64,000 nt of DNA from Candidatus Mailhella excrementigallinarum (GTDB taxonomy: Bacteria > Desulfobacterota > Desulfovibrionia > Desulfovibrionales > Desulfovibrionaceae): positions 1-64,000 of the forward strand of contig CALUUZ010000002.1 in assembly GCA_944324075.1 (NCBI GenBank). The letters run 5' to 3'. This document shows positions 1 to 64,000 of this stretch, piece after piece. The notes under the pieces were generated by a model. That model saw only the letters and a program-made list of their open reading frames with translations, searched no databases and was not told where the DNA came from. A program made the translations under genes and the position numbers. Positions within the stretch are counted from its first letter, which is position 1. The number at the start of each line of letters is the position of its first letter.

Positions 1-693
1 GGGCATGATTTCAGAGAGGCGCGCGAAAAGGACAACCAGGGGAAGACCGGGGAGCATGTTTATGACGGGCAGCACCTTGATGCCGCACATGCGGATGCCC
101 GTGGCCAGAAAAATAATGCCGCCGCAGGCGGTAAAGTCCGTGATGACGGCGCTGTCCATCACCAGAGACGCCGGCGCCGCCGCGCAGTACATCAGAAGAA
201 GCATGGCGAACTGGGGCAGGGCGATGCATGCGGTCACCACGCCCAGTGTCGCGCCGAAAATCAGGCCGCTGAACAAATCCAGAACAGCTTTGACGATAAG
301 GATGCCTGGAGAACCGGTCAGCCCTTCTGTCATGGCTCCGATCAGCCCCATGCTGCCGAAGCAGAATGCGGAAACGAGCGTGACCAGATGGGGAGCGAGG
401 TTTCTGTCTGCGTTTCTGAGAGAGCCGAAGAGCAGCAGAGCCTGACGGATACGGTTTTCCAGCCTGTTTTCGAGACGGAAAAGTTCGCCGAAAAAAGCGC
501 CGCAGATGAGGGACAGCACCACGACGGGCAGGCGCGTTTCCGTACGGATCAGCGTCGTGCCCAGCGCTATGGTGATCACACCGAAGATAAGGGGCAGATT
601 TTCTCTGACGCGCCGGGGCAGATGCCCGCCGAGCGCGGCTCCGAGCAGACCGCCCGCCGCAAGGCAGCAACTGTCTGTGATGATTCCGATCAT
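1..693 (-). CDS. DUF554 family membrane protein (3' end outside window)
   Basis: The frame is open to the left edge, so the stop lies outside the window. The start is the ATG complementary to 691-693, with a GGAGG at 700-704 six bases upstream. About 231 residues are visible, beginning MIGIITDSCCLAAGG. They form a row of hydrophobic segments joined by short charged loops, and late in the protein there is a glycine-rich stretch (TACGGIIFLATGIRMCG). This is the pattern of the DUF554 family (YdfK/YqgA type, usually about 225-240 residues), so nearly the whole protein is present. No function is established for the family. The gene is divergent from the symporter cluster to its right, with about 250 bases between them. 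Confidence 0.75.
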   Translation of the reverse strand, partial: MIGIITDSCCLAAGGLLGAALGGHLPRRVRENLPLIFGVITIALGTTLIRTETRLPVVVLSLICGAFFGELFRLENRLENRIRQALLLFGSLRNADRNLAPHLVTLVSAFCFGSMGLIGAMTEGLTGSPGILIVKAVLDLFSGLIFGATLGVVTACIALPQFAMLLLMYCAAAPASLVMDSAVITDFTACGGIIFLATGIRMCGIKVLPVINMLPGLPLVVLFARLSEIMP

Positions 694-738
694 GATGTTC
701 CTCCGCGTGGCTCAGGATGTCGGCATGAGTGACGCCGT

Positions 739-756
739 GATCCCGCATGCGGGATC
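739..756. promoter_or_regulatory. 18-bp perfect palindrome between divergent genes
   Basis: GATCCCGCATGCGGGATC reads the same on both strands. It lies in the shared upstream region of the DUF554 gene and the first symporter, about 45 bases before the DUF554 start and 185 bases before the symporter start. It could be an operator; no promoter hexamers are convincing around it. Confidence 0.35.
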
Positions 757-940
757 GTGTCAGTATGCCTCCAGAACATGCGGAGGAAAAAGAGTCAAGC
801 GCCTTTCAGGCATTCCGCCGCGGAAAGGGAAGGGGAAAGGCGGCTGGGCGGGAAGCGCGCGTCGGGCATTTCAGCTTGAAGACGCGGAAGGTTCCGGCTA
901 GTCTGTGTGCTTTGCCCACAGGCTTCAAGGAGCGAGTTCC

Positions 941-2383
941 ATGTCACAGCCTTCTCCCGCGTCTTCACCGTCGCCTTCCTCCGGATCTTCCCTGCCCGGC
1001 GGGAAGGACGGCAGGGAAACTCTCGGCAGCCGTCTTGGTTTTCTGTTTCTTTCCGCCGGATGCGCCATCGGCCTCGGCAACGTATGGCGTTTTCCTTTTA
1101 TCACCGGGCAGTACGGCGGCGCGCTGTTTGTGGCGGTGTATCTGTTTTTCCTCATCGCGGTGGGGCTGCCCATCCTGATCATGGAGTTTTCGGTAGGGCG
1201 CGCCGCGCGCCGCAATATGGGCGACGCCCTGCGCCAGCTTGAGCCGAAGGGGGCGCGCTGGCACAGATTCGGCTGGTTCAGTCTGGCGGGCAGCTACCTG
1301 CTCATGATGTTCTATATTCCCGTGGCGGGCTGGATGCTGTATTACTGCCAGGCTACGATCCGGGGAGAACTTGCCCTTCCGCCGGAACAGGTGGGGGCCT
1401 TTTTCGGGGAGATGCTGTCCGAACCGGCGGGGATGATTTTCTGGGCATGGATGACGCTGCTGGTCGGTTTCGGCGTCTGCTGGATGGGGGTGCGCAAGGG
1501 GCTGGAGCCGGTAGTCAAGGCCATGATGGGGGGGCTGCTGCTGATCCTGCTCGGGCTGGCTGCGCGTTCCGTAACGTTGCCCGGCGCTCTGGAGGGGCTG
1601 AGGTTTTATCTTGCCCCGGACTGGAACCGGGCCATGGACGCGGGGGTATGGGGCATGGTCAACGCAGCCATGACGCAGGCTTTTTTCACGCTGGGGCTTG
1701 GCGTCGGCTCCATGCTGATTTTCGCCAGCTATCTTGACCGCAGGAGGACTCTGACCGGAGAGGCGACGCTCATTGTGGGACTGGATACCTTTGTTGCCTT
1801 CACCGCCGGCCTGATTATCTTTCCGGCCTGTTTCGCCTTCGGCGTGAAGCCGGACAGCGGACCGGGGCTGGTATTCATTACCCTGCCCAATATCTTCAAC
1901 TCCATGCCCGGCGGCAGACTGTGGGGCACGCTGTTCTTCGTGTTCATGAGCTTTGCGGCGCTGACCACCGTCATTTCCGTCGTGGAGAACATTATCTCCT
2001 ACAGTATGGACGTGTGGGGCTGGAGCCGCAGAAAGTCCACTCTGGTCAACGGGGCGGCCATGGCGCTGCTTGTGCTGCCCTGCATTCTCGGCTTCAATGT
2101 CTGGTCCGCTTTCCAGCCGCTGGGGCCGGGCACGGGGATACTCGATCTGGAGGATTTTCTGATCAGCAATACCATGCTTCCGCCGGGCGCGCTGATTTTT
2201 CTGCTCTTCTGCTGCACGCGCTACGGCTGGGGATGGAAAAACTTTCTTGCCGAGGCGGATATGGGGGAAGGGCTGAAATTTCCCCGGATGATCCGGCCCT
2301 GGCTGATTTATGTGCTGCCCGTGCTCATCGTCCTGCTGTTTGTCATGGGCTATGTGGAGAAGCTCCGGCCCGTCTTCGGGTAG
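941..2383 (+). CDS. Na+-coupled neurotransmitter/amino-acid symporter (NSS family), copy 1
   Basis: This 480-residue protein is an inner-membrane sodium symporter of the NSS (SLC6/LeuT/MhsT) family. The first helix carries GNVWRFP at residues 46-52, the conserved unwound segment of TM1 that binds Na+ and substrate, followed by a GQYGG turn. About eleven to twelve hydrophobic segments follow, as usual for bacterial members. The ATG at 941 is chosen because AAGGAG ends seven bases upstream; longer upstream frames lack a ribosome binding site. Compared with the next two copies it has a 20-residue Ser/Pro-rich N-terminal extension. The substrate is not evident; bacterial relatives carry amino acids. 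It is the first of three tandem paralogues. Confidence 0.9.
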   Translation: MSQPSPASSPSPSSGSSLPGGKDGRETLGSRLGFLFLSAGCAIGLGNVWRFPFITGQYGGALFVAVYLFFLIAVGLPILIMEFSVGRAARRNMGDALRQLEPKGARWHRFGWFSLAGSYLLMMFYIPVAGWMLYYCQATIRGELALPPEQVGAFFGEMLSEPAGMIFWAWMTLLVGFGVCWMGVRKGLEPVVKAMMGGLLLILLGLAARSVTLPGALEGLRFYLAPDWNRAMDAGVWGMVNAAMTQAFFTLGLGVGSMLIFASYLDRRRTLTGEATLIVGLDTFVAFTAGLIIFPACFAFGVKPDSGPGLVFITLPNIFNSMPGGRLWGTLFFVFMSFAALTTVISVVENIISYSMDVWGWSRRKSTLVNGAAMALLVLPCILGFNVWSAFQPLGPGTGILDLEDFLISNTMLPPGALIFLLFCCTRYGWGWKNFLAEADMGEGLKFPRMIRPWLIYVLPVLIVLLFVMGYVEKLRPVFG

Positions 2384-2492
2384 CAGCATCAAAAGTTTCC
2401 GGGTTCTGAAACAGTTGTCTTCCCTTCTCGGAGGGAGTGCCCGCACGGCTTCATCCGCCGGAAGCAGGGCGAAACATTCGGGAGAGTTACTC

Positions 2493-3878
2493 ATGTCCAT
2501 GCCGCGCGAACGTCTGGCCAGCCGTCTGGGCTTCCTTCTTCTTTCCGCGGGGTGCGCCATCGGCCTCGGCAACGTATGGCGCTTTCCCTACATTACAGGG
2601 CAGTACGGCGGGGCGCTTTTTGTGCTGGTGTACCTGTTTTTTCTCCTGGTCATGGGGCTGCCGATCCTGACCATGGAGTTTTCGGTCGGGCGCGCTTCGC
2701 GGCGCAACATGGGCGACGCCCTGCGCCAGTTGGAGCCGAAAGGCACTCGCTGGCACGGCATCGGCTGGTTTCCTCTGGTGGGCGGGTACTGCCTGATGAT
2801 GTTCTATATTCCCGTGGCGGGCTGGATGCTTTCCTACTGCTGGTACATGGGGTCAGGCGAGCTGACGTCCCTGACGCCGCAGGCTGTGGGCGCATTTTTT
2901 GACGGAGTGCTCCAGGACCCGTGGGGAATGACCGGCTGGTCTCTGGCGGTGCTGATCATGGGCGTCGGGGTGTGCGGCGTGGGAGTGCGCAAGGGGCTGG
3001 AGCCTGTAGTCAAATATATGATGCTGGGGCTGCTGCTCATCATGATCGGGCTGGCCCTGCGGGCTGTGACTCTGGACGGCGCGGCGGAGGGAATCGCCTT
3101 TTATCTTGCACCCGATTTTGCGCGGATGAAGGCTGCGGGCATTCTTAATGTGGTGAGCGCTGCCATGAATCAGGCCTTTTTCACCCTGTCCATCGGCATG
3201 GGGGGGATGATGATTTTCGGCAGCTATCTGGACGAAAGGCGCAGTCTGACCGGAGAGTCCATGCTGATCGTGGGGCTGGATACCTTTGTCGCCCTGACTG
3301 CCGGCCTGATTATCTTCCCCGCCTGCTTCGCCTTCGGCGTGAAGCCGGACAGCGGCCCCGGCCTGGTGTTCATTACCCTGCCCAATATTTTTAATGCCAT
3401 GGACGGCGGCCGTTTCTGGGGCAGTCTGTTCTTTGTGTTCATGAGCTGCGCCGCGCTGTCCACGGTAATCGGGGTAGTGGAGAATATCATTTCCTACAGC
3501 ATGGACGTGTGGGGCTGGAGCCGGAAAAAATCCACGCTGGTGCATGCCCTGGGGCTTGCAGTGCTGATGATGCCCTGCATCCTCGGATTCAACAGGCTTT
3601 CCTTCATCACGCCGTTCGGGCCGGGCAGCGGGATCATGGATGTGGAGGATTTCATCGTCAGCAACAACATCCTGACGCTGGGCTCCTTTGTCATGCTGCT
3701 GTTCTGCACCAGCCGCCGGGGATGGGGTTGGCGCAACTTTCTGGCTGAAGCCGACAAGGGAGACGGGGCGAAATTTCCGGCCCTGCTGCGGCCGTTCCTG
3801 GCCTATGTGCTGCCTGTAGTGGTATTCGCCCTGTTTGTGCAGGGGTATATCGACAAGTTTTCGCCGCTGTTCAGGTAG
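2493..3878 (+). CDS. Na+-coupled neurotransmitter/amino-acid symporter (NSS family), copy 2
   Basis: This 461-residue NSS symporter is clearly paralogous to its neighbours: TM1 (GNVWRFP, residues 26-32), the FSVGRASRRNMGDALRQLEP loop and the CFAFGVKPDSGPG stretch recur almost unchanged. The start is the ATG at 2493, preceded by GGAGAG with a six-base gap. It follows copy 1 after 109 bases with no convincing terminator, so the three copies may be co-transcribed. Divergence is greatest in the TM3-TM4 loop (MGSGELTSLTPQAVG), which may reflect different substrate preference. Confidence 0.9.
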   Translation: MSMPRERLASRLGFLLLSAGCAIGLGNVWRFPYITGQYGGALFVLVYLFFLLVMGLPILTMEFSVGRASRRNMGDALRQLEPKGTRWHGIGWFPLVGGYCLMMFYIPVAGWMLSYCWYMGSGELTSLTPQAVGAFFDGVLQDPWGMTGWSLAVLIMGVGVCGVGVRKGLEPVVKYMMLGLLLIMIGLALRAVTLDGAAEGIAFYLAPDFARMKAAGILNVVSAAMNQAFFTLSIGMGGMMIFGSYLDERRSLTGESMLIVGLDTFVALTAGLIIFPACFAFGVKPDSGPGLVFITLPNIFNAMDGGRFWGSLFFVFMSCAALSTVIGVVENIISYSMDVWGWSRKKSTLVHALGLAVLMMPCILGFNRLSFITPFGPGSGIMDVEDFIVSNNILTLGSFVMLLFCTSRRGWGWRNFLAEADKGDGAKFPALLRPFLAYVLPVVVFALFVQGYIDKFSPLFR

Positions 3879-4086
3879 GGTGTTTTTGTCTTGAACGTCC
3901 GGCTTCAGGTGTGAAACCTGCGGGCCAGATACAGGAGTCTGGCAGGGCAGATGCCTTCAGGGGCGGAATGCTTCATGAGGCAGGGCGGGAGCGGATTTTC
4001 CGCTTGAAGTTCTGCCGCGCTGTGGCGGCTGTCGGACAGATTGTCGTTTTTTTGCAATATTATTCCAGTTTTCAAGGAGTTTCTCC

Positions 4087-5457
4087 ATGGCTTCAACCCG
4101 TGAGCGACTGGCAAGCCGTCTTGGTTTTCTGCTTCTTTCCGCAGGCTGCGCCATCGGCCTCGGCAACGTATGGCGTTTTCCCTGGATTACCGGTCAGTAC
4201 GGCGGCGCGTGGTTCGTGCTGATCTATCTGTTCTTTCTGCTGGCTGTGGGCTTGCCCATCATGATCATGGAGTTTTCCGTGGGGAGAGCTTCCCGGCACA
4301 ACATGGGGCGTGCCTTCCACGTGCTGGAGCCCGCCGGGACAAAATGGCATGTCTTCGGCTGGTTCAGTCTGGCGGGCAGTTATCTGCTCATGATGTTCTA
4401 CATGCCTGTGGCGGGCTGGATGCTGGCCTACTGCTACTATATGGGAACAGGGCGTCTGGCGCTGCCCCCCGAACAGGTGGGGGCCTTTTTCGGCGGAATG
4501 CTCGGAGATCCGGCGGGTATGACGTTTTGGGCGGCGCTGGTGCTGCTGTGCGGCTTCGGAGTATGCTGGTTCGGCGTACGCAACGGGCTTGAACGGGTGG
4601 TGAAGATCATGATGGTCGGCCTTCTGCTGATTATGCTTGGGCTTGCTGTCCGGGCAGTGACGCTGGAGGGGGCGGGAGAGGGACTGACCTTCTATCTTGC
4701 GCCGGACTGGAGCCGGGTCGAGAAGGCCGGTATCCTCAACGTGGTCAGCGCGGCGATGAATCAGGCGTTTTTCACCCTGAGCCTGGGCATCGGGGCAATG
4801 ATGATTTTCGGCAGCTACCTGGACAACCGGCGCAATCTGACCGGAGAATCCATGTTCATTGTGGGGCTGGATACCTTTGTCGCCCTGACTTCCGGCCTGA
4901 TCATCTTTCCGGCCTGTTTCGCCTTCGGCGTGCAGCCGGACAGCGGCCCCGGCCTGGTATTCATCACACTGCCCAACATTTTTAATCAGATGTCCATGGG
5001 AGCGCTGTGGGGCAGCCTGTTCTTCGTGTTCATGAGCTGCGCCGCGCTGACTACCGTGATTGCCGTGGTGGAGAATATTGTTTCCTACAGCATGGACGTG
5101 TGGGGCTGGGGGCGGAAAAAAGCCATTGCCGTGCATTGCGTGCTGCTGGCCCTGCTCATGATGCCCTGTATTCTGGGCTTCAACGTATGGTCGGCTGTCG
5201 CTCCGTTCGGTGAGGGCAGCGTGATTATGGATCTGGAGGACTTTATCATCAGCAACAACATGCTTCCGCTCGGCTCTCTGGTAGTTCTGCTGTTTTGCAC
5301 CAGCCGCCGCGGATGGGGCTGGAACAATTTTCTGACAGAGGCCGACAAGGGAGACGGACCGAAGTTTCCCCGCGCGGTACGCGCCTATCTGACATGGGTG
5401 CTTCCCCTTGCGGTGCTTTTCCTGTTCGTGCAGGGCTATATCGACAAGTTTTTTTAG
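4087..5457 (+). CDS. Na+-coupled neurotransmitter/amino-acid symporter (NSS family), copy 3
   Basis: This is the third tandem NSS symporter (456 residues). It begins MASTRERLAS and has the same GNVWRFP segment at residues 26-32. An AAGGAG seven to eight bases before the ATG at 4087 supports the start. The 208 bases before it contain part of an intergenic repeat (GGCTTCAGGTGTGAAACCTG, 3902-3921) and a T-rich stretch, so it may have its own promoter. The triplet is most simply explained by local duplication; nothing nearby indicates the transported compound. Confidence 0.9.
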   Translation: MASTRERLASRLGFLLLSAGCAIGLGNVWRFPWITGQYGGAWFVLIYLFFLLAVGLPIMIMEFSVGRASRHNMGRAFHVLEPAGTKWHVFGWFSLAGSYLLMMFYMPVAGWMLAYCYYMGTGRLALPPEQVGAFFGGMLGDPAGMTFWAALVLLCGFGVCWFGVRNGLERVVKIMMVGLLLIMLGLAVRAVTLEGAGEGLTFYLAPDWSRVEKAGILNVVSAAMNQAFFTLSLGIGAMMIFGSYLDNRRNLTGESMFIVGLDTFVALTSGLIIFPACFAFGVQPDSGPGLVFITLPNIFNQMSMGALWGSLFFVFMSCAALTTVIAVVENIVSYSMDVWGWGRKKAIAVHCVLLALLMMPCILGFNVWSAVAPFGEGSVIMDLEDFIISNNMLPLGSLVVLLFCTSRRGWGWNNFLTEADKGDGPKFPRAVRAYLTWVLPLAVLFLFVQGYIDKFF

Positions 5458-5467
5458 AGGGTTTTGC

Positions 5468-5595
5468 GATTGCAGATATCTTCCTGCCGGTTCCGGCGTC
5501 TGACGCGCGGGTTTCACGCCTGAAGCCGGAGTTGCGCGCCGCAGGCGGAATTGCGGCTGTTCCGATGTCGCGGCGGAGTCCCGCCTTGGTCGACT
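5468..5595 (-). repeat. Intergenic repeat, family 1 (inverse copy)
   Basis: This stretch contains GGTTTCACGCCTGAAGCCGG and GATGTCGCGGCGGAGTC, which recur near 43740-43802 and partly near 63263-63280; the reverse complement recurs near 17208 and 52100. It lies wholly between genes. The rest of the 306-base gap after the third symporter holds only this repeat and the cstA terminator. Confidence 0.6.
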
Positions 5596-5697
5596 CCGCA
5601 GCGTACTTCGGTTCTGCCGTTTTGGTTGCTGGGCATCCCGCCCCTCCGAAAGGGGGGACAGGGGGACGAAAGGTAAAGTTGCATCTGTCGAAATAAA

Positions 5698-5735
5698 GGG
5701 AGAGGAGGGGCGTTTTCACGCGGCCTTCCTCTCCC
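5698..5735 (-). terminator. Intrinsic terminator of cstA
   Basis: GGGAGAGGA and TCCTCTCCC form a stem, with further GC pairing inside. On the minus strand it is followed by TTTATTT. It lies just past the cstA stop codon. Confidence 0.7.
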
Positions 5736-5763
5736 AGGCATATGCGCTGTGGGCGCAGGGAGT

Positions 5764-7593
5764 TTATTCGGGAACAATTTCCCTGAATTCGTCGCCGTAG
5801 CCGTCCCTTACGATCCTGTCCTCCTTCAGCAGCTTCAGCCAGCGGCGGATGGTGCCCAGAATGACGAAGAGCATCATGGTCATGACCAGCAGACTGAGGA
5901 AAACCAGCAGATATCTGCCGCCCGGCAGATACTGGTAAAGAATCAGCCAGACGCCGGCCCAGAAGGTGATGACGGTCATGAATACGCCGGGAATGCCGGT
6001 AAGCAGGGCGTATCTGGTCTTGTTCATGCGCAGCAGCACGGTTGTGCCGATGAGCAGGGTGACGGAGGCCAGCAACTGATTGCTGATGCCGAACAGGGGC
6101 CAGATATTGCTGATGTCGCCGCTGTAGACCAGATAGCCCCATGCTCCGGTAAAGAGAAAGCTGGTTGCGACAATGCCCGGCCACCAGTTGGTATCGCCCC
6201 ATCTGGGGGAAATCTTTCCCAGCATTTCCTGCAGGAAGAAGCGGCCCACGCGGGTTCCGGCATCCACGGCGGAAAGGATGAACACGGCCTCGAACATGAT
6301 GGCGAAGTGATACCAGTAGGCCATCAGGTGGCTCATGAACGGAATCTGCGAGAAAATGTGCGCCATGCCCACAGCCAGTGAAACGGAGCCGCCGGGCCGG
6401 TGCATCAGGGTTTCCTGCACAGCCTGTTCAAGAGCCGGAAGTTCCTGTACCTGCATGCCCAGGGCATTGAAAGCCTCCGCCGGAGCATTGATGGCGAAGT
6501 AGTCCGCGGGAATGAGCACGCAGGCGGCGATCAGGGCCATAACGGCTACAAAGCCTTCCAGCAGCATGGCGCCGTAGCCCACAAAAAGCACATCGCGTTC
6601 ACGGCCGATCATCTTGGGCGTGGTGCCCGTGCCGATGGTCGCGTGGAATCCGGACAGCGCGCCGCAGGCTATGGTAATGAAGATGAAGGGAATGACCGGC
6701 CCGCTGACGATGGGGCCTCCTCCCCCGGTAAATTCGGTGAAGGCGGGCATGTTGAAGTTCGGCATCACAAAAAGGATGCCCAGAGCCAGGGCGAGGATGG
6801 TGCCCACCTTGAGGAAGGTGGACAGATAGTCGCGCGGCAGGAGCAGCAGCCATACGGGCAGCACGGAGGCGATGAAGCCGTAGACCGGAATGGCGACGGA
6901 CATGGGTTTCCTGTCGATATCCAGCCAGCCGAACAACTCGGGATGCGCCGCCACCCAGGGGCCGGAAAGCAGGCACAGAGCCAGAAGCACGATCCCGATG
7001 AGGGATGCTCCCAGCACGTCTCCCTTGCGCCAGATCTGCATGTACAGTCCCATGAGGATGGCGATGGGAATGGTCGCTGCTACGGTATAGGTAGACCACA
7101 GACTGTTGTGCATGGCGTTGACCACGGCAATGGACAGCCCCGCCAGTGTCAGAATCAGAATGGCCAGCACGGCCCAGGCCGTTACCGCGCCGGTGGTCTT
7201 GTCTATTTCCCGCGAGGCGATGTAGGCCAGACTCTGGCCGCGGTGCCGCACGGAACAGAACAGAACCACCATGTCATGCACGCCGCCCGCGAGTACGCAG
7301 CCGATGAGAATCCAGAGCAGGCCGGGCATGTAGCCGTACTGCGCGGCCAGCACGGGGCCGAGCAGAGGCCCTGCGGCCGCGATGGCCGCGAAATGGTGGC
7401 CGAACAGGACGTATTTGTTGGTTTTGATATAGTCGTGACCGTCGGCGTATTTGACCGCCGGGGTTTCACGCGCGTCGTTCAGATTCAGTACCTTCTGCGC
7501 GAGAAACAGGCCGTAAAACCTGTATCCGATGGCAAAGACGCACAGTGCGGCGAAAATTACGGTCGCGGCATTGAGACCGGTTGACGCTTCCAT
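5764..7593 (-). CDS. cstA: Carbon starvation protein A (peptide/pyruvate transporter family)
   Basis: This 609-residue polytopic membrane protein is a member of the CstA/BtsT family, which imports peptides or pyruvate. Family landmarks are HHFAAIAAAGPLLGP near residue 66, GGGGPIVSGPVIPFIFITIACGA in mid-protein and a long C-terminal run of helices. The start is the ATG complementary to 7591-7593, preceded by a GAGGAGG-type ribosome binding site; the frame stays open for 144 more codons upstream but there is no better start and that stretch is not CstA-like. The length is at the short end for the family (about 600-700). An intrinsic terminator sits only about 60 bases before the start codon, so expression may depend on read-through. 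Confidence 0.93.
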   Translation of the reverse strand: MEASTGLNAATVIFAALCVFAIGYRFYGLFLAQKVLNLNDARETPAVKYADGHDYIKTNKYVLFGHHFAAIAAAGPLLGPVLAAQYGYMPGLLWILIGCVLAGGVHDMVVLFCSVRHRGQSLAYIASREIDKTTGAVTAWAVLAILILTLAGLSIAVVNAMHNSLWSTYTVAATIPIAILMGLYMQIWRKGDVLGASLIGIVLLALCLLSGPWVAAHPELFGWLDIDRKPMSVAIPVYGFIASVLPVWLLLLPRDYLSTFLKVGTILALALGILFVMPNFNMPAFTEFTGGGGPIVSGPVIPFIFITIACGALSGFHATIGTGTTPKMIGRERDVLFVGYGAMLLEGFVAVMALIAACVLIPADYFAINAPAEAFNALGMQVQELPALEQAVQETLMHRPGGSVSLAVGMAHIFSQIPFMSHLMAYWYHFAIMFEAVFILSAVDAGTRVGRFFLQEMLGKISPRWGDTNWWPGIVATSFLFTGAWGYLVYSGDISNIWPLFGISNQLLASVTLLIGTTVLLRMNKTRYALLTGIPGVFMTVITFWAGVWLILYQYLPGGRYLLVFLSLLVMTMMLFVILGTIRRWLKLLKEDRIVRDGYGDEFREIVPE

Positions 7594-7655
7594 ATGAATC
7601 CTCCTCAGACGGAATTGTACTGTCGACAAACTGTGTTGAAATTCTTCACGAAAAA

Positions 7656-7677
7656 GGGCGGAGCAAATGCTCCGCCC
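7656..7677 (-). terminator. Intrinsic terminator immediately upstream of cstA
   Basis: GGGCGGAGC and GCTCCGCCC form a perfect 9-bp stem around AAAT. On the minus strand the hairpin runs straight into TTTTT. It faces cstA and lies between a possible small ORF and the cstA start, so it could end a short leader transcript or act as an attenuator. Confidence 0.7.
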
Positions 7678-7702
7678 GCGTATGCGACTCCGGGGAACGG
7701 TT

Positions 7703-7924
7703 TTACGGCCGGCCTGCATCACCGGAAATTCGGGCAGGCTTGCGGAACCGTTTGAAAGACTTCGGAATCGTGCGCGGGGTGCGGAAAATGGCCGGATTGC
7801 ATGGTTCGCAGTAGATGCGGCAGCCGGGCCGCCAGAGTCCGGCGCTTCTGCCGCGGTGCGGCGGCATGGCTGCTGAAAGAACGGGAGAATGGAGGAGAAG
7901 GAAGAAGGAGAAAACGGAGAACAT
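7703..7924 (-). CDS. Possible 73-codon leader peptide upstream of cstA
   Basis: This frame begins MFSVFSFFLLLHSPVLSAAM, a hydrophobic signal-like N-terminus, and continues as an Arg/Pro-rich tail with two cysteines. AAAGGAAAA lies about seven bases before the ATG, and the frame ends 26 bases before the terminator at 7656-7677. A TATAAT lies at 8049-8054 on the same strand, about 125 bases upstream, without a clear -35. I recognise no family. It may be a leader peptide linked to attenuation of cstA, or a chance frame; the placement between promoter-like and terminator sequences is the only support. Confidence 0.3.
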   Translation of the reverse strand: MFSVFSFFLLLHSPVLSAAMPPHRGRSAGLWRPGCRIYCEPCNPAIFRTPRTIPKSFKRFRKPARISGDAGRP

Positions 7925-8101
7925 GGCGCTTTTCCTTTGTATTCCGGAATGAAAAGGGCATTCCGCATCTTCCCGGCAGAAAACTGCGGAGATATGGACG
8001 GCTGCTTCTCTGCGGTTCGGATCATGCCATGGAATGTTTGGTGAACCTATTATAATTTGGTTGTGTTTAAATTTTGTTCCTTTTGCCTCGTGTCAACGCG
8101 T

Positions 8102-8148
8102 GCAGCTCCTGTCTTCTCCTCCCGGAAGGCAGGGAAAACAGGAGCTGC
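8102..8148 (-). terminator. Hairpin downstream of motE
   Basis: GCAGCTCCTGT (8102-8112) pairs perfectly with ACAGGAGCTGC (8138-8148). It lies 27 bases past the motE stop. There is no strong T tract, so it is a likely but imperfect terminator. Confidence 0.5.
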
Positions 8149-8174
8149 GGGGCTGTACCCGGCGTCACGAGCGG

Positions 8175-9161
8175 TCACATCTGCATCTTTGCCAGGACTT
8201 CGGAGAGCCTGGCCGCATGACGGGGATCCATATAGGAAAGAATTTCACCTGATTGCTTGCTCTTCATGCCAGTCAGAATTTTGACTGCCACCTCTTCATC
8301 CACAGTGGTAAGCGCCGCAGCGGCCTGGCGGGGCTTCATGTTGGCATACATGTCGACAAGCTGCTTGAATTTGCCGTCCTGTGTGGTCGTGGCCTGCTGG
8401 AGCATGGTCTGGATACGGCCTTCCAGGCCGTGCAGTTCCGTCATGCGGTGTTCCATCTGCTGCTGAAGGGCAAGGAGTTCCTGTTCCTGACGGTTGAGTT
8501 CGGCCTGTTTCTGCGCCGCGCTGTCACGGGAAACATAGGGTTTGACATTGGGTGCGGGCGGCGTGGGAATGACAGCTTCGTCCGGGCGGGCGGTCTGCGC
8601 CGCGGGAATGTGAGGGGACGCCGAGGGCCGGACGGAACGGGCGTTGGGCGCGGGCATGACAGGTGGGACAGGAGCGAGATCTGCGGCATAGGCCACAGAG
8701 ATGCCGAGCAGACGGGAGGAACCGAGAGCCGTTCTGGAAGAGGCGCGCGCCAGAGCGTCTTCCACGGGAGCTGCGGACGATGCGGCGGCTCCGTCATGCT
8801 CTTCGGCGGAGGCGGCATCCGGCGGGAGATTCCTGTCTGCCGGGGAAACAATGACAGGAGAGGCTTCGGCCGTCATTGTCCGTTCAGCAGGAAGTTCGGA
8901 GTCGGACGCGAGCGGGGCGGAAACACTCCGCGGGGAATCCTCCCCGTTTTCCGTGACCCCGGCCCGGAGCGTCTTTTCAGCGGGAGAAACGTCCCGTTCG
9001 GCCACGGCGGGCATGTCCGCCGCCCGTTCGTCATGAGAGAACGGCGTCGCGGGGGCCAGTATCAGCGAGGCGAGAAACCCGACCTTGATCGCCGCCAGCA
9101 AAAGGATAAGACGGCAGAGGCTAGTAACGCGAAACCTTGAAGCGGAGGGAGGCTGTTTCAT
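8175..9161 (-). CDS. motE: MotE-like flagellar motor chaperone
   Basis: This 328-residue protein has one N-terminal membrane helix (CRLILLLAAIKVGFLASLIL), a long low-complexity Pro/Ala/Ser region, a coiled coil (QAELNRQEQELLALQQQ) and a C-terminal MgtE-N-like domain (MKPRQAAAALTTVDEEVAVK...YMDPRHAARLSEVLAKM). This order is typical of MotE, which in other bacteria stabilises the stator protein MotC/MotB in the periplasm; here the role is inferred. It overlaps the end of fliJ by 41 bases if the ATG at 9159-9161 is used; an ATG at 9198-9200 is also possible and neither has a strong ribosome binding site. The disordered middle is longer than usual. Confidence 0.75.
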   Translation of the reverse strand: MKQPPSASRFRVTSLCRLILLLAAIKVGFLASLILAPATPFSHDERAADMPAVAERDVSPAEKTLRAGVTENGEDSPRSVSAPLASDSELPAERTMTAEASPVIVSPADRNLPPDAASAEEHDGAAASSAAPVEDALARASSRTALGSSRLLGISVAYAADLAPVPPVMPAPNARSVRPSASPHIPAAQTARPDEAVIPTPPAPNVKPYVSRDSAAQKQAELNRQEQELLALQQQMEHRMTELHGLEGRIQTMLQQATTTQDGKFKQLVDMYANMKPRQAAAALTTVDEEVAVKILTGMKSKQSGEILSYMDPRHAARLSEVLAKMQM

Positions 9162-9558
9162 CGAACTGTTTCTGTTCCCGGAGTCGTTCATCCTGCGCAT
9201 ATTGTTCCGCCTGTTTGGCTTTGAGTTTTTCCAGCGTTTTCTTGTCGATGGAGCGTTTCAGCAGTTCCCTGCGGGCGGCTTCCGCCGCGCTTTCCCAGTG
9301 ACGCACACGGGTAAGGGCTGTGGCGAGATCCATCCGCAGACCCTTGATGAAATTTTCCGCCAGCCAGCGTTCGTCCCGTTGCTGAGGAGTCAGACGCGCC
9401 ATGGCTTCGGTCTGCTCGTCAATCATGACGCGGAATCCGTCCGCCCGCCGCTGTTCGCGGAGGCGCTCCCCCTCCACTCTGGCCAGTTCTATCCTGGCCT
9501 GCTGTTCCAGCCGTTCACGGTAGTTCAGCACCTGTTCAAGGGAAAAACGGAAGGCCAT
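9121..9558 (-). CDS. fliJ: Flagellar export protein FliJ
   Basis: This 145-residue protein is almost entirely helical and charged, with MAFRFSLEQVLNYRERLEQQ at the start, the usual N-terminal pattern of FliJ. FliJ is the cytoplasmic coiled-coil stalk of the flagellar type III export ATPase, binding FliI and FlhA. AGGAG lies seven bases before the ATG. It forms a two-gene operon with motE. fliI and the rest of the flagellar cluster are not next to it, which is somewhat unusual because fliJ commonly follows fliI. Confidence 0.85.
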   Translation of the reverse strand: MAFRFSLEQVLNYRERLEQQARIELARVEGERLREQRRADGFRVMIDEQTEAMARLTPQQRDERWLAENFIKGLRMDLATALTRVRHWESAAEAARRELLKRSIDKKTLEKLKAKQAEQYAQDERLREQKQFDETASLRFKVSRY

Positions 9559-9699
9559 GACTTCTCCTGAATGTTACCCGGCCGTATCGTCAAAATTTCG
9601 TCAACCTTTGGAAGTCATGCAGAGAATAGCATATTTCGTGCCAAAGACATAATCCGTCGTCCGTGAAGACAGATGGCCTTGCGCGAAGCGTGTTGCTCT

Positions 9700-9915
9700 G
9701 CTTCGGCATCAGCATGTATCCAAGGCCGGATCGCCTGCGCCTTTGTGCGGTTTCACCGCTCGAAAGCCCCGCTCCGCGTGACTTTTCTTCCACGGCTTCC
9801 TTATGACGCTCGATTGGCCTTGCCGATATTCGCCCTCGCTTGCGTTCTGCGTTCAAAACGCTGCGTGCGCCTCCGGCGGTCAAGATTGTTTTCAGCACGA
9901 TTCTGCAACAGAGCG
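9700..9915. repeat. Intergenic repeat, family 2 (diverged copy)
   Basis: The block beginning CATGTATCCAAGGCCGG and ending near CTGCAACAGAGCGATGG resembles segments at 30911 onward and, inverted, 48160-48385. It fills most of the 489-base gap between the fliJ operon and the MarR gene; the remainder holds the marR promoter. Confidence 0.5.
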
Positions 9916-9931
9916 ATGGACGAAAACGGCT

Positions 9932-10020
9932 TGACAAAAATAACGGTTGCATATACACCTAAATTGCGGATGAAAAGTTCTTGCAGTTTTTGTGGGAATA
10001 AATTAGTTGCATAATCAACT
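9932..10020 (+). promoter_or_regulatory. marR promoter with two GTTGCATA operator sites
   Basis: TTGACA at 9932-9937 and TATACA at 9953-9958 (15-base spacer) form a sigma-70-type promoter. GTTGCATA at 9947-9954 overlaps the -10 element. A second copy lies in the inverted repeat AGTTGCATAATCAACT (10005-10020), between the expected transcript start and the ribosome binding site. That placement suits autorepression by the MarR protein encoded next. The same half-site forms the palindrome at 34674-34697. Confidence 0.6.
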
Positions 10021-10047
10021 TTTTTACCAGCCTGCAAGGAGTATCCC

Positions 10048-10524
10048 GTGAATGATTTCCAGTATGACCCGTACAAGTCGCTCGGTTTTTTGGCCAACGC
10101 CGCCAGCCGTCTGTTGAGCAAGCATCTGACCCGCGAGTTTGAGGCCATCGGGCTGAACGTCACCGCGGAACAATGGAACGTTCTTGTCCAGTTGTGGATC
10201 TGTGACGGGCGCAACCAACTGGAAATTGCGGAGGAGCTGATGCTGGAGAAATCCAGTGTGAGCCGCCTTGTGGACGGGCTTGAGAAAAAACGGCTCGTCA
10301 GCAGGCAGAAGGGCGAGGACGCCCGCAACAATTATATCTGTCTTACGGATTACGGACGCAGCATGCGGGATCAGAGCGTGGAAATAGGTCATGCCCTGCT
10401 TGAAAGGGTTCAGACAGGACTTGACGAGAGTGAGCTTGCCGCGGCCCGGCGGGTTCTGACGGCGTTCTGCAGCAGCCTCCGGCCCGGAAGAAAGAGCTGT
10501 ATGTCGGCAAGGGAGCAGGAGTGA
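10048..10524 (+). CDS. MarR family transcriptional regulator
   Basis: This 158-residue winged-helix protein has the MarR layout: helix-turn-helix LEIAEELMLEKSSVSRLVDGLEKK followed by the wing basic motif KGEDARNNYICLTDYGR. The start is a GTG at 10048 with AAGGAG six bases upstream; the ATG just after it is out of frame. Its stop overlaps the start of the next gene, so regulator and catabolic genes are co-transcribed. MarR proteins usually repress their own operon until a small, often aromatic or unsaturated acid binds; that ligand class would suit the reductases downstream but is inference. Confidence 0.88.
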   Translation: MNDFQYDPYKSLGFLANAASRLLSKHLTREFEAIGLNVTAEQWNVLVQLWICDGRNQLEIAEELMLEKSSVSRLVDGLEKKRLVSRQKGEDARNNYICLTDYGRSMRDQSVEIGHALLERVQTGLDESELAAARRVLTAFCSSLRPGRKSCMSAREQE

Positions 10525-11918
10525 AGACGGAATACACGAAAAAACTGGCGCATTATGCCGCAAGTCTTTCCTTTGAAGATTTGCCGGAAGATGTTGTTAT
10601 TCAGGCCAAGCGCATTGCCATGCATACCGCCGGAGTGGCTCTTGCCGCGTCCTCCACGACTATCGGCGGCAAGGCGCTGGCTTACGGGCGCAGTCTTGCC
10701 GCTTCCGCGCGCGAAGCCAGTGTCATCGGCTGCGGCGAAAAACTGTCGGTTGGTGCGGCCGCTCTGGTCAACGGTGCGCTTACCGATTGTCTGGACTGGG
10801 AAGATTGCAGTTGGACGGGGCATCCTTCCGCCTGCGCCGTTCCCACCGCATATGCCGTGGCGGAACATCTCGGAGCGAGCGGCAGGGAGTTTCTGCTGGC
10901 ACTGGTAACGGCATATGAGGTGTATGAGCGCATTGCCATGTCGGTACAGCCCGGCGACAATTTCGGCTGGCTTTCCAAGGGCTGGGGGCTGACAAGCTGG
11001 TCGATTTACGCTTCGGCCATTGCCGCGGGCAAACTGCTCAGGCTGGACGCCGGGCGTATGGAGAACCTGATCGGCATTGCCGGGGCGCTTACGCCCGCCA
11101 TTAATGCCACCACACACTTGAGCCGCAGCGATTTCTATCATTACCAGTGGGGGCTGAACAACTACTCGGGCATTGCCGGAGCCATGCTTGCGCGGAGCGG
11201 CATCAGCCCCATGCCCGGTTATCTGGATGGCGATACCGGCTACTGGGTGACCATGACCGACGAATGCAAGTGGGACTGGCTCGACAGGGATCTGGGCGGG
11301 CGCTACCTGATCATGGAAACGCTGTTCAAGCACTGGCCTACCAATATGTGGATTCAGCAGGCGCTCGACGGCACGGCGGAGCTGGTTCGCAAATATCGTG
11401 TTCTGCCCGGCGACGTTGCCGAGGTTGTCGTGAATCCGGTGGTGGAAAACCGCATGATCGCCATGCCCGAAGGGTATCCGAGCATGGTGGACGCACAGTT
11501 CAGCATTCCCTACTGCGTTTCGGTTCTTATCCATGACCCGGATGCCGGGCCCCAGTGGTATGAGGAAAGCCGCCGCAGAGACAGATCCGTGGTTGACCTT
11601 TCCCTCCGCGTACGCGCCGAAGGGCCGACGCTGTACCTCAAGGAAGCCTTTGAGCGTTTCCAGCGCGGCGAATACCCCGAATATTCCGTGAGCATTCTGC
11701 TGAAGGACGGTCGCAGGCTTTTTCAGGCCGTGCCTCTGCCCAAGGGGCATCCCCGGAACATGTTCAGTCAGGATGAATTCGAGGCGGACTTCATGCGTCG
11801 GGCAGTCCCCGCCCTGCCGGAAGGCAGGGCCCGCTCCGCCGTGGATATGATCATGAACGTGGATACCGCGCCGGATATCCGCGAATTGATGCGGACGCTG
11901 TCAGGAGCGGACAGATAG
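10521..11918 (+). CDS. MmgE/PrpD family protein
   Basis: This 465-residue protein belongs to the MmgE/PrpD fold, which includes 2-methylcitrate dehydratase, cis-aconitate decarboxylase and iminodisuccinate epimerase. Visible landmarks are GALTDCLDWEDCSWTGHPSA early in the helical domain, AITPAINATTHLSRSD-type helices and GYPSMVDAQFSIPYCVSVLI late in the protein. It starts with GTG overlapping the marR stop. The family acts on small di- and tricarboxylates by lyase, hydratase or epimerase chemistry, and a tricarboxylate-type transporter is encoded downstream. The exact reaction cannot be assigned from sequence alone. Confidence 0.8.
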   Translation: MKTEYTKKLAHYAASLSFEDLPEDVVIQAKRIAMHTAGVALAASSTTIGGKALAYGRSLAASAREASVIGCGEKLSVGAAALVNGALTDCLDWEDCSWTGHPSACAVPTAYAVAEHLGASGREFLLALVTAYEVYERIAMSVQPGDNFGWLSKGWGLTSWSIYASAIAAGKLLRLDAGRMENLIGIAGALTPAINATTHLSRSDFYHYQWGLNNYSGIAGAMLARSGISPMPGYLDGDTGYWVTMTDECKWDWLDRDLGGRYLIMETLFKHWPTNMWIQQALDGTAELVRKYRVLPGDVAEVVVNPVVENRMIAMPEGYPSMVDAQFSIPYCVSVLIHDPDAGPQWYEESRRRDRSVVDLSLRVRAEGPTLYLKEAFERFQRGEYPEYSVSILLKDGRRLFQAVPLPKGHPRNMFSQDEFEADFMRRAVPALPEGRARSAVDMIMNVDTAPDIRELMRTLSGADR

Positions 11919-11973
11919 TTTCTCAATGTTGAAATGTCCGTGAAAAGGGAACGCCGCATGAGGAGGTTTGGGC

Positions 11974-13095
11974 ATGGCGCGCAAATTGACGATCATGGGG
12001 GCTGGAGGCACGGGACTGGCGCTTGCCGCCGAATGGACGCTCGCCGGGCATGACGTGACGCTGTATGACGATTCCGAACACGAGGATATTCTCGCCGCTG
12101 TCCGCCGGACCGGCCATATCGAGGCGGATCGCCCGGAAGGAAAGCTGAAGGCGCCTGCGCCCGCAACGGTGGTCGGACATGACAGACTGGCCCTCCATGC
12201 TGCGGATACGGAGCTTTTTGCGTTCTGCTGCACAGCGTGGCGGCAAGAGGCCATGATCGAGGCTGTGCTGCCGTTTCTGAGGGATGGCCAGGCATTGCTG
12301 TTCGCTCCCGGAAATGCCGGTTCGCTGCGTTTCCGCCGCATGCTCGGGGAGTATGGCGTCCGCTCCGGGAGGATGCCGCAGGTCGTTGTCGGAGAGATGG
12401 AAGGCAACTGGTTCCCCTGTCGCCGTACCGGCCCCGCCTCTGTGTTCCAGGCTCTCCCCCTTGCTCCGCACGCCGTGGCGGCCTTTCCCGCGGTTGATAC
12501 GCCGCGGTTGGTGAAGCGCCTTGAGGGGCTGCTGGAAGCTCGGCCCGGAACCTGTGTTCTGGAAGCCGCCCTGAATTCTCCCAATGTGGTCATTCATCTG
12601 GCGGCTTCTCTGCTCAATATCGGGGGAATGGAGAAAAAAGGGAAGGGCTTTTGTCTGTTCCGCGATGGCCTGACCCCTGCGGTCTGTTCCGTCGTGGAGA
12701 AGGTGAATGCTGAAAAGGAAGCGGTATTCGCCGCGTACGGATGGACGCCGCGCTCACCTCTTGCCCTGTTGCGGGAGATCATGCGGGGCGAGCCTTCGGA
12801 GGGCCTGCGGCGCTTCGTTTCCCTGTCCGGCCCGGACGGGCCGGAGCATCGTTACCTCAGAGAAGACGCGATGTGCGGCGCAAGCCTGCTGCACCAGTCG
12901 GGAAGGCTGGCGGGGGTGGAGACTCCCGTGCTTGATGCCGCCCTGACGCTGGCCGGAGTTCTGCATGGCTGTGAATATATGGGAGAGAAAGGGCAGGGCG
13001 TCACCCTGCGTTCTCTCGGCTTTTCGGGAAAAAAAACGGAGGAGCTGAACGACTTTCTGACTGAACAAGGAGAGAAGGATGCCTCCTGTCATTGA
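11974..13095 (+). CDS. Opine (octopine/nopaline) dehydrogenase-like oxidoreductase
   Basis: This 373-residue protein has an N-terminal Rossmann fold (GAGGTGLALAAEW) and a helical C-terminal domain containing ALNSPNVVIHLAASLLNIG, the signature region of the NAD/NADP octopine/nopaline dehydrogenase family, which joins or splits amino acids and 2-keto acids. The ATG at 11974 is chosen because AGGAGG ends seven bases before it; a TTG two codons earlier is less likely. It overlaps the ferredoxin gene by 17 bases. Many distant members of this family have unknown substrates, and the partner genes here are oxidoreductases, so a role as an opine enzyme is not certain. Confidence 0.75.
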   Translation: MARKLTIMGAGGTGLALAAEWTLAGHDVTLYDDSEHEDILAAVRRTGHIEADRPEGKLKAPAPATVVGHDRLALHAADTELFAFCCTAWRQEAMIEAVLPFLRDGQALLFAPGNAGSLRFRRMLGEYGVRSGRMPQVVVGEMEGNWFPCRRTGPASVFQALPLAPHAVAAFPAVDTPRLVKRLEGLLEARPGTCVLEAALNSPNVVIHLAASLLNIGGMEKKGKGFCLFRDGLTPAVCSVVEKVNAEKEAVFAAYGWTPRSPLALLREIMRGEPSEGLRRFVSLSGPDGPEHRYLREDAMCGASLLHQSGRLAGVETPVLDAALTLAGVLHGCEYMGEKGQGVTLRSLGFSGKKTEELNDFLTEQGEKDASCH

Positions 13096-13321
13096 TCGTG
13101 AAAAATGCGTGGGGTGCGGCACCTGTGCGGATATCTGCAATTCGCACATTTTTCTGCATGAACCGGACAAGGACAGGGTTCCGCGGGTCAGGTTTCCGGA
13201 TGAATGCTGGCATTGCGATTCCTGCGTGCTGGACTGCCCTGCCGGAGCCGTAAGGCTGAGGATTCCCCTGCCCTTCATGATGCTGCATGTAGCGTCCGAA
13301 AGTTTGAGGAGACAGTCATGA
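13079..13321 (+). CDS. AprB-like 2x[4Fe-4S] ferredoxin, locus A
   Basis: This 80-residue ferredoxin begins MPPVIDREKC and has two cluster motifs, CVGCGTCADIC and CWHCDSCVLDCP, enough for two [4Fe-4S] clusters. The second, with Trp after the first Cys, resembles the beta subunit of APS reductase, although AprB has an extra C-terminal tail. ATGA overlap with the next gene indicates translational coupling, so it most likely carries electrons to or from that flavoprotein. Near-identical ferredoxins accompany flavoproteins at 32832-33086 and 35184-35405. Confidence 0.88.
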   Translation: MPPVIDREKCVGCGTCADICNSHIFLHEPDKDRVPRVRFPDECWHCDSCVLDCPAGAVRLRIPLPFMMLHVASESLRRQS

Positions 13322-15006
13322 TTCCTGTCAAAGCTGTGCTGGAAGCTGACCTTGCTGTGGTGGGCGGAGGCATCGGCGGGTTGATGGCGGCCATTTCCGC
13401 AGCGGAAGCCGGAGCGGAAAAGGTGATCGTTCTGGAAAAGGCCCATGTGCGCCGCAGCGGTTCGGGCGCGACGGGCAATGATCATTTCCGCTGCTTTCTT
13501 CCTGAATATCACAAGACGCTGGATTCCATTCTTCAGCAGACCCTGAACAGTCCCATCGGCATGACGCGCGATCCCGTCATTCTGCGGCAAAGCCTGGAAA
13601 AAAGCTTTGAACTGGTGCGGATGTGGGAAGAGTGGGGGATCAATATGCGCCCCACCGGCAAATACGAGTTTATGGGCCATGCGTTTCCCGGCAGACTGCG
13701 GCCGTCCCTTAAATATGACGGCCGCAATCAGAAAGCGGTGCTCATGACGCAGGCGAAGAAGCGCGGGGTACGGATTTTCAATCACCATCCCGCGCTGGAT
13801 CTGTGCGTTGCGGAGGAAGACGGCGCGCGCCGGGTGACGGGGGTTCTCGCTCTGGATATGAGCGTTCCGGAACCGGCCTTTGTCCTGGTTCGGGCAAAGA
13901 CGGTGCTGCTGGCTACCGGCCTGACACACCGCATGTATCTTACCGGCCCCACGCCGGCATATATGTTCAATACCTCGCATTGTCCGAACTGTGCCGGCGG
14001 GCAGGCGCTGGCGTGGCGGGCGGGAGCGCGGCTCGTGAACATGGAGATCCCCTATGTGCACGCGGGTCCCAAATATTTCGCGCGGGCGGGCAAGGCCACC
14101 TGGATCGGCGTGTACCGCTACCCCGACGGACGTCCCGTGGGGCCGTTCATCACCAGGCCTGACGTGGTGTACGGCGATATTACCGGCGATGTCTGGAACA
14201 GCGCGTTCACGGATGTTCTGCTCGACGGCAGCGGCCCCGTCTATCAGGACTGTTCCGGCGCATCTTCGGAGGAGTTGGCCTTCATGCGCGGGGCCATGTT
14301 CTCCGAGGGGCTGAGCGCCATGGTGCATTACATGGACGAGCATGAGCTTGACCCGGGAAAGCATGCCTTCGAGTTCATGCAGTATGAGCCTACCTTCCAC
14401 GGGCGCGGCGTTGAGGTGAAGCCCGACGCGGAAACCAGCGTGTCCGGCCTGTTCGCGGCAGGGGATATGGTCGGCAACGGGGGCGCGGGCATTTCTCCGG
14501 CTGCCTACCTCGGTTGGACAGGCGGGGAACATGCGGCGAAAAAGGCCGCAGTGCTGTCCTTCACGAATATTGAAGACGACCCGGCGCTGAAGGAGCGTAT
14601 GGAGCTGTTTTCTTCTTTCCTGAAAAGGGAGGAGGGGCCGGACTGGAAGGAAGCCAATTTCGCGCTTCAGCAGATCATGAGCGATTACGCGCCCGCCGGA
14701 CCTCATCGGGTACGTTCCGCCACGCTGCTGCGCGCGGGCATGGAATACCTTGAACAGTTGAGGGCGGAGGCTTTTTCGCATCTCAGGGCCGGATGTTCGC
14801 ATACGCTGATGCGCACGGGGGAAGTGCTGGATCTGCTCGATTGCGCGCGGGCGGTTCTGCATGCGGCTCTGGCGAGAGAAGAAAGCAGGGCCGGACACAG
14901 GCGTTCGGATTTCCGTTTCACCAATCCCCTGCTCAACTCCAGACAGCTCAACGTCTGGCTGGAAGGCGGCGAAGTAAAAACCGGCTTTCGCGACAAATGG
15001 ATGTAG
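13318..15006 (+). CDS. AprA/fumarate-reductase-type FAD oxidoreductase, locus A
   Basis: This 562-residue flavoprotein starts with a dinucleotide-binding motif (VVGGGIGGLMAAISAAEAG) and then RRSGSGATGNDHFRC, the region that wraps the FAD. RAGKATWIGVYRYPDGRPVG and a C-terminal helical domain follow. It resembles the alpha subunit of APS reductase and fumarate-reductase flavoproteins, but lacks the RSGAVAQG-type sequence I associate with true AprA, so APS is unlikely to be the substrate. The ATG at 13318 overlaps the ferredoxin stop and has GAGGAG in front. No signal peptide is present, so it should act in the cytoplasm. The substrate is unknown, probably the compound brought in by the adjacent transporter. 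Confidence 0.82.
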   Translation: MIPVKAVLEADLAVVGGGIGGLMAAISAAEAGAEKVIVLEKAHVRRSGSGATGNDHFRCFLPEYHKTLDSILQQTLNSPIGMTRDPVILRQSLEKSFELVRMWEEWGINMRPTGKYEFMGHAFPGRLRPSLKYDGRNQKAVLMTQAKKRGVRIFNHHPALDLCVAEEDGARRVTGVLALDMSVPEPAFVLVRAKTVLLATGLTHRMYLTGPTPAYMFNTSHCPNCAGGQALAWRAGARLVNMEIPYVHAGPKYFARAGKATWIGVYRYPDGRPVGPFITRPDVVYGDITGDVWNSAFTDVLLDGSGPVYQDCSGASSEELAFMRGAMFSEGLSAMVHYMDEHELDPGKHAFEFMQYEPTFHGRGVEVKPDAETSVSGLFAAGDMVGNGGAGISPAAYLGWTGGEHAAKKAAVLSFTNIEDDPALKERMELFSSFLKREEGPDWKEANFALQQIMSDYAPAGPHRVRSATLLRAGMEYLEQLRAEAFSHLRAGCSHTLMRTGEVLDLLDCARAVLHAALAREESRAGHRRSDFRFTNPLLNSRQLNVWLEGGEVKTGFRDKWM

Positions 15007-15040
15007 GGTGCGGAAGCCGTTGCAGTTTTGAGGAGTTGTT

Positions 15041-17074
15041 ATGGACGCCATATTGAGCGGTTTCCTGAATTGTCTGGAGCCGTTGCATCTCGTGACCATG
15101 CTGCTTTCCGTTGTGCTGGGCGTCATCGTCGGGGCGCTGCCGGGATTCGGGGCGGCAACCGGACTTATTCTCGTTCTTCCTCTTACCTACTCCATGGATT
15201 CCAGTATCGCCCTGGTTGCTCTGGTGGGCGTGTATGCAGGAGCGGAATATGGCGGCTCCATTTCCGCAATTCTGCTGAACACGCCGGGCACGGCCTCAGC
15301 CGTGGTGACGGCCTTTGACGGCTTTCCCATGGCACATGAGGGCAGGCCGCGCGAAGCATTGCTGTATTCCAATGTGGCTTCGACAATCGGCGGAATTGTG
15401 GGCGGGCTGGTCATGCTGATCTTTCTGCCGGTGCTGATCAATTTTGCCTTTCTGTTCGGCGCGGGGGAAATCTTCTTCATGGCGCTGCTCGGCCTTACCC
15501 TGATAGGCACGGTAAGCAACGGTGATCTGCCCAAGGGCATATCCTCCATCGCCATCGGCATCCTGCTCAGTACCGTGGGGGCCGACGCCACATCGGGCGT
15601 TCCGCGCTTCTATTTCAATTCCAACAGCCTGTTTTCGGGAATTCCGAATATTCCGGTCATGCTTGGTCTTTTTTCCCTGCCCTTCCTCATGCAGGGAATT
15701 ATCTCGCGGCGGCCGGACGCGCAGCAGGTGCATTTTCCCGCCGCGGGCATGAGGGACAATGCGCGGCTCTTCTGCCGCACATTGCGCGAGGTGCTGGGGC
15801 GCATGAAGATTATCGTGCTGCGTTCCTCGCTCATGGGTATTCTCATCGGCATCATCCCCGGCGTGGGGGCAACGGTGTCGACGTTCCTGGCGTATTCCAC
15901 AGCGAAAGATTCCTCTCCGACGCCTGAACGTTTCGGCAAGGGCGCGCCGGAGGGCATAGTCGCGCCGGAATCGGCCAATAATGCGCTGGTGGGCGGTTCG
16001 CTCATCCCCGTGCTGAGCCTCGGCATTCCCGGTTCTCCCGCCGCCGCGGTGTTCATGGGGGCGATTTTCATGCACGGCATGATGCCCGGCCCCAGTTTCA
16101 TGGAGCATGAGCCTGTTCTTGTCTACACCGTTGTGTGCGCGGTCATTGTGGCGTCCCTGCTGCAGTTTGTGCTCGGCATGTGCGGTATAGGGTTCCTCGC
16201 CAACATCCTCAGGGTTCCGCTGCATTTCCTCGTGCCTGCTGTCATCGCCGTCTGTGCGATCGGAGCCTATTCGATGCGCGGCATAGGGTTTGACATTGAA
16301 CTTTTCGTTCTTTTCGGAATACTCGGTTTCTTTTTTGTCAGGATGAACTACAGCATCTCCGCCGTGATGCTGGGCATGATACTGGGAAAAATCACCGAGG
16401 TTTCCCTTGTCGAAGCGATCAATATTTCCGCTTCGCGCGGCGGTTTGTGGGCCTATTTCACCGGGAGGCCCCTGTCCATTGTCCTGTTCGCTGTTTTCGT
16501 CGTCTATCTGGCGTATGTGATCGTCAGCGGATACCGGCGCGGCAGAAAGAGCAGAGATATGGCGAAGGATGAAGCCTCCCTCCGTATCCCGACGCTCTTT
16601 CAGGGGATGCGCCGCTGCGATTTCGGCATGGGCTGTCTGCTCCTGGCCTGCGGCGCGGCCCTGACGCCCGAGGCTCTTTCTTATCCTGACAACTCCAGAA
16701 TTTTTCCTCTCCTGGCCCTGGGGCTTCTGTTCGCGGGGAGCGCGGCCGTATGCCTGCGGGCGCTGTTCATGCCCGGCGCTTACGCGGGAGCCGTCGACGG
16801 GCCTTTCGCCTCAATCATGGGGCCGCGTGCGGCTGTGATGTTTGCCTTCGTGGTTGTTTATACGGCGGTCATGCTGCTGGTAGGGTTCTATTTCAGCACG
16901 CTGCTTTTTGTGCTGGTGATGAGCCTTTACATCCGGCGTCTCAGGGGAAGCCGCTTGGAAGGCCGGATGCTGTTCGTACGCCATGCCGCATTTTCCTTCG
17001 TCTATACGCTGGCATTGTGGTTCGTGTTTTCGGAAATATTTCTCCTGCAGATGCCCGGCAGGCTGACGCTCTGA
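15041..17074 (+). CDS. tctA: Tripartite tricarboxylate transporter permease, fused TctA-TctB
   Basis: This 677-residue protein carries the TctA family signature GALPGFGAATGLILVLPLTY near residues 27-46 and AEYGGSISAILLNTPGTASA soon after, followed by many membrane helices to about residue 500. Residues from about 520 to the end (RRCDFGMGCLLLACGAALTP onward) form a four-helix TctB-like domain that is normally a separate small subunit. The ATG has GAGGAG upstream. With the TctC protein at 19381 it makes a complete secondary importer for carboxylates driven by ion gradients. The fusion is uncommon but not unique. Confidence 0.88.
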   Translation: MDAILSGFLNCLEPLHLVTMLLSVVLGVIVGALPGFGAATGLILVLPLTYSMDSSIALVALVGVYAGAEYGGSISAILLNTPGTASAVVTAFDGFPMAHEGRPREALLYSNVASTIGGIVGGLVMLIFLPVLINFAFLFGAGEIFFMALLGLTLIGTVSNGDLPKGISSIAIGILLSTVGADATSGVPRFYFNSNSLFSGIPNIPVMLGLFSLPFLMQGIISRRPDAQQVHFPAAGMRDNARLFCRTLREVLGRMKIIVLRSSLMGILIGIIPGVGATVSTFLAYSTAKDSSPTPERFGKGAPEGIVAPESANNALVGGSLIPVLSLGIPGSPAAAVFMGAIFMHGMMPGPSFMEHEPVLVYTVVCAVIVASLLQFVLGMCGIGFLANILRVPLHFLVPAVIAVCAIGAYSMRGIGFDIELFVLFGILGFFFVRMNYSISAVMLGMILGKITEVSLVEAINISASRGGLWAYFTGRPLSIVLFAVFVVYLAYVIVSGYRRGRKSRDMAKDEASLRIPTLFQGMRRCDFGMGCLLLACGAALTPEALSYPDNSRIFPLLALGLLFAGSAAVCLRALFMPGAYAGAVDGPFASIMGPRAAVMFAFVVVYTAVMLLVGFYFSTLLFVLVMSLYIRRLRGSRLEGRMLFVRHAAFSFVYTLALWFVFSEIFLLQMPGRLTL

Positions 17075-17116
17075 GAAGCGCCGCGGGCGCGTACGGCAGG
17101 GTAATGTAACCGCATC

Positions 17117-17265
17117 CGCAAAGCGCTTTGCTCTGACGGCCAGGGGCTCCGCGACGCCTTCTTCTCCCGTGTCGCCGCAATTCGCTTGCGGCGTAGAGCT
17201 GCGGCTTCAGGCGTGAAACCTGCGAGTCGGAACATGGGGGCTGGCCGGCAGATATGTTCAATCGC
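17117..17265 (+). repeat. Intergenic repeat, family 1
   Basis: This copy contains CAATTCGCTTGCGGCGTAGA, GGCTTCAGGCGTGAAACCTG and GGCTGGCCGGCAGATAT, shared with 51983-52150 and in part with 56733-56895. It fills the 220-base gap between tctAB and the first OYE-type reductase. Confidence 0.65.
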
Positions 17266-17294
17266 AAAAAGCCCCAGGGAAAGCGAGGTTGACC

Positions 17295-19313
17295 ATGGCA
17301 TTTGAAAGGCTTCTTGAGCGCGCGGAACTGTTTGGAATGTCCTTGACGAACAGGATTGTCATGACGCCCCTGCAAACCCGCGCCGGGGACGAGGATGGAC
17401 ATGTAACACCGGAGCTGGCGCTGTGGCATGAACGGCGCGCCCACCCCGGCCCCGGACTTGTGGTGGTGCAGCAGACCTTTGCCTGGCCCGCCATAAAGCT
17501 GGCGCGCGGACTGGCGCTGTGGGACGACTGCTTTCTGCCGGGCATGAAAAGGCTTGCCGATCTGCTGCATGCCTCGGGCAGCAGGGCATTCCTTCAGCTT
17601 GGCGGCTCGGGTTCCCGCCGGGAGGGAACGAAAGGAATCATGGCCCCCTCTCCCGTTCCGGGGTCATGGAATATGAAGGTTCCGCGCGAGATGAGTATAG
17701 AGGAGATGGAACGCTTCACGCTCCTGTATGCCGAGGCGGGGGAACGTGCCATGCGCGCGGGGTTTGACGGGTTCAGCCTCCAGGGAACGGCAGGGAAGTT
17801 TCTGGCCCAGTTCCTTTCACCGCACAGCAACCGCCGGAGCGACGAGTTCGGGGGAAGCGCGGAAAACAGGGTGCGCTTTCCGCGTATGGTCATCCGGGCC
17901 ATAAGGAAGCGGACTCGTCCGGATTTTCCCCTGCTGTTCCGGATCAACGCAAGCGATTTCATGGAGGGCGGGCTCAGCCTTGCACAGGGAATCGAACAGG
18001 CCCGCCTGCTGACGGAAGACGGCTGCTGCGCCCTGCTGTTCGGCGGCGGAGGGCAGGAACGTCTGTGGTACGGCGCTCCCCCGTACATGATGGAAGATGC
18101 GCCCCTGCTTGATGCCGCAAGGCGCTATAGGGAAGCCCTGCCCGATGTACCGCTGGTTTTCGGCGGCAAGACGCATGATCCATTTCTGGCGGAAAGCATA
18201 CTCAGGGATGGTGTGGCGGACTTCATTGCCATGATGCGTCCCCTGCTGGCGGACCCCGACTATATTCTCAAGCTGACGGAAAACAGGCCGGAAGATATCC
18301 GGGCCTGCGCCTGCTGCATGAACTGCCAGACCTGGGAGCGACGCCCCCGCCTTGCCGGGAGAGGAATTGCCTGTACGGTGAACCCCGAGGTGTTTTTCCC
18401 TCTCTCTGCGCAGGAACGCGGCAGAGAGACGGCGGAACTTGCAAAGCTGCATGAACGTGACGGAGAGGGAAATGTACCGGCAGAGCGCTCGCTGTCCGTG
18501 CTGGTGGCGGGAGGCGGTCTTGCGGGCCTCAAGACGGCGCAGCTTCTGGCAAGGCAGGGACATCAGGTGCGCCTGCATGAAAGAGCCGCCTCCCTGGGGG
18601 GACAGTGGGCTGTCGCTGCCGCCTCTGCCGGGCACGAAAGATACCGCACGCTGCTTCCCTGTCTGGAAAGAGCGGCACGTGAGGCGGGGGTGGAAATACT
18701 GCTCCGTTCGCGTGTGGATCGCGCGCTTGTGGAAAGGGAGAGGCCGGATCTGGTCATAGCGGCCACGGGGGCGCTGCCCCGCAGGCTGGACGTCGACTGC
18801 CCCTGCGGAGAGGAAAACGGCCCGACGCGCCATTTCGGCATGGATGTTCTGCGCGGATCGGCGCTGGCGGAACAGGAGCTTTCCGGAAGAAATATTGTCG
18901 TTGTGGGTGGCCGCTATATCGGCATAGAGGCGGCCTGCCTTCTGGCGGAACGCGGGGCCAAAGTGTCGCTTGTGGAAAGGGACAACCTCGCCGCGGGCAC
19001 GGTTCCACGGATACGCTCGCTGCTTTTTCTGCGGCTGGAGAAGGCCGGAGTCCGGCTGTATCCTCATTCAAGTCTGTTTCGTATTTGTTCGCGCCATGTG
19101 GAGATAGCTCACGGGGGAGGATTGTTTTTCCTTGATGCCGACGATGTGGTGATGGCCGTCGGCACGGTTCCCTGCCATCCTCTGCAAAAGGAGCTTGCCG
19201 GGACAGGAATCCGCCTGCGGGAGGTAGGCGACTGCAAGGGTATAGGCGATGCCCTCGATGCCATGCTTGACGCTGTGGAACTGGCCGAAGAACTGCGGCG
19301 CGAAACCCGATGA
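17295..19313 (+). CDS. Old-Yellow-Enzyme/FeS/FAD reductase (2,4-dienoyl-CoA reductase type), copy 1
   Basis: This 672-residue protein has three parts: an FMN-binding TIM barrel (about 1-335; HSNRRSDEFGGSAENR), a cysteine cluster for [4Fe-4S] (CACCMNC near 337-343 and CTVNPE near 360), and an FAD/NAD(P)-binding unit with VLVAGGGLAGLKTAQLL near 398 and VVVGGRYIGIEAA near 534. This is the plan of 2,4-dienoyl-CoA reductase, trimethylamine dehydrogenase and the bile-acid enzymes BaiCD/BaiH, all of which reduce activated C=C bonds or oxidise the corresponding substrate. GAGG lies six bases before the ATG. A homologue is encoded two genes on, so the two may act on consecutive or stereochemically different steps. 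Confidence 0.88.
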   Translation: MAFERLLERAELFGMSLTNRIVMTPLQTRAGDEDGHVTPELALWHERRAHPGPGLVVVQQTFAWPAIKLARGLALWDDCFLPGMKRLADLLHASGSRAFLQLGGSGSRREGTKGIMAPSPVPGSWNMKVPREMSIEEMERFTLLYAEAGERAMRAGFDGFSLQGTAGKFLAQFLSPHSNRRSDEFGGSAENRVRFPRMVIRAIRKRTRPDFPLLFRINASDFMEGGLSLAQGIEQARLLTEDGCCALLFGGGGQERLWYGAPPYMMEDAPLLDAARRYREALPDVPLVFGGKTHDPFLAESILRDGVADFIAMMRPLLADPDYILKLTENRPEDIRACACCMNCQTWERRPRLAGRGIACTVNPEVFFPLSAQERGRETAELAKLHERDGEGNVPAERSLSVLVAGGGLAGLKTAQLLARQGHQVRLHERAASLGGQWAVAAASAGHERYRTLLPCLERAAREAGVEILLRSRVDRALVERERPDLVIAATGALPRRLDVDCPCGEENGPTRHFGMDVLRGSALAEQELSGRNIVVVGGRYIGIEAACLLAERGAKVSLVERDNLAAGTVPRIRSLLFLRLEKAGVRLYPHSSLFRICSRHVEIAHGGGLFFLDADDVVMAVGTVPCHPLQKELAGTGIRLREVGDCKGIGDALDAMLDAVELAEELRRETR

Positions 19314-19380
19314 CCGGAGGCGGCGCGTCTGTGTATGCGCCTGCAGACGATATGTATCAAGCATAGAGAAGGAGCAATGT

Positions 19381-20352
19381 ATGAAAACGAGAGCGTGGTT
19401 GGCGTGTCTGGCCCTTGGCGTTTTGTGCCTTACGGGCTCTTCTCCTGCCGAGGCAAGGGAGTACCCTTCGAAGCCCATTACCCTGGTCAATCCCTTCGGA
19501 GCTGGCTCCAGCGCGGATATTGTGGTGCGTCTTGTCGAGCCATTCATCAAGAAGGCATTCGGGGTCAATGTGATCATGTCCTACAAGGAAGGCGCGGGGG
19601 CCGTCGTGGGAGTCAATGAGTTCGTGACCATGCGGCCTGACGGATATTCCATTCTCTATTACAATTATCCGCACTATCAGCTTCAGCCGCGTTTCGGCAA
19701 GACGCTGTTCAGGCCGGGCGATCTTGAACCCCTGATGTGGGTGAATGCCGCCCCGGAAGGGCTCCTCGTTCGCAGCGACAGCCCGTTTAAAACCATTCAG
19801 GAGTTTCTGGATTATGCCAGGGAGAACCCCGGCAGACTGACCATCGGCAATACCGGCACATTCAGCTCGAATCATGTGACCTATGCCCTGCTGGAAAAGG
19901 AAACCGGTCTGAAATTCACCAGGGTTCCCTTTACCAACGGCAGCAAGTCAATGACTGCGGTTCTCGCGGGTGAAATTGATGCAGCCTTTATTTCTGCAGA
20001 GATGATAGGATTTTATGAAGGGAAGATGCGTGTTCTTGCCGTGGCCGGGGAAGGGAGGATGAGTATTCTTCCGGATGTCCCGACATTCGGGGAGGTTGGG
20101 TATCCCGGTATAGTCAATGTGCTGTGTACCAACTTTTTTACCCAGAAAGGGGTGCCCCCGGAAATTCTGGAAGACATGCGCGTCCGTTTTTCTTCCATAG
20201 TGAATGATCCGGAGTTCAGGGCGTTGATGAGGGGCAAGGGATATTCCGCCCCCATGGGAGACTGGAAGGCGCAGAAGGCCAATGAGGAAGCCATTGCCGG
20301 ACGCATTGAGAGCGTTGTGCCCCTGTTTGAGGCGGAACGGAAGAACAAATAG
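19381..20352 (+). CDS. tctC: TctC/Bug family extracytoplasmic solute-binding protein
   Basis: This 323-residue protein has an N-terminal signal peptide (MKTRAWLACLALGVLCL...AEA, cleavage near residue 25) and then REYPSKPITLVNPFGAGSSAD, the standard opening of Bug-type binding proteins. The ATG at 19381 has AAGGAGC upstream; the frame extends further upstream, inside the preceding gene, and was trimmed. Bug proteins hold carboxylates in the periplasm for TctAB permeases. Its separation from tctAB by a reductase gene indicates that uptake and reduction are expressed together. Confidence 0.9.
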   Translation: MKTRAWLACLALGVLCLTGSSPAEAREYPSKPITLVNPFGAGSSADIVVRLVEPFIKKAFGVNVIMSYKEGAGAVVGVNEFVTMRPDGYSILYYNYPHYQLQPRFGKTLFRPGDLEPLMWVNAAPEGLLVRSDSPFKTIQEFLDYARENPGRLTIGNTGTFSSNHVTYALLEKETGLKFTRVPFTNGSKSMTAVLAGEIDAAFISAEMIGFYEGKMRVLAVAGEGRMSILPDVPTFGEVGYPGIVNVLCTNFFTQKGVPPEILEDMRVRFSSIVNDPEFRALMRGKGYSAPMGDWKAQKANEEAIAGRIESVVPLFEAERKNK

Positions 20353-20428
20353 CCCTGTGTGCCGTAAACCGTTTCCCGGTCCGGACGAAAACCGGGCCGG
20401 GCCGGTTTGAATTGCAGAGGAAAACGTC

Positions 20429-22357
20429 ATGTCGAACAGCAGGCTTTTTGAACCCGGGAGACTGGGAACGCTTACCGTGCCCAACAGAATCGTATATTCC
20501 CCCATGTCGCTGCGCTCCACTGACGGGCATGGACATTATACGGAAACGGCAATTGCGTCCATGGAGCTGAGAGCTGAAGGGGGATGCGGACTCGTCATCG
20601 CTCCCGGTGCCATGGCCTGGCCGTCTTCAACCGGATACGGGCTTTCTGTGTCCATAGCCGAGGATGACGCCATACCGTATATGCGGGAAGTTGCGCGGCG
20701 TATCAAACGACACGGAGCGCGCGCTGCGCTTCAGATCGGGGCGCGCGGCACCCGGACTGAAGGAGGAGCGGAAAGCATTGCGCCCAGCGCCATGCGCTTC
20801 GGCTATGAAGCAAAGATTCCCCGTGAACTGACAGTGGAAGAAATCGAAGGTTTTGTCCGGGACTTCGGGCAGGCCGCCCGCCGCGCCAGGGAAGCGGGAT
20901 TTGACGCCGTACTGCTGCATGCCTGCACCGGCAAGCTGCTCAGCATGTTCATGTCGCCGTACAGCAACAGGCGTACGGATTGTTACGGAGGCACGACGGA
21001 AAACAGGATGCGCTTCGTTCTGGATGCGCTGGCCGCAATGAAGAAAGAGGCGGGAAGAGATTTTCCCGTCATGGTGCGCATGTCCGTGGACGAAAGACTG
21101 GGGGAACGGGGCGTACAGACGGAAGAGGGCGTGCGCATGGCCGCCATGCTTGATGCCGCGGGAGCTGACGGCATCCAGGTCATGAGCGGAACGCAGGAGC
21201 GCATCTGGAATACATCCTGCGGATATTTTTACCCTGATGCCTATGCGGAGGGTCTTAACCGTCCCGTGCGGGATGCCGTGAACTGCGCGCTCATTGCCGC
21301 GGGAAAGCTGGGTAATCCGGACGTGGCGGAGGCGGTGCTCGAACGGGGCGACGCGGATTTCATTTCCCTGGGGAGGCCTCTGCTTGTTGATCCCTTCTGG
21401 CCGAAAAAGGTCCTGGAGGGACGTTACGGGGAAATACGGCGCTGCATAGGATGCCTGAACTGCTTCACGTTCGCCTCCCGCAAGGATATCGAGCCGCGTG
21501 GCGTAAGTTGTACGGTCAATCCGGGAGTGTTGCGTGAACCGGAATTCGATATGATTTCCCCTGCGGAGAGCCGAAAGCGCATTCTCGTCGTGGGTGGCGG
21601 CCTGGCCGGTATGGAAGCTGCGGCTGTACTTGCCGCGCGCGGGCATGAGGTGGAACTGCATGAAGCGGCGGAAGAACTGGGCGGGCAGTGGATTATCGCT
21701 TCCCATGCTCCATACAGGAAAGATTATCGCAGTCTTGTTCCGTGGCTTGAATACCGGATGCGCATGAGCGGCGTGCGTGTATTTCTGAACAGCAGAGTTG
21801 ATGCCGACCGTCTGCTGCGCATCGCGCCCGGATATGTCGTGCTGGCGACCGGAGCAGAGCCGCGGAAACTTCCCCTTTCGGCTTCCCGCCCGGAAGTCGT
21901 ACAGGGCTGCGACGTCATCATGGACAGAGTGAGGCCCGGACAGCGCGTGGTTGTGGTGGGAGGTCGGTATATAGGCATGGAGTCCGCCGTGAAGCTGGCG
22001 GAAACCGGTCGTCATGTGTCGATTATTGATGCGGGAGAGATCGCGCAGAATACGAATCCCCGTCTGAGCGGCGTTTATCGGGATCGTCTGGTGGAACTCG
22101 GCGTATACATGTACCCGAATACGCCGCTTCTGGGCTTTACCGGAGACGGTGTGGATGCGGCGCACATCGGTTCTCTGCTGCATCTGCCCTGTGACACGGT
22201 GGTGCTGGCGATCGGCACGGTATCTGTAAAGGCTCCGGAGCTGGAAGATGCTGCGGCCCGTTGCGGGGCCGGATGCCGACGTATCGGAGATTGCCGGAAA
22301 ATCGGCGATGCCCTTTATGCCATTCGTGAAGGAGCAGAGCTTGGGCGTGAACTGTAG
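20429..22357 (+). CDS. Old-Yellow-Enzyme/FeS/FAD reductase (2,4-dienoyl-CoA reductase type), copy 2
   Basis: This 642-residue homologue of the enzyme at 17295 has the same order: TIM barrel (YSNRRTDCYGGTTENR), cysteine cluster (CIGCLNC near 338-344 and CTVNPG near 361), FAD motif (LVVGGGLAGMEAAAVL near 387) and NAD(P) motif (VVVGGRYIGMESA near 508). The two proteins differ clearly in the barrel, so this is an old duplication rather than a recent one. GAGGAAA precedes the ATG at 20429. It most likely reduces a C=C bond in the compound imported by the TctABC system, using electrons from NAD(P)H, or possibly from the co-encoded ferredoxin. Confidence 0.88.
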   Translation: MSNSRLFEPGRLGTLTVPNRIVYSPMSLRSTDGHGHYTETAIASMELRAEGGCGLVIAPGAMAWPSSTGYGLSVSIAEDDAIPYMREVARRIKRHGARAALQIGARGTRTEGGAESIAPSAMRFGYEAKIPRELTVEEIEGFVRDFGQAARRAREAGFDAVLLHACTGKLLSMFMSPYSNRRTDCYGGTTENRMRFVLDALAAMKKEAGRDFPVMVRMSVDERLGERGVQTEEGVRMAAMLDAAGADGIQVMSGTQERIWNTSCGYFYPDAYAEGLNRPVRDAVNCALIAAGKLGNPDVAEAVLERGDADFISLGRPLLVDPFWPKKVLEGRYGEIRRCIGCLNCFTFASRKDIEPRGVSCTVNPGVLREPEFDMISPAESRKRILVVGGGLAGMEAAAVLAARGHEVELHEAAEELGGQWIIASHAPYRKDYRSLVPWLEYRMRMSGVRVFLNSRVDADRLLRIAPGYVVLATGAEPRKLPLSASRPEVVQGCDVIMDRVRPGQRVVVVGGRYIGMESAVKLAETGRHVSIIDAGEIAQNTNPRLSGVYRDRLVELGVYMYPNTPLLGFTGDGVDAAHIGSLLHLPCDTVVLAIGTVSVKAPELEDAAARCGAGCRRIGDCRKIGDALYAIREGAELGREL

Positions 22358-22545
22358 AGCATTTCATCATTGAAATGATCCGCGGAGTCGAGCAGAACGA
22401 GACTCATTTCTGCTCTCCTTATCAGTAGCGCGCTATGCGTTGCTGGCAGGGGGCGTCGCGGCGTCGGTCCTGTCGGGTATCGCTGCAATTCATGTGCGGC
22501 GCATAGCTCCAGCCTCAGTGACGAACCCCGCTGCCTGCACGGCCT
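22355..22545 (+). repeat. Intergenic repeat, family 1 (diverged copy)
   Basis: It opens with GAGCATTTCATCATTGAAATG, a short hairpin like those at 51990 and 56735, followed by GAGTCGAGCAGAACGAGACTC and a degraded remainder. It occupies most of the 262 bases before the DASS transporter gene. Confidence 0.5.
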
Positions 22546-22619
22546 GCAATACAAAAACAGATTTGTCCAGATATCTCTGGTGTATGGTAATTTCCTCATT
22601 TGTAAGGAGATATGCTGTC

Positions 22620-24101
22620 ATGTTGTCTTCAAAGCAAAGGCAGATCCTCGCCCTGGTTTCAGGACCACTGGCCGCAGTTGTACTGCTGTGTCTGGAACCG
22701 TTTCCCGGACTGGATGAAAACGGTATGAAGGCTCTGGCCGGGGCCGCCTGGTTTCTGCTGTGGCTTGTCTTTGAGCCGGTTTCCCTTGCAGTGACTTCCC
22801 TGTGGGCTGTCATTATTTTCAGCCTGACCGGCATTTCCAGCCCCACAGCAGCCTTTTCCTTTTTCGGCTCTCCCACCAACATGCTTCTGTTCGGCGCAAC
22901 CATGATCCTCGGCGCGTGGCAGGAAAGCAATTTCATGCAGCGTTATTCTTTTTCCGCCCTGAGCATGAAATTCATACACGGCAGGACAAAGCGTCTGCTT
23001 TTCGTATACGCGGCCGCGTGTACGCTGCTTTCCTTCATCACGCCCAATATTCCCGTAGTCATTCTGTTCTGCACTTTGGCCGCATCCGCGGCAAGAACAT
23101 TTTCGATTGAGCCGGGACAGAGCAATGCAGTGCGCATTATGTGCATCCTGTCCGGGCTGTGTGCGAACATCGGAGGCATAGCCACTCCGTTGGGCGGCGC
23201 TCCGAATCTTGCAACCATAGCCATTACCGGCAAGGTTCTGGATTGTTCCGTGGAGTTCTGGCAGTGGGCCGCGTTCGGCATACCGGTATCACTCATTATT
23301 TTCGGCATGGTTCTGCCCGTATGCCTCCGGCTTTTTCCTCTCAAGGATTTTGAACGGGATACCATGCCGTTTGATCCGGCGTTTCTGAAAAAGAGGCATG
23401 AAGAGCTTGGCCCGGTAAGCCGTTTTGAGTATGTTTCCGTCATTGTGATGGGGCTGGCGCTGATATTCTGGGTTGTGATCCCGCCTCTCCTGGCCCCTCT
23501 GGGATTAAAGCGTTTTGCTCCGCTTACGGCAGCGCCGTTTGTGGCCGCAGGCTTTGCCGCGCTGCTGACGGTCATTCCCGTGGGAACAGACAAGCGGACG
23601 GGCAGGTTTGTTTTTGCCATGAACTGGCAGCAGGCGCAGAAAAATATTTTGTGGTCGGTTCTGCTCATCATCATGGCCAGTACCCTTTTGGGAGAAGTGC
23701 TGGTAAAGGGCGGCATAGACAAATGGCTTGCGAATGGGATTACGGCCCTGCTGGGTGATAGTCTTTCTCCGTTTTGGGCATGGACTGCGCTGGTATTTCT
23801 TTCCGGTTTTGTTTCACAGTTCGCTTCCAATACCGGAACCATTACGCTGTTTGTTCCCATAACGGCAGCGCTTGCCTCCGTTTATGGCTATAATGCCGTA
23901 GCGGCATGCGTTACTGTGGGGATGTCCGTCAATCTGGCGTCGATGTTTCCTTTTTCTGCCGCTACCATAGCTGTTGCCATGGATTCCGCCGAGGGGCACG
24001 TCAGAGCCATGGATTTTCCGCTCAGCGGGATAATCATGCTGGTGCTCGGTACTGCAGCCATTATGGCGGTGGCCTGGCCCCTGGAATCAATTGTGTTCTG
24101 A
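22620..24101 (+). CDS. DASS (SLC13) family anion symporter, locus A
   Basis: This 493-residue polytopic protein matches the divalent anion:Na+ symporter family by length and by its paired motifs: TPLGGAPNLATIAI in the first half and SQFASNTGTITLFVPI (an SNT motif) in the second. The ATG at 22620 is in frame with the family start and has AAGGAG ten bases upstream; an earlier ATG is out of frame. DASS proteins take up dicarboxylates, sulfate or related anions. It ends locus A and gives this locus a second, different carboxylate-type transporter beside TctABC, so it may import or export a product or co-substrate. A paralogue is encoded at 33108-34595. Confidence 0.88.
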   Translation: MLSSKQRQILALVSGPLAAVVLLCLEPFPGLDENGMKALAGAAWFLLWLVFEPVSLAVTSLWAVIIFSLTGISSPTAAFSFFGSPTNMLLFGATMILGAWQESNFMQRYSFSALSMKFIHGRTKRLLFVYAAACTLLSFITPNIPVVILFCTLAASAARTFSIEPGQSNAVRIMCILSGLCANIGGIATPLGGAPNLATIAITGKVLDCSVEFWQWAAFGIPVSLIIFGMVLPVCLRLFPLKDFERDTMPFDPAFLKKRHEELGPVSRFEYVSVIVMGLALIFWVVIPPLLAPLGLKRFAPLTAAPFVAAGFAALLTVIPVGTDKRTGRFVFAMNWQQAQKNILWSVLLIIMASTLLGEVLVKGGIDKWLANGITALLGDSLSPFWAWTALVFLSGFVSQFASNTGTITLFVPITAALASVYGYNAVAACVTVGMSVNLASMFPFSAATIAVAMDSAEGHVRAMDFPLSGIIMLVLGTAAIMAVAWPLESIVF

Positions 24102-24138
24102 CATGCTGACGCGGGAGTTGTTCCGGGCGAAATTGACG

Positions 24139-24166
24139 GCGGGCCGCCGGAAAACCGGCGGCCCGC
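24139..24166. terminator. Hairpin between converging genes
   Basis: GCGGGCCGCCGG and CCGGCGGCCCGC form a perfect 12-bp stem around AAAA between the ends of the DASS gene and metK. It can serve both strands; no long T tract follows. Confidence 0.6.
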
Positions 24167-24193
24167 GAACATGGGAAAGGGGACTCGTCCTGC

Positions 24194-25369
24194 TTACGCC
24201 CTGGCGGCAGTAAGCAGATCCCGGGCGGCGTCGGTCTTTTCCCAGGTGAACTCGGGCAGCTCACGGCCGAAGTGCCCGTAGCACGAGGTCTTCTGGTAGA
24301 TGGGGCGCTTGAGATCAAGGCGCTTGATAATGAAGTAGGGGCGCAGATCGAACACTTCACGCACGGCCCTGGTCAGCACGTCGTCGGGCACTTCACCGCG
24401 TCCGAGGGAAGATACCAGCACGGATACGGGTTCCGCCACGCCGATGCAGTACGCGAGCTGAACTTCGCAGCAGGGGGCCAGGCCGGAGGCCACAACATTC
24501 TTGGCCACATAGCGGGCCATGTACGCGGCGGAACGATCCACCTTTGAGGGGTCCTTTCCGGAGAAGGCGCCGCCGCCGTGGTTGCCCATGCCGCCGTAGG
24601 AATCCTGGATGATCTTGCGTCCGGTCAGACCGCAGTCTCCCATGGGGCCGCCGATAACGAAACGTCCGGTGGTGTTGATGAAAATTTCGCAGTTCTTTTC
24701 GTCAAAAAGACCGGTGCCTTCCAGCACGGGACGGATGACTTCCCGTTTCACGGTTTCAACGACATCTGCCTGACTGACATGAGGAGCATGCTGGGTGGCG
24801 ACTACCACGTTGTTGATGCGTACGGGCTTGCCGTCCACATATTCAAAGGAAACCTGGGTCTTGCCGTCGGGACGGAAAAAGTCGACCACTCCGTCCCTGC
24901 GCACGCGGGCGAGCTGGAGGGAGAGCTGATGCGCCCAGTAGATGGGGGCGGGCATGAGCGTTTCGGTTTCATTGCTGGCGAACCCGAACATCATGCCCTG
25001 GTCGCCCGCGCCCTGTTCTTCGGGCTTGGTGCGGTTGACGCCCTGCGCGATATCCGGAGACTGCTTGTCGATGGAAGAGATGACGGCGCAGGTCTGGGCA
25101 TCGAAGCCCATGTCGGAACTGGTGTAGCCGATGTTCCTGATGGTTTCGCGCACCACGCCGGGCAGATCCGCATAGCCGGAGGTGGTGATTTCACCCGCAA
25201 TCATGGCCATGCCGGTCGTCACCAGGGTTTCGCACGCGACATGGGAATCGGGATCCTGAGCCAGAAGAGTGTCAAGAATGGCGTCGGAAATGCGGTCCGC
25301 GACCTTGTCGGGATGCCCTTCGGTGACGGATTCGGACGTAAAGTAATATTTGCCTTTGGCGGGAATCAT
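24194..25369 (-). CDS. metK: S-adenosylmethionine synthetase
   Basis: This 391-residue cytoplasmic enzyme makes SAM from methionine and ATP. Signatures are [20 protein letters not shown] near the N-terminus, [12 protein letters not shown] in the middle and [20 protein letters not shown] in the C-terminal part; all are intact. AAGGAG precedes the ATG complementary to 25367-25369. The 5' region contains a small hairpin (GAGGCG/CGCCTC, about 25409-25420) but no SAM riboswitch that I recognise. SAM is the cofactor for glycyl radical activation, so it supports the radical enzymes elsewhere in the window only in that general way. Confidence 0.97.
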
Positions 25370-25626
25370 GAAAACTCCTTTGCCCTGACGGCTGAGGAAC
25401 GGTTGGAGAGGCGGTCGCCTCCGGTTTTCTGGAATGGCTCCCGCGGAAACAGGTTCGTCTGATGCGGGATGCTGCACTGACTGCGGGAAAGAGTATCCAT
25501 ATATCAAGTTATGGTAATATGGTTGAATGAAAAAAAGATACACGCAAGAAGGGCTTCTGTCCAGTCCCATGCCTTCTTCCCCATCGCCTTCCTCTGACGT
25601 TCTTGACGCCGGAGAGGCGTGAGGCT

Positions 25627-26334
25627 ATGCCTGATATTGATCGTCCTGCGCATGCGCGGGACGCGGGCTTTTTTGCGGCCGCCTGGCCGTTCACGGGCCG
25701 AAAGGGAGCGCGCAGTCGAATGACACCACTTTTTCAGGGCAAGATAGACAATTTCTGCGCGGCCTACGCGGTGCTCAACGCCATGCGGCTGATACACGGC
25801 ATCAGCGATCTTCAGGCGCGGGCGCTGTTTTCCGAGCTGCTGCTCAGCCAGTCGCGGGACGAGAAGGCCTTCCGGGCCATTCTCAGTCATGGCACGGACT
25901 ATGTCGATATGGTGGACGCCTTTCTTGGGCAAATTTCGGAGCGTTTTCCCCTGCGGGTCAGTGCGCCCTTCGACGCGGAAACCGCCTGCGACGAAGTGTG
26001 GGCGGCTCTGGCGGCGTATGCCCGCCCGGAGCAGGGACGCAGCGCGGTTTTCCGTTTCCGCCGGTATGAGGCGTTCTGCGTGCGGCCTCGTGCGGATCAC
26101 TGGACCGCGGCTCACAGAATGGAAGGGGGCGTGCTGCGCTTTTTCGACTGCAGCCTGGAGCCCGACGGCCTGTATCATCTGACCAGGCAGATCATGAAAG
26201 ATGATGTGGATCAGCGTGTGACGGAATATGTGGTTGTTCCCCCCGAATCAGTGCGGCTGATGGAACGGGCTGGCGCAGAAGACGGAGCGTACGGCGACGC
26301 ATATGGAAATGGAGCGGGGACATGGCGATATTGA
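25627..26334 (+). CDS. Putative papain-like cysteine protease-fold protein
   Basis: I do not recognise a named family. The 235-residue protein shows a plausible Cys-His-Asp triad: Q37 and C44 in FQGKIDNFCAAYAVLNAMR, His158 in ADHWTAA and Asp174 in RFFDCSLEP, an arrangement seen in C39/papain-like peptidases and transglutaminase-like proteins. There is no signal peptide or membrane segment, so it is probably cytoplasmic. The ATG at 25627 is weakly supported (GGAGAGG nine bases before); ATG 25720, just ahead of the conserved part, is an alternative. It overlaps the murJ start by 13 bases, so it is co-expressed with the lipid II flippase, but a cell-wall role is only suggested by position. Confidence 0.55.
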   Translation: MPDIDRPAHARDAGFFAAAWPFTGRKGARSRMTPLFQGKIDNFCAAYAVLNAMRLIHGISDLQARALFSELLLSQSRDEKAFRAILSHGTDYVDMVDAFLGQISERFPLRVSAPFDAETACDEVWAALAAYARPEQGRSAVFRFRRYEAFCVRPRADHWTAAHRMEGGVLRFFDCSLEPDGLYHLTRQIMKDDVDQRVTEYVVVPPESVRLMERAGAEDGAYGDAYGNGAGTWRY

Positions 26335-27917
26335 GCGCCCGGCAGAAAATGGGAGCCGCCGCGCTGATCATGGGCTTCAGCGTGCTGCTCTCCCGCTTCA
26401 TGGGGCTGGCGCGGGACAAGGTGATCTCCTGGCAGTTCGGCGCCGCGGGCGAATCCGATATTTACTTCACGGCATTTGTCGTGCCGGATTTCATCAATTA
26501 TCTGCTGGCGGGCGGTTATATTTCCATCACGCTGATTCCGCTTCTGAGCGCGCTGTTCGAGGAGGACGAAGAGGACGGCTGGCGTTTTTTCGGTGCGGTG
26601 TTCACCTGGGCGACACTGGCCATCCTTGGCCTTGCCGTGCTGGGCTGGCTGTTTGCCGCTCCGCTGGCGCGGCTTGTCGCGCCGGGCTTCACGGTGGAAC
26701 AGCATGCACGGCTGGCGCATTTTCTGCGTATTGTCCTGCCTGCCCAGATATTTTTTCTGCCGGGAGCCTGTCTTTCCGCGCTGCTGTATATCCGGCGGCA
26801 GTTCGCGGTGCCCGCCCTGATGCCCTTGATATATAACGGCTTTATTCTGCTGGGCGGGATGCTCCTGCCCGCGCTGGGGCTGGCGCGCGGCATGGAGGGC
26901 TTTTGCTGGGGGGTACTGGCCGGCGCTTTCGCAGGGGCTTTTCTGCTGCCCTGTATCGCGGCACGAAAAGGGGGGCTGAAGTTCCGCCCCGCGCTGACTC
27001 ATCCCCGGCTCGGCAGGCTGGCATGGCTGGCTCTTCCGCTCATCGTGGGGCAGTCCGTGGTGGTTCTGGATGAACAGTTCGTGCGTATTTTCGGCAGCCT
27101 TGGCGGAGAGGGGGCGGTAAGCCTCCTCAACTATGCCCGGCGGATCATGATGGTGCCCGTGGGCGTGGTGGCCCAGGCGGCGGGAGTGGCCTCCTTTCCC
27201 TTTCTGGCGTCACTTGCGGCGAAGAGGTCCTGGGGCGAGTTTGACGGCACGCTGCGCACTGCGCTGCGCAGCTCCATGATTGTGGTTGTGCCCATGACGG
27301 CCTGGCTGCTGCTGGTGTCTCCATATGTCCTCGGGCTTATTTTTGAAGGAGGGCGTTTTTCTCCGGAACAGACGGCGCAGGCGGCTCCTCTGTTGCGGAT
27401 CATGCTGCTGGCCGTGCCGTTCTGGGCGCTGCAGCAGGTTACGGGGCGCGCCTTTTATGCCCGTCAGGATACTGTAACGCCCGCCGTGGTGGGTACGCTG
27501 GCCACGTTTGCAGCTCTTCCCGCATATGTCTGGCTGCTGCCTTCGCTGGGGGAGACGGCGGCCGCGGGAGTGGCCTGTGTGGCGTCATCCTCCGTTGCGC
27601 TGTATGCCGTTGCGCTGATATTCGTGGCGGGAAGGCGCTGGGGGTGGACAGCCTTCGACGGAGTGGGAATGGCCTTGTTGCGCAGCATGGCGCTGTGTCT
27701 GCCCGCGCTGGCTATGGGCTGGGGCGCCGCCTGGATTGTCGGCGGACTGGAGAGCGCGGCCGGAGGCATGCTGCCGCCGCTGGCCCGGCAGCTTGCCGTG
27801 CTGACGGTCAGCGGGCTGGCCTTCATGCTGGGCTGGGGGCTGGCGGCGCGCCTTTTCGCGCCGGAATATCTGCATATTGTGGCCGGCCCTCTGCTGCGCC
27901 GTCTGCGGAAAAAGTGA
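26322..27917 (+). CDS. murJ: Lipid II flippase MurJ
   Basis: This 531-residue membrane protein begins with the MurJ signature: SVLLSRFMGLARDKVISWQFGAAGESDIYFTA, here residues 20 to about 52, with the Arg and Asp residues of the central cavity. Fourteen or so membrane helices follow, and LLNYARRIMMVPVGVVAQA in mid-protein is typical. MurJ moves lipid-linked peptidoglycan precursors to the outer face of the inner membrane. Its start lies inside the preceding gene, 13 bases before that gene's stop. Confidence 0.93.
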   Translation: MAILSARQKMGAAALIMGFSVLLSRFMGLARDKVISWQFGAAGESDIYFTAFVVPDFINYLLAGGYISITLIPLLSALFEEDEEDGWRFFGAVFTWATLAILGLAVLGWLFAAPLARLVAPGFTVEQHARLAHFLRIVLPAQIFFLPGACLSALLYIRRQFAVPALMPLIYNGFILLGGMLLPALGLARGMEGFCWGVLAGAFAGAFLLPCIAARKGGLKFRPALTHPRLGRLAWLALPLIVGQSVVVLDEQFVRIFGSLGGEGAVSLLNYARRIMMVPVGVVAQAAGVASFPFLASLAAKRSWGEFDGTLRTALRSSMIVVVPMTAWLLLVSPYVLGLIFEGGRFSPEQTAQAAPLLRIMLLAVPFWALQQVTGRAFYARQDTVTPAVVGTLATFAALPAYVWLLPSLGETAAAGVACVASSSVALYAVALIFVAGRRWGWTAFDGVGMALLRSMALCLPALAMGWGAAWIVGGLESAAGGMLPPLARQLAVLTVSGLAFMLGWGLAARLFAPEYLHIVAGPLLRRLRKK

Positions 27918-27960
27918 CATGATGCGCCTGGCCGTATCCGCCGGCCGGAGGAGGTGAAAC

Positions 27961-28815
27961 GTGCTCCAGGTCATACGCGCCCGCAAGGCTGGTTTCTGCA
28001 TGGGGGTAGCCATGGCGCTGCGCAAGCTTGACGAGGCGGTGGACGCCCGCCCGTGCGGCAGGGTGGCGACCCTTGGCGAGATTATCCATAACCCTCAGGT
28101 GCTGGAAGAGTATGCCGCGCGGGGTGTCTCCTGCCTGCGTTCGCCGGAGGAGGCTCTGCCCGGACAGGTCGTGCTGATCCGCGCGCATGGCGTTCCCCGC
28201 GATACGGAGGCCGCTTTGCGTTTACGGGGGGTCATCGTGATTGACGCCACCTGTCCGCGCGTGAAGGCCGCCCAACTGGCCATTGCCGAAGCCACGGCGG
28301 GGGGGCTGCCGCTGCTGCTGTATGGAGAGGCGGAACATCCGGAGGTCAAGGGGCTGCTTTCCTACGCGCACGGGCATCGGCATGTATTCGGCAATGTGGA
28401 GGAGCTTGCCCGTTCCCTTGCCGGACTGGAACAGGGAACGGACATCGTCCTGGCCGCGCAGACCACGCAGGATCGCCGCCAGTTCGAGACCTTGCGCGCC
28501 GAACTGGATCAGCATATGGATACGAGTGTCCGGGTACTGGATACCATTTGCGATGCCACGCGCCAGCGGCAGGAGGAGGCTCAGGAACTGTCGGACCGGG
28601 TGGACGCCATGGTCGTGGTGGGCGGCCGCAGCAGCGGAAATACCCGCAGGCTGGCGGAGCTGGCGGCGCGCCGGGTGCCCGCCTTTCTCGTGGAAACGGC
28701 GGAAGAGCTGGAACCGGAAAAATTTGCGGGATTTTCCGTCATAGGTCTAACGGCCGGAGCATCTACGCCGAAAAGACTTGTTAATGCCGTTGAAAAACGG
28801 TTGTCCGAGTTCTGA
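27961..28815 (+). CDS. ispH: 4-hydroxy-3-methylbut-2-enyl diphosphate reductase
   Basis: This 284-residue enzyme catalyses the last step of the MEP isoprenoid pathway, making IPP and DMAPP. The three cluster cysteines are visible: C13 in GFCMGV, C98 in DATCPRV and the one in LDTICDATRQRQ. The substrate histidines are also present (IIHNPQV at 43 and RAHGVP at 76). It starts with GTG at 27961, supported by GGAGGTG just upstream. The protein fits the compact ~280-residue IspH group. It sits between murJ and cheV; lipid-carrier synthesis links it loosely to murJ. Confidence 0.95.
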   Translation: MLQVIRARKAGFCMGVAMALRKLDEAVDARPCGRVATLGEIIHNPQVLEEYAARGVSCLRSPEEALPGQVVLIRAHGVPRDTEAALRLRGVIVIDATCPRVKAAQLAIAEATAGGLPLLLYGEAEHPEVKGLLSYAHGHRHVFGNVEELARSLAGLEQGTDIVLAAQTTQDRRQFETLRAELDQHMDTSVRVLDTICDATRQRQEEAQELSDRVDAMVVVGGRSSGNTRRLAELAARRVPAFLVETAEELEPEKFAGFSVIGLTAGASTPKRLVNAVEKRLSEF

Positions 28816-28837
28816 GAGAATACCTCGCGGAGGCAAC

Positions 28838-29806
28838 ATGTCGCAGACGAATATTTTGCTGGAGGCCGGCACCAACGAGCTGGAAATCGTCGAATTTTTC
28901 CTTGACGAGCCGGGAGACGACGGCAAGCCCTACCGGGGCTATTACGGCGTCAATGTGGCCAAGGTGCTGGAAATCATTCAGATGCCCAAGATCACGAGTC
29001 TGCCCGAGGTTCAGGACCCTTCCGTTCTTGGCGCGTTCAATCTGCGTTCCCATATCATTCCCCTGGTGGATCTTTCCCTCTGGCTGGGCAAGGCTCCGGT
29101 CGAGCACAGGGAAGCTCCCAAAGTTATTGTGACGGAGTTCAACAGCGTCACCACGGCGTTTCAGGTGGCGGGGGTCAACCGCATCCACCGCATCAGCTGG
29201 GAAGAGGTCGAGCCGCCCAGCAAGTATGTGGCCATGGTGTCCAAAAGCAATATCACCGGCGTGGTCAAGATGGAGAACCGCATCATTTTCCTGCTGGATC
29301 TGGAAAATGTGGTGGCCAAGCTGAATCCTTCCCTCGGGTTGAGGCTGGATACCGCCATCGACTGGGGCAGCGAGGAGTGCTATCGCGCGCTGGTGGCCGA
29401 TGATTCCACCCTGATCCGTGAAATGCTCAAGGATCTGCTGCAGAAGGCCAACTTTGAGGTGGAAGCGGTGACCAACGGGCGCGAGGCATGGGAACGCCTG
29501 TGCGAGATCAGACGGCGGGCCGAGGAAGAAGGGCGCCCGGTGCGGGATTATGTGCAGGTGCTGGTCTCGGACATCGAAATGCCCAGCATGGACGGGCACA
29601 ATCTCTGCAAGCGGGTGAAGGAGGATACGGCTCTGCGGGAACTGCCGGTGATCCTCTTTTCTTCGCTGATCACGGACAAGCTGCGGCACAAGGGCGTTTC
29701 CGTGGGGGCGGATGACCAGATCTCCAAACCTGAAGTCACGCAGCTTGCCAAGCGCGCCTATGCCCTGATCAAGGCCCGGGCGGAGCGGGCGGCTTCCGCA
29801 TCCTGA
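28838..29806 (+). CDS. cheV: Chemotaxis coupling protein CheV (CheW-receiver)
   Basis: This 322-residue protein combines a CheW-like domain (about 10-165; FNLRSHIIPLVDLSLWLG) with a receiver domain (about 180-310; LVADDSTLIREML, phosphoacceptor in VLVSDIEMPSMDG, and ISKPE). CheV couples chemoreceptors to CheA and is tuned by phosphorylation of its receiver. GCGGAGG precedes the ATG at 28838. No other chemotaxis gene adjoins it. All receiver residues look functional, unlike the pseudo-receiver encoded at 61701. Confidence 0.93.
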   Translation: MSQTNILLEAGTNELEIVEFFLDEPGDDGKPYRGYYGVNVAKVLEIIQMPKITSLPEVQDPSVLGAFNLRSHIIPLVDLSLWLGKAPVEHREAPKVIVTEFNSVTTAFQVAGVNRIHRISWEEVEPPSKYVAMVSKSNITGVVKMENRIIFLLDLENVVAKLNPSLGLRLDTAIDWGSEECYRALVADDSTLIREMLKDLLQKANFEVEAVTNGREAWERLCEIRRRAEEEGRPVRDYVQVLVSDIEMPSMDGHNLCKRVKEDTALRELPVILFSSLITDKLRHKGVSVGADDQISKPEVTQLAKRAYALIKARAERAASAS

Positions 29807-29811
29807 CCGAG

Positions 29812-30039
29812 ATGCCTGACGGGCTGGCGGCACTCTGTGTTCCGGCCTTTGCCGGACAGATGATGGTGACGTTGAGCGTACTCTTCCATCCGGAGCGGAA
29901 ATTTCCGTTCCGGATATTCGTGTTATGGCTGCTGTGTGCGCTGCCGATTCTGGCGGCGGCCTGGCGGGATGCAGACTTTACCCTTGCGCTGGGAGAGTGC
30001 GTTCTTGGCGCGGCGTTCGCATGCGTGTGGAAGAGGTGA
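29812..30039 (+). CDS. Small hypothetical membrane protein
   Basis: This 75-residue frame follows cheV after five bases. It contains two hydrophobic stretches (LAALCVPAFAGQMMVTLSVL and FVLWLLCALPILAAAW) and ends CVWKR. The ribosome binding site is weak and I recognise no family. It ends 27 bases before the 3' end of the convergent Crp-like gene. It may be real because it fills the gap exactly, but chance cannot be excluded. Confidence 0.4.
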   Translation: MPDGLAALCVPAFAGQMMVTLSVLFHPERKFPFRIFVLWLLCALPILAAAWRDADFTLALGECVLGAAFACVWKR

Positions 30040-30066
30040 TTTCCATATGCGGCAGAGATAAGCTGT

Positions 30067-30789
30067 TCAGGTGTTTTTTTCGGAACCGGCCGGGGCGGCC
30101 AGGTCGTGCCAGCAGCGCAGGTCTTTGTCTGAAAAGAAAGCGGACCGGAGCCTCAATCTGCCGCGCCGGATTTCAAGCAGACTTTCGTTCTGCATGCGCT
30201 GGAGCAGCCTGCCCACGCTGACCCGATGCACGCCGACAAGCTCCGCAAGTTCCATCTGGGAGACGACAAGTTCCGGTGCGTCTTCGTTATTGATGTGTCC
30301 TCCTTCAGCGTTTGCCAGGGAGGCGATGCACAGCTTGAGACGGGTCAGAGGCGTTTCATAGGCGATGCTCACCAGATCGGAGCCCATGAGATGCATTTTC
30401 AGCGCCACGCTGCACATCAGCCGGTTGGCGAAAAAGGCGTCCTGCCGCATCAGAAGGCCCGCTGTGGCGCGGTCAAAACGGATCAGAGTCAGATCACGGA
30501 TGGCGTCACAGTCGATTTGTACCGGACGCCGGGAAAAGAAATAGCTTTCATAGATGAAATACCCCCGTCCCACCAGGTGAAGCGTCTTGCGTTCGCCCCC
30601 TTCCGAAGTGCGGAACGTGCGCAGCAGACCTTCCTCAATATAATACAGGCTGGAGATTTCCTCTCCCGGTGTGGCGGGAAGAGGGGCGCCCCGGCGGATG
30701 TTCCTGCGTTCGCCCCGCGCAAGGGTGGCGGCGGGCAGCAGAGCGGAAGAAGGCAGAGGCGGCAAAGCCTGAAGAAGCGGAGCGGACAT
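30067..30789 (-). CDS. Crp/Fnr family transcriptional regulator, locus B
   Basis: This 240-residue protein has a cyclic-nucleotide-type beta barrel (YYIEEGLLRTFRTSEGGERKT...GRGYFIYES), a long dimer helix and a C-terminal helix-turn-helix (SQMELAELVGVHRVSVGRLLQRM). There is no N-terminal four-cysteine set, so it is not an Fe-S Fnr. The ATG complementary to 30787-30789 has GGAG upstream; the frame continues another 45 codons upstream but without support and into a repeat. It lies 3' of the flavoprotein/ferredoxin/DASS operon on the same strand and is the best candidate to bind the dyad at 34674-34697. Confidence 0.87.
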   Translation of the reverse strand: MSAPLLQALPPLPSSALLPAATLARGERRNIRRGAPLPATPGEEISSLYYIEEGLLRTFRTSEGGERKTLHLVGRGYFIYESYFFSRRPVQIDCDAIRDLTLIRFDRATAGLLMRQDAFFANRLMCSVALKMHLMGSDLVSIAYETPLTRLKLCIASLANAEGGHINNEDAPELVVSQMELAELVGVHRVSVGRLLQRMQNESLLEIRRGRLRLRSAFFSDKDLRCWHDLAAPAGSEKNT

Positions 30790-30837
30790 GCGGGGTTCTC
30801 CGAACATTACCGTGACCGGAAAGGCTGCTGGTATAGA

Positions 30838-31080
30838 ACAATGTTGATACCGCTGTGCGGGACGTGTATTTTTACTAAGGCATGGGCGGCAACATACGTT
30901 GCCGCAAAGGCAGCATGTATCCACGGCCGGCTCGCTTGCGCCTCGTGAAGCTGTGCTTCACTCGGCTCCGCTCCGCGAAACATTGCTTCCGCTCCTCGCC
31001 CCCCCCCGCCGCATGACCATGCGGCGGGGGGGCGTCGCTCCATGCTCGCTAACGCTCGCGCCTCCGGCGGTCAAGGAGTT
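30838..31080. repeat. Intergenic repeat, family 2
   Basis: This mosaic includes GACGTGTATTTTTACT, GTTGCCGCAAAGGCAGC, CATGTATCCACGGCCGGCTC and CATGACCATGCGGCGGGG. The first three recur at 34749-34895, the third recurs inverted near 48188, and the last recurs near 52184. It occupies most of the 358-base gap between the flavoprotein and the Crp-like gene. Confidence 0.6.
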
Positions 31081-31087
31081 ATGGGGG

Positions 31088-31110
31088 CCGGGGGAGATTA
31101 TCTCCCCCGG
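31088..31110 (-). terminator. Hairpin downstream of the locus B operon
   Basis: CCGGGGGAGA and TCTCCCCCGG pair around TTA, and a second GC stem (GCGGGGC/GCCCCGC) lies next to it at 31117-31133. Both fall just past the flavoprotein stop on the minus strand. Confidence 0.55.
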
Positions 31111-31147
31111 TGGGGCGCGGGGCGAAGCCCCGCTTTACAGCCTTGCA

Positions 31148-32839
31148 CTATACCATATTACGTTTGCGCCATTCCGTTTGTATTTCGCCTTCCCTGAGAA
31201 AGACGTCCAGAAAAAGTTCGCCCAGCATGGGGTTGGTGAAGGTGTAATCCGCGCGCAGATGAGGGCCTCTGCTTTCTCTGCGCTCGCGCGCGGCAACCAT
31301 GAGTGCTTCTCCCACATCCATGAGATCAAGGCTTTCCAGAGCGCGCAGCAGGGTATGCGAGCAGACGGCGCCCAGACCCGCGCGGCTTTTGCCGCGCAGA
31401 GCGCGCATGTAGTGCAGGCCCGCATCCAGCAGGCTTTCGGAGCGCTTTTCAAAGGGGCCGGCCGGAGCATAGTCGCTCATGAGCTGCTGCACGGCCATGT
31501 TGGCTTCATCCCAGGCATACCCGCGCTCTCCGCGTTTCATGATGTCCGCGCAGAGAGCGAGAGTCCGTTCCACGGCGGGATGCCGTTCCAGGCTGCCGCG
31601 CAGCGTTCTTCCGGCTGCCGAAGTCCCCGCGTGGTCGCCGCTGATCCAGCCGTACACCGCCGCACCGCCGATGTCGGCGCGGAAGTTGCCCACCACATCC
31701 CCGGCCGCGTAGAGGCCGGGCAGGCTGCACTGTCCGTTGATATCCACATCCAGTCCCTTGCCGATGAGGAAGGGCTCGTACTGCATGAATTCCACGGCAT
31801 GTCTGGCCGGGTCTATACCTTCCCTGTCCATGTAGTCGAGCAGGGCGGTGAGGCCTTCACCCTTCATGCCCCAGCGCATGTACGCCAGATCTTCAGGCGA
31901 GGTTTCCGAGCAGTCAAGATAGGCCGGGCCGCTTCCGTTCTTCACTACTTCCGTGAAAGAGGCGTTCCAGATATCCGAGGTGATGTCGCCGAGTTCCTTT
32001 GTGGGTTTGCTGACGAAGGGGCCGAGGGTTCGTCCGTCCGGGTACTTGTACACGCCGATCCAGGTGGATTTGCCCGCGCGCTCGAAGTAGCGCGGTCCGG
32101 CGTGGCGGGTGGCCAGTTCCAGATTGACCAGCTTCGCTCCGGCCCGGAAGCTCTGGGCGATGCCGCCCCCGGCGTTGCCGGGGCAGAAGGCCGTGTTGAA
32201 CATCCAGCCGGGCGTGGCCTTGTTGACGTACAGGCGGGTGGTGCAGCCCGTGGCCACAACGACGCATTTCGCCCGGATCAGGGTAAAGGCCGGTTCATCC
32301 CGCGAGGTGTCCAGCGTCAGCGCTCCGGCGATTTCGCCGTCTTCCGCCAGCAGTTCAATGACGGCATGATGATTGAGGATACCCGCCCCGCGCTTGCGCG
32401 CTTCTCTGGTCAGAATGGGTTTCTGCTGTGCTCCGTCGTACTTGAGGGCGCTGCGGATGCGCCCGGGAAAGGCATGGCCGGTGAATTCCCAGTCTCCGGT
32501 GGGGCGCATGGGAATGCCCCATGCATCCCACATCTTGACGATATCAAAGGATTTTTCAAGAAAGCGTCTGGTCAGGACGGTATCGTGGCACAGCCCGAAC
32601 TGGGAGAAATTGAGAACCTCGTTCATGATGACCCGGTAATCCGGGCCGTGTTTTTCCGGTATCCAGCAGCGGAAATGATCATTGCCGGTAGCTCCGGAGC
32701 CGCTGCGCCTCGTGTTGGCCTTTTCCGCCACAATGACTTTCGCCCCCCGATCTGCTGAAGCTATGGCCGCCATGAGCCCGGCGATGCCGCCGCCCATGAC
32801 CAGCACGTCGGTGTCGATGCTCTGTGCGATGCTATACAT
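31148..32839 (-). CDS. AprA/fumarate-reductase-type FAD oxidoreductase, locus B
   Basis: This 563-residue paralogue of the locus A flavoprotein shares the FAD motif (VMGGGIAGLMAAIASADRG), RRSGSGATGNDHFRC, KSTWIGVYKYPDGRTLG and the C-terminal YTFTNPMLGELFLDVFLREG. It is closer to the locus A enzyme than to the locus C one. It overlaps the ferredoxin gene by eight bases, in the order transporter, ferredoxin, flavoprotein. It is predicted to be cytoplasmic and to exchange electrons with that ferredoxin. Being in one operon with a DASS transporter, it probably acts on an imported dianion. It lacks the AprA-type RSGAVAQG stretch, so APS reduction is unlikely. Confidence 0.82.
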   Translation of the reverse strand: MYSIAQSIDTDVLVMGGGIAGLMAAIASADRGAKVIVAEKANTRRSGSGATGNDHFRCWIPEKHGPDYRVIMNEVLNFSQFGLCHDTVLTRRFLEKSFDIVKMWDAWGIPMRPTGDWEFTGHAFPGRIRSALKYDGAQQKPILTREARKRGAGILNHHAVIELLAEDGEIAGALTLDTSRDEPAFTLIRAKCVVVATGCTTRLYVNKATPGWMFNTAFCPGNAGGGIAQSFRAGAKLVNLELATRHAGPRYFERAGKSTWIGVYKYPDGRTLGPFVSKPTKELGDITSDIWNASFTEVVKNGSGPAYLDCSETSPEDLAYMRWGMKGEGLTALLDYMDREGIDPARHAVEFMQYEPFLIGKGLDVDINGQCSLPGLYAAGDVVGNFRADIGGAAVYGWISGDHAGTSAAGRTLRGSLERHPAVERTLALCADIMKRGERGYAWDEANMAVQQLMSDYAPAGPFEKRSESLLDAGLHYMRALRGKSRAGLGAVCSHTLLRALESLDLMDVGEALMVAARERRESRGPHLRADYTFTNPMLGELFLDVFLREGEIQTEWRKRNMV

Positions 32840-33086
32840 GACGCGGCTCCCGCGGTTTCAGTGTCGATGCGTCCACATGCAGCAGCATGCAGGGAAGCGG
32901 AACGGAGAGGGAAACGGCCCCGGCCGGGCAGTCCAGCACGCAGGCGTTGCAGTGCCAGCACTCGCGCCGGAATTTCACTTCCGGAATCTTGTCGTTGTCC
33001 TTGTGGTGCCGGAATACCTGCACGGGGCAGATTTCCGCGCAGGTTCCGCAGCCGGTGCATTTTTCCCTGTCGATGACCGGGGGCAT
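32832..33086 (-). CDS. AprB-like 2x[4Fe-4S] ferredoxin, locus B
   Basis: This 84-residue ferredoxin starts MPPVIDREKC like its locus A counterpart and has CTGCGTCAEIC and CWHCNACVLDCP. It lies between the DASS gene (21-base gap) and the flavoprotein (8-base overlap), so the three form one transcription unit. The first ten residues are identical to the locus A protein, which indicates a shared partner surface. Confidence 0.88.
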   Translation of the reverse strand: MPPVIDREKCTGCGTCAEICPVQVFRHHKDNDKIPEVKFRRECWHCNACVLDCPAGAVSLSVPLPCMLLHVDASTLKPREPRHV

Positions 33087-33107
33087 GACGCGCTCCTTGG
33101 TTAAGGG

Positions 33108-34595
33108 TTATCCGAGAATCATGGGGCCGAAAAGCCAGCAGAAAAGGAAGGTGATCAGTGAGACCGTGAGGGTGGTCCAGAAGCCGTACCAGACGAAATC
33201 CCGCGCGTGGACGTATTCTCCTCCGCCGATCATGGCCGCCGCGCCGGTGAGAGAGGAAAAGGGGAACATGATCGCCACGTTGCAGGCGAACCCGACGGAA
33301 AGGCAGGAGGCCAGAGGGTGAAAGCCGTATGCAGAGGCCAGGCTGGCGGTGATGGGCAGCATCAGGGCCACAAGAGCAAGATTGCTGACCACCTGGGAAG
33401 CCAGACCGGTAAGCAGCACCATGACCAGCCATACCCAGACGCCGGAAACTCCGCCCAGCACGGACTGGATCAGGCCGGCGGCCCACTTGTCCACGCCGCC
33501 TTGCAGCAACACACTGCCGAAGGTGATGGTGCCGACCATGATGAGAAGAATGTGCCAGGAAATATTGCGGATGGCCTGCTCCAGAGTCATGGAAAATTCG
33601 AATTTTCCGCTTTGCTCATTGCGGCGCAGGGGGATGAGGAATGTCGCCAGCCCCATGAGCACGGCCACGAAAGGAGCGCTCAGCAGTTTTTCTCCCGCCG
33701 TCCAGCCTGCCGCTCCGGCCAGTTGCGGCCCGGCGCACCACAGGAAGAGGGCCGTGCCCATGACGCCCATGGCGATGTGTTCGTGCCGCGTCACGGGGCC
33801 GAGCTCCTTCAGCCGGGCGCGCAGGAAATCTTCGGACATGGGCATGCGCGAAGCTTCGCCGCGCAGGGGGAAGATCAGCCAGCACAGGGCAAACATGGCC
33901 AGCAGGGTGAGTACGGTCAGGGGCATGCCCAGAGCCGTCCACTCCCAGAAGGTGGTTTCATGCCGGAGTGTGGCGGCGATAAGGCCGATGACCACGATGT
34001 TCGGAGCGCCGCCCAGCGGGGTGCCCGCTCCGCCCACGGCGGGCGCCACGGCGGAGAGCACGGTGAGCGAACGCATCATGCCGTTGCTGGGCGGCAGCAT
34101 GCAGGAACGGCCTATGGTCACCGCGATGGAGACAAAAAGGACGGCAAGGGGGATGTTGGGCGCAATGGCGGAAAGCAGGCCCGCGCTCATGGTGAACACC
34201 AGAAGGAAGCGGGTCACACTGCCCCTGATGAAGGGCAGATTCAGACACCAGTAGGCGTAACGTTCGATAAAGTTGCTTTCCTTGAGCAGGCCGATGATGA
34301 TGGTTGCGCCGAACAGCAGCATGCAGGAAGGCGTGCCGATGGCCGCAAATACCTTGGCGGCGGGAAGCACACCCAGAAAGGCGAAAATGGGGATGCTCAT
34401 CAGCGAGGTGGCGGGCATGGGCAGAAGTTCGCTCATCCACCAGACCAGCAGCCAGACGCAGCCGGCCAGACAGCGCATGCCTTCGGGGGTCATGCCCTCC
34501 AGCGGTTCGATATCCTTGAGCAGAAAGCAGAGCGCAGGGCCGAGGACAAAGAAGAAAATCTGGGAGGCAAGACCTTTTTGCTGTGTCGTGGCCAT
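33108..34595 (-). CDS. DASS (SLC13) family anion symporter, locus B
   Basis: This 495-residue membrane protein shows the DASS repeats: GTPLGGAPNIVVIGL in the first half and SQVVSNLALVALMLPI in the second, where the usual SNT reads SNL. The ATG complementary to 34593-34595 has AAGGAG upstream; the frame runs on into an intergenic repeat and was trimmed. It is the first gene of the locus B operon and presumably imports the substrate of the flavoprotein. SNT residues contact sodium and carboxylate in known DASS structures, so the Thr to Leu change may mean altered ion or substrate binding. Confidence 0.88.
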   Translation of the reverse strand: MATTQQKGLASQIFFFVLGPALCFLLKDIEPLEGMTPEGMRCLAGCVWLLVWWMSELLPMPATSLMSIPIFAFLGVLPAAKVFAAIGTPSCMLLFGATIIIGLLKESNFIERYAYWCLNLPFIRGSVTRFLLVFTMSAGLLSAIAPNIPLAVLFVSIAVTIGRSCMLPPSNGMMRSLTVLSAVAPAVGGAGTPLGGAPNIVVIGLIAATLRHETTFWEWTALGMPLTVLTLLAMFALCWLIFPLRGEASRMPMSEDFLRARLKELGPVTRHEHIAMGVMGTALFLWCAGPQLAGAAGWTAGEKLLSAPFVAVLMGLATFLIPLRRNEQSGKFEFSMTLEQAIRNISWHILLIMVGTITFGSVLLQGGVDKWAAGLIQSVLGGVSGVWVWLVMVLLTGLASQVVSNLALVALMLPITASLASAYGFHPLASCLSVGFACNVAIMFPFSSLTGAAAMIGGGEYVHARDFVWYGFWTTLTVSLITFLFCWLFGPMILG

Positions 34596-34650
34596 AACAT
34601 GTCTCCTTGTCGCGGAAGAGAGGCGCGCCGCGGCGCGTCGGGGTAAGGGA

Positions 34651-34697
34651 ATAATATGTGAAAAAAATCTCCTGTTATGCAACGGGCGTTGCATAAC
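34651..34697 (-). promoter_or_regulatory. Locus B promoter with Crp/Fnr-type dyad at about -41.5
   Basis: The arms GTTATGCAAC (34674-34683) and GTTGCATAAC (34688-34697) are a perfect inverted repeat around GGGC. On the minus strand a TATTAT -10 element lies at 34651-34656. With +1 near 34644 the dyad centre falls at about -41.5, the classic class II activator position, and a normal -35 box is missing. The DASS start codon is about 50 bases further on. Confidence 0.7.
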
Positions 34698-34714
34698 GAA
34701 AAATTTTGCTCTGT

Positions 34715-35070
34715 TCCAAACCGTGCTGATGGTGTTGCGCGAGACGTGTATTTTTACTGCGGCACAGGTGGCAAGAGCCGTTGCCGCAAAGACAGCCCGC
34801 GTTCCACACGGGCGAGCGGCAGTCGTCAGGCGACGCAGGCGCCTTGCGAGTGGCGACAGCAGAGATAAGGCATCATGTATCCACGGCCGGCTCGCCGGAG
34901 CCTTCGGGCGGCAAAGCCGCACGAAGGCTCCGCTCCGCGAGACCTTTGACCGCTTCTCATCTCTGCTCCCGATGCCCGTGCGCCTCGCTGTACTCGGCAA
35001 CGGGCACGGCCCTTGCGGGGCCGCCGTCCGGTCGGTCCCCCCTCCATGCTGCATTGTCGTGCGGCCGGGG
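34715..35070. repeat. Intergenic repeat, family 2 (longest copy)
   Basis: Modules shared with other copies include GACGTGTATTTTTACT, GTTGCCGCAAAGACAGC, GCGTTCCACACGGGCGAGCG (inverted near 48270), CATGTATCCACGGCCGGCTC and CTCATCTCTGCTCCCGATGC (near 52207). Order and content differ between copies, so this is a mosaic. With the promoter and the hairpin at 35151 it accounts for the 588-base gap. Confidence 0.6.
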
Positions 35071-35150
35071 GTTCGCCGCATTCTACGGCAGAGCCAAAAA
35101 TTTTGTACGTTTTTGCGTATCCGGTTCGTGGGGGAGTTGCCGCAGCGTGC

Positions 35151-35174
35151 GGCCCGGCACATGCGCGCCGGGCC
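35151..35174 (-). terminator. Hairpin downstream of locus C
   Basis: GGCCCGGC and GCCGGGCC pair around eight bases, ten bases past the ferredoxin stop. There is no T tract. Confidence 0.45.
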
Positions 35175-35183
35175 GGGAGGGGA

Positions 35184-35405
35184 TCAGCGTCTTTCCTGAT
35201 ACATGGGCTCGAGGTTCATGGGAATGCGCAGTTCCACCGCGCCCGCGGGGCATTCCATGACGCAGGCGTTGCAGTGCCAGCATTCGTCAGGGTAGGTGAC
35301 GGCAGGCACCGTTCCGGGAATGCTTCCGTAGAAGACGTCTGACTGGCAGGCTTCCGCGCAGCGGCAGCATTTCTTGCAGAGATCGGCATGAATGACGGGA
35401 GGCAT
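35184..35405 (-). CDS. AprB-like 2x[4Fe-4S] ferredoxin, locus C
   Basis: This 73-residue ferredoxin has MPPVIHADLC, CKKCCRCAEAC and CWHCNACVMECP. The ATG complementary to 35403-35405 has AAGGAG eight bases upstream, and the start matches the other two copies. Here the ferredoxin follows the flavoprotein (43-base gap) rather than preceding it. The first cluster motif has extra Lys and Cys residues compared with the other copies. Confidence 0.86.
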   Translation of the reverse strand: MPPVIHADLCKKCCRCAEACQSDVFYGSIPGTVPAVTYPDECWHCNACVMECPAGAVELRIPMNLEPMYQERR

Positions 35406-35448
35406 GAAGAACACTCCTTGTTGTGGGGGTGAAGAGGATCGGGCGTGG

Positions 35449-37107
35449 TCAGCGCTTGCGCACGGCGCGCCATTCCACCTGTGTTTCGCCGTTCTCACGG
35501 CGCAGGACGAGCAGCTTGTTCAGGTGCGGGTTGGTGAAGGGAAAATCCTTCCGGATGTGCTTGGCCCGCGTTTCCCTGCGCTCTCTGGCCGCGTGCAGGA
35601 TGAGAGCGCCCACTTCCAGCAGGTTGAGCACTTCCGCGCAGCGGGCCAGCTCGTGCGGATTGCCCGCGGCCAGAGTGGCGCGGGCGCGGCGGGCGATGCG
35701 CTCAAGGTTGTCGGCTCCCGCCTTCAGCATGTTTTCCGAGCGGGGGATGCCTGCATAGTCGCCCATGATCTGCTGGATGGCGCAGTTGGCTTCCTGCCAG
35801 GTGGCATGCCGCGTGTCGCGTTCACGGCCGCGAATGGCGCGCAGCAGTTCGAGCGTGAGGCTCTCCGGCTCGGATGCTTCGGGCCGGTTGCCGAGGGCCT
35901 TGATGTCCTGAGCCGCGCTTTCCCCGGCGACCCAGCCGAACACCGCCGCACAGGAGATGCCGCCGAAAAATTCGTCGCCCGCCGCGTACAGCCCCTTGAG
36001 CGAGGTACGGGCGTTTTCGTCGTACAGGATGCCGCCGCGCGGCGAGAGTTCCCTGTCGTATGAACGGAACTCCACAGGCGTGGAACCGATGTCCAGCCCC
36101 TCCTTTTTGAAGAAATCAAGAATGCCGCAGTTGCCCTCGTTTTCCAGCCAGTGGGTCATGTATTCCACGCCTTCGCGGTCCAGGCCGGTGCAGTCCATAT
36201 ACACGGGGCCGCGTGCGGAATCGCGGTAATCCATGAAAATATCCTGATACACGTCCACCACAGGGTCGCCGTACCTGTTGTCCGGTCTGGTAACGAACGG
36301 CCCTACCGGAGTGCCCTGCGGATCGCGCAGCACACCGCCCCAGGTGGCCTTGCCCGCGCGGGCGAAGTAAACCGGACCGCAGCGGAACACGGGTATTTCC
36401 AGGCTGGCCATGTCCGCCCCGGCGCGGAAGGCCATGGCGCGTCCGTCGCCCACGCAGTTGGGACAGAGCCGCGCATTGAACAGGCAGGAGGGCGTGCAGC
36501 CGGGGTAAAGCCGGATGGCCGAGCCGGTGCCGAGCGCCACTCCTCCGGCCCGGAACACATGCACGGCGTCGTCCCGTGTGCTGATGCCGACGGCTCCGCA
36601 GACGCGTTCTCCCTCCTTGAGCAGATCGACGCACATGACCCGGTTGATGATGACCGCGCCGCGCCTGCGCGCTTCGTTTTCCAGGATGCGTTTCTGGTGC
36701 TTGCCCGCATAGTGCAGATGATTCAGCATGTCGCCGGGCATGCCGTGTCCGGCGAATTCCCAGCGGCCGTCGTATTTCATGGGAATGCCCCAGGCGTCCC
36801 ACAGTTTGACGATTTCAAAGGAGCGGGACAGCCAGGTTCTGATGAATTTGATGTCGCGGATGGTAGCCTGCTGGCCGGTCTGAAATTCCTCAATCCAGGC
36901 ATTGAAGTCATCGCCGTGATATTCCGGGATGTAGCACTGGAAGTGATCGTTGCCCGTTGCGCCCGCGCCGCTGTAACGGACATTGCTCTTGTCCGCCACG
37001 ATGACCTTGAGGCCCAGCTCCGCGGCTCTGATTGCGGTCATAAGCCCGGCTATGCCGCCGCCGATGACCAGCAGATCCGATTCATGATGCACGGTGTTCA
37101 GAGTCAT
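35449..37107 (-). CDS. AprA/fumarate-reductase-type FAD oxidoreductase, locus C
   Basis: This 552-residue flavoprotein is the most divergent of the three: LVIGGGIAGLMTAIRAAELG, RYSGAGATGNDHFQC, KATWGGVLRDPQGTPVG and FPFTNPHLNKLLVLRRENGE. The ATG complementary to 37105-37107 has AAGGAGG six bases upstream. No transporter lies in this unit; the nearest candidate partners are the Crp-like regulator upstream and the DszB-like protein. An ELSPRGG loop near 330 replaces the sequence shared by loci A and B, so its substrate may differ. Confidence 0.82.
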   Translation of the reverse strand: MTLNTVHHESDLLVIGGGIAGLMTAIRAAELGLKVIVADKSNVRYSGAGATGNDHFQCYIPEYHGDDFNAWIEEFQTGQQATIRDIKFIRTWLSRSFEIVKLWDAWGIPMKYDGRWEFAGHGMPGDMLNHLHYAGKHQKRILENEARRRGAVIINRVMCVDLLKEGERVCGAVGISTRDDAVHVFRAGGVALGTGSAIRLYPGCTPSCLFNARLCPNCVGDGRAMAFRAGADMASLEIPVFRCGPVYFARAGKATWGGVLRDPQGTPVGPFVTRPDNRYGDPVVDVYQDIFMDYRDSARGPVYMDCTGLDREGVEYMTHWLENEGNCGILDFFKKEGLDIGSTPVEFRSYDRELSPRGGILYDENARTSLKGLYAAGDEFFGGISCAAVFGWVAGESAAQDIKALGNRPEASEPESLTLELLRAIRGRERDTRHATWQEANCAIQQIMGDYAGIPRSENMLKAGADNLERIARRARATLAAGNPHELARCAEVLNLLEVGALILHAARERRETRAKHIRKDFPFTNPHLNKLLVLRRENGETQVEWRAVRKR

Positions 37108-37258
37108 GTTGTCCTCCTTGTTGTTGGAACGGTTGGAAATACCGGTACTTGTCGAGCGTGACTCAAGACCGGCGTACAACGCCGTATCCGGGGGCGGTTC
37201 CTCTTGAGGCGATGTAACGCCGTCCGTTCGCTGCCCTGATGCTCCGGGGAGATGCTGT

Positions 37259-37927
37259 TCAGGGCGCGCTGCGGACTTCCTGCTCCAGCCGATCCGGATC
37301 GCGGATAATCATGCCTTCCTCCCCGCATTCAATGAGTCCGGCTTCACGCAGACGCGTAACGGCCTTGGTCACGGTGACCCGGTGCAGTCCCAGAAATTCC
37401 GCCAGTTCAGCGTGTGATATGCGCACAGGGCCACCTGTTTCGCCGCTTCTGTGCAGCAGAAAGTCCCCCACCCTTTTTCGGGCGGACATGAAGTTCCACG
37501 CTTGCGAATCCTCACTCTGGACGCGCAGCTTGAGCGCCAGAATGCGCATGATGCTGAGTCCCACTTCGGGATGGGCGGGAAGAATCTTTTCCCGCAGGGT
37601 CGCGCGGGGAAAGAAAACGGTTTCTCCTTCGTCCTCGCACTCCATGAGATAGATGGCTGCGGAATCCGTAAGCAGGGAAACTTCGCCGATGAGCGAGTGC
37701 GCGCGCATGATCCACAATGTACGCTGCTGCCCGGAGCGGCTGAACGCCACGGCCCGGAAACTTCCGGACAGAACAAGGTGCATGCCTCCCGACTTTTCTC
37801 CCGGACAGAAAACGGGCATGTGGACATGCCAGAAACGGCGCTCGCCCAGCGGCAGGATATCCTGCCAGAAGGGAAGTTCCCGCTCCGTGACGAAAGGGGA
37901 AAGACGCGCGGCCGGAAGTGCAGGCAT
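37259..37927 (-). CDS. Crp/Fnr family transcriptional regulator, locus C
   Basis: This 222-residue protein has an effector barrel (MHLVLSGSFRAVAFSRSGQQR...SLIGEVSLLTD) and a helix-turn-helix AELAEFLGLHRVTVTKAVTRL. No cysteine set for an Fe-S cluster is present at the N-terminus, so it probably senses a small ligand. AAGGAG precedes the ATG complementary to 37925-37927. It is upstream of the locus C flavoprotein on the same strand and divergent from the DszB-like gene. The 230 bases between the two starts contain GCAATGCG (37981-37988) and its inverse CGCATTGC (38023-38030). Confidence 0.87.
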   Translation of the reverse strand: MPALPAARLSPFVTERELPFWQDILPLGERRFWHVHMPVFCPGEKSGGMHLVLSGSFRAVAFSRSGQQRTLWIMRAHSLIGEVSLLTDSAAIYLMECEDEGETVFFPRATLREKILPAHPEVGLSIMRILALKLRVQSEDSQAWNFMSARKRVGDFLLHRSGETGGPVRISHAELAEFLGLHRVTVTKAVTRLREAGLIECGEEGMIIRDPDRLEQEVRSAP

Positions 37928-38157
37928 GGAAGTCTCCTTGGCATGAGGACGGTCGGAGCGCATGTGCCGCGTGACGGTCGGCAATGCGGAGAAGTCCGGC
38001 TTCCCATTTGTGATATTTTTAGCGCATTGCGGAGGAACTGTCGGTAGCCTGGGCTACATGACGGGAAAAGACGATGCTGTTGCCGTGGGTTTCGGCACTG
38101 TGCTATGGTGGAACCGGGCCGTATGTTGCCGTCCGGCTGAGGGAACAGGGGGAGACG

Positions 38158-39183
38158 ATGCTGACAGGGGATGAAGTGTACTACGGGGTCGGCCCCGTGC
38201 CTACCTCCTTTCATCTGGCGGCCCGGAAGGGATGGCTTGAGCAGGCCTTCCGGCGCTGCGGCGCGCGGCTCATCAACCTTGGGGACATTCCCCTGATGCA
38301 GGAAAAACACTATACGCACCGTTCTCCCAACCTGATCCGGCTTGGGGGGAATTTTCCGCCGTTCTGGGCCAGAGCCGGCGGCGCGGATACACTGCTGGTC
38401 AGCATGAGCTGTCTGCCCATGAGAGTTTCCATGGTGGCGCGTTCCGGTTTTAATATGCGCCGGGGAACTCGCGGCGCGCGTCTTGCCGTTCCCGTGCGCC
38501 CCGCCTGGCCGGTTGATTTCTTCCGGCTTGGGGCACGGCTCATGGAAAGGGGGCTGAGCTCCTGGGCCGGGCTGTCGGATACGGGATTTTCCCATGTGCC
38601 GGTGGAAGGCTTGTGCGACTACAGCTGGTGGGAAGGCGTAACCATGTTTCTTTCCCGTCCCAGGGCGGACTTTTCCGGCACGCTGGAGGCTGAACGCAAG
38701 GCTCTGATGTCCGGCGCGGCGGATATCGTGGTGTTCACCCAGGGGCGGGGCCTTCCCATGCTGAAGAACGGGAAGTTCAAGGAACTTTTCGCCGTGCCGG
38801 GGGATGCCCCGTGGCGTTTTCTGCTGACGAACAGCTTTCCCGTGGTGACCACGGTCAGCCGTGATCTGGCGCGGCGAAGGCCGGAACTGGTGGTGCTGTG
38901 GATAAAAATGGAGATACTCGCCGCGCGCTGGGCGGCGGCCAACCAGCGGGATTTCCTTGAAACTCTCTCCGGCTGCAACGGAATTCCTCCCGATGCGCTG
39001 AAAGATGCCTGCCGTCCTGACATGGCAGCGTACTTCGAGCCCGGATTCTCCGCTGAGAGCCTTGAACTGCTGCGGATGATCCGTGACTTCCTGAGTGAGG
39101 AGAAGGTTATCCCGGAGTCCTTCGATCTGGACGGATGGGTGGATACGTCTTTTTGGGAGCAGGCCCTGAACGAACTGAAATGA
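38158..39183 (+). CDS. DszB-like (sulfinate desulfinase fold) protein lacking the nucleophilic cysteine
   Basis: This 341-residue protein resembles DszB, the 2-(2'-hydroxyphenyl)benzenesulfinate desulfinase, which has the fold of NMT1/SsuA-type binding proteins. Compared with DszB from memory, GPVPTSFHLAARKGWL aligns with the CPVP region, H51 with His60, R61 with Arg70 and LGGNFPP with FGGEIPP; the C-terminal EKVIPESFDLDGW also corresponds. The active-site Cys27 is replaced by Gly12, so desulfinase activity by the known mechanism is unlikely and ligand binding is a better guess. It has no signal peptide, which argues against a periplasmic binding protein. GGGGAG precedes the ATG at 38158. Its stop overlaps the next start (ATGA), coupling it to the sigma-54 activator. 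Confidence 0.65.
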   Translation: MLTGDEVYYGVGPVPTSFHLAARKGWLEQAFRRCGARLINLGDIPLMQEKHYTHRSPNLIRLGGNFPPFWARAGGADTLLVSMSCLPMRVSMVARSGFNMRRGTRGARLAVPVRPAWPVDFFRLGARLMERGLSSWAGLSDTGFSHVPVEGLCDYSWWEGVTMFLSRPRADFSGTLEAERKALMSGAADIVVFTQGRGLPMLKNGKFKELFAVPGDAPWRFLLTNSFPVVTTVSRDLARRRPELVVLWIKMEILAARWAAANQRDFLETLSGCNGIPPDALKDACRPDMAAYFEPGFSAESLELLRMIRDFLSEEKVIPESFDLDGWVDTSFWEQALNELK

Positions 39184-40559
39184 CAACGCTTGCCGCGCCG
39201 TCCCGTGACGGCGCGGCGGAGAGGTGGCCGGGCATGAAGAATACGGGCCGTTTCTGGGAATACTGTTTTAACGCGTTTCCCGAAGGGATTCTGGTATTTG
39301 ATTCCGGGTTCCGCATGGCGTCCGCCAACGAGTGCGCGCTTGAGCTGACCGGCATGAAGGGGGAAGAGGAACATCCCGCGTATGCGGAGCTGTTCCCCGA
39401 AGCTCCGGTTATGGACGCCTCCCTTCTGCGCAACATGGATTCGGGTACGGTCATTGAACATATCGTTACTCCTCTGCGCAGAAGATCGGGTGAAAAGATT
39501 CCGGTGGCGGCGCGTTTTATTTCCATCCATGCCGAAAGAGACGAGCCTTGCCTGCTGTGCGTGCTTCTGCCCGCCTGCGACACGGGCGCATGGGCCTCCG
39601 CCGGGGCTCCGGCGAACCTGAAGCGTTTCGGCATTGTCAGCCGCAGCAAGTCGTTCGCCCATATCCAGCGAGTCATAGGCGACATCGCCCGCAGCAGCGC
39701 GCCCGTGCTTATTTTCGGTGAGAGCGGCACCGGCAAGGAACTTCTGGCCAACAGCATTCACCAGCTTTCCGAGCGTTCGCGCGCCCCCATGGTCAAGATC
39801 AACTGCGGCGCCATACCGGAAACGCTGCTGGAGGCCGAACTGTTCGGGTACAAGAAAGGGGCCTTTACCGATGCGCGCACGGACAAGGCGGGCCGGTTCA
39901 AGCTGGCGGAAGGCGGGACGATATTTCTGGATGAAATAGGGGACATTTCCGCCCAGATGCAGGTCAAGCTGCTGCGCGTGCTGGACAAGCAGGAGTATGA
40001 CCCGCTCGGTTCCGTGCGCACGGAGCATACGGATGTGCGCGTGGTGGCCGCGACGCACAAGGATCTGTGGGAAATGGTGAAGAACAGGCAATTTAGGCAT
40101 GACCTCTTTTTCCGGCTCAATGTCATGAGCATTACCATTCCTCCTCTGCGCGAACGCCGGGAAGATATTCCCCTCCTTGCGGATCTGTATATCCGCTCGC
40201 ACTGCGAACAGGTTCGGGGGAAGGCGCCGAGCCTTTCCCCCGAGGTGCTCCAGATCCTGTACGAACATTCGTTTCCGGGCAATATCAGGGAACTGCACAA
40301 TATTCTTGAGCATGCCCTTGTGTTGTGCCGGGGCGCGGTGATCACCACGGAACACCTGCCCTCCTATATTTTCAAGGCCATCAAGCTGGAAGACCCCATC
40401 CCGGAGGGAAGCCTGCGCGCGCAGGAAGAGGCGTCGATCCGGCGCGCCATGCTGGAGTTCGGCGGCAATGCGGCCAGGGCCGCGTCCTTTCTGGGCATTC
40501 ATGTGACCACGCTCCGCCGCAAGGCCCGCAAAATGGGGCTTTTTCCCTGGCGGGGATAG
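39180..40559 (+). CDS. Sigma-54-dependent activator with PAS sensor
   Basis: This 459-residue protein has an N-terminal PAS domain (about 25-135), an AAA+ domain with Walker A GESGTGKE, Walker B GTIFLDEIGD and HDLFFRLNVMSITIPPLRER, and a Fis-type helix-turn-helix at the end (GNAARAASFLGIHVTTLRRK). The sigma-54 contact loop reads GAFTDA instead of GAFTGA, a known natural variant. Its start overlaps the stop of the DszB-like gene. Two sigma-54 promoters flank the region between dctP and the glycyl radical enzyme, so this activator very likely controls both units in response to a ligand sensed by the PAS domain or by the DszB-like protein. Confidence 0.92.
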   Translation: MTTLAAPSRDGAAERWPGMKNTGRFWEYCFNAFPEGILVFDSGFRMASANECALELTGMKGEEEHPAYAELFPEAPVMDASLLRNMDSGTVIEHIVTPLRRRSGEKIPVAARFISIHAERDEPCLLCVLLPACDTGAWASAGAPANLKRFGIVSRSKSFAHIQRVIGDIARSSAPVLIFGESGTGKELLANSIHQLSERSRAPMVKINCGAIPETLLEAELFGYKKGAFTDARTDKAGRFKLAEGGTIFLDEIGDISAQMQVKLLRVLDKQEYDPLGSVRTEHTDVRVVAATHKDLWEMVKNRQFRHDLFFRLNVMSITIPPLRERREDIPLLADLYIRSHCEQVRGKAPSLSPEVLQILYEHSFPGNIRELHNILEHALVLCRGAVITTEHLPSYIFKAIKLEDPIPEGSLRAQEEASIRRAMLEFGGNAARAASFLGIHVTTLRRKARKMGLFPWRG

Positions 40560-40600
40560 GTGAGAACAGCCTTGGCGCATTCCGCTGTCGACCGTACCTG

Positions 40601-40626
40601 CGGGCAGGACCCGATGTTCCTGCCCG
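40601..40626. terminator. Bidirectional hairpin between converging genes
   Basis: CGGGCAGGA and TCCTGCCCG pair around eight bases, between the ends of the sigma-54 activator gene and the dehydrogenase gene. No T tract is present. Confidence 0.5.
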
Positions 40627-40632
40627 CGGTGT

Positions 40633-41535
40633 TCACGCCTCCGCTCTCAAACTTCCCCGGCACCGGTCCGGGGAGGAAAGAAGGCGAAAGAGTCTGGTCG
40701 TTCCCTCATCTCCGCCGCCTTGTTCGACTGCGTCTTCCAGCAGCGCCGCGATTTCTTCCGTCAGGGGAAGCCATGCGCCCGTCTTTGCCCGCTGCTCCAT
40801 GACCTGCCGGATATCCTTGAGCAGCAGACGGACGGTGAACCCCGTATCCGGCTCACTGCTCAGCATGCGTTTTCCCTGGTTTTCCAGAACAAAGCCCGCG
40901 GCGGAACCTCCGTCGAGCAGGGCTTCGCGCACCCTTGCGGGGTCCGTTCCCGCCGCCTCGCACAGACGGAACGCCTCTCCCACGGCCAGAAGCGAGGCGG
41001 AAACGATAAGCTGGTTGCAGGCCTTGGCAATCTGGCCGGAGCCGGAAGGGCCCAGATGGCGGACATGCGTCCCCATGCTTTCCAGTACGGGGCGCGCCCC
41101 GGCAAAGGCCGAGGCGTCGCCCCCCGCCCAGATGGCGAGCGTGCCGCTTTCCGCCGCCCGCACACCTCCGGAAACCGGAGCGTCAAGAAAGAATGCGCCG
41201 TGCGCCGCGACCCGTTCCGCCAGATTGCGCGCGGCGGAGACGGAGATGGTGCTCATGTCCGCACAGATCAGTCCGGGGCGCGCGCCCCGGCAGACTCCGT
41301 CCTCTCCGAGCAGAATATCTTCCACATCCGGCCCGGCGGTGACGCAGGTAAGGAAGATGTCCGCTTCGGCCGCGGCCGCGGCCGGGGAGCCGCAGAGAAC
41401 GGCCCCGGCCTCGACAAGGTGACGCGCTTTTTCCGGCGAACGCGCCCAGATGCGTACCTCGTATCCTTTCTTCAGCAGATTGCGGACGCAGGGACCGCCC
41501 ATTCTGCCCAGACCGATGAATCCCACACGCTGCAT
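40633..41535 (-). CDS. Beta-hydroxyacid dehydrogenase (3-hydroxyisobutyrate dehydrogenase family)
   Basis: This 300-residue NAD(P) enzyme opens with a Rossmann motif (VGFIGLGRMGGPCVRNLL) and has the family substrate signature DAPVSGGVRAAESGTL near residue 120 and the catalytic lysine segment GSGQIAKACNQ (Lys near 170). Members oxidise 3-hydroxyacids or reduce the matching semialdehydes; the sulfolactaldehyde reductase YihU is in the same family. It starts 20 bases after the TRAP permease gene ends, so it belongs to the TRAP operon. It may handle the imported compound or the aldehyde formed after cleavage. Confidence 0.85.
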   Translation of the reverse strand: MQRVGFIGLGRMGGPCVRNLLKKGYEVRIWARSPEKARHLVEAGAVLCGSPAAAAAEADIFLTCVTAGPDVEDILLGEDGVCRGARPGLICADMSTISVSAARNLAERVAAHGAFFLDAPVSGGVRAAESGTLAIWAGGDASAFAGARPVLESMGTHVRHLGPSGSGQIAKACNQLIVSASLLAVGEAFRLCEAAGTDPARVREALLDGGSAAGFVLENQGKRMLSSEPDTGFTVRLLLKDIRQVMEQRAKTGAWLPLTEEIAALLEDAVEQGGGDEGTTRLFRLLSSPDRCRGSLRAEA

Positions 41536-41555
41536 GGCTTGTTCCTTTCCGAATG

Positions 41556-43481
41556 TCAGTGCATCAGGCCCGGCAGCCAGGTGCTGAGGGGGGGGAAGGC
41601 GATAATGAGCGCCAGACACAGATAGAGACCGATGACAAAGGGCAGAATGGCCCGGAACATGAGGGTGAGGGGAATGTCCGCCAGCCCCTTGACCACGAAG
41701 AGGCTGATGCCGAAGGGCGGCGTGATGCCGGCCATGTTCTTGAGCAGCACCATGATGACGCCGAACCAGATGAGATCCCAGTGGAAGGCGTTGGCGATGG
41801 GCAGAAACATGGGAATGCAGATCAGGATGAGCGGGGTGTTGGGAATGAAGCAGCCCAGGAAGCTCATGACCACGATGATGGCGAACATGACCCAGTATTC
41901 GCCCAGGTGCATGGTGGATATCCATGTGGCCAGCTCCAGCGGAATGCGGCTCATGGTGACGAAATAGCCGAAGAGATTCGCGCCGCACAGAATGGCGAAA
42001 CAGACAATGATGGCCTTGGAAGTGGAAGTCAGAGCCTCGGAAAAACTCTTCCAGGTAAAGCGGCGCAGGGCCAGGGCAAATGCCAGGGTGGCGAATGCGC
42101 CGATGCCGCCCCCTTCCGTGGCGGTAAAGAGCCCCGCATAGATGCCGCCGATGGCCACCACGAAAATAAGCAGAATCGGCAGCGCCATGATCAGGGATTT
42201 CGCTTTTTCCGTGCCGGAAACGGCGGGGCTGGCGGGGCCGAGGGCGGGATTGCGCCATACCCTGTACCAGATGACCAGCATGAAGCAGAGCATGCAGGTG
42301 ATGCCGGGCAGTACGCCCGCCATGAACAGATCGCCGATGGACTGATCGGCCAGCACGCCGTAGATGATGAAGGACGTGCTGGGCGGAATGAGCGAGCCGA
42401 TGGTGCCGGAAGCCGCGAGCGTGCCCACGGAAAGGGAGTCGTCGTAGCCGTTGCGGCGCATTTCCGGCAGGGCGATGGTGGTCATGGCCACATTGCAGGC
42501 GACATTGTCTCCGACGACCGCGCCGAAGGCCGTGCAGGCCGCCACGCTGCCGTGCGCGAGGCCTCCGCGGGCGTGTCCCATCCAGGCCCGGAAACAGCGG
42601 AACAGATCCTGCCCGAACTGGCTGTAGAAACACAGGTAGCCCATGAGCAGGAAGAACATGAGCGGAGACCAGTTGTAACTGGCCACTGTGGTGAACCACG
42701 TCTTGCCGAGCAGATTGAACGCGCCGCCGGGGCCGCGCAGGGTGCAGATGAAGATGAAGGCCGCGGCCATGAGCGCGTAGGCGATGGGCATGCCCATGAA
42801 GAAGAGGGCGAACATGAATACCAGCCCGAGGATTCCCACCGGAATGGCCTGGGAGAGCGGCGTGCGGTGCATGGCGAAGAGAATGCCGAGCGCAAGAGGG
42901 ATGAGGGCGAGGCAGAGCATGGCGCACACACCGGCGGCGCTGTCGCGCTCAAGGGCGTCCGCAAGTCTGGTCAGCACGTCGTGCAGCAGCGCAATCACAA
43001 TGAGCGCGCATCCGGCGGCCGCATACAGAATGAAGGGCAGGAAATGGATATGCCAGGTCGGCGTGACCAGTGTGGAGCTTTTGAAGGCGTAGTCGATCAT
43101 TGTCTTGATGCAGAACACGACAATGACAAGGCTCCAGAGATCCGTGGCGAAGCCCAGACGGTTTTCTCCCGTTTTCGACAGGCGGGAGGTGATGATGTCC
43201 ATGTTGACATGCGCGTGGTTCCATTGGGCGTGGGCTACGGAGCCGAAAAACATCACGACCATGAGCAGTTCGGTGATTTCAATGGTTCCGCTGATGGGTC
43301 TGTCGATGGTGGTGCGCAGAACCACATCAAGGAAGGTCAGGGCGACCATGCCCAGAAAGACATACATGGAAATGGCGCTGCAGAACGTGCTGAACGGCCG
43401 GAAACGTTCAAGGGCCGATGCGGCCGTGCGCAGAATACGCGCGGAGGCCGGGGCGGAATCCGCCGCTGTATGGGTACTCAT
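41556..43481 (-). CDS. dctM: TRAP transporter permease, fused DctQ-DctM
   Basis: This 641-residue protein joins a four-helix DctQ-like part (about 30-200; ISGTIEITELLMVVMFFGSVAHAQW) to a DctM-like large permease (about 215 to the end; FFMGMPIAYALMAAAF, VAMTTIALPEMRRNGYDDSL, GSLIPPSTSFIIYGVL, MAGITPPFGISLFVVKG). The ATG complementary to 43479-43481 has AAGGAA upstream. TRAP systems import organic acids and sulfonates using the sodium gradient with a binding protein, here encoded 402 bases upstream. Fused QM permeases are known in other TRAP systems. Confidence 0.92.
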   Translation of the reverse strand: MSTHTAADSAPASARILRTAASALERFRPFSTFCSAISMYVFLGMVALTFLDVVLRTTIDRPISGTIEITELLMVVMFFGSVAHAQWNHAHVNMDIITSRLSKTGENRLGFATDLWSLVIVVFCIKTMIDYAFKSSTLVTPTWHIHFLPFILYAAAGCALIVIALLHDVLTRLADALERDSAAGVCAMLCLALIPLALGILFAMHRTPLSQAIPVGILGLVFMFALFFMGMPIAYALMAAAFIFICTLRGPGGAFNLLGKTWFTTVASYNWSPLMFFLLMGYLCFYSQFGQDLFRCFRAWMGHARGGLAHGSVAACTAFGAVVGDNVACNVAMTTIALPEMRRNGYDDSLSVGTLAASGTIGSLIPPSTSFIIYGVLADQSIGDLFMAGVLPGITCMLCFMLVIWYRVWRNPALGPASPAVSGTEKAKSLIMALPILLIFVVAIGGIYAGLFTATEGGGIGAFATLAFALALRRFTWKSFSEALTSTSKAIIVCFAILCGANLFGYFVTMSRIPLELATWISTMHLGEYWVMFAIIVVMSFLGCFIPNTPLILICIPMFLPIANAFHWDLIWFGVIMVLLKNMAGITPPFGISLFVVKGLADIPLTLMFRAILPFVIGLYLCLALIIAFPPLSTWLPGLMH

Positions 43482-43699
43482 CGAAAATTCCTTTCTGGTT
43501 TGAGACCTCCCCCTGTTCAGGGGGAAAAGAGTGGTTGACAAGACGGCGAAACCGATGAAATCCGTTTGCAACTCCTCCCTTCAGGGAGGGGCAATCCGCA
43601 CGCCCCCTGTCCGTCGGCCGCTTCAGTCAGTCGGCGGATGGGGCGACTGTGGATTGAAACATCGAAAGAATTTCTTCTGGTTGAAGCGCTTTGCTCTTG

Positions 43700-43812
43700 A
43701 AAATACCTGCCAGTCAGGACCCTGTTTCTGATCCGCAGGTTTCACGCCTCCATCGGAGCAGCCGCAAGTGAATTTCGGCTGCTCCGATGTCGCGGCGGAG
43801 TCCGAGCGACTT
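43700..43812 (-). repeat. Intergenic repeat, family 1 (inverse copy)
   Basis: GCAGGTTTCACGCCTCC and GATGTCGCGGCGGAGTCCG match the copy at 5468-5595. Between them AGCAGCCG and CGGCTGCT form a hairpin. It lies within the 402-base gap between dctP and dctQM, where no gene is seen. Confidence 0.6.
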
Positions 43813-43883
43813 CACGTTCGTCCGCCGGTTTCGGAGAGGGCAGGGAACAATCCGCCTGTATTCGTCCGCCGAAGCGGGTGGCC

Positions 43884-44969
43884 TCAGTTCCCCGCAAGTC
43901 CGCTGATGGAGGATTCCGCCCAGGGAGCGGTATATGTTTCCTCAAGTTCGCGGAATTTTGCCAGCATGGCTTCGCCGGGCATGTCCGCCCTGTTCATGGC
44001 GTCCACCCACAGCTGATCGATGGGTTCAAGCAGTTTGTCCGCCTTCGCATAGTCCTCGTCGGAAAGAACCAGCAGTTCGCCCTTCATTTCCGTGACATAG
44101 CGTTTCAGGGAATTATACTGGGTGCCGTTCCAGAAATCGGTGAACAGTTTTCGGGCGAAATCGCCTGAAACATCGTCCACCACTTTCTTGAGATCGTCGG
44201 GCAGACTGTCGTAGCTGTCCTGGTTCATGGTCAGATAAAAGAGCGAACCGCGCAGGTTGAGCAGGGTATAGTACTTGACCAGCTCGCCGAGGCGGCGGGC
44301 GGTAATGACGTCCGGGTCTCCGATGAATCCCTCTATGACGCCCTTTTCAATGCTCATGTACATGTCCGGCATGTTGATGCCTACCACGGTGATGCCCAGC
44401 GCACGGGCGCGGTCAAGGGCGATGCCTCCGCCGGGAACGCCGAGCTTGAGCCCCCGGAGATCTTCCAGTCTGGTGATTTTTTTGTTGGTGCCGATGCACA
44501 CGCCCACGGGCATGCCCTCGGTCAGCAGATATCTGGTGCCTTCCCAGTCTCTGGCCGCGGCTTCGGGAAAGGCCTTTTCCATGGCCTCGGCCATGGCTGC
44601 GGGGTCTTCCAGGGAACGGCTGGGCCTGACAATGCTGTAAAGCTGTTCATGGAAGAGAAAGCGCCCCACGCCTACCGCATAGGAGGATTCGCCCATGTCC
44701 GCAATGCCGTTGCGGACGGATTCCATGACTTCCTGCTGGCTGCTGAGAGCCCCGGCGAAATAGGGTTCGATTTTGATGCGCCCCGCGCTGCGTTTTTCAA
44801 TTTCTTCGACCCAGGGCTTGATGGCCTGGGTCCATCTCTGGTGGGTGGGGGGAATGGCGAGGTTCAGGGAAAAGGTGAATTCCGGTTCTGCCGCATGGGC
44901 GGCCTGACGGAAGGCTCCGGGCAGCAGCATGGTTGCGGCGGTCAGCGCCGCAATAAACAGTCTGGCCAT
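43884..44969 (-). CDS. dctP: TRAP transporter solute-binding protein (DctP family)
   Basis: This 361-residue periplasmic protein has a signal peptide ending near AHA-AEP (residue 26-27) and the DctP fold: HQRWTQAIKPWVEEIEKRSAGRIKIEPY, SYAVGVGRFLFHEQLY and KITRLEDLRGLKLGVPGG. GAGGAG precedes the ATG. It delivers ligand to the fused permease. The gene is divergent from the glycyl radical enzyme gene and has its own sigma-54 promoter at 45074-45092. In sulfonate-using relatives such as Bilophila, TRAP systems of this kind import isethionate or taurine; here the ligand is inferred, not shown. Confidence 0.92.
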   Translation of the reverse strand: MARLFIAALTAATMLLPGAFRQAAHAAEPEFTFSLNLAIPPTHQRWTQAIKPWVEEIEKRSAGRIKIEPYFAGALSSQQEVMESVRNGIADMGESSYAVGVGRFLFHEQLYSIVRPSRSLEDPAAMAEAMEKAFPEAAARDWEGTRYLLTEGMPVGVCIGTNKKITRLEDLRGLKLGVPGGGIALDRARALGITVVGINMPDMYMSIEKGVIEGFIGDPDVITARRLGELVKYYTLLNLRGSLFYLTMNQDSYDSLPDDLKKVVDDVSGDFARKLFTDFWNGTQYNSLKRYVTEMKGELLVLSDEDYAKADKLLEPIDQLWVDAMNRADMPGEAMLAKFRELEETYTAPWAESSISGLAGN

Positions 44970-45073
44970 GACAATCTCCTCATTTCCGTTGTGTTGCGCG
45001 GAAGTGCCGGATTCGGACTCTCTGCGGAAAGAGTCCTGCCGTTTGCGAGCCGTAAGAGAATGATGGAATCTTA

Positions 45074-45092
45074 AAGCAAAAAGCAGGCCAAC
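45074..45092 (-). promoter_or_regulatory. Sigma-54 promoter of dctP
   Basis: Read on the minus strand the site is TTGGCCTGCTTTTTGCTTT: GG and GC separated by exactly ten bases, close to the TGGCAC-N5-TTGCW consensus. The predicted start of transcription is near 45065, about 95 bases before the dctP ATG. Confidence 0.7.
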
Positions 45093-45300
45093 ACCGGAAA
45101 AAAAACGGAGAGGCGGCGTTCCGGAACGGCCGGTGAACTGCGGAGAGAGGCTTTCGGGAGATTTTCAAATATCGAAATGTGTTGAGAAAAAGACCGGACG
45201 GTATGGCAGAAGCGGAGAAAGGACGATTTTTTAAGAAAAAGAGAAGCAATCTGCACCGGCACCAGGTGAGAGAGTGATAGTTAACAAGTTTGAATATCAT

Positions 45301-45343
45301 GAAAAAAGCAAAATGCATCTTAATGATGCAAGATGCTTTTTTC
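45301..45343. promoter_or_regulatory. Long imperfect palindrome between the divergent sigma-54 promoters
   Basis: GAAAAAAGCA (45301-45310) pairs with TGCTTTTTTC (45334-45343), and inside it TGCATC pairs with GATGCA. It could be a bidirectional terminator that insulates the two divergent units (A run, stem, T run) or an activator site. It lies about 180 bases from one predicted start and 255 from the other. Confidence 0.5.
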
Positions 45344-45415
45344 TGTGGGGCAGGATGTTTGACTTCCCTGTCCTGCAGAGGAGGGGAGAGAGCGACGCAG
45401 AGGAAATATATTTGT

Positions 45416-45438
45416 AATACATTGAATTTAAATGTATT
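45416..45438. promoter_or_regulatory. Candidate upstream activator site for the glycyl radical enzyme gene
   Basis: AATACATT and AATGTATT form a perfect 8-bp inverted repeat with a seven-base spacer. The centre is about 77 bases before the predicted sigma-54 start at 45504, within the usual range for enhancer-binding proteins. The AT-rich setting makes chance possible. Confidence 0.4.
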
Positions 45439-45477
45439 TTTATTCATGATTTTCCTTGCTTTTCCGGCTCGGGAGGG

Positions 45478-45493
45478 TGGCATGGTTTTTGCT
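45478..45493 (+). promoter_or_regulatory. Sigma-54 promoter of the glycyl radical enzyme gene
   Basis: TGGCATGGTTTTTGCT matches TGGCAC-N5-TTGCW with GG at 45479-45480 and GC at 45491-45492, ten bases apart. Transcription should start near 45504, about 92 bases before the ATG. Confidence 0.78.
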
Positions 45494-45595
45494 TTCAGGG
45501 GGCGGGGAAGAAATGCGCGGCTTCCCCGCCTGAACAGAGACTGACTGAGCCGGAAAACGGAATGTCCCGAGCGGAGGGCATGACAAGGAGTTATC

Positions 45596-48088
45596 ATGGG
45601 TGAAGCATGTTGTTGTTCCGATCAGGAACTGTTGCTGCGGGAACTCGCGGGCGGCGGAGACAACCCCCACCGGAAGGAGCATCCCCGTCTGTTCGCCATT
45701 CTGGACACCTTTGACGGCATGACGCCGGTCATCGACGTGCAGCGCGGACGGCTGTTCACGGAATCCATGAGACGGACAGAGGGGCAGCCCCTGGTGCTGC
45801 GCTGGGCAAAGGCGCTGAAGCATATTGCCGAGCACATTACGGTATATGTGGAGCCCATGCAGCTTGTTGTGGGGCGCTGCGGCACCGACGCCGGGCGTTA
45901 CGGCATTCTGTATCCCGAACTGAACGGCGATTTCATGGACGAATCTCTGCGCTCGCTTGCGCACAGGGAAGCGTCTCCCCTGAACGTGAGCGAGGAGGAC
46001 GTCCGCATCGCGGCGGAGGAAATAGCGCCCTACTGGAAAGGCAGAACCTTTCATGAGGCTCTGAACAGGAGCCTTCCTCCCGAAGCGCACCGGCTGGCCT
46101 ACAATGACGAGAAGGGATATTCCACCCGTTTCGTGGTCAGTGAAACGGCATCCTATCGTTCTTCCCTGCAATGGGTTCCTGACTATGCCAAGGTGCTGGG
46201 CAGGGGATTTTCCGGCATCAGGGAGGAAGCCGAGGCGCGCCTGGCCGCGCTCAATCCTCTCAGCCCGGTGGACAGGCTGAGGCGCAAGCCGTTTCTTGAA
46301 GCGGTGATTCTCACATGTGAGGCAGTGGTGCTGTGGGCGCGCCGGCACGCGGAACTTGCCCGGCGGAAGGCGGAAATCGAGCGTGATCCCGTCCGGCGGG
46401 CGGAGCTTGCGCTTATTGCCGAGAACTGCGAGAGAGTTCCCGAGTTTCCGGCCCGGAACTTTTACGAGGCCGTGCAGGCCCATTGGTTTACCCAGGCCTT
46501 TTCAAGACTTGAACAGCGCACGGGGAGCATTGTGTCGAATGGCCGCATGGATCAGCTGCTCTGGCCCTATTACCGGAAGGACAGGGAGGAGGGGAGGATT
46601 ACTCCCGCCCGCGCGCTGGAGATTTTCGACTGTCTGTGGCTCCAGATGGCTCAGTTCACGGATCTTACATTGTCTTCCGGCGCAATGGCCACCAAGGAAG
46701 GCTATGCCCACTGGGAGGCCGTGACCATCGGCGGCCAGACGCGGGAAGGTTTCGACGCCACCAACGAACTGAGCTATCTTATTCTGGAGTCGCGCCGCGT
46801 TTCCCCCATGCCGTATCCTGATCTGGCCGTCCGCATTCATGCTCGTTCGCCCCAGCGCTTCCTGTGGGAGGTGGCGGAAACCATCAAGGTGGGGCAGGGT
46901 TATCCCAAGCTGTTCAATGACGAGGAGATTATTCCGCTGCATCTGGCCAAGGGCGCTCCTGAAAAGGATATCTTTGACTATTCCGCCTCCGGCTGCGCCG
47001 AGATCCGCATGCCCAACCGGGATACGCTGACTTCGGCAGGCTGCCAGGTCAACCTTGGTGCTGTGCTGGAAATGACGCTGCGCAACGGACGCATGAAAAA
47101 GCACGGGAGCGAGCTGCTGGGGCTGGAAACGGGCGAGCCCCGCATGTTTTCGGACTGGGAGGCGTTCTGGAGCGCGTTCGTCGCGCAGTTGAACAACTGC
47201 CTCAGTTTCGCCTTTGCCGATACCATGCTGGTGCACAGGCTGCGCGCCGAGCATTTCGCCACGCCGCTGAGTTCTGCCCTGCACGATCTGTGCATGGCGT
47301 CATGCAGGGATCTGCATACCAGCGAGAAAATCGAGGGAGGGCTTGATCTCGGATTCAATGACCTCATCGGTTTCGCTACCGTGGTGGATGCTCTGGCGGC
47401 AGTGAAGAAGCTGGTCTATGAGGACGGAAAGGTGGGGATGGACGAGCTGATGCAGGCTCTGGATTCCAACTTTGAAGGCATGGAAGCCCTGCGGCGTCTT
47501 CTGGAGAGCGCCCCCCGCTTCGGCAACGGCGATCCGTACGCGGATGAAATCGGACGCAGACTTGATCGCGCCGCTCAGGAATACTGTCGCACATGGGCGG
47601 GAGAAACCGGCATCCGTCAGGATATACGGACCGTCTCCGTGACCGCCAACGTCCCCCACGGCAAGGAAGTGGGCGCGCTGCCGAACGGCCGCAGAGACTG
47701 GATGCCCCTGTCTGACGGCTCTTCTCCGGTACAGGGCGCGGATATGAAGGGGCCCACGGCCTCCCTCATGTCCAGTTACGCGTCAAAGAACCGGGATTAC
47801 AATGAGCGGGCCGCGCGGCTGCTGAACCTCAAGCTTTCCCCATCCTGCATAGCCGGGGAAGAGGGCACGGCGAATCTGGTGGGGCTGATCCGCACTTTCT
47901 GCGACTTGCGGCTGTGGCATGTGCAGTTCAATGTCATTAATCGTGAAACCATGCTGGCGGCCCAGGAAGATCCGCGGAAATACCGGGGACTCATAGTCCG
48001 CATTGCGGGGTACAGCGCCTACTTCACCGAATTGTCCCGCGATCTGCAGGACGATCTCATTGCGCGAACCGAGCATTCCCGCATCTAG
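45596..48088 (+). CDS. Glycyl radical enzyme, probable sulfonate C-S lyase (isethionate sulfite-lyase-like)
   Basis: This 830-residue enzyme has the glycyl radical motif VRIAGYSAYF with Gly805 and the thiyl site SASGCAE with Cys467 and Glu469. Residues that I recall as binding the sulfonate or lying in the active site of isethionate sulfite-lyase (Arg189, Gln193, Trp374, Cys468, Glu470, Arg678, Gly805) have counterparts here at R188, Q192, W373, C467, E469, R678 and G805. That favours a C-S lyase over choline lyase or diol dehydratase. Isethionate or 2,3-dihydroxypropane-1-sulfonate are candidates, giving sulfite for respiration. AAGGAG lies five bases before the ATG. The SAM-dependent activating enzyme that such proteins need is not in the window. 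Expression depends on a sigma-54 promoter. Confidence 0.72.
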   Translation: MGEACCCSDQELLLRELAGGGDNPHRKEHPRLFAILDTFDGMTPVIDVQRGRLFTESMRRTEGQPLVLRWAKALKHIAEHITVYVEPMQLVVGRCGTDAGRYGILYPELNGDFMDESLRSLAHREASPLNVSEEDVRIAAEEIAPYWKGRTFHEALNRSLPPEAHRLAYNDEKGYSTRFVVSETASYRSSLQWVPDYAKVLGRGFSGIREEAEARLAALNPLSPVDRLRRKPFLEAVILTCEAVVLWARRHAELARRKAEIERDPVRRAELALIAENCERVPEFPARNFYEAVQAHWFTQAFSRLEQRTGSIVSNGRMDQLLWPYYRKDREEGRITPARALEIFDCLWLQMAQFTDLTLSSGAMATKEGYAHWEAVTIGGQTREGFDATNELSYLILESRRVSPMPYPDLAVRIHARSPQRFLWEVAETIKVGQGYPKLFNDEEIIPLHLAKGAPEKDIFDYSASGCAEIRMPNRDTLTSAGCQVNLGAVLEMTLRNGRMKKHGSELLGLETGEPRMFSDWEAFWSAFVAQLNNCLSFAFADTMLVHRLRAEHFATPLSSALHDLCMASCRDLHTSEKIEGGLDLGFNDLIGFATVVDALAAVKKLVYEDGKVGMDELMQALDSNFEGMEALRRLLESAPRFGNGDPYADEIGRRLDRAAQEYCRTWAGETGIRQDIRTVSVTANVPHGKEVGALPNGRRDWMPLSDGSSPVQGADMKGPTASLMSSYASKNRDYNERAARLLNLKLSPSCIAGEEGTANLVGLIRTFCDLRLWHVQFNVINRETMLAAQEDPRKYRGLIVRIAGYSAYFTELSRDLQDDLIARTEHSRI

Positions 48089-48154
48089 CGCGTTTTCTTC
48101 GGGATTGAGCCCGAACCGGGGTGAGGCGGAATACGGCAGGCCCCGGTTTGAGGG

Positions 48155-48395
48155 AGTTTTCGCCGTCCAAGCTGCACGAAGGCGCAGGCGAGCCGGCCGT
48201 GGATACCTGTTGCCTTATCTCTGCTGTCGCCATTCGCAAGGCTCCTGCGTCGCCTGCTGACTGCCGCTCGCCCGTGTGGAACACGGGCTGCTCTTGCGGC
48301 AACGAATGTTGCCGCCCATACCGGAGCAAAACCGCACATCACGCACAGCGCCGTCAACATGGCTCTGCAACAAAGCGATCCGTCGCAGCGGCTTG
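48155..48395. repeat. Intergenic repeat, family 2 (inverse copy)
   Basis: GAGCCGGCCGTGGATAC is the inverse of the segment in the copies at 30911 and 34873, and TCTCTGCTGTCGCCATTCGC and GCTCGCCCGTGTGGAAC are the inverse of parts of the 34715 copy. It fills most of the 414-base gap between the glycyl radical enzyme and the amidohydrolase-fold gene, separating their transcripts or being read through. Confidence 0.6.
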
Positions 48396-48502
48396 CCGGA
48401 AGGTTCGAAGACTGCCCGCTTTATGGCGCGGCAAAGCCGCGACCTGCCCGCAATTTTTGGGGCTGCTGACAACGTCACCAATCAGGCAGCAAGGAGTTTT
48501 TC

Positions 48503-49339
48503 ATGCGCATCATTGATACACGGTTCCGCCCCGGAACGCCGGATACGTTCCGGGGCATCCTGAGCAATCCCTTGTACAAAAGCTTCAGCGAAACCACGAA
48601 TTTCGCCGCCCGTCCCACAGCTTCGCTTGATGAGGAGGTCGCCATGCTGCGCGGGCTGGGCGTGACGCGGGCGGTGGTCACCGGCCGGGATATCGCCTCC
48701 ACGGAAGATGTCATGTCCACAAATCCCGGCATGCTGGAAAGCGTCGCGAGATATCCCGATTTTTTCATCGGTCTGTACGGCGTGGACCCTCATCCGCTGA
48801 TGAAGTCGCTGCGCGCTCTGCGCGCGGAAATCGGAAACGGGGTGCGCGGCATTTCCGTTGACCCCGCCATGAGCCGGCTGTCCGCCGGTGATCCGAAGTA
48901 TTATCCGTTCTATGCCCTGTGCTGCGAGGAGAACCTTTGCGCGGCCATAACCACCGGGTGTTCCGTCGGAATGCCCGGAGTGACGCTGGAACAGCATGCG
49001 CCGTGGCATATTGACAGGGTTGCGGCGGATTTTCCCGATCTGAAAATCATCATCAGCCACGGCGGCTATCCCTGGATTACGGAAACCATGGGTGTGGCGC
49101 TGCGGCATGCCAATGTTTACATGGATTTTTCCGCGTGCCTGAGGCTGCCTCAGTTCATGCAGTATGTGGAGGCGGCGAACGGGGCGCTGATGAATAAAAT
49201 CCTTTTCGCCAGTGCGCATCCGTTCACGCATATACGGGATACCTTAAAACTCTATGAAGAAATGCCCCTTTCCGGCGAAGCCCGTGAACGGATCATGTAC
49301 GCGAACGCCGCCCGGCTGTTCGGCGTGGAGGAAGTCTGA
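48503..49339 (+). CDS. Amidohydrolase-2-fold protein without the usual metal ligands
   Basis: This 278-residue protein has the TIM-barrel layout of the ACMSD/amidohydrolase-2 family, with ISHGGYPWITETMGVALRH and NVYMDFSACLRL. In active members strand 1 ends in the HxH metal pair; here RIIDTRFRP puts Arg at both positions. The late aspartate normally in GSDxP is replaced in FASAHPF. A metal-dependent hydrolase or decarboxylase mechanism is therefore doubtful and it may act as a lyase of another type or a binding protein. AAGGAG precedes the ATG at 48503. It lies between the glycyl radical enzyme and the aldehyde dehydrogenase on the same strand. Confidence 0.72.
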   Translation: MRIIDTRFRPGTPDTFRGILSNPLYKSFSETTNFAARPTASLDEEVAMLRGLGVTRAVVTGRDIASTEDVMSTNPGMLESVARYPDFFIGLYGVDPHPLMKSLRALRAEIGNGVRGISVDPAMSRLSAGDPKYYPFYALCCEENLCAAITTGCSVGMPGVTLEQHAPWHIDRVAADFPDLKIIISHGGYPWITETMGVALRHANVYMDFSACLRLPQFMQYVEAANGALMNKILFASAHPFTHIRDTLKLYEEMPLSGEARERIMYANAARLFGVEEV

Positions 49340-49410
49340 AATTCCCGGCCCCTTGTTCCCCTTTTCCGCCCCCTTTGCGCGTCATATCTTGTCATTCAGG
49401 AGATACATTC

Positions 49411-50886
49411 ATGCGTTCATTCGAGACAATGAAACAGGAAATTGATGCCCATTACCCTTTGTATATCAATGGGGAATGGGTTGAAGGCGAGGGCGGCCGC
49501 ATGGACGTCGCATGCCCCGCCAACGGAGAAAAGCTGTGCGCCGTTTCCGCCGCCTCTTCCGGCGACGTGGACCGGGCCGTGCGGGCCGCGCGAGCGGCGT
49601 TTCCCGCATGGCGGAGCCTGCCGCTGCCGCGCCGCTATGATGCGCTGATGGAAATTCACGGGCGGATCGTGCGGAACATGCACAGACTTTGTGTCGCGGA
49701 ATCTCTGGAAACCGGACGGCCTCTGCCGGTTTCCGAGAACATGCTGACCATGGGCAGGGAGCATTTTCCCTATTTTGCCGCATTGATCCGTTCCGGCGAG
49801 GATGGAACGAACAGTGAATCGTGCGGAATGAGAGTCATGGTCATCCGTGAGCCGATTGGCGTGGTCGGCGCGGTTTGCGCGTGGAATGTGCCCCTGCTGC
49901 TCGATTTCTGGAAGCTCGCTCCGGCGCTCGCGGCGGGAAACTGCGTGGTGTTGAAGCCGTCCAGCTTCACGCCCGTGGGAACGATGGAATTCATGAAGCT
50001 GATCGACGGAGTGCTGCCTCCCGGGGTGCTCAATGTCGTGAACGGGCGGGGTTCCATAACGGGGCAGGCTCTTCTTGAGCATCCCGGAATAGACAAGCTG
50101 ACCTTTACCGGCTCCACATCCGTGGGCATGTCGGTGGGGCTTGCCGCCGCACGGCGCGTTATACCCGCGACTCTGGAGCTGGGAGGAAAGTCCGCCGGCA
50201 TATACTTCGCTGACATGGATGAGCAGGATCTGTCCCGCGCCGTGGATGTCATTGCATCCGGCGCGCTGGTCAACAGCGGACAGGTTTGCGCGATGCAGTC
50301 CCGGGTGCTGGTGGAAGATCCGCTGTACGACACTCTGGTGGAACGCGTGGCGGAAAGACTGCGCTCGGCCGGAGTCGGAGCTCCGTGGCGGGAAGGCATG
50401 CAGATGGGCCCGGTAGCCAACCGGGAGCAGATGAACAGTATTCTGGAATATGTTTCCATCGGCAGGCAGGAGGGGGCGCGGCTGGTGACGGGCGGCGAAA
50501 GACTGACTCAAGGAGAACTGGCCTCAGGATTCTATATTGCTCCCACGCTGTTTGCGGATGTGGATAACGCCATGCGGATTGCTCAGGAGGAAATTTTCGG
50601 GCCGGTTCTCAGCTTTATCAGATTCAGGGACGAACAGGATGCGATCCGCATTGCCAATGACAGCAGGTACGGTCTTTCCGGCGGCGTATTCACGGGTGAT
50701 CTGCGAAAGGCTCTGCGCGTCGCGGAGGCCGTACGCACCGGAACCATGAGAATAAACGGGGCCGCAGGCAGAACCATGGGCGGTTCCGCCTTCGGCGGAT
50801 ACAAGGCTTCCGGAATCGGACGGGAATGCTACAGAACAACGCTGGACGCCTTCAGCCAGCTCAAGACGATCGCCTTCCCGTACTGA
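49411..50886 (+). CDS. NAD(P)-dependent aldehyde dehydrogenase
   Basis: This 491-residue enzyme has the intact aldehyde dehydrogenase core: cofactor region PIGVVGAVCAWNVPLLLDFWK, FTGSTSVG, catalytic Glu in TLELGGKSAG and nucleophilic Cys in NSGQVCAMQSR. AGGAG lies eight bases before the ATG at 49411. It oxidises an aldehyde to a free acid; it is not the CoA-acylating type normally paired with acetaldehyde from isethionate cleavage. In this cluster it could oxidise the aldehyde made by the glycyl radical enzyme, or a sulfonated aldehyde before cleavage. Confidence 0.9.
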   Translation: MRSFETMKQEIDAHYPLYINGEWVEGEGGRMDVACPANGEKLCAVSAASSGDVDRAVRAARAAFPAWRSLPLPRRYDALMEIHGRIVRNMHRLCVAESLETGRPLPVSENMLTMGREHFPYFAALIRSGEDGTNSESCGMRVMVIREPIGVVGAVCAWNVPLLLDFWKLAPALAAGNCVVLKPSSFTPVGTMEFMKLIDGVLPPGVLNVVNGRGSITGQALLEHPGIDKLTFTGSTSVGMSVGLAAARRVIPATLELGGKSAGIYFADMDEQDLSRAVDVIASGALVNSGQVCAMQSRVLVEDPLYDTLVERVAERLRSAGVGAPWREGMQMGPVANREQMNSILEYVSIGRQEGARLVTGGERLTQGELASGFYIAPTLFADVDNAMRIAQEEIFGPVLSFIRFRDEQDAIRIANDSRYGLSGGVFTGDLRKALRVAEAVRTGTMRINGAAGRTMGGSAFGGYKASGIGRECYRTTLDAFSQLKTIAFPY

Positions 50887-50956
50887 CGCGGCGGGAAATG
50901 TCGTCAGTGAACCGGCGGGCGCCGGGAAATTGATCCGGAACTCCCCTTTGTTTATA

Positions 50957-51005
50957 GTTTCCTCCCGTTCCGCAGCGGCAGAAACGCCTGCGGGCGGGAG
51001 GAAAC
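50957..51005 (+). promoter_or_regulatory. Leader hairpin before the LysO-like gene
   Basis: GTTTCCTCCCG (50957-50967) pairs with CGGGAGGAAAC (50995-51005). The hairpin ends 16 bases before the next start codon, so it could affect translation or serve as a terminator for the aldehyde dehydrogenase transcript. It does not look like a lysine riboswitch. Confidence 0.4.
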
Positions 51006-51021
51006 TGATTTTGCGGGAGAG

Positions 51022-51972
51022 ATGATGCTGCTGGAAATGGGGTTGATTGTCGGCGGAGTGCCGTTCGGCTGGATGGGGCGCAAGTCGGAGCGCGTCATTG
51101 CATTGGTGGGGCGCGGCCTGACATGGACGGTGCGTCTGATGCTCTTCCTGCTGGGGCTGTCCCTCGGCGCGGATGAAACTCTGGTGTCCCAGATGCGTAC
51201 GCTGGGCTTGCGCGCCGCGGTTATCAGCACGCTTTCCGTTCTGGGCTGCGTTGTTGCGGCGTGGGCGCTGGGGCGTTTCGTGCTTTCCGGCGCGGAACGC
51301 GGCGGCGCGACCCGTGTTTCCGCCGGGCCGCCTTCCGCCGACGCGGCGGAAGGCGGCATCGGCGGTTCCCTGCTGGTGCTCGCGTTTTTTTTCGCCGGAG
51401 CGCTTGCGGGCTGGTGCGGGGTTCTGCCCCTGTGGATCGCCCGCAGCCATGCGTCAACCTGGGTTCTGTATCTGCTGCTGTTCGCGGCGGGCATGTCGGT
51501 GGGATTCGATCTCAAGGCGCTGGGCATCATCCGCGAGCTCAAGGGGCGCATTCTGCTCGTGCCTTTCGGTGTCGCGGCGGGGACGCTGTGCGGCAGCGCC
51601 CTGGCCTGGCTCATCCTGTCCCGCTGGGTGGAAGGCGGGCTTGCCGAAACCCTCGCCGTAGGCGCGGGCTTCGGTTATTACAGTCTGGCCACGGTCATCA
51701 TGACGCAGATGGGGGATCCCGCGCTGGGGTCCGTGGCGCTGCTGTCCAACATGATTCATGAGGTGCTGGCGCTCACGCTGCCGCCGCTCATGGTGCGCAC
51801 TGCCGGAAGGCTGGCTCCGGTCATGGCCGGCGGCGCGGCGGCCATGGACACCTGCCTGCCGGTCATCGCGCGCTACAGCGGGGAACGCTGCGCCATTCTG
51901 GCGGTGTTCTCCGGCATGTGCCTCACCCTGCTGGTGCCGCTCATCGTGCCCGCGCTCATGGCGCTGCGCTAG
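51022..51972 (+). CDS. lysO: LysO-like lysine exporter (DUF340 family membrane protein)
   Basis: This 316-residue protein has about eight membrane helices with FGYYSLATVIMTQMGDPALG and LSNMIHEVLALTLPPLM in the second half, the conserved region of LysO (YbjE), a lysine and thialysine exporter of the inner membrane. The start may be ATG 51022 or the adjacent ATG 51025; GGGAGA lies just before. A Gly/Ala-rich hydrophilic stretch near 95-115 is longer than in the E. coli protein. It stands alone after the catabolic cluster. Confidence 0.75.
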   Translation: MMLLEMGLIVGGVPFGWMGRKSERVIALVGRGLTWTVRLMLFLLGLSLGADETLVSQMRTLGLRAAVISTLSVLGCVVAAWALGRFVLSGAERGGATRVSAGPPSADAAEGGIGGSLLVLAFFFAGALAGWCGVLPLWIARSHASTWVLYLLLFAAGMSVGFDLKALGIIRELKGRILLVPFGVAAGTLCGSALAWLILSRWVEGGLAETLAVGAGFGYYSLATVIMTQMGDPALGSVALLSNMIHEVLALTLPPLMVRTAGRLAPVMAGGAAAMDTCLPVIARYSGERCAILAVFSGMCLTLLVPLIVPALMALR

Positions 51973-51982
51973 ACATGGTGTT

Positions 51983-52150
51983 TGGAGCATTTCGCCGTTG
52001 AAATGCTCTGCTTCAGTCGAGCGGGGCGAGACTGAAGCCGCGACGCCCCCTTCTCCGGTGTCGCCGCAATTCACTTGCGGCGTACATCTCCGGCTTCGGC
52101 GTGAAACCTGCGGGCCGGAACACAGGGGCTGGCCCGCAGATATTTTAGCA
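51983..52150 (+). repeat. Intergenic repeat, family 1 (most complete copy)
   Basis: Three hairpins can be drawn: GAGCATTTC/GAAATGCTC, CAGTCGAG/GAGACTG and CCGCAATTCACTTGCGG. They are followed by GGCGTGAAACCTGCGGGCC and GGGCTGGCCCGCAGATATT. Counterparts of these blocks appear at 17117, 22355 and 56733 in the same orientation. Confidence 0.7.
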
Positions 52151-52159
52151 AAACGCTCT

Positions 52160-52320
52160 GACAGGCTGTGCCCCATCCATGCCGCATGACCATGCGGCGG
52201 GGGCTCGTCATCTCTGCTCCCGATGCCCGCACGCCTCGCTCCGCCCGACAACGGGCACGGCCCCTGCGGGGCCGCCCGGTCGGCCTTCAAGCCCGCTCCT
52301 CCGGCAGTCGGGGAGATTTT
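52160..52320. repeat. Intergenic repeat, family 2 (partial copy)
   Basis: CATGACCATGCGGCGGGG, CATCTCTGCTCCCGATGCCC and CGGGCACGGCCCCTGCGGGG recur in the copies at 30838 and 34715. It adjoins the family 1 copy, and together they account for the 399 bases before the ZIP gene. Confidence 0.6.
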
Positions 52321-52371
52321 CGGCGCTATTTCCACAACAAGGCGTTCACCCTGTTTGAATCCGCATTCCCG

Positions 52372-53178
52372 TTATCCGAACACATGGTCAAGGCACATCA
52401 TCAGCACAAAGCCCGCCATGAGCCCGGCGCTTGCCGCCCGGCCATTGCCCGAGCCATGGCCCTGCGGAATGACTTCCGACACGACGACGTAGATTATGGC
52501 TCCGGCGGCAAGGCTCATGGCATAAGGCAGGAGCGACGTCACCTGTGCCGCCACGGCTGCGCCGATTGCTGTGGTCACGGGTTCCACCAGGCCGGGGGCC
52601 TGGCCGATGAGAAAAGCCCTGCGGCGGGAACAGCCGTCTCCGAGCAGAGGCAGGGCCACGGCCATGCCCACGGGCAGATTATGCAGACAGATGCCGCAGG
52701 TCAGAAGCGCGGCTCCGGCCAGCCCTCCGGTTTCGGGAGAACTCAGAGCGGCTCCGAAGGCCACGCCGAGCGCCAGTCCCTCTGGAATATTATGCAGGGT
52801 GACGGCAAGGAACAGCAGAATATTGCGGGGAAATGCCGGTTCTCCGGGTTCGCGGATTGTCTCCTGCTCATGACGGTGAATGCAGGCATGGGGCAGAACG
52901 CGATCCAGCATGTCGAGCAGCAATGCTCCCGCGGCGAGGCTTGCGGCCACGGGCACAAAGTCCATGCGTCCCCAGGTGGTTCCTGCCAGTTCAAGCGCAG
53001 GGGAGAGCAGACACCAGAATGAAGCCGCGAGCATCACGCCCGCCGCGAATCCGAGCAGAATGTCAAGGGTGCGCCTGGAACATGCGCGGGGAGTGAATGC
53101 AAAAGCCGCTCCTGCGGCGGTGAAGCCCCAGGTGGCCAGCCCCGCCAGCAGCGCGGGAAAGACGGGAGAAGAAATCAT
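52372..53178 (-). CDS. ZIP family metal transporter
   Basis: This 268-residue membrane protein has about eight helices and the ZIP metal-site motifs: LAVTLHNIPEGLALG in helix 4 and TCGICLHNLPVGMAVAL in helix 5, where the usual HEIPxE-type motif is changed. A short His-containing loop (HACIHRHEQE) precedes helix 4. ZIP proteins move zinc or iron into the cytoplasm. The ATG complementary to 53176-53178 is chosen as the start of the hydrophobic region; upstream codons lie in a poorly conserved stretch. It has no obvious functional neighbour. Confidence 0.88.
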   Translation of the reverse strand: MISSPVFPALLAGLATWGFTAAGAAFAFTPRACSRRTLDILLGFAAGVMLAASFWCLLSPALELAGTTWGRMDFVPVAASLAAGALLLDMLDRVLPHACIHRHEQETIREPGEPAFPRNILLFLAVTLHNIPEGLALGVAFGAALSSPETGGLAGAALLTCGICLHNLPVGMAVALPLLGDGCSRRRAFLIGQAPGLVEPVTTAIGAAVAAQVTSLLPYAMSLAAGAIIYVVVSEVIPQGHGSGNGRAASAGLMAGFVLMMCLDHVFG

Positions 53179-53271
53179 GTGCTGTTGCTCCAATGGCGCG
53201 TGACGGACGTCATGCGCCGCAGCCGTTGAGCCTAGCACAGGGCGGGAGGAAAGAAAACAGCCGCAACCACG

Positions 53272-53299
53272 CCTCCCCGGCTCCATGGAGCCGGGGAGG
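53272..53299 (-). terminator. 28-bp perfect palindrome after the FlxA-like gene
   Basis: CCTCCCCGGCTCC and GGAGCCGGGGAGG are perfectly complementary around AT. It lies 24 bases past the stop of the FlxA-like gene and probably ends its transcript, although no T tract follows. Confidence 0.55.
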
Positions 53300-53323
53300 C
53301 CGCCGCGTCAGAGGGAGGAGGGA

Positions 53324-53830
53324 TCATGCCGCCTGCTGCGCCATCGCGTTCAACTGCTGCTGCAGGTCGTTGACCTGCGCCTGCAGGACATTCATCTGGC
53401 TGGCCTTCACATTTTCCGGCAGGGAACTTGAGGCGATGCTTTGAAGTCTGGCTTCAAGCTGTCTGATTTTTTCCCTGATGCTCTGAATCTGATCTGCTGA
53501 GGAACTTCCTCCGCTGCCGGAAGCTCCTGCCGATCCGCCCGCTTCCGCTGCGCCTTGCTGTTCCGCGTTGTCCGCGGCCGGGCCGTTTCCTGCCGGCGCG
53601 GCGCTGGACTGCCGCGACTGTTCCTGTTCCTGCCGCCGCTGTTCTTCCTGCTTTTCCAGAAGCATCTTTTCGGACAGCTTCCGGGCTTCTTCGGAGATGC
53701 TGACCGTGTCGCTTCCACCCGGGAGTCCGAGGGCACTGCCCTCCTGCCCGTTGTTTTTACCGCGCGCTGCACGGGCGCTTTCTTCCGCTTCCTGTGAGAA
53801 AAAAATACTGCCGTAACCGGAAATTTCCAT
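53324..53830 (-). CDS. FlxA-like coiled-coil protein
   Basis: This 168-residue hydrophilic protein has three parts: an N-terminal segment with SDTVSISEEARKLSEKML, a Gln/Glu-rich helix followed by a Gly/Ser/Ala-rich linker, and a C-terminal coiled coil (IQSIREKIRQLEARLQ ... VLQAQVNDLQQQLNAMAQQ) of the FlxA-like family. The SISEEARKLS segment is like one found in many small flagellum- or secretion-related proteins. AGGGGG lies six bases before the ATG complementary to 53828-53830. Family function is poorly defined. It is divergent from the cobalamin riboswitch, with about 220 featureless bases between. Confidence 0.65.
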   Translation of the reverse strand: MEISGYGSIFFSQEAEESARAARGKNNGQEGSALGLPGGSDTVSISEEARKLSEKMLLEKQEEQRRQEQEQSRQSSAAPAGNGPAADNAEQQGAAEAGGSAGASGSGGSSSADQIQSIREKIRQLEARLQSIASSSLPENVKASQMNVLQAQVNDLQQQLNAMAQQAA

Positions 53831-54051
53831 GCTATACCCCCTGCAGGAAGTTTTCCGGCAGAAGATGCCGGATTCATTTCCGCAACGCCTGCCATGCAAA
53901 AACAGTGCCGGGGCAAAGGAGGAAAATTTTGCTTTTTTTTGATGCCCGCAACCCGGCTCCATTCTTACATTTTTTGCATGCAATCGTTGCGGCGCAAGGA
54001 TTCTGATCGAGTTGACGCGCGGGCAGAGGGAAGGGTACACAGGAAGCCGAC

Positions 54052-54250
54052 ATGGTTTCACCCCCTCCTCTGAGGGGGGAACGAAGAGGGAATCCGGAAT
54101 CTTCCGCGCGGTATGTGAGGCGGGGTGGGCCGGAGCTGTCCCCGCAGCTGTGATCGGTGAATTCGCGCCTTTCATGCCACTGCCCCCGTCCGGGTCGGGA
54201 AGGCGGCGCGGAGTGAAGACCCGAGAGCCAGAAGACCTGCCATGTCGCGC
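54052..54250 (+). ncRNA. Cobalamin (B12) riboswitch
   Basis: The leader contains GAGGGAATCCGG, GGAGCTGTCCCCGCAGCTGT, GCCACTG, CGGGAAGGC, GAAGACCCGAGAGCCAGAAG and the B12 box GCCAGAAGACCTGCC in the right order. The box lies near 54236-54250. A terminator follows at 54353. This is the usual off-switch: adenosylcobalamin stops expression of the downstream gene, here nrdD. Confidence 0.93.
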
Positions 54251-54352
54251 GTATCGGTTGGGGCGGGGGGTCCTTGCAAGGCGCGTCCTACAAAAAGACC
54301 CGGAAGGGCTTTGTCGACGTATCACGTGATTTACCCTCTGTTCATTTGCAAT

Positions 54353-54380
54353 GCCCCCTGCGGGGGGTGAGGGGGCTTTT
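54353..54380 (+). terminator. Riboswitch-controlled intrinsic terminator before nrdD
   Basis: GCCCCC (54353-54358) pairs with GGGGGC (54371-54376) and TTTT follows. It lies between the B12 box and the nrdD start, the expected place for the riboswitch expression platform. Confidence 0.75.
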
Positions 54381-54437
54381 CGGCCTGATGACGGAACCGG
54401 CCCCGGGGTCGTGTTATACTTTGAGAGATCTGAAGAT

Positions 54438-56720
54438 ATGTTGAGTTCCCTGAAAAAGCGTGATTCGCGCACCGTGCCGTTCACCCGGGAAAAGATTGCC
54501 CGCGCCGTGTTTCGCGCGGCGCAGTCGCAGGGCGGCAGTGATTACGCCATGGCCGAAGATATCGCGGCAAGGGTGAGCGCCGAGCTGGAAATCCGCTATC
54601 CTGATGAAGCCGCCGGCATGCCCGATGTGGAAGAAGTGCAGGATCTGGTGGAAAAGACGCTGATTGAGCTGGGACACGCCCGCACTGCAAAGGCATATAT
54701 TCTTTACCGCAACGAGCGTACCCGCGTGCGTGAGCGCAAGACCCGGCTGATGCGGACCATGCGCGATCTCACCTTCAAGGACGCCAGCGAGAGCGATCTG
54801 AAGAGAGAGAACGCCAATATTGACGGCGATACCGCCATGGGCACCATGCTCAAGTACGGCAGCGAGGCTTCCAAGCAGTTCTATGAGATGTACATGCTGA
54901 AGCCCGAGCACAGCCAGGCGCACAAGGACGGGGACATCCACATTCACGATCTGGATTTTTTCTCTCTTACCACCACCTGCTGCCAGATTGACATCAAGAA
55001 GCTGTTCGAGGGCGGATTCAATACCGGCCACGGCTTCCTGCGCGAGCCGGAGAGCATTCAGAGCTACAGCGCGCTTGCCTGCATCGCCCTTCAGTCCAAT
55101 CAGAATGACCAGCATGGCGGACAGAGCATTCCCAATTTTGAATACGGCATGGCCAGAGGCGTGGCCAAGAGCTTCATAAGCAAGCTGGCTCTGGTTCTGG
55201 ATATACGCGGGTATGACGCCGCGCCTGTCAGGGCCGCGCTGCGCGCCTGGCTGAAGGAACATGAATCCATCCTCGGAGAGGAGGGTATGCTCTTCGTCCG
55301 TGAGACTCTGGCCTGCCGCCTGCCCGAAATGTCCGCCGCGGAAGCGGAAAACGCCGTGGACAAGGCTCTGGAACTGACGGAAAAGGACACCTACCAGGCC
55401 ATGGAAGCTCTGGTGCACAACCTGAACACCATGCACAGCCGGGCCGGAGCGCAGATTCCGTTCAGCTCCATCAACTACGGCACGGACACCAGCCCGGAGG
55501 GACGCATGGTCATCCGCAACGTGCTGCTGGCTACCGAGGCCGGGCTGGGCAATGGAGAAACGCCGATTTTCCCCATCCATATCTTCAAGGTGAAGGAAGG
55601 CGTCAACTACCGCAAGGGAGAGCCGAACTACGATTTGTTCCGCCTTGCCTGCCGGGTGTCCGCCAGGCGTCTGTTCCCGAATTTTTCCTTTATTGATGCG
55701 CCGTTCAACAAGGTCTACTACCGGGCGGGACACCCCGAGACGGAAATCGCCTATATGGGATGCCGCACCAGAGTTATCGGCAACGCGCATGATCCCGGGC
55801 GTGAAATCGTCAACGGACGCGGCAATCTGAGCTTCACCTCCCTGAATCTGCCCCGGCTGGGTATCCTTGCCCGTGGTGACGTGGACGCCTTTTTTCCGAG
55901 TCTGGACGACAGGATTTCCCTGGTGTTCGACCAGCTTCTGGAGCGTCTGGAAACCCAGAGCGTCAAGAAGGTGCGCAACTATCCCTTCCTCATGGGGCAG
56001 GGCATCTGGATCGATTCCGACAAGCTCGGACCGGATGACGAGGTGCGTGAAGTCCTCAAGCACGGCACGCTGACCATCGGCTTCATTGGGCTGGCCGAAT
56101 GTCTCAAGGCCCTGATCGGTCAGCACCATGGCGAATCCGAAGCCGCGCAGGAGCTGGGCAAGCGCATTATCCGGCATATCCGCGACAGGGCGGATGAGAA
56201 GATGAGGGAAACCGGGCTGAATTTCTCGGTTATCGCCACGCCTGCCGAAGGGCTGTCCGGACGCTTCGTCCGTCTGGATCAGGAGCGTTTCGGCGTGATT
56301 CCCGGCGTGACCGACCGTGAATATTATACCAACTCCTTCCATATACCGGTATATTTCCCGATCAGCGCCTATGACAAGATTCGTCTGGAAGCACCATATC
56401 ACGCCATGACCAACGGCGGACACATCACCTATGTGGAAGTGGACGGCGATCCTTCCCGCAACATTGACGCCTTTGAGGATATCATCCGGGCCATGAAGGA
56501 AATGGGCGTGGGATACGGTTCCATCAATCATCCGGTGGATCGTGATCCGGTGTGCGGCTACACGGGCATCATCAATGATGTGTGCCCCCGCTGCGGACGG
56601 CATGAGGGAGAAGGCATTCCGCTGGAAAAATGGAGGCGTCTCAAGGGCTATGCGAAGGACTACCGTTCGCCTGACGAGCGGGCCTCCGCAGGTGACGTCA
56701 CACCCAACATTACCCTTTAA
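54438..56720 (+). CDS. nrdD: Anaerobic (class III) ribonucleotide reductase body, lacking the glycyl radical motif
   Basis: This 760-residue protein has an N-terminal ATP-cone (about 1-95; RTVPFTREKIARAVFRAA) and a class III reductase barrel (KDGDIHIHDLDFFSLTTTCC, QNDQHGGQSIPNFEYGMARG, FTSLNLPRLGI, NGGHITYVEVDGDPSRN). The C-terminus has VCGYTGIINDVCPRCGR, part of the zinc site with three of the usual four cysteines. It then ends ASAGDVTPNITL with no radical motif; WRRLKGYAKD is at best a degenerate version. The normal RITGYL motif is encoded separately at 56912. The enzyme makes deoxynucleotides without oxygen. Cobalamin repression implies that a B12-dependent class II reductase exists elsewhere. 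nrdG is not nearby. Confidence 0.93.
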   Translation: MLSSLKKRDSRTVPFTREKIARAVFRAAQSQGGSDYAMAEDIAARVSAELEIRYPDEAAGMPDVEEVQDLVEKTLIELGHARTAKAYILYRNERTRVRERKTRLMRTMRDLTFKDASESDLKRENANIDGDTAMGTMLKYGSEASKQFYEMYMLKPEHSQAHKDGDIHIHDLDFFSLTTTCCQIDIKKLFEGGFNTGHGFLREPESIQSYSALACIALQSNQNDQHGGQSIPNFEYGMARGVAKSFISKLALVLDIRGYDAAPVRAALRAWLKEHESILGEEGMLFVRETLACRLPEMSAAEAENAVDKALELTEKDTYQAMEALVHNLNTMHSRAGAQIPFSSINYGTDTSPEGRMVIRNVLLATEAGLGNGETPIFPIHIFKVKEGVNYRKGEPNYDLFRLACRVSARRLFPNFSFIDAPFNKVYYRAGHPETEIAYMGCRTRVIGNAHDPGREIVNGRGNLSFTSLNLPRLGILARGDVDAFFPSLDDRISLVFDQLLERLETQSVKKVRNYPFLMGQGIWIDSDKLGPDDEVREVLKHGTLTIGFIGLAECLKALIGQHHGESEAAQELGKRIIRHIRDRADEKMRETGLNFSVIATPAEGLSGRFVRLDQERFGVIPGVTDREYYTNSFHIPVYFPISAYDKIRLEAPYHAMTNGGHITYVEVDGDPSRNIDAFEDIIRAMKEMGVGYGSINHPVDRDPVCGYTGIINDVCPRCGRHEGEGIPLEKWRRLKGYAKDYRSPDERASAGDVTPNITL

Positions 56721-56732
56721 CTTTTCAGCATG

Positions 56733-56895
56733 GAGCAATTCGTTTTGAAATTGCTCATGGAGTCGAGCAGGGCGAGACTCCACGCGAAACGGAGCATCTG
56801 CAGTTCTCTTGCGGAGCAAGGCTCCGGCGTCAGGCATAAGAGCTGCGAGCCAGAACATGGGGTCTTGGCTGGCAGATATTTCAACGACAAAATGT
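56733..56895 (+). repeat. Intergenic repeat, family 1, between nrdD and the radical subunit gene
   Basis: GGAGCAATTC/GAAATTGCTC and GAGTCGAGCAGGGCGAGACTC repeat the paired hairpins of the 51983 copy, and GGCTGGCAGATATTTC ends it. It occupies almost all of the 191 bases between nrdD and the 65-codon gene. Confidence 0.65.
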
Positions 56896-56911
56896 TGCAG
56901 ACGAGGAAGAC

Positions 56912-57109
56912 ATGTACGCAGAACACATTCCGGCCAAGGGCAGCGCTCCCGTGCTTGAACAGAAGCCCGTCCAGATGGTGGGCGAAGGTGTCGGTTTTGA
57001 GCGCATCCGCCGTATCACCGGCTATCTGGTGGGTACGGTTGACCGTTTCAACAACGGTAAACGCGCCGAAGAGAGAGATCGCGTCAAACATTGCAGCATG
57101 GGATGCTGA
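56912..57109 (+). CDS. Free-standing glycyl radical domain of class III ribonucleotide reductase
   Basis: This 65-residue protein is essentially the C-terminal tail of NrdD: RIRRITGYLVGTVDRFNNGK with Gly37 as the radical residue, then RAEERDRVKH, and a final CSMGC with two cysteines that might complete the zinc site missing one cysteine in the NrdD body. GAGG lies five bases before the ATG, and a strong terminator follows the stop. It is in a different frame from nrdD and has its own 25-residue N-terminal segment, so it is not a simple frameshift product. The likely role is to dock on NrdD and supply the radical after activation by NrdG, as GrcA/YfiD does for pyruvate formate-lyase. Confidence 0.82.
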   Translation: MYAEHIPAKGSAPVLEQKPVQMVGEGVGFERIRRITGYLVGTVDRFNNGKRAEERDRVKHCSMGC

Positions 57110-57114
57110 AAAGG

Positions 57115-57140
57115 AAAGGCCGGGAGACCGGCCTTTTTTT
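57115..57140 (+). terminator. Intrinsic terminator of the nrdD unit
   Basis: AAAGGCCGG and CCGGCCTTT pair around GAGA, and the second arm runs into seven T. It begins five bases after the stop of the radical-domain gene. Confidence 0.9.
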
Positions 57141-57682
57141 GTATCCGGTTTTCGGCCGCTGCGGCGGCAAAGGCTTTCGCCCGGTCCGTATGGAAGCGTA
57201 TCTCGTGAGTGCCCGGGCAATGATATGTTTTAATGCAGTCTTTTTGTCTTTGTAATGAGTCATGGTAGAGTTTGATCTGGAATAGAACATGGCATGATAT
57301 TTACATAATGCATGATGAATAGACTAAAAAGATATATATTGATTGCATTAATATATAATAATATGTTGATGTGCAATTTTGATTTCAAGCAGTAAAGAAA
57401 TTGTGGTGTGATATGAGAGTAAATATTTTGTTTTTATAAACAATAAGAGTTTATTTTGAAAGTATATAAGCAATTTTAAATTTAAACATGGGCAGGATAT
57501 AAAAAGAGGATGATGACGCTTTTGGGGCAGGATGCCTCTCTCTTTTGGATTGAGTGGTGTAAAATTAATATGCTATATACAGAAAGGGAGAAGGGATCTG
57601 CCGATATGCGGAGAAAATCATTGGTGAGTTGAAGATATATTGTCACGTCGTGGCTCGGGCCGGAGATCAGGAATGAACGTTG
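57141..57682. other. AT-rich non-coding stretch before the helicase cassette
   Basis: From about 57235 to 57660 the sequence is strikingly AT-rich (runs such as TTAATATATAATAATATG) compared with the GC-rich surroundings. I see no gene and no terminator of the cassette's own. It must hold the cassette promoter, but AT-richness makes any hexamer assignment unsafe. Confidence 0.6.
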
Positions 57683-59113
57683 ATGTTTTGTTCAAGCAGT
57701 GACTGGGAGCTGACCACGGAGCCCTATGCCCATCAGCGTGCCGCGGTTGAAAAGCTTTCGCGCCTTAATGTGGGGGCCCTGTTCATGGATATGGGTACGG
57801 GCAAGACTCGTACGGCCATTGAACTTGTCTGGCTTCGCAGAAAGCTTATTTCCAAATGCGTATGGTGCTGTCCTGTTTCGCTCAAGGAGACGGTGAAAAG
57901 GGAGATATTGCGCCATACTTCCTGCAGGGATGAAGATATTCACGTCTTTGGCTCAAAGACGCGGGAAACGAATATTCCACGGGTCGGCTGGCACATTGTC
58001 GGCCTGGAAAGTCTTGGCAGATCCGCCCGCGTGTTTTCCGCGCTCGGCAGGCTGATCGACGGCGGAACATTCCTGATTGTTGATGAATCATCATACATCA
58101 AGGGCCATAAGGCCAAAAGAACCAGGCGTCTTACCAGGCTGGGCGTCCGGGCGCCGTACCGTCTGATTCTTACCGGAACCCCGATTACGCAGGGCATTGA
58201 AGATCTGTATGCGCAGATGGAGTTCCTGTCGCCCCGGATTCTGGGCTGCCCGTCGTGGCACTCGTTCCGGAACATGTATGCCGCTCTCCCGAATGACGGT
58301 GAACGTGTGGAAAGGACAGAGAATTTCAGCGAGGTCTGCCGGAACATTGTGCCGTATGTGTACCAGATCAGCAAGGAAGAGTGCCTGAGCCTGCCTCCCA
58401 AGACGTACCGGCGTGTCATATGCAAGTTTTCCGAGGAGCAGACCCGGCTGTATCAGGCGGTGAAGAGCCGTTTTCTGGAAGAAATGTACGGAACATATGA
58501 TCCGGCGGGCATGGGGATGGCGATTTACCGCCTGTTCAGCGGGCTGCATTCCGTGTCCTGCGGGGTGCTTCCCGCCGGATTTTCCGGAAAAAAGCGCCTG
58601 AAAAATATGCGGGTGGAACAGTTGATAGAGTTGTTCCGGAAGGTTAGAACTAGTCATATAATTACATGGGTGAACTATCGCGAGTCTCTTGCCGCGCTGG
58701 GCGAGGCCCTGCACGCGGCGTTCCCGGAAATGCCCGTCTGCAGGATTTTCGGCGGACTTTCTCCGGCCGTGCGGACCGCGCAGCTTGATCTCTGGAGAAA
58801 GGGCGGCGGGGTGCTGCTGGCGACGCAGGGCACGGGGGGATATGGACTGACACTGACGGAGGCGGATCATGTGTTCTTTTTTTCGGAAAACTGGAAGTAC
58901 GCGCTCAGGATACAGGCCGAGGACAGATGCCACAGAATAGGGCAGAAGCGCAGCGTCCACTATGTGACGCTGCAGTGCGAGTGCAATCTTGATGAACGCA
59001 TTCGTTCCGCGCTTTCCCGCAAGGCCGATGCCCTTGAGGAACTGAAAAGGGAAATCAGAAGACTGAACGGAGACTACGGCACCATACGGAAACTTGTGGA
59101 GCAGACGGTATGA
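57683..59113 (+). CDS. Short SNF2-family DEAD/DEAH-type helicase (phage-like)
   Basis: This 476-residue ATPase contains the SNF2 helicase motifs in order: PYAHQRAAV, Walker A MDMGTGKTRTA (Lys41), the DESS box in LIVDESSYIKGHKAKR, LILTGTPITQGIEDLY, LLATQGTGGYGLTLTEA and QAEDRCHRIGQKRSV. It has no extra DNA-binding domains, as in phage-encoded SNF2 proteins. The start may be ATG 57683 or the TTG before it; the ribosome binding site is weak. Its stop overlaps the next ATG (ATGA). It probably translocates on double-stranded DNA; its target is unknown. Confidence 0.88.
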   Translation: MFCSSSDWELTTEPYAHQRAAVEKLSRLNVGALFMDMGTGKTRTAIELVWLRRKLISKCVWCCPVSLKETVKREILRHTSCRDEDIHVFGSKTRETNIPRVGWHIVGLESLGRSARVFSALGRLIDGGTFLIVDESSYIKGHKAKRTRRLTRLGVRAPYRLILTGTPITQGIEDLYAQMEFLSPRILGCPSWHSFRNMYAALPNDGERVERTENFSEVCRNIVPYVYQISKEECLSLPPKTYRRVICKFSEEQTRLYQAVKSRFLEEMYGTYDPAGMGMAIYRLFSGLHSVSCGVLPAGFSGKKRLKNMRVEQLIELFRKVRTSHIITWVNYRESLAALGEALHAAFPEMPVCRIFGGLSPAVRTAQLDLWRKGGGVLLATQGTGGYGLTLTEADHVFFFSENWKYALRIQAEDRCHRIGQKRSVHYVTLQCECNLDERIRSALSRKADALEELKREIRRLNGDYGTIRKLVEQTV

Positions 59114-60300
59114 AACGTTTCCTGGGTATGGATGTGTTTGCCGCGGCGCGGCTGCGGCTTGAGGAGATTTTTGACGCTTTTGAGCGGGTCTATGTTTCCT
59201 TCTCCGGAGGAAAGGACTCCGGTCTCGTCGTTCAGTTTGCTCTGGAAGTGGCCCGAGAGAAGGGCCGGTTGCCCCTGGATGTGCTGCATATCGATCTGGA
59301 GGCGTGGTACGCGCATACCGATGCCTTTGTCACCCGCATCATGACCAGGCCGGATGTCCGGCCGCACTGGATTTGTCTGCCCCTGCACCTGCGGAATTCC
59401 GTGTCCCAGATACAGCCGCACTGGCTGTGCTGGGATCCGGAGGCGCGGGCGCTGTGGGTACGTGAACTTCCCCGGTATCCGGGGGTGATTGCGGCGGAGG
59501 GATATTTTCCCTGGTTCAGGCGGGGCATGGAATTTGAGGAATTTTCTCCCCTGTTTGCGGAGCACTTCGCGCAAGGCCGTCCGTGCGCCTGCATCGTGGC
59601 CATACGCAGCGATGAATCCCTGAACCGTTTCCGAACCATCGCGTCGGCGACGAAACGGCGCTGGAAGGGGAAGAGCTGGAGTACGGCGACACCTTCCGGC
59701 GTTGTCAATATCTACCCGATATACGACTGGCGCACGGAGGATATCTGGACGGCCACAGGCAGAAAGGGGTGGGACTACAACCGGATTTACGACCTCATGC
59801 ATCTTGCCGGAGTGGGTATCCACCAGATGCGTCTCTGCCAGCCGTACGGGGATGATCAGCGCAAGGGACTCTGGCTTTTCAAGATGCTTGAGCCGGAAAC
59901 CTGGACCAGGGTTGTCGGGCGGGTGCAGGGGGCGAACTTCGGCAACCGGTATGTGGAGCTTTCCGGAAATGTGTTCGGCAATATCCGTATTCGCCTGCCG
60001 GCGGGGCATACATGGCAGAGCTATGCCGAGTTTCTGCTGGATACCATGCCTCCGCCCACGGCGGAACACTATCGGACGAAGATCGGAAAGTTTCTTAAAT
60101 GGTGGGCCAAACAGGGCGTCGAGGATATCCCGCAGGAAGCTGACGCGAGGCAGGAGGCTCTCCGCAAGGCTCCGAGCTGGCGGCGCATCTGCAAGGTGCT
60201 GCTGAAAAACGACTACTGGTGCAAGGGGCTGAGTTTTTCCCAGACCAAGCGGGAGATGGAGCGGCAGGCGCAGATCATCATGAAATATATGGAGCTGTGA
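59110..60300 (+). CDS. ibrA: IbrA-like PP-loop (PAPS reductase-type, DUF3440) protein
   Basis: This 396-residue protein has the PP-loop ATP-pyrophosphatase motif SFSGGKDSGLV (residues 30-40) followed by a PAPS-reductase-type fold (LDVLHIDLEAWYAHT), then the DUF3440-type region with IYPIYDWRTEDIWTATGRKG and RLCQPYGDDQRKGLWLFK. IbrA proteins of enterobacterial prophages share this plan. Relatives include DndC/SscC-type proteins of DNA phosphorothioation, but no DndD/E partners are present. It overlaps the helicase stop by four bases and the next start by one. AMP-activated modification of a nucleic acid or regulator is a reasonable guess; no activity is proven from sequence. Confidence 0.85.
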   Translation: MKRFLGMDVFAAARLRLEEIFDAFERVYVSFSGGKDSGLVVQFALEVAREKGRLPLDVLHIDLEAWYAHTDAFVTRIMTRPDVRPHWICLPLHLRNSVSQIQPHWLCWDPEARALWVRELPRYPGVIAAEGYFPWFRRGMEFEEFSPLFAEHFAQGRPCACIVAIRSDESLNRFRTIASATKRRWKGKSWSTATPSGVVNIYPIYDWRTEDIWTATGRKGWDYNRIYDLMHLAGVGIHQMRLCQPYGDDQRKGLWLFKMLEPETWTRVVGRVQGANFGNRYVELSGNVFGNIRIRLPAGHTWQSYAEFLLDTMPPPTAEHYRTKIGKFLKWWAKQGVEDIPQEADARQEALRKAPSWRRICKVLLKNDYWCKGLSFSQTKREMERQAQIIMKYMEL

Positions 60301-60725
60301 TGACACTTCTGGAATTCAAGCATGATGGAGATCCGGTGAAGAACCGGGAATTGTTCGGACTGATGGGCGAGTATGCTTCAAGCACGGCCGTCCGCGAGAA
60401 GCTCGGCGGCTTCATCAGCTCTGAGCCGGGCCGTCTGTGGTTCATCATGACGGAAGGTGAAAGAAACGGAGTCATGGCGTTCGGATCGGTGCGGATCAGG
60501 CGGGCATCGGCCCATATTCTCCACCTGTATGCCCTGGAAGAGGGAGGAGATATTCCCCTGCTGGAACGCTGCATTGAAGCGGCGCGGGAGGCGGGGGTGG
60601 AGCGTCTGATAACCACGGACTACTGGACCCGGCGGGATATGTACCTCCAGTATGGATTTCGCGCCGTCCGCAAGCTCGGACGCTTCCTGCGGTTTGAAAA
60701 GGAGTTTGAGCATGGACGTGAATGA
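60300..60725 (+). CDS. Small GNAT-like acyltransferase-fold protein
   Basis: This 141-residue protein has a GNAT-like plan: LWFIMTEGERNGVMAFGSVRI (strands 2-4), AHILHLYALEEGGDIPLLERCIEAAREAG (acyl-CoA binding strand and helix) and DMYLQYGFRAVRKLGRFLRFEK (terminal strands). The usual QxxGxG/A pyrophosphate loop is not clear, so acetyl-CoA binding is uncertain. It starts within the stop codon of the IbrA-like gene and overlaps the IbrB-like gene by 14 bases, so it is a fixed part of the cassette. Confidence 0.65.
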   Translation: MTLLEFKHDGDPVKNRELFGLMGEYASSTAVREKLGGFISSEPGRLWFIMTEGERNGVMAFGSVRIRRASAHILHLYALEEGGDIPLLERCIEAAREAGVERLITTDYWTRRDMYLQYGFRAVRKLGRFLRFEKEFEHGRE

Positions 60726-61362
60726 GGCGCTGGCCGCCCTGGAGCATATTCTGCTGGAGCAGAAGGGTTGTCTGGATGAGAGGGTCGTGGTGTACAACCG
60801 TATCGTCGCTCTGGCAGCCGACTATCTGGACATTCCCCATCCGGTGACGCGCCTGCAGCTGGTTCCGGTTGATGATGTCCGGGGCAATGACTACAATCCC
60901 AACAAGGTTGCGCCTCCGGAGATGCGGCTGCTCAAGCTGTCGCTCCGGAAAGACGGTTTCACCATGCCCGTGGTCGTTGCCGGAGATGAAAAGGGTTATG
61001 TCGTGGTGGACGGCTTTCATCGGAGACAGGTGGCAAAAAATGACGCGCAGGTTCGGGAGAGCCTGGGCGGATATCTGCCGGTGGTCGGCCTGGACAAGGG
61101 AATTGAGGATCGCATTACGTCCACTGTGCGCCACAACATGGCCCGGGGCACGCATCAGGTGGAACTGACGGCAAAGCTCGTGACGCTGCTTCGCAAGCAT
61201 GACTGGACAAATGAACGCATAGGCAAGGAGCTCGGCATGGACCCCGATGAGGTGTTGCGGCTGAAACAGATGCAGGGTCTGGCCGAGGCTTTTGCCGACC
61301 GCGAGTTCTCGCAGGCATGGGATGTGGATGTGCGGGAGAGGGCGGAGGAAATGCGGATCTGA
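60712..61362 (+). CDS. ibrB: IbrB-like ParB/sulfiredoxin-fold protein
   Basis: This 216-residue protein has a ParB N-terminal-type domain (about 45-115): VDDVRGNDYNPNKV, then KDGFTMPVVVAGDEKGYVVVDGFHRRQVA, where DGFHRR is the phosphate-binding box. A helix-turn-helix-like part follows (NERIGKELGMDPDEVLRLKQM). IbrB of E. coli, encoded next to IbrA, has the same build. AAGGAG lies eight bases before the ATG. ParB-type domains bind or hydrolyse CTP or act on nucleic acids, and pairing with a PP-loop protein is recurrent in phages. Possible weak terminator sequence follows near 61372-61405. Confidence 0.83.
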   Translation: MDVNEALAALEHILLEQKGCLDERVVVYNRIVALAADYLDIPHPVTRLQLVPVDDVRGNDYNPNKVAPPEMRLLKLSLRKDGFTMPVVVAGDEKGYVVVDGFHRRQVAKNDAQVRESLGGYLPVVGLDKGIEDRITSTVRHNMARGTHQVELTAKLVTLLRKHDWTNERIGKELGMDPDEVLRLKQMQGLAEAFADREFSQAWDVDVRERAEEMRI

Positions 61363-61700
61363 GGGAGGAAGAGGACGCAGACCGTGCGGCTGTCCGGGGC
61401 TTTTTCGTTTTAACATGCTCCGGAAGTCCGGAAAATGCGGGCGGAAAAGGGCAATGCTCCGCTTGAGCAAGCGAACAATATACTTTAGTATCACTCCGCC
61501 CGTCACGGAATATGCGGAGAGACGGCGCGTGTGCCTTGCGGCTGAAAGCGTTCCGTCATGCCTGCGGGCTGAGGTTTCCCTGCCGCGTGCAGTTCCGTTT
61601 GACGCGGTGTTTTTTTCTCTCTCCGGAGACCGGCTGCGGGGGGAATCCCATGGCGCAAGCTTTTTTATGATAACTTGCTCTACCAGGCGGAGCGGAACAT
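61363..61700 (+). other. Intergenic region between the cassette and the receiver-TPR gene
   Basis: No gene is seen. It contains the perfect inverted repeat CGCTTG-AG-CAAGCG (61460-61473) and, seven bases on, ATACTTTAGTAT (61480-61491). These may be regulatory sites for the next gene, but no promoter is clear. Confidence 0.4.
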
Positions 61701-63182
61701 ATGGCCTTTGCTGATTTTCAGGAAAAACAGAAACAGAACAAGCAGAAAGCGGTGCTGCGGGATTTCTTCGTCAAGCGTCACGGGCTGCTGCTTGTGCTTT
61801 CCGACGATCCCATCTTTGTGCGTCTGCTGCGGACGACTGTCAAGGAACTGGCGCTGGGCAACGAAGCGAGTCTGGTCAATCTTGTCCTGGACCCCACCAA
61901 GACGCTGAAGGCCATTACGGATGCCTTCAATGACAACCGCAGACCTGCGCTCTTCATTGAGCGGGTGATGACCAGCACCGGCGACACCAGCCTGCTTATC
62001 AAGCAGTACAAGGAAAGTTTTCCCGAACTGCGTATCTTTGTCATGACGACCACGGCCGACAAGGGCAGGATCATGCTGATGTTCGAGGCCGGGGCCGACA
62101 ACTTTATTCTCAAGCCTATCAGCGGCATTGATCTGGTGGAAAAGATGTCCGCCACACTGCGAGAGCCGAGCCTTGTCCAGCAGTTGCTGGACAAGGCCCG
62201 GGGATTCGTGCTGCGCAACTTTGGCGGCGAGGCCATCAAAATCACGAAGAAGATCCTGGAAGCCAAGCCGGACAACGCCGCCGGCTATGTCGTCATGGGC
62301 GACGCCCTGCGCGTTTCCGGCAACAGCGAACAGGCCCAGATGGCCTATGAAAGAGCTTCCAAGTTCAATGACAACTATTTGGAGCCGTTGCAGAAACTTG
62401 TGGATCTGGCCAGAGAGACGGGAAAGCAGGACATGCAGCTCAAATACCTGAAGCGCCTGGACGAGCTTTCTCCGCTGAATGCCCAGCGCAAGGTGGAGCT
62501 GGGGCAGCTTCAGGCCGCCATGGGCAATACCGAAGCGGCCAAACAGCTTTTCGATACCGCGATTTCCCGCGCCTACAAGGACGCCATGAGTCAGGTGGCG
62601 GCCATGACGGAACAGATCGCCATGACCCTGCAGGACAGCGATCCCGTGCAGGCGGAAAAATATCTGCGCCAGTGCCTGGAAATCAAGGGCCAGAATCTTT
62701 CCGCCGATGACCTTTCCACCTTTAATCAGCTTGGCATCAGTCTGCGCAAGCAGGGGCGCTGGAAGGACGCCATCACGGAATACAAGAAGGCGCTGAAGAT
62801 TGTTCCCAATTCCGCCGTGCTTTTCTATAATATCGCCCTGGCCCACGCCGAAGGCAAGGAAAACGATCTGGCGGTGAATTCCATGCTCAAGGCGTTGTCG
62901 CTGGACGGCGCGCTGCCACGTTCCTCGCCCGTCATCGCCCTTAATATGGGCAAGGTGTTTTCGCGGGGGTATACTCTGGACAAGGCGCTGAAATGTCTTG
63001 AGATTGCGCTTGAACTTCAGCCCGGAAACGCCGAGGCGCAGCGTCTGTTGAGCGATATCACCGCCAAGCTCGCCAAGGAAAAGGAAGAAGAGCAGGCCGG
63101 GCTTGGCGGTTCGCGTTCTTCCCTTGCCGCCGAGCTGGCGCAGCGTCATGCCGGCGCCCCCGTGGGCGTGCGGCGCAGATAG
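61701..63182 (+). CDS. Pseudo-receiver/TPR protein
   Basis: This 493-residue cytoplasmic protein starts with a receiver-like domain (about 25-155; LLVLSDDPIFVRLLR, FVMTTTADKGRIM, FILKPISG) followed by about seven tetratricopeptide repeats (170-460). The position that normally holds the phosphoacceptor Asp is Glu87 (PALFIERVM), so phosphorylation is unlikely while the Lys of the KP motif remains. The TPR part should bind protein partners. CGGAG precedes the ATG at 61701. Receiver-TPR proteins of this kind are, to my knowledge, widespread in Desulfovibrio; the exact role is not known to me. Confidence 0.8.
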   Translation: MAFADFQEKQKQNKQKAVLRDFFVKRHGLLLVLSDDPIFVRLLRTTVKELALGNEASLVNLVLDPTKTLKAITDAFNDNRRPALFIERVMTSTGDTSLLIKQYKESFPELRIFVMTTTADKGRIMLMFEAGADNFILKPISGIDLVEKMSATLREPSLVQQLLDKARGFVLRNFGGEAIKITKKILEAKPDNAAGYVVMGDALRVSGNSEQAQMAYERASKFNDNYLEPLQKLVDLARETGKQDMQLKYLKRLDELSPLNAQRKVELGQLQAAMGNTEAAKQLFDTAISRAYKDAMSQVAAMTEQIAMTLQDSDPVQAEKYLRQCLEIKGQNLSADDLSTFNQLGISLRKQGRWKDAITEYKKALKIVPNSAVLFYNIALAHAEGKENDLAVNSMLKALSLDGALPRSSPVIALNMGKVFSRGYTLDKALKCLEIALELQPGNAEAQRLLSDITAKLAKEKEEEQAGLGGSRSSLAAELAQRHAGAPVGVRRR

Positions 63183-63207
63183 CGGAGCGCGCGGAAACTT
63201 CGTCCTG

Positions 63208-63330
63208 GAGCATGTGCGACTGGAACAGTCTGCCTGCCGGGGCCTGTGTTCTGATCCGCAGATTTCACGCCTGAAGCCGGGACCTCATGCCGCAGGTGAA
63301 GCGCGGCGATGCCGGAGAGGGAGCGTCGTC
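63208..63330 (-). repeat. Intergenic repeat, family 1 (inverse copy)
   Basis: CTGATCCGCAGATTTCACGC and CGCCTGAAGCCGGGA correspond to the inverse of the 52100-52130 segment and to the copies at 5468 and 43700. It occupies about half of the 317-base gap; the rest shows nothing further. Confidence 0.55.
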
Positions 63331-63499
63331 CCGGCCGTGAGCGCGTTACGGACAGGGAGAGCAGAGCTGGTCTGGCCTTGCCCGATTTCGCAGGGTATTT
63401 CGCCGTCGGAATGCTCGGATGCTTTCTCTGCGGCGTGTTAACAATCATGGCGTCAGATGCCGTCGAGCCGTATATGTCATGGCAAGGGAGGTAGATGCC

Positions 63500-64000
63500 A
63501 TGAGCGGCCTGTCGGAAAAGCTGGAAGATGCGCGCCGCAGCGTGCGTGACAATGTGCGCGGAGCGCTGGAAGACACATTTCGTGAATGGTGCGCGGCGGC
63601 GGATATCCGTATCGTCGTGGATGGGGAAGAGAGCGCGGAGCTTCGTCCCTGGGATGTCATGGTGCATGACAGGCGTCTCTTCGGCCGTGTGCTGTCTCAT
63701 GGCACGCTGGGCCTGGGGGAAGCCTACATGGACGGCTGGTGGGACTGCGGACAGATGGACGTGATGTTCTGCAAGGCGATCCGGGCAGGTGTGGAGCGTC
63801 GGATATCAGGCAGTTTTTCGGGCTGGCTGCATGAAGCGGCGTTTCGCTTTCTGAATCTTCAGACCCGTTCCCGTTCCTTCATGGTGGCAAGGCGTCATTA
63901 TGATGCGGAGCCCGCGCTGTTCAGAGCCATGCTCGACCCGTACATGCAGTATAGCTGCGGTTACTGGGAACAGGCGGGCACTCTTGAAGATGCCCAGCTT
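63500..64000 (+). CDS. cfa: Cyclopropane-fatty-acyl-phospholipid synthase (3' end outside window)
   Basis: The frame is open to the right edge, giving 167 residues of an expected 380-400. The visible part begins MSGLSEKLEDARRSVRD and contains SHGTLGLGEAYMDGWWDCGQ and the family block HYDAEPALFRAMLDPYMQYS, which precedes the SAM-binding domain. The enzyme adds a methylene group from SAM across the double bond of membrane lipid acyl chains. GGGAGG lies eight bases before the ATG at 63500; an ATG five bases earlier hits a stop at once. Confidence 0.88.
   Translation, partial: MSGLSEKLEDARRSVRDNVRGALEDTFREWCAAADIRIVVDGEESAELRPWDVMVHDRRLFGRVLSHGTLGLGEAYMDGWWDCGQMDVMFCKAIRAGVERRISGSFSGWLHEAAFRFLNLQTRSRSFMVARRHYDAEPALFRAMLDPYMQYSCGYWEQAGTLEDAQL

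What the first reader, a model, noticed from the sequence alone, without database searches (positions are those of the whole stretch)
54438..57109. Class III ribonucleotide reductase with its glycyl radical domain on a separate 65-residue protein
NrdD (54438-56720) ends without a radical motif, while an independent gene at 56912-57109 encodes RITGYL with the conserved basic tail, its own ribosome binding site and a strong terminator. The small protein also ends CSMGC, which could supply cysteines to the incomplete zinc site of the body. This would be a two-piece reductase, analogous to pyruvate formate-lyase plus GrcA. I do not know of a described case.
Basis: partly seen in the sequence, partly recalled or inferred. 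Interest (0 to 1): 0.78.

Follow-up and report, generated by a model that had tools for sequence, protein, structure and literature searches.

The report
Anaerobic DNA-building enzyme in two pieces
In this bacterium the oxygen-free ribonucleotide reductase, which makes DNA building blocks, appears to come as two proteins, a large body and a small exchangeable 65-residue piece carrying the reactive glycine, and many other anaerobic bacteria and viruses carry a similar small piece.

Summary
nrdD (54438-56720) ends soon after its zinc ribbon, and a separate 65-codon gene (56912-57109) encodes the NrdD glycyl-radical loop RRITGYLVG. The genome has one clear NrdG, a class II NrdJ and no full-length NrdD. 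The pair is conserved: 17 of 19 genomes of the genus have it; in a wide scan, 72 of 79 tail-like ORFs (80 best loci kept of 584) lie near a separate NrdD body, across five phyla; 61 of the 80 loci have nrdG downstream. Body and tail are under purifying selection. The body's own C-terminus looks like a decayed radical loop, so a stand-alone loop probably took over before the built-in one decayed. In 15 of 18 same-genus relatives a second tail lies in an oxygen-defence cluster (rubredoxins, flavodiiron oxidase, mostly with superoxide reductase and cytochrome bd). In viral contigs 349 stretches encode relatives; all 80 kept are stand-alone, 76 with no NrdD in view. Best reading: a two-piece class III reductase with an exchangeable glycyl-radical subunit, a GrcA analogue for NrdD. 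The zinc-completion idea is not supported. Nine searches of an open-access library found no description. Activity in trans is untested.

The parts
54036..54258 (+). Cobalamin riboswitch aptamer upstream of nrdD
   Evidence: Rfam RF00174, 111 bits against a gathering score of 31.5; also upstream of nrdD in L232 (G006), L246 and L026, 3 of 16 loci scanned
54438..56720 (+). nrdD body, 760 aa: ATP-cone, NRDD barrel, zinc ribbon, no intact radical loop
   Evidence: PF03477, PF13597 1-544/562; NF005497 2-722/746; best PDB relative Prevotella copri NrdD 8p23
55761..55763 (+). Codon of Cys442 in MGCRTRV, the expected thiyl-radical cysteine (role inferred by homology)
   Evidence: invariant in the 37-row and 12-row alignments
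56544..56594 (+). Zinc ribbon DPVCGYTGIINDVCPRC (Asp in place of the first Cys)
   Evidence: alignment with split and fused relatives; Asp in 87 of 90 split bodies
56601..56717 (+). C-terminal segment of the body resembling a decayed glycyl-radical loop (RRLKGYAKDY...)
   Evidence: tail HMM scores it 8.1 bits, above all 4300 shuffled segments; alignment
56732..56894 (+). Copy of a dispersed repeat between body and tail; absent from nearest relative G006, whose gap is 26 nt
   Evidence: 41 matches in own genome, itself included; L012 gap; alignment
56903..56908 (+). Ribosome-binding site GAGGAA of the tail gene
   Evidence: sequence; Shine-Dalgarno-like match in 89 of 90 pairs, by a script that prefers such starts
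56912..57109 (+). Stand-alone glycyl-radical domain of NrdD, 65 aa
57020..57022 (+). Codon of Gly37, the predicted radical glycine, at the TGY position corresponding to the radical glycine of P. copri NrdD
   Evidence: phmmer alignment to 8p23; P. copri GRD with Gly711 described in PMC11226230 (passages)
57111..57139 (+). Intrinsic terminator-like hairpin with T run
   Evidence: -20.4 kcal/mol, z -4.44, 0 of 200 shuffles as stable; not listed by the simple scan

Best explanation
This is a class III (anaerobic) ribonucleotide reductase whose glycyl-radical loop is a separate, exchangeable subunit. The 65-residue protein docks its RITGYL loop into the barrel of the NrdD body. NrdG installs the radical on its Gly37. 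The radical is passed to Cys442 of the body, which starts nucleotide reduction. After oxygen cleaves the loop at the glycine, only the small subunit is lost and a fresh copy takes its place, as GrcA does for pyruvate formate-lyase, but here the trans copy is the normal and probably the only source of the radical. Shown by computation: the two-gene anatomy, its wide conservation, the nrdD-tail-nrdG gene order in many relatives, selection on both parts, a decayed-loop-like end on the body, and second tail copies inside an oxygen-defence cluster in 15 of 18 same-genus relatives (not in the window's own genome). Inferred: docking, activation by NrdG in trans, catalysis, and exchange after oxygen damage.
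For: Anatomy. One NrdG over the family cut-off and no fused NrdD found in the genome. Truncated body with an adjacent tail in 17 of 19 genomes of the genus, the window's included; the 22 genomes of other families of the order that have a match all list one over positions 1-562. Of 79 tail-like ORFs in 80 named genome loci, 72 have a separate body in the stretch, 6 none in view, 1 fused (the 80 are the best of 584). Ten pairs in an order sample re-read as separate ORFs. Tail in frame, +1 and +2 in 32, 28 and 19 of 79 rows, one of them the fused L227. nrdG downstream on the same strand in 61 of 80 loci, the fused L227 among them. Median dN/dS 0.13 body and 0.054 tail. By a looser motif that leaves the position free, glycine in 160 of 163 matches from the viral and named loci (the fetch itself used peptides that include the glycine). 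Body C-terminus resembles a decayed loop: 47 of 86 segments above the 95th percentile of shuffles, 28 above the 99th. Second tail between rubredoxin genes, followed by a flavodiiron oxidase, in 15 of 18 same-genus relatives; superoxide reductase seen in 13 and cytochrome bd in 13 of these, the rest being cut by contig or stretch ends. The glycyl radical domain of an ordinary NrdD is mobile (PMC11226230, passages) and is said to flip out for activation (PMC12662201, passages).
Against: No biochemical test exists here. The window body keeps Gly-Tyr in its degenerate loop (RRLKGY), so residual activity of the body alone is not excluded. The read-through model of a relative (L167, TAA read as Q) left the radical loop itself (residues 783-789) below pLDDT 50, and no coordinates were available to measure a Gly-Cys distance. 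In the window, nrdG is far from the pair and a class II NrdJ is present, so the pair need not be essential. The window's own genome has no second tail, nor does the oxygen-cluster copy appear in its nearest relative G006.
Confidence: 0.82

Rival explanations
1. The body still carries a working radical glycine (Gly737 in RRLKGY), and the 65-aa protein is only a spare part used after oxygen damage, exactly as GrcA.
For: The window and 13 of the other 85 distinct split bodies keep KG[YV] at the homologous place; tail copies sit in an oxygen-defence cluster in relatives; stand-alone copies also occur in genomes whose NrdD is fused (e.g. G236 with L292).
Against: The surrounding motif is lost (RRLKGYAKDY against RRITGYLVG). 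In 72 of 86 distinct split bodies the KG[YV] pattern is absent, while the adjacent tail gene is kept; body and tail stay paired across phyla.
Confidence: 0.1
2. The tail is a regulator, decoy or partner of another glycyl radical enzyme rather than the radical subunit of this NrdD.
For: The own genome has six other genes over the cut-off of the PFL-type Gly_radical family, and 76 of 80 kept viral loci show no NrdD within the fetched stretch.
Against: It matches NrdD models and no PF01228 match is listed at E 0.01; its only PDB match is an NrdD; in 61 of 80 named loci nrdG follows it on the same strand; the radical glycine is kept.
Confidence: 0.06
3. The two parts are joined by splicing, ribosomal bypass, frameshift or stop readthrough into one chain, as with intron- or intein-split phage nrdD genes.
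For: Split phage nrdD genes, some interrupted by introns or inteins, are described (PMC3653736, passages).
Against: No intron family matched in 53000-58000 (inteins were not searched for). All three relative frames and stops TAA, TAG and TGA occur; 89 of 90 tails have a Shine-Dalgarno-like site; gaps run from -8 to 263 nt, and the window spacer is largely a dispersed repeat.
Confidence: 0.01
4. A sequencing error or a decaying gene.
For: A spacer made largely of a dispersed repeat lies between the parts.
Against: The same split occurs in dozens of genomes; the conserved 38 aa of the tail are identical in the window and L012 at a synonymous difference of 0.78.
Confidence: 0.01

Closest known systems
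Single-chain class III ribonucleotide reductase NrdD, e.g. Prevotella copri 8P23
   Same: ATP-cone, barrel, Cys loop, zinc ribbon, radical-loop sequence, NrdG activase
   Different: The radical loop is on another protein; the chain ends soon after the zinc ribbon with a degenerate loop
GrcA/YfiD and T4 Y06I, spare parts of pyruvate formate-lyase
   Same: Small stand-alone glycyl-radical protein that duplicates a segment still present on the large enzyme; a phage copy exists; link to oxygen damage
   Different: Belongs to NrdD, not PFL; in this clade the large enzyme no longer has an intact loop of its own, so the small protein is probably obligatory; Andorfer et al. 2021 (PMC8683613, abstract and passages) state that only two spare parts, both for PFL, had been validated
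Split class II reductase NrdJa/NrdJb
   Same: A reductase divided into two chains, C-terminal part separate
   Different: Class II, B12-dependent, no glycyl radical; seen here only through a passage in PMC9669993
Intron- or intein-split phage nrdD genes
   Same: nrdD in two coding pieces
   Different: Described cases include introns and inteins (PMC3653736, passages); here the two parts are independent genes

Membership tests
Class III ribonucleotide reductase NrdD | NRDD barrel and ATP-cone | tested here: met
   PF13597 E 1e-192, PF03477 E 9e-22
Class III ribonucleotide reductase NrdD | Conserved finger-loop cysteine (MGCRTRV) | tested here: met
   Cys442, invariant column
Class III ribonucleotide reductase NrdD | C-terminal glycyl-radical motif on the same chain | tested here: not met
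   degenerate RRLKGY on the body; intact RRITGYLVG on the separate protein
Class III ribonucleotide reductase NrdD | NrdG activase in the genome | tested here: met
   TIGR02491 137.5 bits at G000:C1:241410, the only one of nine matches over the cut-off
Class III ribonucleotide reductase NrdD | Glycyl radical and nucleotide reduction | not testable with these tools
   needs EPR and an activity assay
GrcA/YfiD autonomous glycyl radical cofactor | Stand-alone small protein with an intact glycyl-radical motif | tested here: met
   65 aa, RRITGYLVG
GrcA/YfiD autonomous glycyl radical cofactor | Homology to the PFL-type Gly_radical domain PF01228 | tested here: not met
   only NRDD is listed for the tail in the Pfam scan at E 0.01; in the genome search the NrdD body, not the tail, gives a PF01228 match below the cut-off, 19.2 bits
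GrcA/YfiD autonomous glycyl radical cofactor | Partner enzyme has its own intact radical loop | tested here: not met
   no fused NrdD found in the genome
GrcA/YfiD autonomous glycyl radical cofactor | Restores activity after oxygen cleavage | not testable with these tools
   experiment needed; the oxygen-cluster location in relatives is circumstantial
Intron- or intein-split gene | Intervening self-splicing element | tested here: not met
   no intron family matched in 53000-58000; gap 26 nt in the nearest relative, too short for an intron or intein; inteins were not searched for as such

The most novel reading that the evidence does not exclude
The radical loop of anaerobic ribonucleotide reductase is an exchangeable cartridge shared between cells and their phages. 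An ancient NrdD lineage gave up its built-in loop and takes the cartridge from the nrd operon, from an oxygen-defence operon, or from (pro)phages that bring their own copy to start or restart host dNTP synthesis during infection; the decayed loop left on the body serves as a docking or plug element.
Probability: 0.4. Interest if true: 0.92.

Novelty: new variant of a known kind. Interest (0 to 1): 0.82.

Why it matters
Whether spare-part proteins exist for glycyl radical enzymes other than pyruvate formate-lyase was left open in 2021 (PMC8683613, passages seen). This pair is a concrete candidate for an enzyme of DNA synthesis, already taken further: the spare part seems to have replaced the built-in loop. 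It gives a natural two-component system in which the radical domain can be added, removed, labelled or swapped, which would help to study how NrdG reaches the glycine and how oxygen damage is repaired. It also points to a common small gene in viral contigs, without a PHROG family of its own, with a testable role in host dNTP supply, and to NrdD bodies in databases that look truncated but are not.

Tried and rejected
Zinc completion by C61/C65: rejected. Frameshift, bypass, intron or sequencing error: rejected. The '1 TAG' matches: explained as a rubredoxin zinc site followed by a separate tail gene inside the oxygen cluster, not as a recoded stop. L229 (G025): a start-less NrdD remnant beside a radical-SAM gene; looks decayed, not counted as a spare part. 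Strict monophyly of all split bodies without the fused ones: rejected by the AU test, p 3.6e-77, so re-fusions or repeated splits are needed; four changes on the tree. The structure model did not settle docking. A plain fission origin seems less likely than gain of a stand-alone loop followed by decay, but this is an inference from weak similarity: 39 of 86 segments do not exceed the 95th percentile of shuffles.

Literature: nine searches of the open-access library listed no paper that I recognised as describing a split class III reductase or an NrdD spare part. I saw passages only (found by search terms) of PMC12288474, PMC9669993, PMC3019208, PMC9531940, PMC11226230, PMC8683613, PMC3653736 and PMC12662201; other listed papers were seen as listings and abstract starts only, and the 167 hits only as far as its 25 listed. 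Subscription journals are mostly missing and preprints are not held.
Full report
What is there. The window holds an nrdD gene (54438-56720, 760 aa) with an ATP-cone and the NRDD barrel, matching PF13597 positions 1-544 of 562. 191 nt further on lies a separate 65-codon gene (56912-57109) that matches only the last 30 or so positions of NrdD models and carries RRITGYLVGTVDRFNNGKRAEERDRVKH. Its only PDB match is Prevotella copri NrdD, residues 707-739. In that enzyme the radical glycine is Gly711, in a loop that follows a structural zinc site (PMC11226230, passages); the TGY glycine of the small protein, Gly37, is the counterpart. The gene has its own GAGGAA ribosome-binding site and a stable hairpin with a T run after it (not listed by the simple scan). 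A cobalamin riboswitch precedes nrdD, and the genome has a B12-dependent class II NrdJ, one NrdG over the family cut-off, on another contig, and no other NrdD match.

It is a conserved architecture. In the same genus, 17 of 19 genomes (the window's included) have a truncated body with an adjacent separate tail; G011 shows tails only and G012 nothing. In the other families of the order sampled, 22 of 24 genomes have a match and all 22 list one over positions 1-562, i.e. fused; within the own family both kinds occur (a larger family sample was cut off in its listing). The genus includes records titled Mailhella: the genome of L158 shows the same NrdD coordinates as G017. The 80 carry titles such as Butyricicoccus, Oscillospiraceae, Lachnospiraceae, Mogibacterium, Bacilli, Mailhella, Desulfovibrio, Fibrobacter succinogenes, Succinivibrio dextrinosolvens and Massiliimalia timonensis. 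This sample is biased towards tails like ours. In a less biased sample, the order around Massiliimalia, 10 of 59 genomes have the split pair, 57 of the 59 having some NrdD match; all ten were re-read from the DNA and body and tail are separate ORFs. In a sample of that phylum split forms are a minority: of 61 genomes, 50 with NrdD, one clear adjacent pair (the centre genome itself) and three less clear.

The two parts are separate genes. Across 79 rows (one of them the fused L227) the tail is in frame, +1 or +2 relative to the body in 32, 28 and 19 cases, with TAA, TAG and TGA stops in 52, 20 and 7. Of 98 loci examined, near-duplicates included, 90 gave a body-tail pair by script; the gap has a median of 25 nt (-8 to 263), and 89 of 90 tails have a Shine-Dalgarno-like match, though the script prefers such starts. 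In the window, the long spacer is largely a dispersed repeat with 41 matches in the genome, itself included, and it is absent in the nearest relative, where the gap is 26 nt.

Both parts are maintained. In the window's group, median dN/dS is 0.13 for the body (13 sequences, 68 usable of 78 pairs) and 0.054 for the tail (12 sequences, 55 usable of 66 pairs); synonymous sites are near saturation and five body rows carried some in-frame codons upstream of the likely start, so the values are rough. nrdG lies downstream on the same strand in 61 of 80 named loci, the fused L227 among them, which in the split loci places the tail between the reductase and its activase.

How it arose. A tree of 99 of 119 bodies (20 near-duplicate split rows dropped by hand), cut before the last zinc cysteines so that the trait is not in the data, needs four changes between split and fused; shuffled labels need 25.3 on average, 0 of 500 as few. 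With the fused outgroup as root this fits one ancient split and three re-fusions (L227, L253, L259). It is a quick tree: the branch holding the split rows and these three has support 85, not starred, and L066, L249 and L259 are long branches of unsure place. Strict monophyly of the split rows is rejected, so repeated splits are not excluded. The split rows span Bacillota, Mycoplasmatota, Thermodesulfobacteriota (in two separate groups), Fibrobacterota and Pseudomonadota, and phage sequences. The fused L227 reads CPGCNRTEADGVKFERIRRITGYL, which marks the junction just after the zinc ribbon. Split bodies nevertheless go on with GEGVPVEKLREL-like segments that resemble GEGVKFERIRRI of the tails. 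With an HMM of 12 tails, 47 of 86 distinct body C-termini score above the 95th percentile and 28 above the 99th percentile of 4300 shuffled segments; 39 do not reach the 95th. The window's scores above all shuffles, and that of G024 (L037) aligns along most of the tail profile at 15.3 bits. I read this as a decayed radical loop: a stand-alone copy came first, and the built-in loop then decayed.

Link to oxygen. In 15 of 18 same-genus relatives (G001-G004, G007-G011, G013-G018) a second tail gene lies in one cluster: rubredoxin genes on both sides and a flavodiiron oxygen reductase in all 15; superoxide reductase (desulfoferrodoxin) in 13 and cytochrome bd in 13, the others being cut by contig or stretch ends (families confirmed by Pfam on L235 and L040 only). 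It is not seen in G005 (69% complete), G006 and G012, and the window's genome has no second tail. In GrcA/YfiD a small protein replaces the oxygen-cleaved part of pyruvate formate-lyase, and the authors noted that only PFL spare parts had been validated and that others might exist (PMC8683613, passages). They also found that a remnant segment of the large enzyme is needed for good YfiD binding; the decayed segment on the split bodies may play the same part (inference).

Link to phages. In viral contigs 349 stretches encode a relative of the tail; 80 were kept. Each of the 80 has one motif ORF, of at most 263 codons; in 76 no NrdD body lies within the fetched stretch and in 4 a separate body does. 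The glycine is in the peptide patterns and in the motif used, so its presence in all 80 is partly by construction; with that position left free, 160 of 163 matches from the viral and named loci have it. In four of five inspected contigs neighbours match terminase, endolysin or holin families; in the fifth only a family of unknown function. In annotated phage records 15 hold a match, some in fused NrdD genes; Eggerthella phage EL753P1 has a gene annotated nrdD with the tail match just downstream, overlapping a hypothetical protein. PHROGs lists the tail only under NrdD families. The simplest reading is that phages supply the radical subunit to the host enzyme; this is untested, and viral contigs can include host flanks.

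Structure. A single-chain proxy (L167, its TAA read as glutamine) was folded with an alignment of 37 sequences: mean pLDDT 84.1, pTM 0.81. Its best matches are P. copri NrdD structures. A short strand (777-779, in FERIRRI) and a helix (795-803) of the tail are predicted, but the radical loop itself (783-789) has pLDDT below 50, and no coordinates were available, so docking is not shown.

The zinc idea. Asp stands in for the first zinc cysteine in 87 of 90 split bodies and in the three fused members of the clade. The CSMGC end is found only in the window and G006, and 56 of 90 tails have no cysteine after the RVKH motif. The tail therefore does not complete the zinc site in general.

Verdict. 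The pair is best described as a two-piece class III ribonucleotide reductase with an exchangeable glycyl-radical subunit. It is not filed as an ordinary NrdD, because the radical motif on the same chain was tested and not met, nor as GrcA, because it is not of the PF01228 family and its partner lacks an intact loop; it works like both. No published description was found in nine searches of an open-access library, which leaves subscription papers and preprints unchecked.

Noticed in passing
window 56732-56894: A dispersed, probably structured repeat (z -2.57 for the fold of the spacer) with 41 matches of 70-100% identity in the genome, only 40 of 245 candidates scored.
   Followed up: partly
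window 57680-61362: Downstream genes resemble a phage-type set: SNF2-like helicase, PAPS-reductase/DUF3440 protein, ParB-like protein.
   Followed up: no
window 54036-54258: Cobalamin riboswitch before nrdD in a genome that also has class II NrdJ; also before nrdD in L232, L246 and L026, 3 of 16 loci scanned.
   Followed up: partly
C-termini of split NrdD bodies, e.g. L167, L195, L200: 31 of 86 distinct split bodies have C.?C within their last eight residues, reminiscent of redox-active tails of other reductase classes (recalled).
   Followed up: no
L292 2084-2371, L294 213-494, L243 1438-1710: Stand-alone tails of about 90-96 aa with an N-terminal extension. L292 (G236, which has a fused NrdD) and L294 (G280, NrdD in two pieces) are from the Massiliimalia order sample, L243 from G013: possible true spare parts.
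   Followed up: partly
L290 (G276) and L291 (G257): A second tail gene on the upstream side of the split nrdD, besides the downstream one.
   Followed up: no
L249 (Eggerthella phage EL753P1) 3741-7169: Annotated nrdD followed by a tail match in two pieces overlapping a hypothetical protein, possibly a frame problem in the record.
   Followed up: no
L229 1484-1723: Start-less remnant of an NrdD C-terminus beside a radical-SAM gene in G025.
   Followed up: no
G000, six places listed: Six genes over the cut-off of the PFL-type Gly_radical family in the window's genome, one in the window at 47711-48028.
   Followed up: no
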